Origin: Nitrososphaerota archaeon
GTDB lineage: Archaea > Thermoproteota > Nitrososphaeria > Nitrososphaerales > Nitrosopumilaceae
Reading direction: 5' to 3'
Assembly (NCBI GenBank): GCA_028867275.1
Contig: JAGWGU010000013.1
Span: 1 to 37,754 of the forward strand
DNA length: 37,754 nucleotides
In this document: one piece after another, positions 1 through 37,754 of the stretch
Numbering within the stretch: position 1 is the stretch's first letter
How the letters are laid out: every line of letters starts with the position of its first letter
Translations under genes and position numbers: made by a program
Notes under the pieces: generated by a model
Told to the model about the DNA's origin: nothing
The model's input: the letters and a program-made list of their open reading frames with translations, nothing else
Database searches by the model: none

Positions 1-59
1 GATTGCACACACTTTCTTCAAACTTCGGATAAGATCTTTTGATCAAACCCACATGTTGT

Positions 60-164
60 ATGCGTAACTGGAGGCCTGTGAATCACAAACTGGTATACTA
101 CCAAACATCATCACAAGCGCCGCCTTGCTGTTACGTATGCAAAAGTGGGATCAAATGGAAATAA
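60..164 (+). CDS. possible 34-aa Cys-containing microprotein
   Basis: This is a short open frame with an ATG start that reads MRNWRPVNHKLVYYQ and ends in a Cys-rich tail (CCYVCKSGIKWK). The codons run cleanly to a TAA, and a weak AT-rich element (GATAAGAT, about 28-35) lies about 28 nt upstream of the ATG. I do not recognise the protein. Three Cys within five residues near the C terminus could bind metal, but a frame this short can arise by chance. Reported because the 243 bp before the first clear gene are otherwise empty. Confidence 0.22.
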   Translation: MRNWRPVNHKLVYYQTSSQAPPCCYVCKSGIKWK

Positions 165-214
165 TATAAACCATACACAAGTCTTGTTTTTTTACAATTT
201 TTTTTCCGATCACT

Positions 215-223
215 AATATTAAA
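215..223 (+). promoter_or_regulatory. TATA box of the aminotransferase gene
   Basis: AATATTAAA is centred 25 nt before the TTG at 244. That is the spacing expected if transcription begins at or next to the start codon, and it supports the TTG start. Confidence 0.6.
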
Positions 224-243
224 CAGATTGATACCATATTTGG

Positions 244-1554
244 TTGTCTTCTGCTTTAGATCTGTACAAAAAGCATACAAAAAAGTCTGCCAAGATCTTT
301 GAAAGATCAAAAAAACTCCACATCAATGGCGTGTCACACAACATAAGATTTTTCGAGCCATATCCATTTGTCACAAAAGCTGCAAGAGGGAAGAGCCTCA
401 TAGATGTTGATGGCAACAAGTATACAGACTACTGGATGGGTCATTGGAGTCTGATTTTAGGTCATGCTGCTCCAGAGATTTCAGAGAAGGTCAAAAAACA
501 GATAAGCAATTGTTGGATGCATGGAACCGTAAATGAAAACACGATAGAGTTCTCAGAGGTCATACAGAGTGCAGTTCCAGTTGCAGAAAAAATTCGTTAT
601 GTATCCACAGGAACTGAAGCCACAATGTATGCGACAAGAATTGCAAGGGCAAAGACAGGAAAAAAAATAATTGTAAAAATTGATGGCGGCTGGCACGGAT
701 ACACAACTGATCTGCTAAAGTCAGTCAACTATCCATTTGACCAATCAGAGAGTGCAGGATTGACAGATGAGGCACACATCATTTCTATCCCGTACAACAA
801 TTTGGAAAAATCAATCTCAATTTTGGAATCTGTAAAAAATGATCTTGCAGGAGTTATCATAGAGCCGGTACTTGGAGGTGCAGGCTGCATACCAGCAACA
901 AAGGAATACTTGATAGGAATCCAAGAGTCCATCCACAAAAACAATGCACTCTTTATTTTGGATGAAATTGTCACAGGATTTAGGTTCAGGTTTGGATGTC
1001 TTTACAAAACAATGGGTCTTGACCCTGACATTGTAACACTAGGAAAAATTGTTGGCGGAGGATTTCCAATCGGGGTCATCTGCGGAAAAGACGAGATAAT
1101 GAAAATTACTGATACAAAGTCAAACAAGAGAGTAGACAGATCATATATTGGCGGTGGAACATTTTCTGCAAATCCGATGACAATGACATCAGGCAGAGCA
1201 ATGCTGAAATTTTTAAAGAAAAACTCTGGCCCGGTCTACAAAAAGATTGGAAGGTTAGGAGAAGATGCAAGAAGAGGACTCTCAAAGATATTTCAGGACA
1301 AGGTAACAGTTACTGGCATGGGCTCTCTTTTTATGCCACATTTTCTGGCAAATGGAATAACACAGGTTACAAATGCAGAAGAGGCATCAAGGTGTGATAC
1401 CGAGACACTCAAGAAATATCATTTTGAGCTTATTGCAAAATATGGAATATTTTTCCTGCCAGGAAAACTGGGGGCCATATCCTACGTGCACTCAGAGTCA
1501 GACATCAAGGGTCTGCTTGAAGCTTCAAAGAAATTCGCGGTTTCGTTAAAATAA
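244..1554 (+). CDS. class III aminotransferase, glutamate-1-semialdehyde aminomutase-like
   Basis: 436 aa, a PLP-dependent fold-type I enzyme of the glutamate-1-semialdehyde 2,1-aminomutase (HemL) type. Visible features are STGTEAT (121-127, phosphate/substrate region), DE at 240-241 (contacts the PLP ring) and [13 protein letters not shown] with the Schiff-base lysine K268. Length matches HemL (about 430 aa). HemL isomerises glutamate-1-semialdehyde to 5-aminolevulinate in haem and cobalamin precursor synthesis. No other hem gene is nearby and the N-terminal substrate region ([12 protein letters not shown]) departs from the usual GGVNSPVRAF form, so this may be a paralogue acting on another amino acid. 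The start is TTG at 244, supported by the TATA spacing. Monocistronic. Aminotransferase class III is secure; the substrate is not. Confidence 0.85.
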
Positions 1555-1596
1555 TTAGCCAAACCCGTTAACTAGCCAGATAGCAAATTTCACTTT

Positions 1597-2091
1597 ATGC
1601 TCAAAATAGCAATAGTTGCAGCAATCATAATTTTGCTTGCTCCAATGGCAACATCCTCCTTTGCTCAAGAGTACAAGACCATTTCAGGTGTTGGAAAAAA
1701 TGCAGGGGACGGAGCTACAACATTTGATGTGCAGTATTCTTCCATCAAAGATATCGTAAGCTCATCAGTTAGTGTAAAAGACAAGTCAGTAGATTTTGTT
1801 CTTGTAGGCAAGGCTGACACAAACAGCACGCTTGTTCTAAAATTACCAACTGGGTTGATTAGCGGTCCATTTATTGGAGTTTTCGAAGATGGTCAGATAA
1901 TAACAAACTACACCACAACAGACGAGTCAGGAGATACAATAGTATCAATACCAATCACCCCACTTGCTGAAAATATCTCTATCGTTGGAACAACTGTAGT
2001 ACCAGAATTCGGACCAGTAGCTGCCATAGTTTTAGCAATCTCCATTGTAGCAATAGTGACAGTTACAAGACTTAGACCAATTCACCTGTAA
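1597..2091 (+). CDS. PEFG-CTERM surface protein
   Basis: 164 aa. It has an N-terminal signal peptide (about 1-23, ending SSFAQ), a roughly 110-residue extracytoplasmic domain, and a C-terminal sorting signal: the motif VPEFG, a hydrophobic helix and a basic tail (TRLRPIHL). PEFG-CTERM tails are known in thaumarchaea and are thought to be processed by a dedicated archaeosortase-type enzyme, so the mature protein is probably attached at the cell surface. The segment just before PEFG (IVGTTVVPEFG) closely resembles the ends of the proteins at 12212-13117 and 32643-33155. No enzymatic residues are apparent; a structural or adhesive role is inference. The gene stands alone, 42 nt after the aminotransferase. 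Confidence 0.85.
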   Translation: MLKIAIVAAIIILLAPMATSSFAQEYKTISGVGKNAGDGATTFDVQYSSIKDIVSSSVSVKDKSVDFVLVGKADTNSTLVLKLPTGLISGPFIGVFEDGQIITNYTTTDESGDTIVSIPITPLAENISIVGTTVVPEFGPVAAIVLAISIVAIVTVTRLRPIHL

Positions 2092-2127
2092 GATACAGTG
2101 TATTGGAAAATCTTCTTATTTTATCTC

Positions 2128-2841
2128 TCAAGCAGAATAGCTCTGATCAGGATCAAAACGTTTTCCATGACTATGGGATTCTACATCTTTTGCCATAGAA
2201 TCAAACTCTGATGTGTCACCAAACTTGCGGTAAGTCATTTTTTCAAGTGTCTTGATTATACTCTTGGAAGATCTATACTGTGGAAGCTTGGGCTGGTTCA
2301 ACTCTGCATACAATCCAATTCCCTGTATACCATTCATCTTTGCAAATCCAAGTATCAATCCATTAAATCCAGTAATTATAGAAGCTTCAGGAGTAGTCAG
2401 GATTCCAAGTTTTCGGACCTGCTCTGTAAGTTCTTTTGATGTAGTAGTAACAAATGTCTTCGGCTCTCCCTCAATTGAGTTTTTTGTGTGAAACCCACCA
2501 AGTGTGTAGATGAACCGTACAGAATATTTTTTTGCAACATCAATGACATCTTGGCACAAGACGTTTAGCTCTTCAGTAGAAGAGGGCTGTCCAGATCCAC
2601 CTCCAAATACAATTATGTCTTTTGCATATCGATAGTCCCATTTTTCTTCCGGGATGTCAATATATCCACCATTATCAATGACATATGCAGGATATGATGG
2701 CTGCACTTCACGAAATACTGTTGTATTTAGATTTGAATTGATAAAGTCAATCACGATGCTTCCAACGTCTCCCATGTCTTGCATGGCTGCAATCAAGAGA
2801 GGTTTTGAGACATCAGGTTCACCCTTTTGGACAAAATCCAC
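2128..2841 (-). CDS. PAC2 family protein (proteasome-assembly-chaperone-like)
   Basis: 237 aa with the archaeal PAC2 (DUF75) pattern. The N terminus carries LLIAAMQDMGDVGSIVIDF, followed by YPAYVIDNGG, IIVFGGGSGQP, FIYTLGGFHT and a Gly-rich stretch around IITGFNGLILG. Relatives in eukaryotes help assemble the 20S proteasome alpha ring; archaeal members are widespread but their role is not settled. The start is GTG at 2841, with an AT-rich TTAATCAT element about 25 nt upstream. The C-terminal tail is hydrophilic and His/Ser-rich. It is convergent with the PEFG gene (36 nt between stops) and stands alone on its strand. Confidence 0.85.
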   Translation of the reverse strand: MDFVQKGEPDVSKPLLIAAMQDMGDVGSIVIDFINSNLNTTVFREVQPSYPAYVIDNGGYIDIPEEKWDYRYAKDIIVFGGGSGQPSSTEELNVLCQDVIDVAKKYSVRFIYTLGGFHTKNSIEGEPKTFVTTTSKELTEQVRKLGILTTPEASIITGFNGLILGFAKMNGIQGIGLYAELNQPKLPQYRSSKSIIKTLEKMTYRKFGDTSEFDSMAKDVESHSHGKRFDPDQSYSA

Positions 2842-2954
2842 ACTAATCCTTTAGCGTTTTATGATTAATACTTGTCTCTATCATACTGTTTTTCCTTCTG
2901 AATATAGTCAGATCTTGGCGAGCGATTATTTACTAGTCACCCTAGGAAGTTTTA

Positions 2955-3527
2955 ATGAAAGACAAGGAATCTGATCCTTTTAGTACATATCAAGAAAACA
3001 AGGTGCTCCTCAATTCAATTTTCATGAGAGATAAGATGACAAAATATTCCAAACAGTTGGTTGATAATTATTTTAGTGCATTGCTCAAGGCGCATGAAAA
3101 AATAGAGATGACTCGAGATCCATTGGAACTAGGCATGATCCAGGATATAGTTTCAGACTACCTCAAGGACATGCAATGGCATGTAAAATACGATGCATCA
3201 CACTCTGACTTTGATCCCCAGTATAGATTTGATCTTGTTGCAAGAAAAGAAAAAAGAACCATAGTCATCCTTGTCCAGCCTGAGATTACAAAAAAATCCA
3301 TACTAGACATTCAAAAAGAGATCTTTGACGCCAAAAAAGAAATGCCAAGTACCAGGGTGCTAGTTGCTACAGACATTTTGGAATTGCCATACATTTTGCA
3401 AAAGGGTGCACTAGCAGGTTTTATTTCAGACATGGCAAAAAAACATAAACTTGGAATACTTTTTGTTGATAAAAATTTGGACTATCAAGAAACATGGCTT
3501 GTACCATCAGAATTTTTGTATGTCTAG
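2955..3527 (+). CDS. conserved thaumarchaeal protein, nuclease-fold-like?
   Basis: 190 aa, cytoplasmic, no membrane segment. The N-terminal half is helical and charged (1-80). The C-terminal half alternates strands and helices: FDLVARKEKRTIVILVQPEI (about 96-115), then TRVLVATDIL and KLGILFVDK. The Asp-strand-turn-strand layout recalls the PD-(D/E)XK nuclease core, but the expected E-x-K is absent (V-x-Q instead), so any such fold would probably be catalytically dead. I do not recognise the family. ATG start with an ATTATTTAC element centred about 26 nt upstream. It lies between the PAC2 gene (divergent) and TFIIB (same strand, 80-nt gap with room for its own promoter). Confidence 0.75.
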   Translation: MKDKESDPFSTYQENKVLLNSIFMRDKMTKYSKQLVDNYFSALLKAHEKIEMTRDPLELGMIQDIVSDYLKDMQWHVKYDASHSDFDPQYRFDLVARKEKRTIVILVQPEITKKSILDIQKEIFDAKKEMPSTRVLVATDILELPYILQKGALAGFISDMAKKHKLGILFVDKNLDYQETWLVPSEFLYV

Positions 3528-3607
3528 ATAAGTTCAGAACACTACAAATTACATCTGAAAGAATAGCTGGGTTATTATTGAATGGCGTCTGAATATGGGT
3601 GTAACTT

Positions 3608-4558
3608 ATGGTAATACAGAGCGCAGCATTGAATACACGATGTGCAAGATGTGGAAAAGCCAAGATGTTAACAGATGGCACTACAGGTGAACGATTTTGT
3701 GGTGGATGTGGGTTTGTGATAAACGAAGTTGTAAATGACTTGGGTCCTGAGAGACAGTCATTTTCAAAAGAACAGTTCGAAGACAGGGCAAGAACTGGTG
3801 TTCCAACATCTCTTGCAATGCACGACATGGGACTTGCTACAGTAATTGGACAGGCAAACAAGGACTCGACCGGAAAACCATTATCAGCATCAATGAAAAA
3901 TACAATCACCCGCCTTAGAACATGGGACAATAGAAGTCAAGTCCATGAGGCAACTGAGAGAAATTGCAGACAGGCATTCAGCGAGCTCAGTAGATTAAAA
4001 GACAAACTTGCATTATCAGATGCAGTAGTTGAAAAGACTGCATATGTTTACAGAAAAGCATTAGAGAAAGGATTGGCAAAAGGCAGATCAATTCCAGGAC
4101 TAATTGCTGCTGCATTGTATTTATCATGTAGAGAGACAGGTACTCCCAGAACACTAAATGAAGTTGCAAGAAGGATCAATGTAAAAAAGAAAGACGTCTC
4201 AAGGTGCTACAGACTATTACTGCAAGAGCTTGACATGACAATGCCAGTATTGGACCCGATAAAATGTATGTCAAGAATTGCAAGCGAGTCAGGCCTTAGT
4301 GAAAAAGTAAAACGTGAGGCGCTCAAGATTTTAGAAAAGGCAAATGAGAAAGAGATCTCAGCAGGAAAGGATCCAATGGGACTTGCAGCTGCTGCATTGT
4401 ACTTGTCTTGTGTAATACATGGAGACAATACAACTCAAAAAGTAATTGCAGTTGCAGCAGGAGTAACTGAAGTAACCATACGAAACAGGTACAAGGGACT
4501 GCGCGAACTTTTAGACATCCAAGTTCCTGACAAGAAGACAAAATTAGATTTGACTTGA
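3608..4558 (+). CDS. tfb: transcription initiation factor IIB (TFB)
   Basis: 316 aa, the standard archaeal TFB length. The N-terminal zinc ribbon has C12-x2-C15 and C31-x2-C34. A B-reader/linker follows (GPERQSFSKEQFEDRARTG, about 46-64, and MHDMGLATVIG), then two cyclin repeats (about 110-200 and 210-300), the second ending in an HTH (VTEVTIRNRYKGL). TFB bridges TBP on the TATA box and RNA polymerase, and loads the template strand into the active site. Thaumarchaea usually carry several TFBs; a second one lies at 9197-10117. The chosen ATG gives the normal short N terminus before the first Cys. Confidence 0.97.
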   Translation: MVIQSAALNTRCARCGKAKMLTDGTTGERFCGGCGFVINEVVNDLGPERQSFSKEQFEDRARTGVPTSLAMHDMGLATVIGQANKDSTGKPLSASMKNTITRLRTWDNRSQVHEATERNCRQAFSELSRLKDKLALSDAVVEKTAYVYRKALEKGLAKGRSIPGLIAAALYLSCRETGTPRTLNEVARRINVKKKDVSRCYRLLLQELDMTMPVLDPIKCMSRIASESGLSEKVKREALKILEKANEKEISAGKDPMGLAAAALYLSCVIHGDNTTQKVIAVAAGVTEVTIRNRYKGLRELLDIQVPDKKTKLDLT

Positions 4559-4561
4559 AGA

Positions 4562-6811
4562 TTACCTAAAGTGAGATATAGCTACCTTTTGTCCAACCTT
4601 TAGTTCCTTTTGGATCTTGACTTTCTTTACCGCTTCCTCAAAGTCTCGCATCTTTACTTTTGCAACCTCCACCTGCTTTTCTGCCTCCTTTGGATCTGGA
4701 TACTTGTCAACAAAGTTATGCAGCACAATGGATGCAGCAGTATTTGCAATTGCGGCAACGTCTGCTCCGCTCATGCCGTCTGTCATCTCTGCAATCTTTG
4801 CCAAGTCAACATAGTCTTCATTTAGTCCGTTTGGTGTTCCCATCTCTTTTTCAATCGGAATGTTTTTGGAGCTTATCTCCAATATCTTCAATCTTCCTTC
4901 CTTGTCCGGAATTGGGACCACAATGATTTTATCAAATCTACCTGGTCTGAGCAATGCAGGGTCTATCATGTCTGCCCTGTTTGTAGCAGCAATAACCACT
5001 ACACCGTTTAGTGATGTAATTCCATCCATTTCTGTTAGCAATTGGCTGACAACTTTTTCTGTTGTTGCACTCTCACCCATTCCACGGATGGGTGCAATGG
5101 AATCTACCTCATCGAAAAATATTACACATGGTGATGACTGTCTTGCCCTTCGAAATATCTCTCTGATTCCTCGCTCTGATTCGCCTATCCACTTGGACAA
5201 TAACTCAGGACCTTTTACTGAGATGAAATTTGCCTCACTCTCTGTTGCAACTGCCTTTGCTAATAGTGTCTTTCCTGTTCCGCTTGGTCCATGCAGCAAG
5301 ATACCTCTTGGCATTCTATATCCAAGTTGTGAATAAAGACCAGGATATTTCATCGGCCATTCCACAGCCTCCTGCAGTTCTCGTTTCACATTTTCAAGTC
5401 CGCCTATTTCAGTCCATTTGATATCAGGCGTCTCTATGTACACTTCACGCATTCCAGCAGGAGTCACATCTCTGAATGCAAGTTGATAATCTTCAGCATT
5501 TACAATTAGTTTGTCAAGTGTTTCCGGCGGAATTTTCTCATCAGACAAGTTAATCTCTGGCAATAGCCTTCTCAAACATTTCATTGCAGCTTCTTTGCAT
5601 AGATACTCCAGATCAGCCCCCACATATCCATGACTAGAGCCTGCAATTTTTTCCAAGTTGATATCTTCACTTAGTGGCATATTTCTTGTGTGGATTAACA
5701 AAATCTCTAGTCGTCCTTTCTTGTCAGGTACCTTGATCTCAATTTCTCTGTCAAATCTACCAGGTCTCCTAAGAGCTGGGTCCAGTGCATTTGGTCTGTT
5801 GGTTGCTGCAATAACAATTACCTTGCCTCTTCCTTCAAGACCATCCATTAATGATAACATTTGTGAAACAACTCTTCTTTCTACTTCTCCTGTCACCTCT
5901 TCTCTTTTTGGTGCAATCGAATCAATCTCATCGACGAAAATAATTGAGGGCGCCTTTTCTTTTGCCTCCTTGAATATTTCACGCAGTCTTGCTTCACTTT
6001 CTCCGTAAAACTTGCTCATTATCTCAGGACCAGATATACTGATAAAATGAGCATTAGTTTCATTTGCAACGGCTTTTGCAAGCAGCGTCTTTCCTGTTCC
6101 AGGTACACCATATAGTAACACACCCTTTGGAGCTTCAACTCCTAATTTTTCAAATATTTCAGGATGTCGCATTGGTAGTTCAATCATCTCTCGTACTTTT
6201 CTGATTTCATCAGACATTCCTCCAATGTCTTCGTATGACACTTGGGGTACTCCGCGCAAGCTCTCACCTTTTTCAGCAATATGAAACTCTGTCTTTGGAG
6301 TTACAAGAACCGCATCAGATGCAGGAGTTATTCCAATTACCTGAAATGTCAGCCTTCCACCAAAGTATGGCACCATGATATTATCACCTTTTACAAGCGG
6401 AATATTTTCTAGAGAATCTGTAAGATATCTTTCATCAATAGGAGGTATGGAATCAAGTGGTGCGACTATGACTTTTTCTGCAGGTACGGTCTTTATTTTT
6501 CGTACAGTGACAGTATCGCCAATTCCTACACCGGTATTGTTTCTGCCCAGTCCATCCACTCGGATAATTCCTTTTCCTTCATCAGATGGGTATAGTGGAA
6601 GACATCGCGCCACAGATCTTCGCTTGCCTGTAATTTCCAAAATATCACCAGTTGATGCTCCAAGTGCATCCATGGACTCGTAATCAATGCGTGTGACACC
6701 CCGGCCTACATCACGGGTGTACGCTTCCAATATTTTCAGTTGAACAGAATTTTGGGCTATGAATATACTTGGAAGGTATGTCTTGTTATACCTTTGGAAT
6801 CTTGGGTCCAT
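4562..6811 (-). CDS. cdc48: CDC48/VCP-type AAA ATPase
   Basis: About 750 aa with an N domain followed by two AAA modules. Numbering from the longest frame (TTG at 6850): D1 Walker A GVPGTGKT (248-255) and Walker B IIFVDEID (about 303-310); D2 Walker A GPSGTGKT (521-528) and Walker B VIFFDEVD (about 576-583); arginine-finger regions in [19 protein letters not shown] and its D2 counterpart. The hexamer unfolds proteins, feeding the 20S proteasome or remodelling complexes. D1 has Val where GPPGTGKT is commonest. The start is uncertain: TTG 6850, ATG 6811, or further in, because homology to the usual N terminus begins only at [18 protein letters not shown]-like GTTTAAAAAT at 6821-6830 sits too close to 6811 for standard leaderless spacing. 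Convergent with tfb (4-nt gap). Confidence 0.96.
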
Positions 6812-6897
6812 AAAAGGCAAATTTTTAAACCTTGATCGGTAAGAAGACAAGAAATCTATCTCAGAAACATACTGTTACGTCATAGACAATCAAGAAC

Positions 6898-6905
6898 TTT
6901 TATAC
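6898..6905 (+). promoter_or_regulatory. TATA box for the 83-aa gene
   Basis: TTTTATAC is centred about 28 nt before the TTG at 6930, fitting a leaderless transcript and supporting that start. Confidence 0.55.
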
Positions 6906-6929
6906 TGTAAATACAGTTCCAAGATTGAA

Positions 6930-7181
6930 TTGGATGCATATCTTGAAGAAGAATTGTATGACCTCATAACTTACTGCATTCAAAATTCAGATGCTTCAGA
7001 TTATGCTACCAAGGAAGATAGAATCAAAGAGATAGGCCATGAACTATTTACAGATGGCGGTGTTGATGCACTTGAGAACATGTACTTTTCAATAGAACAT
7101 AGGGTAAGAGAGGAGATTTCAAAAGATGCCAAACCGTATCGTTCCCTTTGGAATGGCATTTCTAGCGAGTGGAATTACTAG
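6930..7181 (+). CDS. small acidic protein of unknown function
   Basis: 83 aa, rich in Asp/Glu, predicted all-helical and soluble, with no Cys pair or membrane segment. It opens DAYLEEELYDLITYCIQNS. Start TTG at 6930, chosen because a TATA box lies at the right distance and no ATG is in frame. Its TAG stop overlaps head-on, in a shared CTAG, with the stop of the 37-aa gene on the other strand. I do not recognise the family; it is probably a lineage-specific protein. Confidence 0.6.
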   Translation: MDAYLEEELYDLITYCIQNSDASDYATKEDRIKEIGHELFTDGGVDALENMYFSIEHRVREEISKDAKPYRSLWNGISSEWNY

Positions 7182-7291
7182 GCGACTGCAGCAAGTGGTT
7201 TCTCTTTTACAGGCTCTTGCATCTCTTTTCTTGCTCTAGCCAGTGCCATTCTCAGATGCTCTATTTCGATTTCATCAATCATTTCGCACAT
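7178..7291 (-). CDS. 37-aa conserved-looking microprotein
   Basis: A short reading frame starting ATG 7291, or more likely the in-frame ATG at 7282. It reads MIDEIEIEHLRMALARAR from the second Met, followed by a Lys/Glu-rich tail and AAVA. The sequence has strong heptad-like helix character (one amphipathic helix of about 20 residues). An AT-rich TATA-like run (TTTTTTATAAAAT, about 7295-7312) lies upstream; leaderless spacing favours the second Met. Its stop shares the four bases CTAG with the stop of the gene at 6930-7181. No function can be assigned. Confidence 0.55.
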   Translation of the reverse strand: MCEMIDEIEIEHLRMALARARKEMQEPVKEKPLAAVA

Positions 7292-7335
7292 GTCTATTTT
7301 ATAAAAAATTGTGATACTTAAGAGATGTGTATCAT

Positions 7336-7989
7336 TTATGCAAATGATCTCTTTGATTCAGGATTATTTACTGATTTGAGATTTGAGCAATAATCAATCC
7401 ACTGATGTATAAACGATATCTCCTTGTCTCCATGCAGATAACACCCAATTACATTTTTGCCATCTACAAGTAATGGGAAATCTACAATGAATTTTTCCTG
7501 CTCATCTACTTTTCTAAAGTATGTCGGTCTAAGTCCCATAGAGTATAACTCAATCACATACTCAAACGGATTGACCCCGCCAAATTTTTCCTTGACTGAT
7601 TCAAACACTGCATATCTTGCAGCATATTTGGCTGCATCCCGTGCTGCATCTCTTGCTGTCTCTCCTGAAACAAACTCACTTCCATACCACCCGTAATTAT
7701 TGCGAGCAGCACTACTTGCTTCTTTCCAGGCAGCGTTCCATGCGGAATCCCAAGTGTTGGATTTGTCGGAGTTTAATGCTGCGACTCGTGCCAGATCCCA
7801 AAGTGAGTCTGCTGCATGTTGCAGTGTATCATTGTCTTTCTTCCAAGGCATCAACGCCCTGGCATATTTGTCCACAATCTCTTCTACCTTCGGCAACAGA
7901 GAGTTTGCATCTGCAATGGATCGTGCGGGAGTAAAATATTTGATTGACTGTAACTTGGAAATTTGTGAGTCAGTATTTGCTTGTGTCAT
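7336..7989 (-). CDS. Ala/Trp-rich repeat protein, unknown function
   Basis: 217 aa, soluble. The centre (about 60-135) is a run of short Ala-rich repeats: WDLARVAALN, WDSAWNAAWKEASSAARN, then ARDAARDAAKYAARYA. These look like stacked pentad/heptad helices. The C-terminal third is a different alpha/beta segment (PLLVDGKNVIGCYLHGDKE) ending near HQWIDYCSN. I do not recognise the family; similar Ala-rich helical repeats occur in scattered bacterial and archaeal proteins without a shared role. ATG at 7989 is supported by a TATA box (ATATAAAA) centred about 25 nt upstream, which itself overlaps the end of the neighbouring 57-aa gene. Confidence 0.75.
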   Translation of the reverse strand: MTQANTDSQISKLQSIKYFTPARSIADANSLLPKVEEIVDKYARALMPWKKDNDTLQHAADSLWDLARVAALNSDKSNTWDSAWNAAWKEASSAARNNYGWYGSEFVSGETARDAARDAAKYAARYAVFESVKEKFGGVNPFEYVIELYSMGLRPTYFRKVDEQEKFIVDFPLLVDGKNVIGCYLHGDKEISFIHQWIDYCSNLKSVNNPESKRSFA

Positions 7990-8008
7990 TAGTATTCAAA
8001 AATTTCTG

Positions 8009-8018
8009 GGTTTTATAT
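8009..8018 (-). promoter_or_regulatory. TATA box for the Ala-rich protein gene
   Basis: On the minus strand this reads ATATAAAACC, centred about 25 nt before the ATG at 7989. It touches the stop codon of the upstream 57-aa gene, so the two genes are separately transcribed although only about 28 nt apart. Confidence 0.6.
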
Positions 8019-8191
8019 TAATCTGTTTTTTTACGCTCATAAAATTTTTCAGGCGGTTCTTGTCTGTCCTTTTTGCGCCCTGGCAGATACAACTTGGCAA
8101 CTGCTCCCATCATGAATCCTCCAACAACTACTATGGCAATTCCACTTATGACTAGTACCAGAACTCTCCCAATTGCTTTGAGTATTGCCAT
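8018..8191 (-). CDS. 57-aa single-pass membrane microprotein
   Basis: ATG start, reading MAILKAIGRV then a hydrophobic helix (about 8-33, LVLVISGIAIVVVGGF), then a basic, hydrophilic tail (YLPGRKKDRQEPPEKFYERK). The layout (short N terminus, one transmembrane helix, charged tail) is that of a small membrane subunit or regulator, and synthesis by chance is unlikely given the sharp hydrophobic/charged partition. A TATA-like CATATTTACC lies about 26 nt upstream and a perfect 12-bp palindrome sits between it and the ATG. Function unknown. Confidence 0.6.
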   Translation of the reverse strand: MAILKAIGRVLVLVISGIAIVVVGGFMMGAVAKLYLPGRKKDRQEPPEKFYERKKTD

Positions 8192-8199
8192 GTCATTAT

Positions 8200-8211
8200 A
8201 GTAGTACTACT
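8200..8211. promoter_or_regulatory. 12-bp perfect palindrome, operator-like
   Basis: AGTAGTACTACT reads identically on both strands and lies 9 bp upstream of the ATG at 8191, between a TATA-like element and the predicted transcription start. That is where archaeal repressors commonly bind. No ligand or regulator can be named. Confidence 0.4.
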
Positions 8212-8306
8212 GGTAAATATGGATTGATCACTTGATATGGTCTCTGAATTTTGCAATAAAAAATCTCTTTTCACGGCATCACAGGCGCCAAGCGTAGAGT
8301 GTGTTT

Positions 8307-8801
8307 TCAATTTTTTGCCTTTTTATGATCAGTTGTTTCAGAATCATGGAGGTAAACAGTCAAGTTTTCTGTTATTTTTTTTACAACTGCCAGTGCAGAC
8401 TTGAACTCATGCTCTGAAAGATCCTTTGTTGATACTTTTCTAATTTGTGTTGCACATTCCATCATAGAATCCCACATTGAATCAGCCTTGGCAGTAGCAT
8501 AGATCCTCTTTATTCTCCGGTCTTTGGCATCAGGTTTTCTTTTCACGTATCCATCTTGTTCCATTTTATCAATTATTGGCACAAGTGTAGGGCTTTCAAC
8601 TCCAATTTTGTCGGCAAGTTCTCTCTGAGTAGGACCAGATTGTATGTTTAGTGCAAATACGACCTTTGATTGGACCAAGTTTATCCCCGTTTTATTTCGT
8701 AGTTCAAGATCAAATGCTTTTTGCATCATCTTGGATGCAGAATATACTACAAAACCCATACTGTTTTCATAATCAAATTTTTTCGTTTTATTTCTAATCA
8801 T
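8307..8801 (-). CDS. MarR family transcriptional regulator
   Basis: About 164 aa from ATG 8801 (a TTG at 8837 would add 12 residues; ATG 8759 would remove 14). The winged-helix DNA-binding domain is clear: QRELADKIGVESPTLVPIID is the HTH, followed by MEQDGYVKRKPDAKDRRIKR, the wing with the D-x-R-x-x-R-type signature of MarR proteins. Flanking helices form the dimer interface. MarR proteins are small-molecule-responsive dimeric repressors of efflux, stress or catabolic genes. Divergent from the winged-helix gene at 8886. A 7-bp inverted repeat at 8798-8815 over its own promoter suggests autoregulation. Confidence 0.9.
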   Translation of the reverse strand: MIRNKTKKFDYENSMGFVVYSASKMMQKAFDLELRNKTGINLVQSKVVFALNIQSGPTQRELADKIGVESPTLVPIIDKMEQDGYVKRKPDAKDRRIKRIYATAKADSMWDSMMECATQIRKVSTKDLSEHEFKSALAVVKKITENLTVYLHDSETTDHKKAKN

Positions 8802-8815
8802 TAGGAAGCTAATGA
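8798..8815. promoter_or_regulatory. inverted repeat at the marR promoter, probable operator
   Basis: TCATTAG-gaag-CTAATGA has perfect 7-bp arms with a 4-bp spacer. It abuts the minus-strand TATA-like TATATAT at 8816-8822 and covers the likely transcription and translation start of the MarR gene. Size and position fit a MarR dimer site acting in autorepression. Confidence 0.55.
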
Positions 8816-8885
8816 ATATATAGACCTTGTTCCACAATAAAATAATGAAAGTTTCACAAAACCAAATACAGGAGAATGTTATCTA

Positions 8886-9182
8886 ATGGCACTAAGTACA
8901 AAACAACAATACAGATCAGAGCTTGGAATGATTTCGGAGGTATTGCAGATCACAATGGATTGCGGCATGCAAGGTGCAATAATATCTTCAATTGCACGCA
9001 GAGCCAACCTATCACACTATACCGCAATGGAGAAATGCCAAAAATTGATAGAATTTGGATTGATAGAATCAAGAATGGACAAGAAGAGCCGCAGTTTTGT
9101 CATCACCGAAAAAGGAATCAAGTTTCATCAAGAGATGCAAAAATTCCTAGAGATTGCACAAGATATCAAGATAAGATACTAG
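8886..9182 (+). CDS. winged-helix DNA-binding protein
   Basis: 98 aa, of the compact archaeal winged-helix type (HTH_45-like). The first helix runs around YRSELGMISEVLQ. The HTH is SSIARRANLSHYTAMEKCQK, the next helix LIEFGLIES, and a beta wing (KKSRSFVITEKG) leads to a C-terminal helix (FHQEMQKFLEIAQ) likely used for dimerisation. The pattern TEKGxxF is typical. ATG start with a GGAG element 11 nt upstream, unusual in this mostly leaderless region. Divergent from marR (84 nt between the starts), so cross-regulation is possible. Target unknown. Confidence 0.85.
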   Translation: MALSTKQQYRSELGMISEVLQITMDCGMQGAIISSIARRANLSHYTAMEKCQKLIEFGLIESRMDKKSRSFVITEKGIKFHQEMQKFLEIAQDIKIRY

Positions 9183-9196
9183 TGCATACCAACATT

Positions 9197-10117
9197 CTAG
9201 TCTTCGGATTCAAGTCCAAGTTTTTCTCGAAACTGCCTAACCAGGTTTCTTACTGAGACATTACTTACACCACAAGCCTTTGCAATCTCTATCTGTGTCT
9301 TTTTTTCATTGCTTACGCATGTTGCCAAGTAAACTGCAGCTGCAACTAGCGACATTGGATTTTTTCCTGTTGAAAATCCCGCATCTTCGGCTTGTAGTAA
9401 CAGATCAAGTGCATGCCGCCTTGTCATCTCGTTGACTTGGATCATACTACATATCCTAGTTACAAACTCTACCGGATCAAATGGATCTAGTTTAAGGTCA
9501 AGGCTCTTGACCATTGTCCTATATGCAGTAGCAAGATCGCCTCTCCTGATATTTCCAGCTTTTGCAATGTCACGCAACGTCCTTGGTGTGCTAGTCTTTC
9601 TACATGCAGCATACAGTGCAGCATAAAGTATTGAAGAGATTCCCCTACCTCGAGTTAGTTTCATGGCAAATGCCTTTCTGTAAATGTATGCAGTCTCCTC
9701 TACAACGTTATCAGGAAGTGAGAGCTGTGATTTCATAGTATCAAGTAGCGTGAATGCCTGCTTCAGGTTAGAGTCATTTCCTTTTGACTTGCTTCGACTA
9801 TCCCAGACTCTGAGTCTGTTGAACGTATTTTTCATATATCCAGACAGGGAGTGTCCTGCAGCATCCTTGTCTTGACTTCCTATCGATGTTGCAAGACCCA
9901 TGTCATGTACTGCAAGACTTGATCTGGCTCCAGTTCTACTTTTGTCGTTGAACTGTTCAATATCAAAGGAGCGTGACTCTGGTCCTATGCTGTCTATTTT
10001 CTCTATCAAGACTTGGCCACAGCTTGCACACAGGATTTCTCCAGTATTGTTGTCTGTTACAAGAGGTCCCCTAGGACAAATTTTTAGCGTACATTTCTCA
10101 AACATCTCGTCTTGCAA
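9197..10117 (-). CDS. tfb: transcription initiation factor IIB paralogue
   Basis: 306 aa, clearly TFB: linker GPESRSFDIEQFNDKSRTG and VHDMGLATSIG, two cyclin repeats, final HTH (GVSNVSVRNLVRQFREKLG). The zinc ribbon is odd: C9-x4-C14 ... C30-x2-C33, where the first knuckle should be C-x2-C (alignment to the TFB at 3608 by the spacing to the TGE-x-x-C motif puts C14 on its C15). Multiple TFBs let archaea direct polymerase to different promoter sets; this one may be a specialised factor. The start is TTG at 10117, supported by an AT-rich element (around 10141-10150) about 28 nt upstream; ATG 10105 is the alternative. The stop lies 15 nt from the convergent winged-helix gene. Confidence 0.95.
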   Translation of the reverse strand: MQDEMFEKCTLKICPRGPLVTDNNTGEILCASCGQVLIEKIDSIGPESRSFDIEQFNDKSRTGARSSLAVHDMGLATSIGSQDKDAAGHSLSGYMKNTFNRLRVWDSRSKSKGNDSNLKQAFTLLDTMKSQLSLPDNVVEETAYIYRKAFAMKLTRGRGISSILYAALYAACRKTSTPRTLRDIAKAGNIRRGDLATAYRTMVKSLDLKLDPFDPVEFVTRICSMIQVNEMTRRHALDLLLQAEDAGFSTGKNPMSLVAAAVYLATCVSNEKKTQIEIAKACGVSNVSVRNLVRQFREKLGLESED

Positions 10118-10277
10118 TGTGGGTATGATAGGTCGAATTTGACTAATTAGTAATTTGCAAACAATACTATGGTTATTTTGCAGTAGGTCCAGCTAATTTT
10201 TCATTCCACAGCCTATAACAAACATCTAGAATTTTTTATACATGTCAGCAAAGATGAAACACTACACACCCACTTGC

Positions 10278-10287
10278 TTTAAATTAA
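10278..10287 (+). promoter_or_regulatory. TATA box of the WHy-like gene
   Basis: GCTTTAAATTAAG is centred about 27 nt before the ATG at 10309. The remaining part of the 190-bp divergent gap (10118-10308) holds a second TATA-like element (TTTTTATAC, about 10233) but no convincing gene. Confidence 0.6.
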
Positions 10288-10308
10288 GACCAAGTCTCCT
10301 TTCAAAGA

Positions 10309-11073
10309 ATGTCAGAAGATCTTGGCAGCACAATTGAAGAGATGATAAAATCTGGAAAAGGCGATGTTGTAAGATTACAGAACATTTTAACTGCAATAAA
10401 AAATGGAGAACCAGTCTCTTTTGAGGATCACCAATACATAGAAAGCCTAACGCAGAATCAACCTAATCCAGTTTCAAGTGATATAGTTTCAGACTCTAAA
10501 ACAGAGAATGTAATTGATAACACAGTCACTAATCCAAGTCCTGAAATTTCACAGACTCCAGAGCCTGTAAAAAAATCTTTGACTAAAAAATATGCCTCAA
10601 TAGGAATTATTATTGCAATCATAATTGTGGCATATGCTGGGCTAGATGTATATGCAGTAAACAACTTGCAGTTTCGTCCCCATCACGGTCAACAGGTAGC
10701 AATTTCAGATACTGAACTCAGCATACAAACAGATGCATGTAATCCATCATATTTTCCTGCCACATTTACCAAGTATGAGATAGATGCATTCTACAATTCA
10801 GACATAATAGAAAAGGCTACGGTTGGCGGCTCCACATTATCGCCAAAATCAGCTGCCACACTAGACGGAGTATTTGCCATAAACAAGCAAGCGGTAGACA
10901 AGATTGGACAAACAAATGCTACATTCGATCCAACCAAGGCAACAATAACAACTTCGATAAGTGCACCAATCTTTGGGTTTATTCCATATACAGTAGACCA
11001 GAAATATGATGCGGTAGACTTTCAGAATAGAATAAAGAATCCGCCTCCAGGAACGTTTGACTGCTACCCATAG
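10309..11073 (+). CDS. membrane-anchored protein with WHy/LEA-2-like domain
   Basis: 254 aa in three parts. Residues 1-50 form a small helical domain (SGKGDVVRLQNILTAIKNGE, then DHQYIESL) that is also present at the N terminus of the protein at 21906. Then come a Pro/Ser/Thr-rich linker (50-90) and one transmembrane helix (about 95-117, IGIIIAIIIVAYAGL). The outer domain (about 128-245) has an NPSYFPATFTKYEIDAFYNS-type strand pattern like the LEA-2/WHy domain, a beta-sandwich linked to stress tolerance. The N domain would face the cytoplasm. The WHy assignment is inference from pattern. Monocistronic with its own TATA box. Confidence 0.75.
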   Translation: MSEDLGSTIEEMIKSGKGDVVRLQNILTAIKNGEPVSFEDHQYIESLTQNQPNPVSSDIVSDSKTENVIDNTVTNPSPEISQTPEPVKKSLTKKYASIGIIIAIIIVAYAGLDVYAVNNLQFRPHHGQQVAISDTELSIQTDACNPSYFPATFTKYEIDAFYNSDIIEKATVGGSTLSPKSAATLDGVFAINKQAVDKIGQTNATFDPTKATITTSISAPIFGFIPYTVDQKYDAVDFQNRIKNPPPGTFDCYP

Positions 11074-11212
11074 GCACAAATTTAGCAACAATCCATTTTT
11101 CTGTAAATTAAAAAATGCTCATCAGATGTAAACCCTAAAAATTCATGCATTTCTGTTTAGAAAAAACTACAGGTTAGACAAGAGAAAAATAAAAGACTTC
11201 ACTAAAAAACCG

Positions 11213-11440
11213 CTAGTGGCATGGAAAACCAGATGCATGTCTCATATCATGAGTATATTCATGCAGGTACCCAACACCATTCATCTGGGCATATGCAGAC
11301 TGTCCTTCAAACATACTAAATATTTGTCCCTGGTCAAAGCCCACTACAAAGTATCCCATTCCAAATATTGCAAACAGAACTGCTGCAGCAATGATCGGAA
11401 CTGTGCGTTGTGTCTTTGTGATCTGTGATGTGTTAACCAT
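11213..11440 (-). CDS. cbtB: CbtB family cobalt transporter subunit
   Basis: 75 aa. One transmembrane helix (about 15-35, IIAAAVLFAIFGMGYFVVGF) is followed by an extracytoplasmic tail ending in the CbtB hallmark LHEYTHDMRHASGFPCH, a His/Cys-rich metal-binding motif. CbtB works with the polytopic CbtA in cobalt uptake, which fits thaumarchaea as cobalamin producers. The cbtA gene is not adjacent, so it must lie elsewhere or the protein works alone. ATG start with GTTTAAATAATC about 31 nt upstream. Small size matches the family (60-75 aa). Confidence 0.85.
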   Translation of the reverse strand: MVNTSQITKTQRTVPIIAAAVLFAIFGMGYFVVGFDQGQIFSMFEGQSAYAQMNGVGYLHEYTHDMRHASGFPCH

Positions 11441-11543
11441 TTCTATTTTCGTCTCACCAGCTGATTATTTAAACAATTGGATGGTTTATCCGACTCAATG
11501 TCATGCTAAAATCTAATAATGGAACTGCTGACTTTACAGTAAG

Positions 11544-12182
11544 ATGCATCAAGTAATACATCTACTTTCCAAGGTAGCACAAAGACATGCCCCAAGCAGA
11601 ATGCTAAGTTTTGATCTGGTTCATGTCTTCAAGACAATGCAGATGATGGCAGACAAAAAGAAGGTAAGCAGATCATTTCTCATGCAAGAACTTGGCCTTG
11701 GAGAAGGTTCCATCAAAACTCTTGTAAAACACCTAAAGATGCATGGCCTTGTTGAAAACTCTAATGCAGGCATGTGGCTTACAAACAAAGGAGATACACT
11801 TTACACAAAATTGCACATCTCCATTCCAAGGGAGATGGACATTGCAAAGTGCTCAGTGGCCTTGGGAAAATTCAATCACGCCGTATTGCTAAAGGACATG
11901 GCATACAACATCAAGAGTGGAATTGAGCAACGTGATGCTGCAATAAAGGCAGGTGCAGTTGGTGCAACCACTTTGATCTGTAAAAATGATAGGCTTGTTT
12001 TGCCAGGAACTGGTGAGGACTTGATGAGAAATGACCAAAAGATACATTTGCTTATTATGAAAGAATTGTCACCTGAACAAAATGATGTAATAATAATTGG
12101 AAGTTCTCAAGATAAGAAAATTGCCGAGATGGCTGCAAAGAGTGCAGCGCTATACACAATAGAAGATCATGCGAAACATTAG
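11544..12182 (+). CDS. winged-helix protein with DUF4443-like C-terminal domain
   Basis: 212 aa. The N-terminal winged helix (about 20-95) has an HTH in SFLMQELGLGEGSIKTLVKH and a wing in LVENSNAGMWLTNKGDTLY. The C-terminal domain (about 100-212) has alternating strands and helices, including GKFNHAVLLKDMAY, GIEQRDAAIKAGAVGATTLI and DVIIIGSSQDKKIAEMAAKS. This order matches the archaeal DUF4443 proteins as I recall them. The C domain probably senses a ligand; the repeated RDAAIKAGAxGATTL pattern is characteristic. Target and effector unknown. The gene stands alone, convergent with the PEF-type gene. Confidence 0.75.
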   Translation: MHQVIHLLSKVAQRHAPSRMLSFDLVHVFKTMQMMADKKKVSRSFLMQELGLGEGSIKTLVKHLKMHGLVENSNAGMWLTNKGDTLYTKLHISIPREMDIAKCSVALGKFNHAVLLKDMAYNIKSGIEQRDAAIKAGAVGATTLICKNDRLVLPGTGEDLMRNDQKIHLLIMKELSPEQNDVIIIGSSQDKKIAEMAAKSAALYTIEDHAKH

Positions 12183-12211
12183 TTTTTGAACAATTTTTCT
12201 AGATCAGAAAA

Positions 12212-13117
12212 TTACAAATTCAAGGGTTTGGTGCACATTCTTGTTTTTGACAATACAGTAAAGACTATCACCAATCCAACTGCCAAGACCAGTATCAGAC
12301 TTGATACATTCTCAAACTCTGGAATTACAGTGGTTCCAATGATCTCAATCTCAGAGTCACCATTTACAATAGGGATGTCTAGCACCCTATACTCATAGTC
12401 AGAGTTTCCTTCCTGAAATGATGTTATCTCATCACCATCAACAAAGACCAGAAATGACTCATCAGAATTGCTTGATTTTTTTGCATCAAGTAACAATCTT
12501 GGAATCTTGAGGTGGAGCACACCAGAACTCTTGGCGTCTATTTGTGCAACAAGTGAAATATCTTGAGGGTTAACAACTATGCTTTTGACTTGGCCCCCAG
12601 TGATGGAATAGTCAAGATCGAAGTTTTGTCCGCTTGAAAGATCCTTTACATTGAACACGCCTGATGTTGGGATACTTGACTGTTCAAATTGGAAAGTTAC
12701 CATTGCAGAAACATGCTTGAATCCATATTGCACAATTATAGAATACGTACCTGACATACGCCATAATGGACCTTCAACTTTGATAGGCAGTGAAAATCTT
12801 CCATCAGATGCTACCACTATCTGTTCTACATGAACCAGATTATTGTCCGGATCAAGTATCTGAATTGTTAGCGGTATGCTAGTTACAACGCTTTTGACTT
12901 CGCCTGAGATAATCATGATATCTCCTCGGTTATACAGATCCTTGTCAATTTTTACAGTAATCTGCGCCTCTATTGGAGGCGACAGTGATTCGGCTTCAAC
13001 AGGTGGAACAATCAAGAAAGATGTCAATGCACTAACAAATGCTATAAGACAAGATGCTAATGCAAGTTTTATGTTGGGATTAATATAGGATTTCCTAATG
13101 TCATAAGATAAAGTCAT
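12212..13117 (-). CDS. surface protein with PEFG-like sorting tail (PEFE variant)
   Basis: 301 aa. The signal segment (about 18-42, ending PVEAES) is followed by an Ig-like domain (about 50-145: ITVKIDKDLYNRGDIMIISG ... GTYSIIVQYG). A second domain (about 150-270) matches the stalk of the other PEF proteins here and ends IEIIGTTVIPEFE, then a transmembrane helix (LILVLAVGLVIVFTVL) and a basic tail. The canonical Gly of PEFG is Glu. The first domain is the MG2/CARDB-like type often seen in thaumarchaeal secreted proteins (YxxGDxxxISG). ATG at 13117. Probably anchored at the S-layer; partners unknown. Confidence 0.8.
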   Translation of the reverse strand: MTLSYDIRKSYINPNIKLALASCLIAFVSALTSFLIVPPVEAESLSPPIEAQITVKIDKDLYNRGDIMIISGEVKSVVTSIPLTIQILDPDNNLVHVEQIVVASDGRFSLPIKVEGPLWRMSGTYSIIVQYGFKHVSAMVTFQFEQSSIPTSGVFNVKDLSSGQNFDLDYSITGGQVKSIVVNPQDISLVAQIDAKSSGVLHLKIPRLLLDAKKSSNSDESFLVFVDGDEITSFQEGNSDYEYRVLDIPIVNGDSEIEIIGTTVIPEFENVSSLILVLAVGLVIVFTVLSKTRMCTKPLNL

Positions 13118-13359
13118 TTCTACTGATATTGACTAGTCTTTAATCATATACATCTTACCAACTAAGCTTCATTTATGAAAATTCAGCTGTAGTCTTTAGC
13201 GAGTGATATATGCAATATTGAGAACTAAATTTAGAAAACCATTTGGCCAGTCTACTTTTTGCAAGGCAGGTCTACAATGTAATTTTCTCGGAGGGAAACA
13301 GACATCCAGTCACGCCCTCTGATTTTTATTTCAAAGTTGCAATTTACAAATGGAAAATA
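13118..13359. other. 242-bp intergenic region with a structured candidate RNA
   Basis: This is the longest gene-free stretch besides the left edge. The plus strand holds GAGGG ... CCCTC (about 13290-13320) enclosing a small GAC/GTC hairpin, followed by a T-rich run, which is terminator- or sRNA-like. Upstream is an AT-rich TATA-like stretch (CTAAATTTAG, 13225-13234). The minus strand has a 17-codon frame (13252-13305). Neither is proven; no tRNA features were found. Confidence 0.3.
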
Positions 13360-13836
13360 CTAGTTGTGCTTGCGTTCTCTTTTCCTCTGCAGCATCCTCT
13401 GTTCCCCCTCTGCAAACCTCTTCTTGTCATCTTCTGTGACAATCAAAAGTGGAGGCACATCCGTTGGCTTGCCAGTTTCATCTAATGCAACGGAGGTAAC
13501 ATATGCAGTGTTTGTGAGTGTTCTAGTACCAGTAAGCAGGTTTTCTGCTTCAACTCTTATCTCAATTTCCATTGAGGATCGGGATACGTAGTTGAGCCGG
13601 GCATTTAGTATGAGTGCATTTCCAACCATTACAGGTTTTAGGAAGTTGACTCTGTCAATTGATGCAGTTACTGCATTTTTCTTGGAGTGTCTCTGAGCTA
13701 CAAGACCTGCTATCAAGTCAATCTGTCGCAGTATTTCACCACCAAAGACATTGCCTGCAGGGTTTGCATCAGATGGAAACATTCTCACCGTCATCTCTGC
13801 TTTAGACTCTTCGGCACTCTTTGGTTTTAGGGACAT
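13360..13836 (-). CDS. acyl-CoA thioesterase, hotdog fold (YciA/BFIT type)
   Basis: 158 aa from ATG 13836 (a TTG six codons upstream is possible). Hotdog-fold thioesterase with the family core NPAGNVFGGEILRQID, where the Asp at the end of the helix is catalytic, then DRVNFLKPVMVGN and VSRSSMEIEIRVEAE. It hydrolyses acyl-CoA to free acid and CoA. The start is chosen because the minus-strand CATAAATC (13861-13868) is centred about 28 nt upstream. A Lys/Arg-rich C-terminal tail (RMLQRKRERKH) is typical. Divergent from the SRPBCC gene, with compact back-to-back promoters. Substrate range cannot be told from sequence. Confidence 0.93.
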   Translation of the reverse strand: MSLKPKSAEESKAEMTVRMFPSDANPAGNVFGGEILRQIDLIAGLVAQRHSKKNAVTASIDRVNFLKPVMVGNALILNARLNYVSRSSMEIEIRVEAENLLTGTRTLTNTAYVTSVALDETGKPTDVPPLLIVTEDDKKRFAEGEQRMLQRKRERKHN

Positions 13837-13860
13837 GATATTGCAACAAATCAAATCATG

Positions 13861-13868
13861 GATTTATG
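13861..13868 (-). promoter_or_regulatory. TATA box of the thioesterase gene
   Basis: CATAAATC on the minus strand is centred about 28 nt before ATG 13836, which favours that start over the upstream TTG. Confidence 0.5.
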
Positions 13869-13899
13869 AGTCATTCTTTTGTCAGTCCTCAGAATACCG

Positions 13900-13908
13900 T
13901 TTAATTAA
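13900..13908 (+). promoter_or_regulatory. TATA box of the SRPBCC gene
   Basis: TTTAATTAA is centred 26 nt before the TTG at 13930, so the transcript is probably leaderless and starts on TTG. Confidence 0.6.
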
Positions 13909-13929
13909 TCGATATTTTGACACAAAATA

Positions 13930-14322
13930 TTGAACTCTGTAACTGAGACTTGTGTAGTCAACGTACCAAGAGACAGCGTATTTGAATTTTTATCAAATAT
14001 TGAAAACATTCCAAAATGGGCCACAAAGTTTGTCAAGAAACTCACGTTGGTCGATGACAAATACAAGGCACTAACGCCAATGGGGGAGGTATTCATCAGA
14101 CTAGATACAGACAAGAAAGCAGGCCTGATTGACATCTATGCAGGACCTACTGAAGATAACATGACACCTGCATACATGAGAATAATTTCTTTGCCTGACA
14201 CCTCTACAGCAGTGATGTTTACTTTCTTCCAATATGATTCTACGTCAGATACTATTTGGAAGATCTTTTGTGAATGGATAAAGATCGAAATGGACAACAT
14301 CAAGCGATACTTTTCCCAGTAG
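13930..14322 (+). CDS. SRPBCC (START-like) family protein
   Basis: 130 aa with the SRPBCC helix-grip pattern: an N-terminal strand (SVTETCVVNVPRDSVFEFLS), a short helix, NIENIPKWATKF (the NxxxxPxW signature), central strands (GEVFIRLDTD, GLIDIYAG, MRIISLPD, AVMFTFFQ) and a long C-terminal helix (WKIFCEWIKIEMDNIKRYF). These small folds bind hydrophobic ligands or act as cyclases. No catalytic residues are identifiable, so ligand binding is the safest guess. The TTG start is supported by TATA spacing. Divergent from the thioesterase; a link through lipid or acyl metabolism is possible but unproven. Confidence 0.85.
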   Translation: MNSVTETCVVNVPRDSVFEFLSNIENIPKWATKFVKKLTLVDDKYKALTPMGEVFIRLDTDKKAGLIDIYAGPTEDNMTPAYMRIISLPDTSTAVMFTFFQYDSTSDTIWKIFCEWIKIEMDNIKRYFSQ

Positions 14323-14337
14323 ACAGGCAAAATCAAT

Positions 14338-14347
14338 CTTATATTTT
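14338..14347 (+). promoter_or_regulatory. TATA box of the 70-aa membrane protein gene
   Basis: CTTATATTTT is centred about 26 nt before ATG 14369, ideal leaderless spacing. Confidence 0.65.
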
Positions 14348-14368
14348 GGACAGATTATGAAATAACAA

Positions 14369-14581
14369 ATGAAGTATTTCTGGTGGAGGCTGCTAGACTA
14401 TGCAACAGGTGCACTTGTGGGAGGGGCAATCGTATTTCTTGTGAACAAGTTTGTCTGCAGCCAGTGTATAGGCCATTACACACCTATCCTGATGCTTGGA
14501 ATATGGATTGGTTTTATGCTGTTGTGTAATTTCATCTTCCAAAAGACAAGACCTGCTAGCATAAAACAAGATAACATGTGA
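14369..14581 (+). CDS. 70-aa two-pass membrane protein
   Basis: Two hydrophobic helices (about 8-27, LDYATGALVGGAIVFLVNKF, and 38-57, ILMLGIWIGFMLLCNFIF) are linked by a short loop with two Cys (CSQC). The tail is short and charged. The CxxC loop between the helices could bind metal or form a disulfide. Unknown family. It has its own TATA box and is separated by 50 nt from the next gene. Confidence 0.7.
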   Translation: MKYFWWRLLDYATGALVGGAIVFLVNKFVCSQCIGHYTPILMLGIWIGFMLLCNFIFQKTRPASIKQDNM

Positions 14582-14631
14582 AGAGAAATTTCCCAGAAAG
14601 CAAATATAGCTTAGATGATATCCCATATTGA

Positions 14632-15042
14632 ATGGCATTTTTTGAGGATTTTTGTAAAAGTGTAGTGGCACTAGACAAGAAAATAAGATTTGCAGGAATT
14701 GCAGACGGGGATGGAACCCTAGAGGGAGCATCTGAGAGATCAGGCCTCACACCAATCATGAAGCCAGAGGAGAGAGCCCAGTATGCAATAACTGCAGCCA
14801 CAAGGCAGTATACCAGACTCAGATGGGAATACCTGTTAGGAAGAATTTCTTATGCAAGTTCACACTATACAAAAATCATCAGGGCTACAATACCAATCGC
14901 TGATGAGAATAGAAGACTTGCTCATGTGTTATTATTATCATTTGATCCCGATGCAGATGATTTCCACCAGATCATAACAAAGAAGATAATTCCTCTTGTG
15001 AAACAGAACATGGAAAGATTCATGCAAGAAGCTCAAAAATAA
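14632..15042 (+). CDS. conserved thaumarchaeal protein (DUF6659-like?)
   Basis: 136 aa, soluble. The arrangement (helix; strand KIRFAGIADGDGTLEG; loop; helix EERAQYAITAATRQYTRLRW; strands GRISYASSHYTKIIRATIPI and RRLAHVLLLSFDPDAD; final helix KIIPLVKQNMERFMQEA) resembles a roadblock/profilin-like alpha-beta fold. I recall similar proteins grouped as DUF6659 in thaumarchaea, but cannot confirm. Several paralogues per genome would be expected for such a family. A TATA-like AAATATAGC lies upstream. Possible role in protein-protein interaction; function unknown. Confidence 0.7.
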   Translation: MAFFEDFCKSVVALDKKIRFAGIADGDGTLEGASERSGLTPIMKPEERAQYAITAATRQYTRLRWEYLLGRISYASSHYTKIIRATIPIADENRRLAHVLLLSFDPDADDFHQIITKKIIPLVKQNMERFMQEAQK

Positions 15043-15046
15043 AGAA

Positions 15047-15382
15047 TCATTTTCCAGTGTTTATGATAGGACGCTCTAGTCCTCTACTATCAATATATTC
15101 TTGCACCCTCACGTCTGAGCACACCGGGATATTTTGTCCCCGATTGTTATTACAATAGTTTTTTATCTGCAACATTTCCTGATCACAGTCTGAAGTTGGT
15201 GTTGACACACAAGCATCAATGTCACTTGTCAATGTCGAAAGTGAATCAGGATTTTGGTTAAGTGTAGGCATCTGGCCACTTTGATCGGAACCATACATAA
15301 ACGGGGAGACGAAAAAGTAAATGGTAAAGGCAAAGGCCATTGCAATCACAAGGTAGATCGGAATTCTTCTTCTAATAGCCAC
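15047..15382 (-). CDS. membrane-anchored Cys-containing small protein
   Basis: 111 aa. It has a short basic N terminus (MAIRRR), a signal-anchor helix (about 8-28, IYLVIAMAFAFTIYFFVSPF), then a hydrophilic outer region with four Cys (DACVSTPTSDCD, NYCNNN and PVCSD) that could form two disulfides, and an Arg-containing C terminus. Convergent with the 136-aa gene (5-nt gap). Family not recognised. Confidence 0.7.
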   Translation of the reverse strand: MAIRRRIPIYLVIAMAFAFTIYFFVSPFMYGSDQSGQMPTLNQNPDSLSTLTSDIDACVSTPTSDCDQEMLQIKNYCNNNRGQNIPVCSDVRVQEYIDSRGLERPIINTGK

Positions 15383-15417
15383 ATACTAGGTTTGAAATTT
15401 CTAAATTATAACTGATG

Positions 15418-15816
15418 CTAATCTACTACTATTTTCATTGCAAGTGGAGGAGACAATGCATCAGGATTTCCCACACTTGCCCACACAAAGATCTGCGCAG
15501 TATAGGTCCCAGGGGTAGTAGGTGTCCATGACTGGGATGGACTGAGAGACTGGCCTGCATCAAGCGTTCCTGTAATCCAAGATAAAGAGTATACAACTCC
15601 ATCTTGGTTTTCTATTTGGACAAGGTATGCAAATGGCTGTGCCCGGTTCTGTCCGTTTGTAACATCGGTTGTGACCTGTACTTGTTTTCCAACTGTTGTA
15701 CGCCATACGCCATTTTCAAGCGTGGCACTGGACTTGGCAAGTTGGGAATATCCAGGATGTGCCATATAAGACATCATTACAACGGCAAAAACCATTACAA
15801 TTACAGATTTGTTCAC
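15418..15816 (-). CDS. secreted Ig-like (CARDB-type) small protein
   Basis: 132 aa. The signal peptide (about 1-24, ending HPGYSQ) is followed by one beta-sandwich: VGKQVQVTTDVTNGQNRAQP, VQIENQDGVVYSLSWITG, and PGTYTAQIFVWASVG, typical of archaeal CARDB/invasin-like modules. The DV-x-N-G-Q-N-R-AQ-F pattern recurs in thaumarchaeal secreted proteins. No membrane anchor follows, so it is probably released or bound non-covalently. GTG start at 15816. It lies 26 nt downstream of the DUF167 gene on the same strand and may be cotranscribed. Confidence 0.75.
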   Translation of the reverse strand: MNKSVIVMVFAVVMMSYMAHPGYSQLAKSSATLENGVWRTTVGKQVQVTTDVTNGQNRAQPFAYLVQIENQDGVVYSLSWITGTLDAGQSLSPSQSWTPTTPGTYTAQIFVWASVGNPDALSPPLAMKIVVD

Positions 15817-15842
15817 AGCATGATTTGGATTTAACTTGTTTT

Positions 15843-16067
15843 TTAGGGTTTGGTGAATTGTACAACCTCAACTATCTTGTCTTGCGACTTTTCTCCTGCA
15901 ACGATTCGTACACACGACTTTGATATTCCAAAATGTTTTGCAATCTGTTTTATTATTGCAGCATTTGCCTTGCCTTTTACAGGTTTTTCCATGATACCAA
16001 TTTCTATGAGATCGCCTTTTACCTTGACATAGTCCTTGTGAAATGATACTGATACTTTGTAGAACAC
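15843..16067 (-). CDS. DUF167 (YggU) family protein
   Basis: About 74 aa from GTG 16067. The family core is clear: KGDLIEIGIMEKPVKGKANA, AIIKQIAKHFGI and VRIVAGEKSQDKIVEV, the GKAN...LLA...G......V.GxxSRxK.V pattern of DUF167. Small alpha/beta domain, function unknown, conserved in bacteria, archaea and eukaryotes. A longer reading from ATG 16130 would add an untypical hydrophobic stretch and run through the shared promoter, so GTG 16067 is preferred. The AAATATTAAA box is centred about 26 nt upstream. Confidence 0.9.
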   Translation of the reverse strand: MFYKVSVSFHKDYVKVKGDLIEIGIMEKPVKGKANAAIIKQIAKHFGISKSCVRIVAGEKSQDKIVEVVQFTKP

Positions 16068-16088
16068 TTGACCCTTTTTGTGCAAGAC

Positions 16089-16098
16089 AAATATTAAA
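16089..16098. promoter_or_regulatory. shared symmetric TATA box for divergent genes
   Basis: AAATATTAAA reads TTTAATATTT on the other strand, so both strands present a usable TATA box. It is centred about 26 nt before GTG 16067 (minus) and about 24 nt before ATG 16117 (plus). A single box may therefore serve both leaderless genes. Confidence 0.6.
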
Positions 16099-16116
16099 GA
16101 TAGAGATACAAGCAGT

Positions 16117-16350
16117 ATGCAAGATAACAACGAAGACCTTGAAAGACTTCAGCTCTTAGACATTGTATTTACAAGAGGAGTCAACGCATTATCAAGAATA
16201 GAACTTGAGCGTCTTCATGATCTTATAGAAAAAAAAGATTACAGCCATGACAAGAAAGCACAAAAATCCAAAGCAAAACTTCTCAAAAAAATAGGTAATG
16301 CAATTTATGATCACGATGTGAAATATGGCAATTCATTTAAAATGAGCTAG
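16117..16350 (+). CDS. small helical charged protein
   Basis: 77 aa from ATG 16117 (an upstream ATG at 16078 would overlap the promoter, so it is rejected). It is strongly charged and helical: LERLQLLDIVFTRGVNALS, RIELERLHDLIEKKDYS, KKAQKSKAKLLKKIGNAIYD. The Leu/Arg heptads suggest a coiled coil or a small SHOCT/helical hairpin domain. No recognised family. 15 nt upstream of the DedA-like gene, so likely cotranscribed. Confidence 0.7.
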   Translation: MQDNNEDLERLQLLDIVFTRGVNALSRIELERLHDLIEKKDYSHDKKAQKSKAKLLKKIGNAIYDHDVKYGNSFKMS

Positions 16351-16365
16351 AATGGAGTTCAGGCG

Positions 16366-16863
16366 ATGCTAGGCGACATAATAAATTCCCTATTGCATGA
16401 CACACTATTCATAAAATATGGTTTACTAGGACTTTTTTTCAATGGAATGTTTTCAAGTTTTATTCCAATTCCGACAGAGTTAACCATTTCAGCTCTATTG
16501 CTTGCTGGAATAAATCCACTTGATGTATTTTTGGTATTGACTGTTGGTTCCATAATTGGTGGATATATTGCATATTATCTTGGATACAACGGTAGATTAC
16601 TAAAAAGGCTCAGAAAGACTCCAGAAAAAAAATATGAACAAAAAAGCATTAACATGATGACAAAATACGGTTGGTTTACAATAATTTTCTTTTCACCATG
16701 GATTCCCATACTCGGAGATGTTGTATCAATAATTGCCGGAACCAAGCGATATAACATTGTAAGATATTCTATTGCAATGACAGTAGGTAAGACAGTAAAG
16801 GCAGTTGCCATCGTATTTTTTGGTGTGCATTTCATACATTGGCTTATCTACATTCTACATTAG
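16366..16863 (+). CDS. DedA/VTT-domain membrane protein
   Basis: 165 aa with four or five hydrophobic helices. Signature features of the SNARE-associated/VTT (DedA, YqaA) family: the N-terminal FIPIPTELTISALLLAG, GSIIGGYIAYYLGY, and a second half FFSPWIPILGDVVSIIAG followed by a helix (YSIAMTVGKTVKAVAIVFFG). These proteins act as lipid scramblases or flippases or affect membrane potential. The shortened N terminus compared with DedA places it in the small YqaA-like group. 35 nt before the aminopeptidase gene. Confidence 0.85.
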   Translation: MLGDIINSLLHDTLFIKYGLLGLFFNGMFSSFIPIPTELTISALLLAGINPLDVFLVLTVGSIIGGYIAYYLGYNGRLLKRLRKTPEKKYEQKSINMMTKYGWFTIIFFSPWIPILGDVVSIIAGTKRYNIVRYSIAMTVGKTVKAVAIVFFGVHFIHWLIYILH

Positions 16864-16898
16864 AAAGTATATTACGTGTATATTAGAAGAAAAATCTT

Positions 16899-19385
16899 GT
16901 GAAGAATATCTTTCCAATAAATTATAATCTAGAGTTTGAGCCAGATTTTAAGAAATTTACATTCAAAGGAAGAGAAAAAGTATCAATCAGGATATCAAAA
17001 CCTGTAAACAGGATAACACTACACGCGGTAGAACTTGAGATAAAGCAGTGCAAGATATCATGGAATGGAAAAGAGATAAAACCGAAGACAAGGATTGATG
17101 AAAAAGTAGAAGAACTCGTACTCACATTTTCTCAAAAAATATCTGGTAAGGTAACAATTTCAATTGATTTCATAGGACAACTAAATGACAAGCTTGTTGG
17201 GTTTTATAGAAGCAAGTACAAGTACAAAGGAAAAGAAAAGTATCTTGCAACGACCCAGTTTGAGGCAGCCGATGCACGAAGAGCATTTCCATGCTGGGAT
17301 GAGCCAGAGGCCAAGGCAACATTTGATGTATCACTTTTAGTTGACAGAAACCACACTGCAATCTCAAACATGCCTATAGTATCAAAGAAAACAACAGGGA
17401 AAAAGATTCAGTACAAATTTGACACCACGCCAATCATGTCCACATATCTTCTCTATCTCGCAGTTGGAGAGTTTGAGTCAATTTCAAGCAAGTCAGGCAA
17501 GACTCTGGTTAGAGTAATTACCACACAAGGAAAGAAGCAACAGGGAAAACTTTCACTAGAGTTTACAAAACAATTTCTCTCATACTTTGAAAAATATTTC
17601 AAGATTGCATATCCGTTGCCCAAACTTGACATGATTGCAATACCGGACTTTGCTTCAGGTGCAATGGAAAACTGGGGTGCAATCACATTTAGAGAGACAA
17701 TATTGCTTTATGACCCAAAGACATCATCTACTGAAACAAAACAACACATTGCCGAGGTAATTGCACATGAGATAGCACATCAGTGGTTTGGTAACTTGGT
17801 CACCATGAAATGGTGGAATGATCTGTGGCTCAATGAGAGTTTTGCTACATTCATGGCGACAAAGGCAGTTGATTCATTATATCCAGAGTGGGACTTTTGG
17901 GATCAATTCCTCATCTCAGAGATGACAGGAGGTTTGAGCCTCGACTCGCTAAAATCATCACACCCAATTGATGTGCCAGTAAAAAGCCCATCAGATGTGC
18001 GGCAGATATTTGACGAGATAAGCTACAACAAGGGAGGATGCGTCCTAATGATGCTAGAGAATTTTATTGGAGATGATAACTTTAGAAAAGGATTACACAG
18101 TTATCTGAAAAAACACGAGTATGCAAATGCAACAACAGAAGATCTCTGGAACTCTCTTGGTTCAATATCAAGGCAACCAGTGAGACAGATGATGAACACA
18201 TGGGTAAGACAAGTAGGATATCCAGTAATTGAGGCCAAAGTACAAGATTCAACATTAAGATTATCGCAGAGCAGGTTCCTCTTGGAAGACAAGGGAAAAG
18301 CAAAGAAAGGGAATTGGATAATTCCACTCTCTGTAAGAACAGGAGACAAGACAGTTACCAAGATTATGAAGGGATCTGTCACAATACCGCACAAGGCAGA
18401 TTGGTTCAAGGTAAATGACGGCCAGAAGGGATTCTATCGAGTAAAATACGACCCAAGTGCACTTGACGCACTAGGAAAGCAGGTAGAAGAAAAAGCGATA
18501 TCAAATGTAGACCGATGGAGTATTCACCATGACCTCTTTGCGCTATGTATGTCAAACCAGATATCATTTAGAGACTATCTGGACTTTGTAAAACATTATG
18601 AAGATGAAGACGACTATGTTGTATTATCAGACATCATATCTAGCCTGAACTTTTTCTATGTTTTATTATCAAAGGAAGTGTTTTGGGACGAGATAAAAGA
18701 ATTCAACCGTGATTTCTTTAACAAGGTATTTTCAAAACTTGGATGGGATCCAGTCGACGGAGAGAGATCAACAACTGCACTTTTACGTGTACAGGTGATC
18801 AGTTCACTTGGAAGACTAGAAGATCAAGAGATAGTTGCAGAAGCAAAGTTAAGGTTTGCCAATCTGTTAAAAACAGGTCAACTAAATCCAGACCTTCGTG
18901 GTCCTGTCTATTCTGTAATAGCATGGACAGGAGACTCGTCCACATATCAAAAAATTCTTGGCTTGTATCGCAAGGCGCCAACACAAGAAGAGATGGTAAG
19001 ACTACTCAGTTCGCTTGCAAACTTTCAGGACAAGAAATTACTATCAAAGACTCTCTTGTTTGCACTCTCAAAAGAAGTCAGAACACAAAATCTTTTCCAG
19101 CCAGTTTCAAGAATGATAACAAATCCACAGGGAAAAGAACTTGTCTTGCCATGGGTAAAGCAAAATTGGAAAGGAATTGTATCAAGATTTGGCGTAGGAA
19201 ACCCACTTCTCAATAGAATAATTGGCAGTGTCTCAATTGAGGCAGACTTGGAAAAAGAAAAAGAGGTTAGAAAATTCTTTGCAAAACATCACGTTCCTGG
19301 AACAGAGATGAAACTTGCACAGACTTTGGAGAGAATAAGAATTCATGCAAGATTTGTCCAGAGTGTAAGAAAAGAATTCAGATAG
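16899..19385 (+). CDS. M1 family zinc aminopeptidase
   Basis: 828 aa, close to the archaeal M1 length (about 780-850). The exopeptidase motif GAMENWG is at 254-260, HEIAH at 290-294 (zinc ligands H290 and H294, catalytic E291) and the third zinc ligand E313 in WLNESFAT. An N-terminal saddle domain precedes (1-190), and the C-terminal helical domain (about 540-828) is typical of tricorn-interacting factors F2/F3. It removes N-terminal residues from peptides, probably acting after the proteasome. No signal peptide, so cytoplasmic. GTG start at 16899, with a TATA-like AAGTATATTAC about 30 nt upstream. No motif residue is missing. Confidence 0.97.
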   Translation: MKNIFPINYNLEFEPDFKKFTFKGREKVSIRISKPVNRITLHAVELEIKQCKISWNGKEIKPKTRIDEKVEELVLTFSQKISGKVTISIDFIGQLNDKLVGFYRSKYKYKGKEKYLATTQFEAADARRAFPCWDEPEAKATFDVSLLVDRNHTAISNMPIVSKKTTGKKIQYKFDTTPIMSTYLLYLAVGEFESISSKSGKTLVRVITTQGKKQQGKLSLEFTKQFLSYFEKYFKIAYPLPKLDMIAIPDFASGAMENWGAITFRETILLYDPKTSSTETKQHIAEVIAHEIAHQWFGNLVTMKWWNDLWLNESFATFMATKAVDSLYPEWDFWDQFLISEMTGGLSLDSLKSSHPIDVPVKSPSDVRQIFDEISYNKGGCVLMMLENFIGDDNFRKGLHSYLKKHEYANATTEDLWNSLGSISRQPVRQMMNTWVRQVGYPVIEAKVQDSTLRLSQSRFLLEDKGKAKKGNWIIPLSVRTGDKTVTKIMKGSVTIPHKADWFKVNDGQKGFYRVKYDPSALDALGKQVEEKAISNVDRWSIHHDLFALCMSNQISFRDYLDFVKHYEDEDDYVVLSDIISSLNFFYVLLSKEVFWDEIKEFNRDFFNKVFSKLGWDPVDGERSTTALLRVQVISSLGRLEDQEIVAEAKLRFANLLKTGQLNPDLRGPVYSVIAWTGDSSTYQKILGLYRKAPTQEEMVRLLSSLANFQDKKLLSKTLLFALSKEVRTQNLFQPVSRMITNPQGKELVLPWVKQNWKGIVSRFGVGNPLLNRIIGSVSIEADLEKEKEVRKFFAKHHVPGTEMKLAQTLERIRIHARFVQSVRKEFR

Positions 19386-19461
19386 ATGCATTTTCCATAT
19401 TTTTAGAATCTATAACATAATTCGCTCAATGTTTAATAGTGCCATAAAATCAAAATCGCTA

Positions 19462-19668
19462 ATGAGTAATCCTTCCAATCGCAGGCTAGGAATCATCACT
19501 ATGATGTTCTTTATTGCAGGATTTTGGGGCATATTCATGGGATTAATTATATTTACCAAGCCAAATTTCATTTTGACTGCACTTGGAATGGTGAATATTT
19601 CACTTGGAATTTTTCTCGGATTTCGTATTCTAAGAAAGAACCGAAAAGAGATGGACAAGAGAAGATAG
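19462..19668 (+). CDS. small two-pass membrane protein
   Basis: 68 aa from ATG 19462 (ATG 19429 would add 11 residues). The start is chosen because TTTAATAG, centred about 27 nt upstream, gives leaderless spacing. Two hydrophobic helices (about 9-31, LGIITMMFFIAGFWGIFMGL, and 37-57) are followed by a basic tail (RILRKNRKEMDKRR). Family unknown. It lies 58 nt before the antiporter gene. Confidence 0.7.
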   Translation: MSNPSNRRLGIITMMFFIAGFWGIFMGLIIFTKPNFILTALGMVNISLGIFLGFRILRKNRKEMDKRR

Positions 19669-19725
19669 CTAGAAAATATACTTATTTAGCAACGATTTTT
19701 ATAATTTGACAACCAAAGTCTAAAG

Positions 19726-21009
19726 ATGTCCGAATTAAGTTTGGGTCACTTGTTATCAAGCGAATATGTGATACCAGTCTTTCTTTTGACAATATTTCTT
19801 GCTTCCCTGATTGCAACAAGGGTAAGAATTCCGTACACCATGATCCTTGTAGGAATCGGAATTTCAATATCAATAATAGACTTTACAGGCCACGGAATTC
19901 CAAACATTTCGGGATTCAAAGTAGAACCAAAGCTCATTCTCTACTTTGTCATTCCGCCTCTAATTTTTGAGGCAATGATGAAAATTGATCGCGAACAGTT
20001 CAAGATAATCAGAATATCAGCTCTTGTGCTGGCAACAGTTGGAGTCGGGCTTGCCACAATAGTTGGTGGACTATTATTATCGTATTTAGCAGGGCTACCG
20101 ACACTTGTTGCTTTTGCCTTTGCAGCATTAATTGCTCCAACAGATGCTGCAATTGTAATCGAGGTCTTCAAGAGGGTAAAGATTCCAAAGACACTTGCAA
20201 CATTGATGGAATCAGAAGCAAGCTTTAATGACGCCGCAGGTGTAATCATATTTTCTTCAATCATGGCAATAGCTGCTTCACAAGGATCATTGTTTTCTCC
20301 TGAAAGTACGACAGAGATCAATGTCAACATTTTAGAAACAATAGGACATTTTGCATGGGTATTTTTTGGCGGTATTGCAATAGGAATTGGCCTCGCAGTA
20401 GGTTCACAACTTTTGCACAGACTGTTAGAAGAACCATTTTCTGAGACTGCACTTTCAGTAGCAGTCCTTTTTGGTTCTGTAGTAATTTCAAATGCACTGG
20501 GTTTTTCAGGACTTGTTGCAGCAGCTGCAGCAGGACTCTGGTTTGGTGTCATAATGAGAAAACCTCACATAATTAGTGAGAAGGTCAGAGCATACACATC
20601 AAACTTTTGGGAGATGATTGCATTTTTTGCAAACTCGGTAGCATTTTTGTATCTTGGACTGAGCATGGACATGGTGAGAATAGGACAAAACCTTCCTCTG
20701 ATTGCACTTGCAATCATTGCGGTCTTGGCTGCAAGAGCAGTATCTACATATCCAATACTTGCAGCAACACATCGTTTTACAAAGGAAAAGACATCAATGG
20801 CATGGAGACATGTAGTAATGATTGGTGGCATGAGAGGAGCACTATCAGTTGCACTTGTTGCTACCCTTCCTGAAAGCGAGATCAAAGAGATACTAAAGAC
20901 AATTACATTTGGAGTGGTCTTGTCTTCTTTGATAATCCAGTATCCTGTTCTTTCAAGATATATCAAAAAGGCATTTCCTGAAGCAGTGCAGGAACCAAAG
21001 AGCATATAA
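19726..21009 (+). CDS. CPA1-type Na+/H+ antiporter
   Basis: 427 aa, about 12 transmembrane helices. Conserved positions: IPPLIFEAMM (about 76-85), APTDAA with D140, and the CPA1 signature ESEASFNDAAGVI with N168-D169, which carries the ion-coupling Asp. The C-terminal half contains GMRGALSVALVATLP, the usual second conserved region. It exchanges cytoplasmic Na+ for external H+, or K+/H+. ATG start. In an ammonia oxidiser it would contribute to pH and sodium balance, though the exact ion cannot be decided. The surrounding genes give no operon link. Confidence 0.95.
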   Translation: MSELSLGHLLSSEYVIPVFLLTIFLASLIATRVRIPYTMILVGIGISISIIDFTGHGIPNISGFKVEPKLILYFVIPPLIFEAMMKIDREQFKIIRISALVLATVGVGLATIVGGLLLSYLAGLPTLVAFAFAALIAPTDAAIVIEVFKRVKIPKTLATLMESEASFNDAAGVIIFSSIMAIAASQGSLFSPESTTEINVNILETIGHFAWVFFGGIAIGIGLAVGSQLLHRLLEEPFSETALSVAVLFGSVVISNALGFSGLVAAAAAGLWFGVIMRKPHIISEKVRAYTSNFWEMIAFFANSVAFLYLGLSMDMVRIGQNLPLIALAIIAVLAARAVSTYPILAATHRFTKEKTSMAWRHVVMIGGMRGALSVALVATLPESEIKEILKTITFGVVLSSLIIQYPVLSRYIKKAFPEAVQEPKSI

Positions 21010-21094
21010 CATCTTCATCAGCGATTTATCCACTTCGTATCATTCCATCAAAAAGCATTAAACAAGACATGTAAAATATTTCTAGTGTATCAAA

Positions 21095-21904
21095 ATGAGT
21101 GAAAAAAATCAGGCAGAAAAAATGGTTTTAGAAGGAATAAGCTATGCCAAGCTTGAAAAGCACAAGGATGCCATTTCATTTTTTGACAAGGCATTAAAGC
21201 AGGACCCTACAAATGTAGATGCCCAATACAACAAGGGAATGTCTTTTTTGAAGTTAAAGAAAAACAAGGATGCAATATCATGTTTTGAGAAGATACTAGA
21301 ACACAACCCGAACCATGTTGATGCGCTAAACAACCTAGGAAATCACTTTGCAGAGTTACAGCAGTTGGAAAAAGCAGTAACATATTATGACAGAGCACTT
21401 GTAAATGATCCCACATACCTTCCAGCATCGTACAATAAAGGAATTGCATTAATTAGGCTTGAAAAGTATGATGATGCATTAGATTGTCTGAACAAAGTAC
21501 TTGATAAAGAACCTGAAAACATGCAGGCTACATATTACAAGGGATTAGTACTTGGCAAACAGAAAAAACACGAAGAGGCGTTGTCATATTTCGATAAAAT
21601 TTTAGAAAAAGAACCTGAAAACAATGAAGCAATATTTTACAAGGCAACAGAATTGTCAGAGCTTGGAAGACATGAGGAAGCAATAACCATCTTCGATAAA
21701 ATATTAAAAGAGTTTCCAAAAAATGGCACCATAATTTATGCAAAGGCAAGAAGCAAGGCTCTGCTTGGACAAAATGATGATGCACTCATTCTTCTTGCAC
21801 AGGCAATATCTCATTACGGTAGAACCATAAAGAAATGGGCAGTCAAGGATTCTTCATTCGATAAGATAAAAGAGGATCCAAGATTTAAGACAATAGTGAA
21901 GTAA
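21095..21904 (+). CDS. TPR repeat protein
   Basis: 269 aa of about seven consecutive 34-residue tetratricopeptide repeats: KHKDAISFFDKALKQDPTN, KKNKDAISCFEKILEHNPNH, QQLEKAVTYYDRALVNDPTY, EKYDDALDCLNKVLDKEPEN, KKHEEALSYFDKILEKEPEN, GRHEEAITIFDKILKEFPKN, ending in a short helical cap. It serves as a protein-interaction scaffold; no enzymatic part. Cytoplasmic. One nucleotide separates its stop from the next gene (SHOCT-like), so the two are surely cotranscribed. Confidence 0.93.
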   Translation: MSEKNQAEKMVLEGISYAKLEKHKDAISFFDKALKQDPTNVDAQYNKGMSFLKLKKNKDAISCFEKILEHNPNHVDALNNLGNHFAELQQLEKAVTYYDRALVNDPTYLPASYNKGIALIRLEKYDDALDCLNKVLDKEPENMQATYYKGLVLGKQKKHEEALSYFDKILEKEPENNEAIFYKATELSELGRHEEAITIFDKILKEFPKNGTIIYAKARSKALLGQNDDALILLAQAISHYGRTIKKWAVKDSSFDKIKEDPRFKTIVK

Positions 21905-21905
21905 A

Positions 21906-22205
21906 ATGTCAGAAGACATGATAAAAACAATCAAAGGCTTGTTGGCGTCTGGCAAGGGAAACCAAAAGAGACTTCGAGAAATAATAGAGGCTGTAAAGAC
22001 TGGCGAGCCCATCGTAATGTCAGATTACAGATACATCCAGAATTTGCTCGAGTCTCCCAATGATGCCGACACAGAACAGCCCCAAGTCATAGTCCAACCT
22101 AAGAGGGATACATCTCTTGAGCTTCTCCGAGTCAGGCTTGCAGAAGGACAGATATCAATAGAGGAGTTCCGAGTGCTCAAAAAAGCCCTGACAGAAGAAG
22201 AATAA
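21906..22205 (+). CDS. two-domain small protein with C-terminal SHOCT-like motif
   Basis: 99 aa. The N domain (1-50: SGKGNQKRLREIIEAVKTGE, SDYRYIQNLLES) is about 45% identical by eye to the N terminus of the WHy-like protein at 10309. A linker follows, then a SHOCT-type helix pair (LELLRVRLAEGQISIEEFRV, LKKALTEEE). SHOCT domains are short oligomerisation or interaction modules. It starts 2 nt after the TPR gene stop; translational coupling is likely. Together the pair may form a scaffold complex. Confidence 0.75.
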   Translation: MSEDMIKTIKGLLASGKGNQKRLREIIEAVKTGEPIVMSDYRYIQNLLESPNDADTEQPQVIVQPKRDTSLELLRVRLAEGQISIEEFRVLKKALTEEE

Positions 22206-22352
22206 ATGATTCTTAAATCTTAAATTCAAAAAGATTAGCACAATCACAGGATTGAAACTAGAACACCATGTCTACAACTATCAAGTACAGACTGTACAAA
22301 CTTGCACTATATGGTTAAAGAGACAAGTGAAGGTTTCAGATAGTGATTAAAA

Positions 22353-23741
22353 TTGTCAAAATTTGCCCCATTACCACCAGCGCCAGTTATCATGACATGT
22401 TTTGGTCATTGCGGAATTGGCCTTGGTGCAGAAGCATATCGAAGATTATTACTTGATGTTGGCGCAGACCCTCTCAAACCAACATTAAAGGGCGAAAAAG
22501 ACGAATCCCGCATACTCAAAAGATATGGAAGTACCATTTTGCGATTTCCAAATGCATATGGCGGAAGTGAGATTCCACTTATTCCAAGAGCACTCTTAAT
22601 TGACCTAGACCCAAGAGCTGCCAATTTAATATTACAATCATATCCAGACCTGTTTGCCCTAAGAGACAAACATGTCATCTCTGGTGCAGGTGGTGCTGCA
22701 AGAAACTGGGCAGAAGGTCGTACAAGATTCATCAAAGAAGTAAGCACAAAGTACGATATGCAAAAACAACTTGCAAGCTTATCGCCAGAACCAGTAAGAG
22801 GATTTACAGTTCCATTTGCAATGGGAGGAGGTACTGGAGCTTCGTTTGCAAGTGCCTTTATGCAATATATCAAAAAGGACACAAAAGAGCATGCAACAAT
22901 TGCATCATTTGGATTATTACCAGAGTTTGGATGGGACCCAGTAATTCTAGAAGCATCTGCAATTAATATTGTAATGAATCTTGAACACCAGATAAAATAC
23001 AGTGACTGTTCAATTCTATTTTCAAATAAAAGATTAAGAGAGCTTGCACAAAGACATGAAAAAAGACTAGACAAAATGTCCTCAATCATAGATGACCTTC
23101 CAAAAGAACACGAAGTAGGCTGGAAGGATTATAGAGGAATGAACCTAATTGCAGCAAACGCAATGTCCATGTTCATTGCATCATTTGCAAGAGAGACAGA
23201 ATGGGACATGTCAAACTATAGAACATGGCTTGCAACAAAGAGACCGAGATTTGCAATCCCATGGGTAATTCCAATTGTTCCAGAAGAGAGACAATGGAGT
23301 TCAGACTTGATGACAAGCACCAAGCATAACACCATGGAGGGAATAGTAGAGCACATAAACAAGAAAGAAGACGGTGTGCTATTTGATATTGATGAAAACG
23401 ACATTAGAGACAAGGGCGGTCCAAAAGATTCATGCTGTGCACTTGTTAAAGTGAAAGGAGACTTTGAAGCAAAAGAAAGAGACGTTCTAAAGAACATGAT
23501 AAAGGACAGATTCCACATTGAGGAATCAAGAATGATATTCATCAAGATTCCAATCTTAGAGACTGAACAAGCAAATGTCACAATCCTTGTCAACACAAAA
23601 GCAATTGGGCCAAAAATATTGGAGATTGCAAGTGAGGCAGAAGCTTCATGGGATGCATTCAAAGATGAGTATGGCAAGTGGGGACTGTCCACCGAAGAAT
23701 TCAAGGCAAGCCTCATGGACGTAGTCCATGAGTTTAGCTAG
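22353..23741 (+). CDS. tubulin/FtsZ-superfamily GTPase with tubulin-like signatures
   Basis: 462 aa, close to tubulin length (about 450) and longer than most FtsZ (350-400). A T1-like phosphate loop CFGHCGIGLG (16-25) recalls tubulin QAGQCGNQIG. IPRALLIDLDP (77-87) recalls tubulin VPRAVLVDLEP, GAGGAARNWAEG (111-122) recalls SGAGNNWAKG, and the superfamily signature GGGTGAS is at 158-164. The catalytic T7 loop is less certain: my best alignment gives DMSNYR (285-290) against tubulin NADLR, with Asn at the acidic position. Possible identities are a divergent thaumarchaeal FtsZ homologue or an artubulin. TTG start; ATG 14 codons in would cut the loop. The promoter is in the 147-bp gap. Coupled to the next gene. 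Confidence 0.9.
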   Translation: MSKFAPLPPAPVIMTCFGHCGIGLGAEAYRRLLLDVGADPLKPTLKGEKDESRILKRYGSTILRFPNAYGGSEIPLIPRALLIDLDPRAANLILQSYPDLFALRDKHVISGAGGAARNWAEGRTRFIKEVSTKYDMQKQLASLSPEPVRGFTVPFAMGGGTGASFASAFMQYIKKDTKEHATIASFGLLPEFGWDPVILEASAINIVMNLEHQIKYSDCSILFSNKRLRELAQRHEKRLDKMSSIIDDLPKEHEVGWKDYRGMNLIAANAMSMFIASFARETEWDMSNYRTWLATKRPRFAIPWVIPIVPEERQWSSDLMTSTKHNTMEGIVEHINKKEDGVLFDIDENDIRDKGGPKDSCCALVKVKGDFEAKERDVLKNMIKDRFHIEESRMIFIKIPILETEQANVTILVNTKAIGPKILEIASEAEASWDAFKDEYGKWGLSTEEFKASLMDVVHEFS

Positions 23742-23743
23742 AA

Positions 23744-24289
23744 ATGTCTGACTTTGCCTTTCTAGAGCAGGTTGCAACACGCATCAGAGAAAATAGATCA
23801 CAACTAAAAGATACTGAAGATGAGCTTGCAACAGTAAACTTTAGAATTCACGAAATTCCACTCAAGAGCCCAACCGAATCAACATTTGCAAAAATGATAG
23901 GACAAGAGTACTATGATGCATCATCAGATTTGGAAAAGGCAAAAGAGAAGCTCATTGCGCAAAAAGAAGATCTCAGTACAAAGGTAAAGGAAGACATTGC
24001 GTTATTTATAACAGAATTTACTTCTCCTGAACTTGTTATACCACTAGAGCCAAACCCAAAGATTGCAGAGGGTAACACTGTCTTTCACTACAAAAATAAC
24101 ACTACCTTTAGCAACATACTTGCAATATTAAGCGAACTTTTAGGACTCTCTCCACCAATACTTGTCAAAGACGTAATGTTTTCAGCATCAGAGATAACAA
24201 TCAAGGTCACAGACGAGTATGAGGCAAAACAAAAATTCCTAAGCAGTGTAAGCGAAGTTCAAAAGACATTATCAATCAAGAGAAAATAA
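23744..24289 (+). CDS. coiled-coil partner protein of the tubulin-like GTPase
   Basis: 181 aa. Residues 1-95 are charged helices with heptad character (ATRIRENRSQLKDTEDELA; ASSDLEKAKEKLIAQKEDLS). Residues 95-181 form an alpha/beta region (ELVIPLEPNPKIAEGN, ASEITIKVTDEYEAKQKFLS). No signal peptide or membrane helix. The ATG is only 2 nt after the stop of the GTPase gene, so the two are cotranscribed and translationally coupled. By analogy with other cytoskeletal loci, a filament regulator or adaptor is the likeliest role, but this is inference. The family is not recognised. Confidence 0.8.
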   Translation: MSDFAFLEQVATRIRENRSQLKDTEDELATVNFRIHEIPLKSPTESTFAKMIGQEYYDASSDLEKAKEKLIAQKEDLSTKVKEDIALFITEFTSPELVIPLEPNPKIAEGNTVFHYKNNTTFSNILAILSELLGLSPPILVKDVMFSASEITIKVTDEYEAKQKFLSSVSEVQKTLSIKRK

Positions 24290-24361
24290 TCCTGTTTAAG
24301 ATTCTCTCATTCTCAGAGTTCTGCGTATAAGATATAACAAGGTAAAAACAGCCAAGATTTT

Positions 24362-25912
24362 GTGAACAAGAACACCAAAAAGCTTCTTGCGTTATCATTT
24401 ATGGCAATTTTCATCATTTCCACAGTTAGTGTTGCATTTCTAGGAGGAGGACGAGTTGCAACCCAGGTTAACAAAACTACTGGTACAACAATTACTGGAA
24501 CTCCTGCAGACAATTATCCTGATGCCAAGAGAGCAACTTTTTGTGAGACAGGCCCGGCCAAATCAAACAAGTACATAACAGAATTCAAAATACCTACCGC
24601 CTGTACCCAACCGCTTGCAATAATGGTAGACCCGTCTGGCAGTGTTTGGTTTACAGAATCAAACACAGGAAATTTGGGCAAGTTTGACTTAGCTTCAAAA
24701 TCATTCCAAGAGTTTACCAATCAGCAGTGGCAAAAGGGAGAAAGATCCATGATGTGGGGTCTTGCCAATGCTCAAGACGGAAATATCTGGATGACAGACT
24801 CTCAACACAATCTTGTTTGGAAATTCAACCCATCAGACAAGAGTTATCAAAGATTTGCATTTCCCAAGAGTGGTACATCAGATGGATCTTTCCCGCAGAT
24901 GCTCCTAATAGATGGCAAGAGTGCATACATCAATGACTTTACTGGAAGAAAGATAGGAGCATTTTCTACAGATCACACAGGTCCAGACCTTGGTGTGACA
25001 AGTATTCCATCTCCTGGAAATTACAACTTTACAAGTTCCATGATTACAGACACTCTAGGAAAATTATGGTATACAGTTTGGATATATCAGCAGGGAGGAA
25101 ATCTTGTAAGCTATGATCAAAAGACAGGCAACTATACCCAGTATCCTTTACCTCAAGATATTCAAGCACCAAACGGAATCACAATCGATTCTTCAGGAAA
25201 ATTATGGATAATGGATACTGCAAGTAGTTACTTTTTCGATTTTGATCCTACAAGTAAAAAATTCACAAAGCATACAACGTCTCTCCCACCAGTATCATCA
25301 TACGGCAATGCATCAGGACTTATCAAGACACCAATATCACGACCATACTGGGACCACTTTGATGATAAGGGAAGATTGTGGTTCAACGAACAAGTTGCAA
25401 ACAGTCTAGGTGTATACGATCCATCAACCCAAACTCTTGTAGAATATGTAGTACCATCCAAGAATCCCAACTGGTCAGATTGTGGAACCTTGTCAGACTG
25501 TGGAGTAGCTCAATTGCTAGACTTTACAGTTGATCACAATAAAGTCTGGTTTACAGAATGGGTTGAAAACAACATAGGAGTCTTAGATTCTAGCGTTCCA
25601 CTGCCAATCAATGTGACTGCATCTGAGTCTTCAATCATCATACACCATGGACAAAATGCAACAGTTTCACTAAACATCAATCCACAAGAGAATCTTGGTT
25701 CTCCAGTATCCATAATCACATCAAATACTGCAGGACTACAGACTATCTCAATTACACCACAACAGACCCTGGTTACAGTTGACAAGCCACAAATTGTAAA
25801 GTTAACAATATCTGCAGACAATTTTGCCGCGCCAGGAACTTATCAGGTCTTGGTAGGTGCAAGATACCAGGATATCACCATATCAAAATACATCAATGTA
25901 ATACTAGAGTAA
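24362..25912 (+). CDS. secreted Vgb/SMP-30-like beta-propeller protein
   Basis: 516 aa. N-terminal signal anchor (about 7-27, LLALSFMAIFIISTVSVAF). A propeller of repeated blades follows (about 60-415): WFTESNTGNLGKFD, IWMTDSQHNLVWKFN, LWYTVWIYQQGGNLVSYD, LWIMDTASSYFFDFD, LWFNEQVANSLGVYD, VWFTEWVENNIGVLD. This pattern is shared with virginiamycin B lyase and other streptogramin-lyase/NHL families. A final Ig-like domain occupies about 420-516. The metal-coordinating residues of Vgb cannot be verified by eye, so lyase activity should not be assumed. GTG start, with TATAAGATATAA about 30 nt upstream. Overlapped in operon with truD (3-nt gap). Confidence 0.85.
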   Translation: MNKNTKKLLALSFMAIFIISTVSVAFLGGGRVATQVNKTTGTTITGTPADNYPDAKRATFCETGPAKSNKYITEFKIPTACTQPLAIMVDPSGSVWFTESNTGNLGKFDLASKSFQEFTNQQWQKGERSMMWGLANAQDGNIWMTDSQHNLVWKFNPSDKSYQRFAFPKSGTSDGSFPQMLLIDGKSAYINDFTGRKIGAFSTDHTGPDLGVTSIPSPGNYNFTSSMITDTLGKLWYTVWIYQQGGNLVSYDQKTGNYTQYPLPQDIQAPNGITIDSSGKLWIMDTASSYFFDFDPTSKKFTKHTTSLPPVSSYGNASGLIKTPISRPYWDHFDDKGRLWFNEQVANSLGVYDPSTQTLVEYVVPSKNPNWSDCGTLSDCGVAQLLDFTVDHNKVWFTEWVENNIGVLDSSVPLPINVTASESSIIIHHGQNATVSLNINPQENLGSPVSIITSNTAGLQTISITPQQTLVTVDKPQIVKLTISADNFAAPGTYQVLVGARYQDITISKYINVILE

Positions 25913-25915
25913 GAA

Positions 25916-27115
25916 GTGGTCCCTAGCTTAGACAAACTGATTGGAATTTCCATTTATTGTACCAAGACAGAGGGTACAGGAGGCAAGATCAAGTCATCGC
26001 CAGAGCAGTTTTTTGTTTCAGAAATATTGCGAAACAAGTCACTTGACAAGATTTCATCTTCTGGAAGCTATACAGTATACAAGTTAAAAAAACAAGGTAT
26101 TGACACAAACCATGCATTATCAGACATTTTTACAAAATATGGTCTGAGGCTCAAGGCACTAGGTCTCAAGGATGCAAATGCCACAACAGAGCAATATGTA
26201 TGTGACATGACAACAGGTAGGTCTACTGACACTCTGGTTACAAATAGATACACACTTGAAAAGATTGGCCTTGTTCAGAAGCCCCTGACAAAAAAAGACA
26301 TGATTGGAAACCATTTCAAGATCAAAGTGGAGGATGCAAATTTTTCCAAAGTTTCACAGTTTACAGACCATGACAGGATTCTGAATTTTTTTGGATATCA
26401 AAGATTTGGTAGCAAGCGACCAGTGTCACACTTGATAGGAAAAGCCATCTTACAGAAAAATTTTGAACATGCAGTAGAGACCCTACTTTCCTTTACTTCA
26501 GAATATGACTTGCCACACAATAACAAGGTACGAGAAATGCTCAAGGACAAGTCAAACTATACCAAAGCCATTGACCAGGTTCCTCCCCAGATGGATATTG
26601 AGAGAATCGTATTAAATGAAATGATAAATCACGGGGATGCATTAATGGCCTTGCGTGCAATACCAATACAGTTGCGAAGATTTTTTGTTGAAGCTTTCCA
26701 GTCATTTGTATATAATCAAACAATATCTAGAGCATATGAATTTGGAGAAGACTTGATGCGACCACAACAAGGCGATGTCTGTTTTGATAAAGATGACACC
26801 CTAGGAAGATACCAAAACGATCCCAAGCAAAGACTAGCAATTCCGCTTGCAGGTTACGCGTATTCAAAAAAGAACCGATTTGACAGTTTCATATCCCAAA
26901 TACTTGTAGAGCAGCAGATAACACCAAAGGAATTTTTTGTAAAAGAGATGCAGGAAGCAAGCGAAGAGGGAGGATTCAGGCAGGCTACCATATCATGCAA
27001 TGACTTTGCAATAAAGGAACCATATGTAGAGTTTACACTCTCAAGAGGATCATATGCCACCATATTATTGCGAGAGATAATCAAGCCAACAGACCCCGTA
27101 GCTGCAGGATTTTAA
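25916..27115 (+). CDS. truD: tRNA pseudouridine(13) synthase TruD
   Basis: 399 aa, the archaeal TruD length. Motif I, GLKDANATTEQY, contains the catalytic D86; motif II is ILNFFGYQRFGSKRPVSHLIG, preceding the long TruD insertion. TruD isomerises U13 of tRNA (and related archaeal/eukaryotic Pus7 targets) to pseudouridine. GTG start, only 3 nt after the propeller gene stop, so it is probably cotranscribed although the partner is secreted and the functions are unrelated. The C-terminal segment (LSRGSYATILLREIIKPTDP) is conserved in TruD. Confidence 0.97.
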   Translation: MVPSLDKLIGISIYCTKTEGTGGKIKSSPEQFFVSEILRNKSLDKISSSGSYTVYKLKKQGIDTNHALSDIFTKYGLRLKALGLKDANATTEQYVCDMTTGRSTDTLVTNRYTLEKIGLVQKPLTKKDMIGNHFKIKVEDANFSKVSQFTDHDRILNFFGYQRFGSKRPVSHLIGKAILQKNFEHAVETLLSFTSEYDLPHNNKVREMLKDKSNYTKAIDQVPPQMDIERIVLNEMINHGDALMALRAIPIQLRRFFVEAFQSFVYNQTISRAYEFGEDLMRPQQGDVCFDKDDTLGRYQNDPKQRLAIPLAGYAYSKKNRFDSFISQILVEQQITPKEFFVKEMQEASEEGGFRQATISCNDFAIKEPYVEFTLSRGSYATILLREIIKPTDPVAAGF

Positions 27116-27245
27116 TTTACATTAAAAAACATGGAAAATATCAATACATATTTGATAACAATCTAGATTCGCATTACAGATTATAGATCGTGCTGACAAA
27201 TTCCACCCAAGTCTTATTAGTTATCAATTTTAGCGTTTGTCATAA

Positions 27246-28319
27246 TTGAAAAATAGACTATTACTATTGATAGGACTTGGTGCTATACCACTGTGTAATC
27301 TAGTGTGGGCAACTACAGATCTGGGTACACTTGGTAATCCATACGTTACAATATCTCCAAACTCAGGACCTCCCGGAACCAAGATAACAATTACGGTGTC
27401 CCACATTCCAGACATATCAAAAACAAGTTATCCATATCCCGATCTTTACATCTATCTACCATTTTCACAACCCTTTGGTACCACTCTAACAAGCCACTGT
27501 GGAGGACAGGATTGTTTTCCTATCTACACACATGATGATGCACTAAAACAGGATTTTGCAGACAGGGTCATCACATTTTCGTTGCCTAGTACAAACAATT
27601 CAAAACCAATTTTTCTCAATGGTTTTGAGAATTCCGTGTGCGATGTAACAGTAAATGGCAAGATAATGGAAAGGTTTTCCACTCTCTGTAACACAAAAGA
27701 TGAGCCTCAAGGTACATATCAGATCAAGCTTGCATGGATGCTTGAAAGCGATTCTGAGCAAATCCATACCACAAACATAATTCCGTTTATAGTAACACCT
27801 GGGATATCTCCATCTGCAGGTCCAGTTGCTGACAATGGAGATATCATCTTAAAAGAATATCAGAATGGGACAATCAGCCAAGCTCAGTTTTATGCAGAAC
27901 TCAAGGCACGCGGCTGGACCGATGAGCAGGTCAGACAGGCACTTGCAGTCATAGGAAAACTACCACATCAGATGGGCATATCAGGTCCAGACTACAAGTT
28001 ATCAGTATATCAGACAAACTCCACAGCAAGCTCTGCAAACACTACACAGAAAAATACTACAATTTCAGAGATATCACAGCCAGAGATCAAGCAGGATATC
28101 AATATCACCAAGATCAAAGAACAGGATAATGCTTCATTTCCAGTCCAACAAAATGCTTCAACGATCAAACCCACACAAAGCAATTCGGCATTCCAGCCTC
28201 CACAAAACGATTCCATCTGGAATGGCATCATAATTGGATTGTCAATTGCAGCTGCTACAATAATGGTAGGCGTTGTCATATTTGTAAAAATGCACAGGAG
28301 TAAAGAAAATGCCCGATAA
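27246..28319 (+). CDS. secreted, C-terminally anchored protein with SHOCT-like segment
   Basis: 357 aa. Signal peptide (about 1-23). An extracytoplasmic Ig-like region (30-185) opens with YVTISPNSGPPGTKITITV, like thaumarchaeal IPT/TIG domains, and carries four Cys (C85, C90, C132, C148). A short helical SHOCT-like stretch follows (about 196-240: DIILKEYQNGTISQAQFYAE, GWTDEQVRQALAVIG). The Asn/Gln/Ser/Thr-rich linker (250-320) has many NxT/S sites for glycosylation. A transmembrane helix lies at about 327-347 with a basic tail. TTG start. The 3' end overlaps the next gene by 11 nt. Function unknown; cell-surface. Confidence 0.8.
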   Translation: MKNRLLLLIGLGAIPLCNLVWATTDLGTLGNPYVTISPNSGPPGTKITITVSHIPDISKTSYPYPDLYIYLPFSQPFGTTLTSHCGGQDCFPIYTHDDALKQDFADRVITFSLPSTNNSKPIFLNGFENSVCDVTVNGKIMERFSTLCNTKDEPQGTYQIKLAWMLESDSEQIHTTNIIPFIVTPGISPSAGPVADNGDIILKEYQNGTISQAQFYAELKARGWTDEQVRQALAVIGKLPHQMGISGPDYKLSVYQTNSTASSANTTQKNTTISEISQPEIKQDINITKIKEQDNASFPVQQNASTIKPTQSNSAFQPPQNDSIWNGIIIGLSIAAATIMVGVVIFVKMHRSKENAR

Positions 28320-29013
28320 ATTATGCAGAACATGTGGAGGAGATCTCATCAAATGGTCTGCATGCTCCGAATGCAGAAAAACTACACAGAAAATATGCAA
28401 AGCATGCAATATCAAAACCATTGAAGAATTCCACTCCCACCGCATACATCTTGGTCTATATCAAACAGTAAATTCAACAAGTACAATTGCCACAGTTCAA
28501 AGTTACAACAACCCCACAAATTCAAAGACTCCCAGAAAAAATCCTTACAACAGAAATTACAGAAATAACATACTGGTCATTTCAGGCATCATTGCAGGAA
28601 TCATAATTTCAGGCATCATTGCAGGAATCATAATTTTAGGTATGACAAGTACTAGTCACCCAGAATCTTTTTCCAGCCCCAGAACATCTCAAATCCAGGT
28701 CAACCCACCATCAGAACATCCAAGTACAGCCCAGTCCGAAATACCTCATATTGATACCACACATTCCAATACAGATGTCAAATATACATACAGTAATTGT
28801 CTTGGCGTTTCAGATGGCATACATTTGACAGTCATTTGCCCTACTGAATATGGTAATGCATACAAGGCAGTGGTGGACATACCACCAGAGTTAATGTCTC
28901 AGTTTGAGAACAATGTATTCAATTTGAGAGGTCTTTCCATAATAGAACACATAGATTCCATATCAATACAATATGCAAAAAAAATGTATGAAGCCAAGTT
29001 TGTTAACAGCTGA
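28309..29013 (+). CDS. zinc-ribbon, single-pass membrane protein
   Basis: 234 aa. The N-terminal cytoplasmic zinc ribbon has five CxxC-like Cys pairs in LCRTCGGDLIKWSACSEC and KICKACNIKTIEEFHSH. A linker follows, then one transmembrane helix (about 83-110) built from two perfect copies of ISGIIAGII. The outer domain (about 150-234) contains YSNCLGVSDGIHLTVICPTE. The ATG overlaps the end of the preceding gene, so the two are translationally coupled, and both are single-pass surface proteins. Unknown family; a signalling or assembly pair is possible. Confidence 0.75.
   Translation: MPDKLCRTCGGDLIKWSACSECRKTTQKICKACNIKTIEEFHSHRIHLGLYQTVNSTSTIATVQSYNNPTNSKTPRKNPYNRNYRNNILVISGIIAGIIISGIIAGIIILGMTSTSHPESFSSPRTSQIQVNPPSEHPSTAQSEIPHIDTTHSNTDVKYTYSNCLGVSDGIHLTVICPTEYGNAYKAVVDIPPELMSQFENNVFNLRGLSIIEHIDSISIQYAKKMYEAKFVNS
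28581..28634 (+). repeat. tandem direct repeat, 2 x 27 bp
   Basis: Two perfect adjacent copies (28581-28607 and 28608-28634) of a unit beginning TTCAGGCATCATTGCAGGAA. It keeps the frame and encodes nine residues (ISGIIAGII) twice in the transmembrane helix of the zinc-ribbon protein, probably a recent slippage duplication. Confidence 0.9.
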
Positions 29014-29074
29014 AGACGGTCATCATTTTTCATTCAGAAAATATTAGTCTCGTTGATTTTTACATTTTTTAAGA

Positions 29075-29365
29075 TTAAAAATTATCCCCAAAGTTTCTTG
29101 TATGGGCATCAACCTCATCCTGAGGAGAAGGAGATTTGTTTTCATGTTTATGTTCATTTTTGTGTATACGTCCTTCCATTTTCTTCTCATGCTCTTCTCT
29201 TGAGTGGTAGAGCCTGTCTTTTTCATGGATAAACTCTTTTCCACAATGATTACACTTGACAATATCGTGATGATGATCATGGCGGGCATGTTTTATCAAA
29301 TCACCATAGACTGTAAACTTGACATCACATTGATCACACTTGAATTTCTTTTTAAAAAGATCCAA
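29075..29365 (-). CDS. C2H2 zinc-finger protein
   Basis: About 96-118 aa. Two C2H2 fingers are visible: CDQC with H48 and H51/H53 (numbering from the longest reading, ATG 29431), and CNHC (C60, C63) with H76 and H81, each C-x2-C-x12-H. A His/Glu/Lys-rich tail (HKNEHKHENKSPSPQDE) follows. Classical C2H2 fingers are uncommon in archaea and here come as a tandem pair that could bind DNA. The start is uncertain: three consecutive in-frame TTGs near 29365 lie about 22-26 nt after a TATA-like CTTAATAGA, whereas ATG 29431 would add an untypical hydrophobic stretch. Confidence 0.75.
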   Translation of the reverse strand: MDLFKKKFKCDQCDVKFTVYGDLIKHARHDHHHDIVKCNHCGKEFIHEKDRLYHSREEHEKKMEGRIHKNEHKHENKSPSPQDEVDAHTRNFGDNF

Positions 29366-29498
29366 CAACAACAGGAAACGGTCACAGTCTATTAAGATTG
29401 TCGCATAAAACCATTTATTTTTATTTTCCATCTTTTTACATTACCAATCTAAGATGCATACACTTTATTTCATATCATCACAAATACAACTGAAGAGC

Positions 29499-29508
29499 TG
29501 TTAAATAA
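29499..29508 (+). promoter_or_regulatory. TATA box of the thioredoxin/NHL gene
   Basis: GTTAAATAAT is centred about 27 nt before ATG 29530, normal leaderless spacing. Confidence 0.6.
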
Positions 29509-29529
29509 TCAAGATCTCAAATTAACATC

Positions 29530-31020
29530 ATGTTTGACAACATATTTTCCAAGATTACCAAAGCACCAGAGTTTCCTTTAGATTTTGACTGGATAAACAC
29601 AAAAGAGCCGCTTTCGCTTGAAAAACTCAAGGGCTATGTCATAGTTCTAGACTTTTGGACCTATTGTTGCATAAATTGCATGCATACATTACCAGTACTT
29701 GCAGAGCTTGAAAAAAAATACAAAGACATGCCAGTTGTATTCATAGGAGTACATTCTGCAAAGTTCTTCAACGAACAAGATAAGAAAAATATTGAACAGG
29801 CAGTAGCAAGATACGAGATATCACATCCGGTACTTGTAGACAAGAAAATGATCATCTGGAACAAGTTTGGAGTCAGTGGCTGGCCTACAATTGTAATAAT
29901 TGATCCCAATGGGACTCTAGCATACAGACAGTCAGGAGAAGGCCAAAAAGAGATGATAGAGGACACAATTGATGTTCTTTTGGAAAAACATGAAAAGTCT
30001 CACACATTGGCAAGAGAGCCAATCAAGATTTCAAGAGCCATCCAGAAGAGCAATACAACTATGTCTTTTCCAGGCAAGATATCGATATCCAAAGACAAGA
30101 TTGCAATATCGGACTCTAACCACAACAGAATCATTGCTACTGATCTTTCAGGCAAAATATTGCATATCATTGGTAGCGGCAAGACAGGACTGCAAGATGG
30201 CAAATTTTCAGACGCTACATTTTTCAGGCCACAGGGAGTTTCATGGAAAGATGATTTCATATTTGTTGCAGATACAGAAAATCATGCATTACGAAAGATA
30301 GACCTACAAAGTAACCAAGTTACTACACTTGTTGGGACAGGCAAACAGGGACCATGGAGATCATCCGGTGGCAAGGGAAAAGAGATTGCAATTTCATCTC
30401 CATGGGATGTAGCAGTAAAAGATAACTTGGTCTTCATTTCAATGGCAGGAAATCACCAGATATGGACATATGATACCAATACAGAGTTAGCAAAACCATT
30501 TGCAGGAAATGGTCAGGAAGATATTATCGATGGCAACAGAACACAAGCACAACTTGCACAGCCAAGTGGAATTTTTGTTTATGATGATATCATATATTTT
30601 GTAGACAGTGAAACATCATCAATTCGAGAGATAGACCTTAAGACAGACTATGTTAGAACCATTGTAGGTCATGGACTGTTTACATTTGGACACAAGGACG
30701 GCAAGACCAGTGAATCATTGTTCCAACATCCATTAGGATTATGTGCTACTGCAAACAAAATATTTGTTGCAGACACTTACAATTCTGCAATTCGAGTAAT
30801 TGATCTAGATAGTGATTCTGTTTTGACATTAATTGGAAAGCAGGGCACCAGTACAATGTGCAGACTGGATGACCCAAGCTGTGATGCACTGGGATTGTAT
30901 GAGCCAAGTGATGTTGAATTGTATCAAGACAAGTTGTACATTGCAGACACCAATAACCACCTCATACGGGTCTATGATCTTAAGACAAATATCCTAAAGA
31001 CGCTAGATATACGAATTTAG
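29530..31020 (+). CDS. thioredoxin-fold/NHL-repeat protein (NHLRC2-like)
   Basis: 496 aa. The N-terminal TlpA-like thioredoxin domain (about 15-155) carries the redox motif CCINC (C47-x-x-C50) and the cis-Pro loop GVSGWPTIVIIDPNG. A six-bladed NHL propeller follows (about 170-496) with repeats such as IAISDSNHNRIIATDL, IFVADTENHALRKIDL, IYFVDSETSSIREIDL, IFVADTYNSAIRVIDL and LYIADTNNHLIRVYDL. This domain order and the CCINC motif are those of NHLRC2 proteins. No signal peptide, so cytoplasmic; thiol-disulfide exchange with a propeller for partner binding. Substrate unknown. Complete and intact. Confidence 0.93.
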   Translation: MFDNIFSKITKAPEFPLDFDWINTKEPLSLEKLKGYVIVLDFWTYCCINCMHTLPVLAELEKKYKDMPVVFIGVHSAKFFNEQDKKNIEQAVARYEISHPVLVDKKMIIWNKFGVSGWPTIVIIDPNGTLAYRQSGEGQKEMIEDTIDVLLEKHEKSHTLAREPIKISRAIQKSNTTMSFPGKISISKDKIAISDSNHNRIIATDLSGKILHIIGSGKTGLQDGKFSDATFFRPQGVSWKDDFIFVADTENHALRKIDLQSNQVTTLVGTGKQGPWRSSGGKGKEIAISSPWDVAVKDNLVFISMAGNHQIWTYDTNTELAKPFAGNGQEDIIDGNRTQAQLAQPSGIFVYDDIIYFVDSETSSIREIDLKTDYVRTIVGHGLFTFGHKDGKTSESLFQHPLGLCATANKIFVADTYNSAIRVIDLDSDSVLTLIGKQGTSTMCRLDDPSCDALGLYEPSDVELYQDKLYIADTNNHLIRVYDLKTNILKTLDIRI

Positions 31021-31024
31021 AGAT

Positions 31025-31288
31025 TTATTCAAAAAAGTTCTCTGATACAATATGATGTTTTAGTGCAAATTCCTTTAGTTGTGTGAACTGTATTTTCCCC
31101 TTGTGATACTGGTCCCAGACAAAATCAAGAACTTCGATACTTGATAGATGTTCCTTGTCAATTGCTGGCTTGACTCCAAGTGTTTCGGTGCAGAAGGTCT
31201 GTAGGTCCGAAAATTGAAAGTTATCAAGCAGTATCCTCATTTGTTCAATGGTATCATCCTTTGGCTTTGACTTTCCAAACAATCCCAT
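31025..31288 (-). CDS. small helical protein, unknown function
   Basis: About 87 aa from ATG 31288 (ATG 31324 would add 12 residues). The start is supported by GATTAAATGG, centred about 28 nt upstream. It opens MGLFGKSKPKDDTIEQ, then helices (RILLDNFQFSDLQTFCTET; EHLSSIEVLDFVWDQYHKG; QLKEFALKHHIVSENFFE). Soluble, no motif. Convergent with the NHL gene (5-nt gap). Not a known family to me. Confidence 0.65.
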   Translation of the reverse strand: MGLFGKSKPKDDTIEQMRILLDNFQFSDLQTFCTETLGVKPAIDKEHLSSIEVLDFVWDQYHKGKIQFTQLKEFALKHHIVSENFFE

Positions 31289-31431
31289 AAAGTGGCATTT
31301 CGATGGACCGCCATTTAATCCCATGGACCATATCCATTATGAAAAATTGAAGAGAAATCATTTGAACTTAGGAATGATCCAGTAAAAATCATGGAATAAG
31401 GATTTAAGCTTGTATTATAATTTGATATATC

Positions 31432-31662
31432 ATGGAAAAGGCATACGTTTTGATCGGTTGTGAGCTTGGTGCCGAAAATGAGATCGTTGGAAAACTGAAA
31501 AAAATAGACAAGGTAAAGGATGCAAGAGTAGTATACGGAGACTACGATATTGTAGTAGAAGCTGAAACCGATACCGAATCTCAGATGGACAATCTGATTA
31601 CAAAAAAGATTCGCCAACTAGCCAAGGTCAGGTCCACTATGACCTTGGGCGTCGTAAGCTGA
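31432..31662 (+). CDS. stand-alone Lrp/AsnC ligand-binding (RAM) domain
   Basis: 76 aa that align with the C-terminal effector domain of Lrp/AsnC regulators and nothing else: KAYVLIGCELGAENEIVGKL, VKDARVVYGDYDIVVEAET, and VRSTMTLGVVS. The DNA-binding HTH is absent. Such stand-alone domains bind amino acids or assemble into rings and modulate full-length Lrp proteins. ATG start. Its 3' end overlaps the convergent gene at 31637 by 26 bp. Confidence 0.9.
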   Translation: MEKAYVLIGCELGAENEIVGKLKKIDKVKDARVVYGDYDIVVEAETDTESQMDNLITKKIRQLAKVRSTMTLGVVS

Positions 31663-31849
31663 TTCCAAGGCCTGCAGCCAAGATCAATACACCAATGACG
31701 GCAATCCATTGACCGTTTACAATCCATTTCGGATTTGAATACATGAACGAGGAAGTAGGGCCAACTAAAGAATTTCCTTGCAGGTAAAATATCATCCCAA
31801 ATGTAAAAACTACAATCCCAACGAGTACGATGACAATTCTTATCTTCAT
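31637..31849 (-). CDS. 70-aa two-pass membrane protein
   Basis: From ATG 31849 (ATG 31861 is four codons upstream), supported by CCTTTTATTT (31871-31880) centred about 26 nt before it. Two hydrophobic helices (about 3-22, IRIVIVLVGIVVFTFGMIFY, and 43-62, WIAVIGVLILAAGLGISL) sandwich a polar loop and end in RRPRS. The convergent overlap of 26 bp with the Lrp-domain gene could allow antisense interference. Unknown family. Confidence 0.7.
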   Translation of the reverse strand: MKIRIVIVLVGIVVFTFGMIFYLQGNSLVGPTSSFMYSNPKWIVNGQWIAVIGVLILAAGLGISLRRPRS

Positions 31850-31956
31850 GATACAACACATACCTGTCCCAAATAAAAGGCAAAATGAGTTGATAAGAAA
31901 GGCAAAATCCTTTTGATTTCCCTCTTTAATTCATAATTTTATATTCATAATGCAGA

Positions 31957-32646
31957 TTGGACGAGTGGGGAACAGACCTATTTGAGATTAGGAAAAATAG
32001 AAGTTCAATAGATATTGCAATATTTGTAGGGGCTGCAGCACTAGCCCTTGTAATCTACCTCATATTTGGACCAGACATTGACAATATGACAAAACAGAGT
32101 CCTCTGATCATTGACCTAATGTTTGCACCATCCTTTGGTATTGGTTTTCTATATGGTTTGAAGATGACTGACAGAGTAATGCAGCCTTCCGAGTCCCGCA
32201 GTCCACTAAAACGTGCCTTCTTCAAGGGATTCTTGTTTTTGTTTATGATGGGTGCAATCTTTACCTCAGTCTCTTTTGCATTACATGGAGGCGCACATCC
32301 ACCACACAAGTCAATCTTTACGGATGGCTTGATTCCATGGGCAACAGAATTCATTCAAGCAAATGGCGGATTGACATTTTTGATAATATCAAGCATAACG
32401 ATAATGGCAGCAGCTACAAAGAGAATAGTTGGAATGGAGGGAATATTTAGCAAGTTATTCACATTTGTTGGAACGTACATTTTCTTCTCTATGCTTGCAC
32501 TCACCTTTACCCATTCAGACCCGACACACTCTCAAGTTTACCTATATGCGTTCTATCAGGCAGGAATTGTGGGCGGAATATTTTATCAGATGAATAAACT
32601 TACCACAAGGGCAAACATGTGGGAAGATTATAACAATGGGTTTTAG
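31957..32646 (+). CDS. polytopic membrane protein, about six helices
   Basis: 229 aa. Helices at about 15-40, 48-70, 88-110, 128-148, 155-180 and 185-205. A conserved-looking His/Pro loop (HGGAHPPHKS, about 109-118) lies after the third helix and a Thr/His cluster (LTFTHSDPTHSQ) precedes the last, resembling metal-liganding loops. TTG start, with an AT-rich TTTAATTC element about 29 nt upstream. No recognised family; a transporter or membrane enzyme is possible. It overlaps by 4 nt with the convergent surface protein gene. Confidence 0.75.
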   Translation: MDEWGTDLFEIRKNRSSIDIAIFVGAAALALVIYLIFGPDIDNMTKQSPLIIDLMFAPSFGIGFLYGLKMTDRVMQPSESRSPLKRAFFKGFLFLFMMGAIFTSVSFALHGGAHPPHKSIFTDGLIPWATEFIQANGGLTFLIISSITIMAAATKRIVGMEGIFSKLFTFVGTYIFFSMLALTFTHSDPTHSQVYLYAFYQAGIVGGIFYQMNKLTTRANMWEDYNNGF

Positions 32647-33155
32647 AATTTTCTAATCTTTGGCACGAACAAGACTATTGCAATAGACAATACCATTACA
32701 AGTGAAACAACAGTTGAAAATTCTGGAAGATATGTGGTTCCAAAAATACTTGTATCTATCGTACCGGTTTGATTAAATTTCAGCATTATAGTAGAGCTGT
32801 TGGTTCCTGGAATCACAATAGCTGAAACCGGTGTTCCATTCTGAGAGACAGTGAGATTTCCGCCAATAAGATTAGTCGGTATCTCAATTTCAGCAATGTT
32901 TCCGTTATGCGTACTGTTACTTGTAAATACAAGTTCTTTGTTTACTTTGTTAAATGTCACATTCTTCATGTCATAATTTGATACTGTAATTACATGAAAC
33001 GTATAATTTTCTGCCTTTATCTTCCAGTCCCATTTTATTCCCATATGAGGACCTGAAGAGATTGTAGGCTCTTGCGCAAATGCCTGTAACGATGAAAATC
33101 CCAACAAGATAACAGACGACAATACAATAGAAGATAAGAAAATTTGAGATCTCAA
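32643..33155 (-). CDS. surface protein with PEFG-like sorting tail (PEFS variant)
   Basis: 170 aa. Signal peptide (about 1-27, ending QAFAQ). An N-terminal region with many Asn-x-Ser/Thr sequons is followed by a stalk domain (about 60-140) ending FGTTYLPEFS, a transmembrane helix (VVSLVMVLSIAIVLFV) and a short basic tail (PKIRKF). The stalk resembles those of the PEFG proteins at 1597 and 12212. Gly is replaced by Ser. Its start overlaps the end of the L15e gene by 4 nt, so it is translationally coupled to a ribosomal protein gene, an odd pairing. Confidence 0.8.
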   Translation of the reverse strand: MRSQIFLSSIVLSSVILLGFSSLQAFAQEPTISSGPHMGIKWDWKIKAENYTFHVITVSNYDMKNVTFNKVNKELVFTSNSTHNGNIAEIEIPTNLIGGNLTVSQNGTPVSAIVIPGTNSSTIMLKFNQTGTIDTSIFGTTYLPEFSTVVSLVMVLSIAIVLFVPKIRKF

Positions 33156-33610
33156 TTTTTCAGAGTAGCTAGTTTACCACGTATCTCTTTGTCTTTTATG
33201 ATTCGTGGATGTGATACATCTGCAAGTATTACTTCATACCAGAGATACAAACCGTCTTGATGAACATAGTATGAGCCAAGAAGATCCATGTTTGGAAATC
33301 TTTCCAACACTCTGCGCTCTGCAACTCTTTGCATGCTAAGTGCAGGTTTTATTCTTAGAACACCGAGGTGTTTTGGTCTTCTTCCTGCAACTGGTCTTTT
33401 CTTTCGCATGTTGCCCTTGCCTACGCGCATTCTTACTACAACAATTCCTTGTTTTGCTTTATATCCTAGTCTTCTTGCTCTCTGGATTCTGCTTGGTCTA
33501 TCTACACGCACTAGAGCGTTTTGTTTTCTCCATTCTACGGCCTTTGCCCTAAGCTCTGGGGAATTTTCTTTCCACATCTTAATCCAGATTTGATCCTGTT
33601 GACTAGGCAT
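33152..33610 (-). CDS. rpl15e: 50S ribosomal protein L15e
   Basis: 152 aa from ATG 33610, three codons after GTG 33619. AATATAAAGG (33631-33640), centred about 26 nt upstream, favours the ATG. L15e features: WKENSPELRAKAVEWRKQ, RPSRIQRARRLGYKAKQGIV, RVGKGNMRKKRPVAGRRPKH, LERFPNMDLLGSYYVHQDG and VSHPRIIKD. Very basic, binding 23S rRNA in the large subunit. It is shorter at the N terminus than the eukaryotic protein. Upstream gene of a two-gene unit with the PEF-type surface protein. Confidence 0.97.
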   Translation of the reverse strand: MPSQQDQIWIKMWKENSPELRAKAVEWRKQNALVRVDRPSRIQRARRLGYKAKQGIVVVRMRVGKGNMRKKRPVAGRRPKHLGVLRIKPALSMQRVAERRVLERFPNMDLLGSYYVHQDGLYLWYEVILADVSHPRIIKDKEIRGKLATLKN

Positions 33611-33632
33611 ACTCGGCACTACAAATTTACCC

Positions 33633-33640
33633 TTTATATT
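33633..33640 (-). promoter_or_regulatory. TATA box of the L15e gene
   Basis: On the minus strand AATATAAA is centred about 26 nt before ATG 33610. Confidence 0.65.
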
Positions 33641-33727
33641 CTGTTAGAAAATTAGGCAGGATTTTGCTTGCAAAATAAATGAAATATCAAGGAAGCCTAT
33701 TTATGAAATTAATTTTCCTTAATTCTC

Positions 33728-34357
33728 ATGAGATGGTCAAGACAGATTTTGATGCTTGTCATGGCAATGGTACTTGTATGTAGTACACAGTATGGTTTTG
33801 CAACACCATCCCTTGAGATATCTACAAGCAAGCATGTTTACGAATATGGCGATTTTCTTTCAATCAACTTTCAGATCTCAGAGATGACTGATAATAGGAT
33901 AACCATGCACATCATTGACAGTTCAAATAAAACAAGTACTCCAATCAACTTGTCAATAGATAAACCAAATAGTACAATTACCTCGCCATTTCCATTTTAC
34001 AAGACAACATTTCCTCCTGGAACTTATTACATTGATGCAGAATATGCCGGTGCCAAGGCTAGTACCTCATTTGATCTGATAGACTCTGGCAAAATTGCCA
34101 TACCCGCTGAATTCAAGTCACTTGTAAATACAATGCAACAAGGGTCCCCTACAGACAAGGCATATGCAGGAATAATTCGTGAGCTGATAAACGACAACAT
34201 ACTCAATATTCCAAATTATAACAATCAGACAAGTCAAGTACATATTCCACAATGGTTCAAAAATAACATACAATGGTGGTCTGAAAATTCAATCTCAGAC
34301 AATGACTTTGGCATGTCAATAGAATACTTGATTCAAAAGGGAATCATGCAAGTATAG
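33728..34357 (+). CDS. secreted protein with Trp-rich C-terminal motif
   Basis: 209 aa. Signal peptide (about 5-25, ending YGFA). An Ig-like domain follows (about 28-120: LEISTSKHVYEYGDFLSINF, PPGTYYIDAEYAG), of the MG2/CARDB type seen in the protein at 12212. A helical region then leads to the C-terminal motif (about 173-209) QWFKNNIQWWSENSISDND and EYLIQKGIMQV. This W-x4-x-WW-SE-x-IS-D-x-DF-x-x-xI-x-YLI-x-x-GI pattern recurs in thaumarchaeal secreted proteins as I recall. It has no anchor, so it is probably secreted. Its role is unknown. Confidence 0.78.
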   Translation: MRWSRQILMLVMAMVLVCSTQYGFATPSLEISTSKHVYEYGDFLSINFQISEMTDNRITMHIIDSSNKTSTPINLSIDKPNSTITSPFPFYKTTFPPGTYYIDAEYAGAKASTSFDLIDSGKIAIPAEFKSLVNTMQQGSPTDKAYAGIIRELINDNILNIPNYNNQTSQVHIPQWFKNNIQWWSENSISDNDFGMSIEYLIQKGIMQV

Positions 34358-34358
34358 A

Positions 34359-34634
34359 TTATTTTTTAATTAGTTTTTTATTTTTTGATCTAGCAGAGGA
34401 TGCAATTACAACAATTATCACTAGTGCAATTGATCCAATCAATGAATACTCGACAACTTGTTTTTTACTCAGTTCAAGTGATAGTCCAGACTTGAGATGA
34501 AATATTGAGTCTATTTGTTTCAAGATTTGGTCTTGAATAGATGTAGCAGGAGATTGTGGCATTTCAGCATATACCAGAGCAAAAGGTACGGTAAAGATCA
34601 GAAACACTGGAAGAATTTTTCTTGATATATCCAA
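34359..34634 (-). CDS. small secreted/membrane protein
   Basis: 91 aa. N-terminal signal segment (about 6-22, ILPVFLIFTVPFALVYA), an amphipathic loop, and a C-terminal transmembrane helix (about 63-82, YSLIGSIALVIIVVIASSA) with a strongly basic tail (RSKNKKLIKK). TTG start at 34634, directly after the serA stop, so it is coupled to serA. Unknown family. No obvious link to serine synthesis. Confidence 0.6.
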   Translation of the reverse strand: MDISRKILPVFLIFTVPFALVYAEMPQSPATSIQDQILKQIDSIFHLKSGLSLELSKKQVVEYSLIGSIALVIIVVIASSARSKNKKLIKK

Positions 34635-35567
34635 CTAGATAACGCCGCGTAGAATCATTATTATTTTTTCGCCTATGACATTTGCGGCAAGTGTTTGTGC
34701 CTCTTTTGTCTGGGCACCAACATGTGGAGTGCATACAACATTTGGAAGTGTTGCAAGTTTGTTTCCAACCGCAGGCTCTTTTTCAAAGACATCCAATGCA
34801 GCACCTGCAATCTTTCCTTCCAGGAGTGCATCATACAATGCATCCTCGTCAATTATTTCCCCTCTTGATGTGTTTATTATGTATGCTGTTTTTTTCATGG
34901 TAGAAAGTCTTTTTGTGTTTACCAAGTGGCGTGTAGTCTCAGTCAGCGGAACATGAAATGAGATGTAATCTGCACTTGAGAGCAGTGTGTCAATGTCTGC
35001 TTTTATCAGCCCCACATCACGTGCAAAGTCGTCTGCAATCGGCACAACATCAAAACCAATGATATTCATGTTCAACCCCCTTGCAAGCTTTGCAAGTCTT
35101 TTGCCTATGTTTCCAAGACCAACTATGCCAAGATATTTCCCAGAAAGCTCACTTCCCATGAGTTCTTTTTTGAGCCACTTGCCGTTTCGTATCTCTCTGT
35201 CTGCTCTTGGGATCTCTCTTGCCATTGAAAGCATCAATCCCAAAACAAGTTCTGCGACTGCATTCATTGCACCTTCCACTGCATTGATGACTCGTATGCC
35301 TTTTGCCTTGGCGGCATCAACGTCAACATTATCAAGGCCTACTCCCACACGTGCAATTATCTTGCACTGAGTAGCCCTGTCAATCATCTCTTTTGTAATC
35401 TTTGTTCTGCTTCTTACTACAACTATATCAAAATTAGAAATTTTTTCTTTTATCTGATCTGGTGTAATCTCTGGCTCGTATGTTATCTTTAATCCATTTT
35501 TTTGCAATATTTCATTTAGAATAGGTGCTACTTGATCACAGATCAAGACAGATTGATTCATCGACAT
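34635..35567 (-). CDS. serA: D-3-phosphoglycerate dehydrogenase (short form)
   Basis: 310 aa. The NAD-binding motif GLGNIG (150-155) and catalytic residues R235 (in NTSRGEIID), E264 (in VFEKEP) and H282 (in TPHVGAQ) are all present. It oxidises 3-phosphoglycerate to 3-phosphohydroxypyruvate, the first step of serine synthesis. The C-terminal ACT domain found in longer SerA is missing, so the enzyme is the short, probably non-feedback form; related 2-hydroxyacid dehydrogenases cannot be fully excluded. ATG at 35567 with TTATAT centred about 26 nt upstream. Followed directly by a small membrane-protein gene. Confidence 0.93.
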   Translation of the reverse strand: MSMNQSVLICDQVAPILNEILQKNGLKITYEPEITPDQIKEKISNFDIVVVRSRTKITKEMIDRATQCKIIARVGVGLDNVDVDAAKAKGIRVINAVEGAMNAVAELVLGLMLSMAREIPRADREIRNGKWLKKELMGSELSGKYLGIVGLGNIGKRLAKLARGLNMNIIGFDVVPIADDFARDVGLIKADIDTLLSSADYISFHVPLTETTRHLVNTKRLSTMKKTAYIINTSRGEIIDEDALYDALLEGKIAGAALDVFEKEPAVGNKLATLPNVVCTPHVGAQTKEAQTLAANVIGEKIIMILRGVI

Positions 35568-35663
35568 GAAAGAAGGCCATCAGTGACAGAATATAATCAT
35601 TGCCAAGATTGTTTTCTTTGTTGCCAAATCACATGGAGAAAATGTTGGAACATATCAGAATTG

Positions 35664-36164
35664 TTAGTAGTTTTGTCTTTTAGAGATCATCTTGGCCAGT
35701 GCTGCATACAATCCAATGAATGCAATCTGGAACATTTCAATTGGTGGTACCATCATCCCCCCAATTTCTAGTCCCAGTCCTCTAGGTGAAGAACCTCTTG
35801 GAAACTCCCCTCCAGTCATGTTACCTCGTGGAAATTCTCTTTGAGGCACATGATTTGAGGATCCACCACCAAACAAATTGTCTTCTGGAACAAGATGAAG
35901 TCTACTTGCATACCATAATACGAAAAAGACTGCAGTTCCTCCAATTCCAATAATTTGCCAAATCTTTCCCCACCGTTTTATGACCGGAACTGCCCAAAAG
36001 ATTTGTAATATTCCACCAACGAGAAAAAGCACTCCCTGTCCCAAATCATGTGACAGTGATCCCGGAGCCATTTGTAGATGTAATATTCCGGCAATTACAG
36101 TTGTAGCAGCAGTTACAAAAGAAAACATCAAAATTTTCTTGTCTTGCCATAAAGTTTGACTCAT
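35664..36164 (-). CDS. four-helix membrane protein with Pro/Arg/Gly repeat loop
   Basis: About 166 aa from ATG 36164 (an ATG nine codons upstream exists; CATTATAATG centred about 29 nt before 36164 favours the shorter form). Three helices (FSFVTAATTVIAGILHL; VLFLVGGILQIFWAVPVI; IIGIGGTAVFFVLWYA) are followed by a polar loop holding an imperfect repeat (REFPRGNMTGGEFPRGSSPRG, in pieces) and a final helix (VPPIEMFQIAFIGLYAALA). Unknown family. The upstream inverted repeat at 36208-36227 suggests specific regulation. Confidence 0.75.
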   Translation of the reverse strand: MSQTLWQDKKILMFSFVTAATTVIAGILHLQMAPGSLSHDLGQGVLFLVGGILQIFWAVPVIKRWGKIWQIIGIGGTAVFFVLWYASRLHLVPEDNLFGGGSSNHVPQREFPRGNMTGGEFPRGSSPRGLGLEIGGMMVPPIEMFQIAFIGLYAALAKMISKRQNY

Positions 36165-36188
36165 ATTCAACAAACTCTTTGATGTTAA

Positions 36189-36198
36189 CATTATAATG
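36189..36198 (-). promoter_or_regulatory. TATA box of the membrane-protein gene
   Basis: CATTATAATG (palindromic) is centred about 29 nt before ATG 36164. Confidence 0.55.
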
Positions 36199-36207
36199 TA
36201 TTAGCTA

Positions 36208-36227
36208 ACTTTGTTAGTGAACAAAGT
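36208..36227. promoter_or_regulatory. inverted repeat, 8-bp arms, upstream of the promoter
   Basis: ACTTTGTT-agtg-AACAAAGT is a perfect inverted repeat lying about 10 bp upstream of the TATA box for the gene at 35664-36164. Position just upstream of the TATA/BRE fits an activator site; alternatively it is a hairpin at the 3' end of nirK, but no T-run follows on that strand. Confidence 0.5.
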
Positions 36228-36377
36228 GTATCAATTCTTTATTTTTATTTTCGGTAAAATGTGTCATGAATTGATAAAGATCAAATCTGCTAGCAATAAT
36301 TTTTTCAACATCGTACGGATAGGCCACATAATCAAAATTAGTGCGAGTCAAAAACAAAAAGAGAAAGATTTGAGGGT

Positions 36378-37715
36378 TTACCCGCTCATTGATTTCGCAA
36401 TTGCAGCTGCTTGATCATCAGTACACAGACAGTGAACTAGTTCCTTTTGTGGAATAGAGTTCATACCTAGTGGAGGTACTGCGTCAGATGGGTTTGGCAT
36501 ATCGCCTGCCTTGTATCCCAAGTTGAATGGGTCACCTGCGACAAATAATGTGCCTGCACCTGTAAAGATTGCTGCATAGTCATGATTGACTGCTACATAT
36601 GCACCAGGGCTGTCAAAGACAAGATCAACGATTGCATCCTGTGAGCCACCAATCAACCAAGTCTGAGTTCCTTGAGCTTGGACATGGTTGCCTTGAGTCA
36701 CACGGTCAAGTTGTTCTCCCACAATGTGGAAGAAGACCGGCATGTTTCCTTGATTCACTACAAAGAGTCTGTAGTGGGTATCAAGATCGACAAATAGTGG
36801 ATGTCCTTGATATTGTTTTAGTGCTGGATCATTCCAAGGTTGCACTGGGAAGACATTCTTGTTTGGATCACCCTTGATCAGTTTGTTGATATCTGAGTTT
36901 GGTGTGTAACCAAATGCCATTCCGTTTACAACGGTTTGTGTTGTATTATGAAGGAACATTGCTGTCTGGTCATAGCTACCATCTGCGTTCAAGTACAATT
37001 GGTTGTACTCTAACACAAATTCTTTTGCGGCAGCCTCATAGCGATGATGTACGACTACGACTTTACCATTTTGGACATCAGTCTTGTCTACAATCAATGG
37101 TTTGTAACCATTCAATGGATCAACAATTGTTACTCCGTACATGCCGGATAATACATGCTGGTCCATCGAAGCTAGATTGACTCCTTCACAGTGGTACTTG
37201 AATGCACCAGGAGTCTCAGCGATGAATGCATAGGTGCTGGACTGACCAACCTTAACAGCTCCAAAGTTTGTTGCACTAAGTTGAGCTGCGTGCTCATCTA
37301 AGGAGTGTGGTGTTGCTTCAGTTGAAGGTATAGTGAGAGTTACTCTGACGATATCGCCTTGTGTAACTCTTACTGTTGGTCCTGGGACTTGACCGTTAAA
37401 GGTCAATGCGTAATATTTTCCACCGCCCATAATAGGCAAAGTAGTACTTTGAGCTACCAACTTTACATCTACTACATGACGTCCCTGTGCGGCCATACTA
37501 TCAACTTGATCCGCTGGTATCTGTGCAAATGCACTTGGCATTTGCAACTGGACACCTCCCATGTCATCGACTGCCTTCAGAGAGCCTTGTGCTGATGCAC
37601 TTGGAATGCTCTGACTTGATGCAGTCATCTGAGTCTGTGAATATGTGCTTGCGAACAATAATCCTGCTACTGCCACTACTGCGGCAATAGACATCATACT
37701 GTATCGTCTGTTCAT
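36378..37715 (-). CDS. nirK: copper-containing nitrite reductase
   Basis: 445 aa. The N-terminal signal segment (about 1-28) is followed by two cupredoxin domains. Copper ligands align with NirK: H137 (T1) and H142 (T2) with D140 in PHSLDEH; H175 (T2) and C176 (T1) in YHCEG; H187 and M192 (T1) in QHVLSGM; catalytic-type H330 and T2 H378 (VNHD). It reduces nitrite to NO in the periplasm-equivalent space; NO is a proposed intermediate of archaeal ammonia oxidation. The C-terminal extension carries HCLC (428-431), beyond the standard NirK fold. ATG 37715 with TAATATATTTA centred about 26 nt upstream. Family certain; multicopper-oxidase labels are the usual alternative. Confidence 0.93.
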   Translation of the reverse strand: MNRRYSMMSIAAVVAVAGLLFASTYSQTQMTASSQSIPSASAQGSLKAVDDMGGVQLQMPSAFAQIPADQVDSMAAQGRHVVDVKLVAQSTTLPIMGGGKYYALTFNGQVPGPTVRVTQGDIVRVTLTIPSTEATPHSLDEHAAQLSATNFGAVKVGQSSTYAFIAETPGAFKYHCEGVNLASMDQHVLSGMYGVTIVDPLNGYKPLIVDKTDVQNGKVVVVHHRYEAAAKEFVLEYNQLYLNADGSYDQTAMFLHNTTQTVVNGMAFGYTPNSDINKLIKGDPNKNVFPVQPWNDPALKQYQGHPLFVDLDTHYRLFVVNQGNMPVFFHIVGEQLDRVTQGNHVQAQGTQTWLIGGSQDAIVDLVFDSPGAYVAVNHDYAAIFTGAGTLFVAGDPFNLGYKAGDMPNPSDAVPPLGMNSIPQKELVHCLCTDDQAAAIAKSMSG

Positions 37716-37735
37716 CGTTTCGGATGTTTAAATCT

Positions 37736-37745
37736 AAATATATTA
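37736..37745 (-). promoter_or_regulatory. TATA box of nirK
   Basis: On the minus strand TAATATATTT is centred about 26 nt before ATG 37715, near the window edge. Confidence 0.6.
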
Positions 37746-37754
37746 ACTTATTGG

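Follow-up and report, generated by a model that had tools for sequence, protein, structure and literature searches.

Artubulins, a group of the tubulin superfamily, were described in Nitrosarchaeum in 2012 (Yutin and Koonin, PMC3349469), and in the passages of that paper that deal with them cooperation with ESCRT-III was proposed from a Snf7 gene adjoining the artubulin gene. The same source describes a TPR neighbour gene for the bacterial tubulins BtubA/BtubB of Prosthecobacter. The artubulin of Nitrosotenuis is given as ∼79% identical to that of Nitrosarchaeum (PMC3835317), and a 2026 study collected artubulins via a database search (PMC13394414). The family is thus already known, close sequences are present in public genomes and artubulins belong to a small number of prokaryotic groups that have been positioned close to eukaryotic tubulins. 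We found no description of a Nitrosotalea artubulin where literature naming both Nitrosotalea and tubulin deals with tubulins, few subscription papers being represented in it; nor did the tubulin literature, as far as its text was accessible, yield a report on artubulin function. Because subscription papers are thinly covered and the 2026 study drew its collection from a database search (PMC13394414), the gene described here may well have been included in other work already.

The window (the whole 37,754-nt stretch of DNA that was analysed) carries this gene at positions 22353–23741 of the forward strand. Reading of the sequence confirmed the predicted ORF, with a TTG start and 462 codons for amino acids, as well as the signature GGGTGAS at residues 158–164 and the three further segments that had drawn attention to it, CFGHCGIGLG, IPRALLIDLDP and GAGGAARNWAEG. 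The Tubulin/FtsZ GTPase domain (Pfam Tubulin, PF00091) matches residues 13–232 with an E-value of 3e-16 (60.7 bits versus a cut-off of 33) and is the sole Pfam match above cut-off; an NCBIfam search of the 462-aa protein gave no match. The window genome has one artubulin copy. The ORF is not a chance one, and it is under strong purifying selection: dN/dS values were 0.030, 0.042 and 0.061 in three pairs of artubulin genes, dS being saturated in a fourth pair. On the basis of the 98% identity between this gene and one on the Nitrosotalea devanaterra chromosome LN890280, we assign the host to Nitrosotalea.

The original prediction had left it undecided whether the protein is an artubulin or a divergent thaumarchaeal FtsZ. 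We classify it as an artubulin, a GTPase of the tubulin superfamily. The protein shares 76% identity with the artubulin of locus L076, which comes from a closed 1.61-Mb genome. The L076 gene is surrounded by genes for Snf7, dCMP deaminase, family-B DNA polymerase, TPI, AsnC, TBP, MFS and helicase proteins, the neighbour set given for Nitrosarchaeum (PMC3349469); Snf7 was confirmed via Pfam, the remaining names were read off the sequences, and the genus of L076 (Nitrosarchaeum-type) was itself taken from this synteny, so that orthology to the Nitrosarchaeum protein is established through the L076 gene. Finally, artubulins of genus groups g14 and g17 are 79–80% identical to each other, which fits the value published for Nitrosotenuis and Nitrosarchaeum (PMC3835317). 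The window gene shares its family and its conserved loops with the artubulins of these two genera.

The prediction that the protein is a tubulin-like GTPase nearer to tubulin than to FtsZ was borne out. The best matches among proteins of solved structure, by sequence, are Asgard tubulins (AtubA/AtubB), Odin tubulin and eukaryotic tubulins. In profile–profile comparison, the artubulin profile matched tubulin GTPase domains with E = 1.2e-23 over 206 columns, so similarity to tubulin reaches well beyond GGGTGAS; the match to CetZ was far weaker (6.8e-8 over 110 columns) and that to FtsZ was not significant (0.006). A tree of GTPase domains separated tubulins and artubulins from CetZ and FtsZ with support of 99.5/99, which places the protein within neither CetZ nor canonical FtsZ. 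For this tree, as for the comparison of full-length proteins, the Chlamydomonas alpha and beta tubulin sequences and the gamma tubulin N-terminus were entered by hand; the remaining sequences came from PDB alignments or from loci of the present analysis. The artubulin branch is long and the order of branching within the tubulin side is not resolved, nor is the position of artubulins among tubulins resolved in the accessible text of a recent study (PMC13394414). For this reason the bearing on tubulin ancestry that had been suggested for the gene holds to a limited extent: the gene falls on the tubulin side, at a place among tubulins that these data do not fix.

The loops expected to contact GTP are conserved. 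We aligned 14 artubulins with overall identity down to 53% (alignment A1). In the T1-like loop GHCGIGLG (residues 18–25, positions 22404–22427 of the forward strand, as for all segments below), which aligns to GQCGNQIG of tubulins, G18, H19, G21, G23 and G25 are invariant. The T2-like segment RALLIDLDPR (residues 79–88, 22587–22616), aligned to PRAILxDLEP of tubulins, is invariant except at residue 83, and the T3-like loop GAGGAARNWAEG (residues 111–122, 22683–22718), aligned to GAGNNWAKG, is invariant except at residue 112. The DLDP motif of T2 and the NWAEG motif of T3, both alignable with tubulins, do not occur in the FtsZ sequences that were compared. Within the T4 signature GGGTGAS (22824–22844), GGGTG is invariant in A1. 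These T1–T4 motifs are held in common with Asgard and Odin tubulins, from which artubulin is separated by its long branch.

In tubulin and FtsZ, the T7 loop of one subunit completes the active site of the next one. The candidate for this loop and the start of helix H8 in artubulin is the segment RETEWDMSNYRTWL (residues 280–293, 23190–23231), an assignment made by weak alignment to T7 of Odin tubulin, outside the significantly aligned region. It is identical in 14/14 artubulins of A1. Another 15 loci extend to the segment; 13 have it unchanged, L131 carries F in place of Y, and L142 carries I in place of L. Unlike the NxDxxE of Asgard and Odin tubulins, and compared with NxDxx(E/D) more generally, the putative T7 reads EWDMSN, with E for N and with N at the position of the catalytic acid, in a part of the alignment that is weak. 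In the profile alignment with tubulin, the protein also has extra residues inserted after the T6 region. A tubulin C-terminal domain was not found at significant similarity (hhalign of the C-terminal part gave E = 0.098, a value compatible with distant homology), leaving PF00091 as the sole significant part of a canonical tubulin. An AlphaFold2 model built from artubulin and 26 close sequences had a pLDDT of 34 and was not usable.

Artubulins were confined to the order of the host in the samples searched and are patchy within it. A 400-genome sample of the order contained 98 artubulin genes in 95 genomes. The carriers known from the searches are most Nitrosotalea, many genomes of g14 and g17, few of g11 (most of the g11 genomes listed have none), and members of families f3, f10 and f13. 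Compared with the described Nitrosarchaeum and Nitrosotenuis artubulins, the group here extends to families in which amoA was not detected, there being no match in five artubulin-bearing genomes of f10 and f13. The draft genome of the window host, a presumed ammonia oxidiser of soil, also gave no amoA match, and single absences of this kind therefore carry little weight. No artubulin match was found in plasmid and phage collections; two matches in viral_contigs (L152 and L153) were rejected as chance AARNWAE matches in phage virion-like genes. Matches in genomes G078 and G092 were set aside as well, being to a 902–903-aa protein of Tubulin_2 type. Proteins of this type and length are encoded in family f7 by L120 4412–7123 (PF13809, 8.6e-13) and L121 2705–5413.

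All-against-all comparison of neighbourhoods revealed one nearly universal neighbour of artubulin, the next downstream gene, which we designate F4. In the window it lies at 23744–24289 on the forward strand, directly downstream of artubulin, and encodes 181 amino acids. F4 is present in all 95 artubulin genomes of the 400-genome sample, and for 94 of their 98 artubulin genes it lies 2–18 bp downstream on the same strand; the four genes without a downstream F4 (in G644, G002, G668 and G043) are at or next to contig ends. Artubulin thus opens a constant unit of two genes. Because it directly precedes F4 in every genome where this could be checked, F4 is the leading candidate for the protein that it works with. 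The invariant unit of artubulin and F4 is what is new here; we found no mention of the partner in the accessible tubulin literature, in which subscription papers are few.

F4 has no significant Pfam family. An AlphaFold2 model (mean pLDDT 64) has long helices at residues 4–37 and 59–92, predicted to form a coiled-coil hairpin, followed by a C-terminal domain modelled at low confidence. A PDB fold search with this model returned 550 matches at E ≤ 10 and none at E ≤ 0.001; the entries that we recognised among the top 50 are, we take it, coiled-coil or helical-hairpin proteins. F4 is under purifying selection (dN/dS of 0.068, 0.105 and 0.126 in three pairs, with dS saturated in one further pair), and it decays in genomes of artubulin-bearing families that have lost artubulin: G018 and G471 retain F4 fragments with artubulin gone, and in G084, where no artubulin was found, F4 is split by a frameshift. 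The pairing is one-directional. F4-like genes are also present where artubulin is missing, in family f2 (full length, six genomes) and in family f8 (short, mostly the C-terminal part, many genomes), so F4 can have another role as well. A divergent tubulin beside F4 was sought in artubulin-negative genomes and none was found in the loci checked. In f2 loci L111–L114, F4 lies downstream of a radical SAM-like gene and near an archaellin-like gene, names that were read off the sequence. Two g11 genomes, G605 (L139 3810–4325) and G642 (L145 4921–5706), carry a 5′-truncated artubulin without GTPase domain followed by an intact F4, which may reflect either genuine truncation or assembly error. Long open frames in f10 had suggested F4 fusions; in the one checked, L143, F4 ends as a normal 178-aa ORF.

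Upstream of the gene, an 18-bp element, ATGTCTAYAACNRTCAAG, is conserved at 22268–22285 of the forward strand, 85 bp from the artubulin start. In related loci the distance to artubulin is about 60–90 bp. The element precedes artubulin in at least four genera and opens a short reading frame that often has 16 codons but varies in length and in how it ends. The window genome has one exact copy together with near matches with one and two mismatches; an Rfam search of the element gave no match. Two genes upstream of artubulin, at 21095–21904 of the window, is a gene for a TPR-repeat protein, found in the same place in Nitrosotalea and g6. Near artubulin, this gene family is seen in three genus groups only and is not kept in most other loci compared. 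The TPR gene recalls the one beside the bacterial tubulins, and BtubA/BtubB resemble artubulin in combining tubulin genes with a conserved non-tubulin neighbour; they differ in the nature of that neighbour, since F4, with its predicted coiled-coil hairpin, does not belong to the TPR proteins. In contrast to the A/B tubulin pair of Asgard archaea, genomes with artubulin usually have one tubulin gene and this non-tubulin partner.

With a probability of about 0.75, we suggest that artubulin is a GTP-dependent filament former paired with F4 in an accessory role outside division. The protein would bind GTP and polymerise head to tail into a filament, which F4, on binding artubulin, would nucleate, bundle or anchor. 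Since the putative T7 has no acidic residue at the usual catalytic position, hydrolysis at the subunit interface would be slow, absent or differently arranged. The filament would serve cell organisation (shape, positioning or cargo), and most likely not division itself, because many close relatives have no artubulin. The noncanonical putative T7, the C-terminal half without significant tubulin similarity and the insertion after T6 would also suit a conserved pair that forms no filament, in which artubulin is a GTP-binding switch that lost polymerisation and F4 is its effector; we regard this as unlikely, given that a head-to-tail interface would be expected to keep the T1–T4 loops conserved and the T7-like segment almost invariant, as they are. 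That the protein is instead a divergent FtsZ or CetZ paralogue off the tubulin side is very improbable. These proteins share its superfamily and the GGGTG signature, and the CetZ profile match, though weaker, is real; against this stand the gap between the FtsZ and tubulin E-values, the well-supported split of the tree and a separate FtsZ-like gene in the same genome, located on another contig, whose product has a degenerate nucleotide loop, NLAGKSGA.

The proposal of a joint role of artubulin and ESCRT-III/CdvB in cell division draws on the Snf7 gene (PF03357, 2e-9) that adjoins artubulin in the Nitrosarchaeum-type genome G066, and on the description of a relative of these hosts as dividing by ESCRT-III although FtsZ is present (PMC3349469). 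In a search of 13 genomes, Snf7 matched close to artubulin in G066 alone. The remaining genomes have no such match, or have it on a different contig or at a distance above 200 kb; the single match in the window genome falls on another contig. The link is absent from Nitrosotenuis as well (PMC3835317), and many relatives, including most of the listed g11 genomes, have no artubulin. The 2012 inference thus rests on a neighbourhood absent from most artubulin genomes tested, and we consider a division role of this kind improbable, somewhat more so than a filament-free switch. Unlike the Nitrosarchaeum gene, the window gene and most others tested have no adjoining Snf7, and their constant neighbour is F4.

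Returning to the filament reading, a more specific version of it may be offered tentatively, as one that could prove right but that we would not yet favour. Artubulin, a protein of the tubulin side, and F4, as its obligatory coiled-coil partner, would constitute a GTPase filament system of two dedicated components. The system would predate the split of the artubulin-bearing families of this order, would depend neither on ammonia oxidation nor on ESCRT-III, and would run with an unusual hydrolysis loop that leaves assembly or turnover to be set by F4.

The broad comparison weakens the sole published clue to the function of artubulin, its Snf7 neighbour, and supplies a much stronger one in the constantly adjacent F4. 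For the phylogeny of tubulins, the artubulins of families f10 and f13, which have 53–60% identity, could shorten the long artubulin branch. For the biology of these archaea, artubulin and F4 make a concrete pair for co-expression and imaging.
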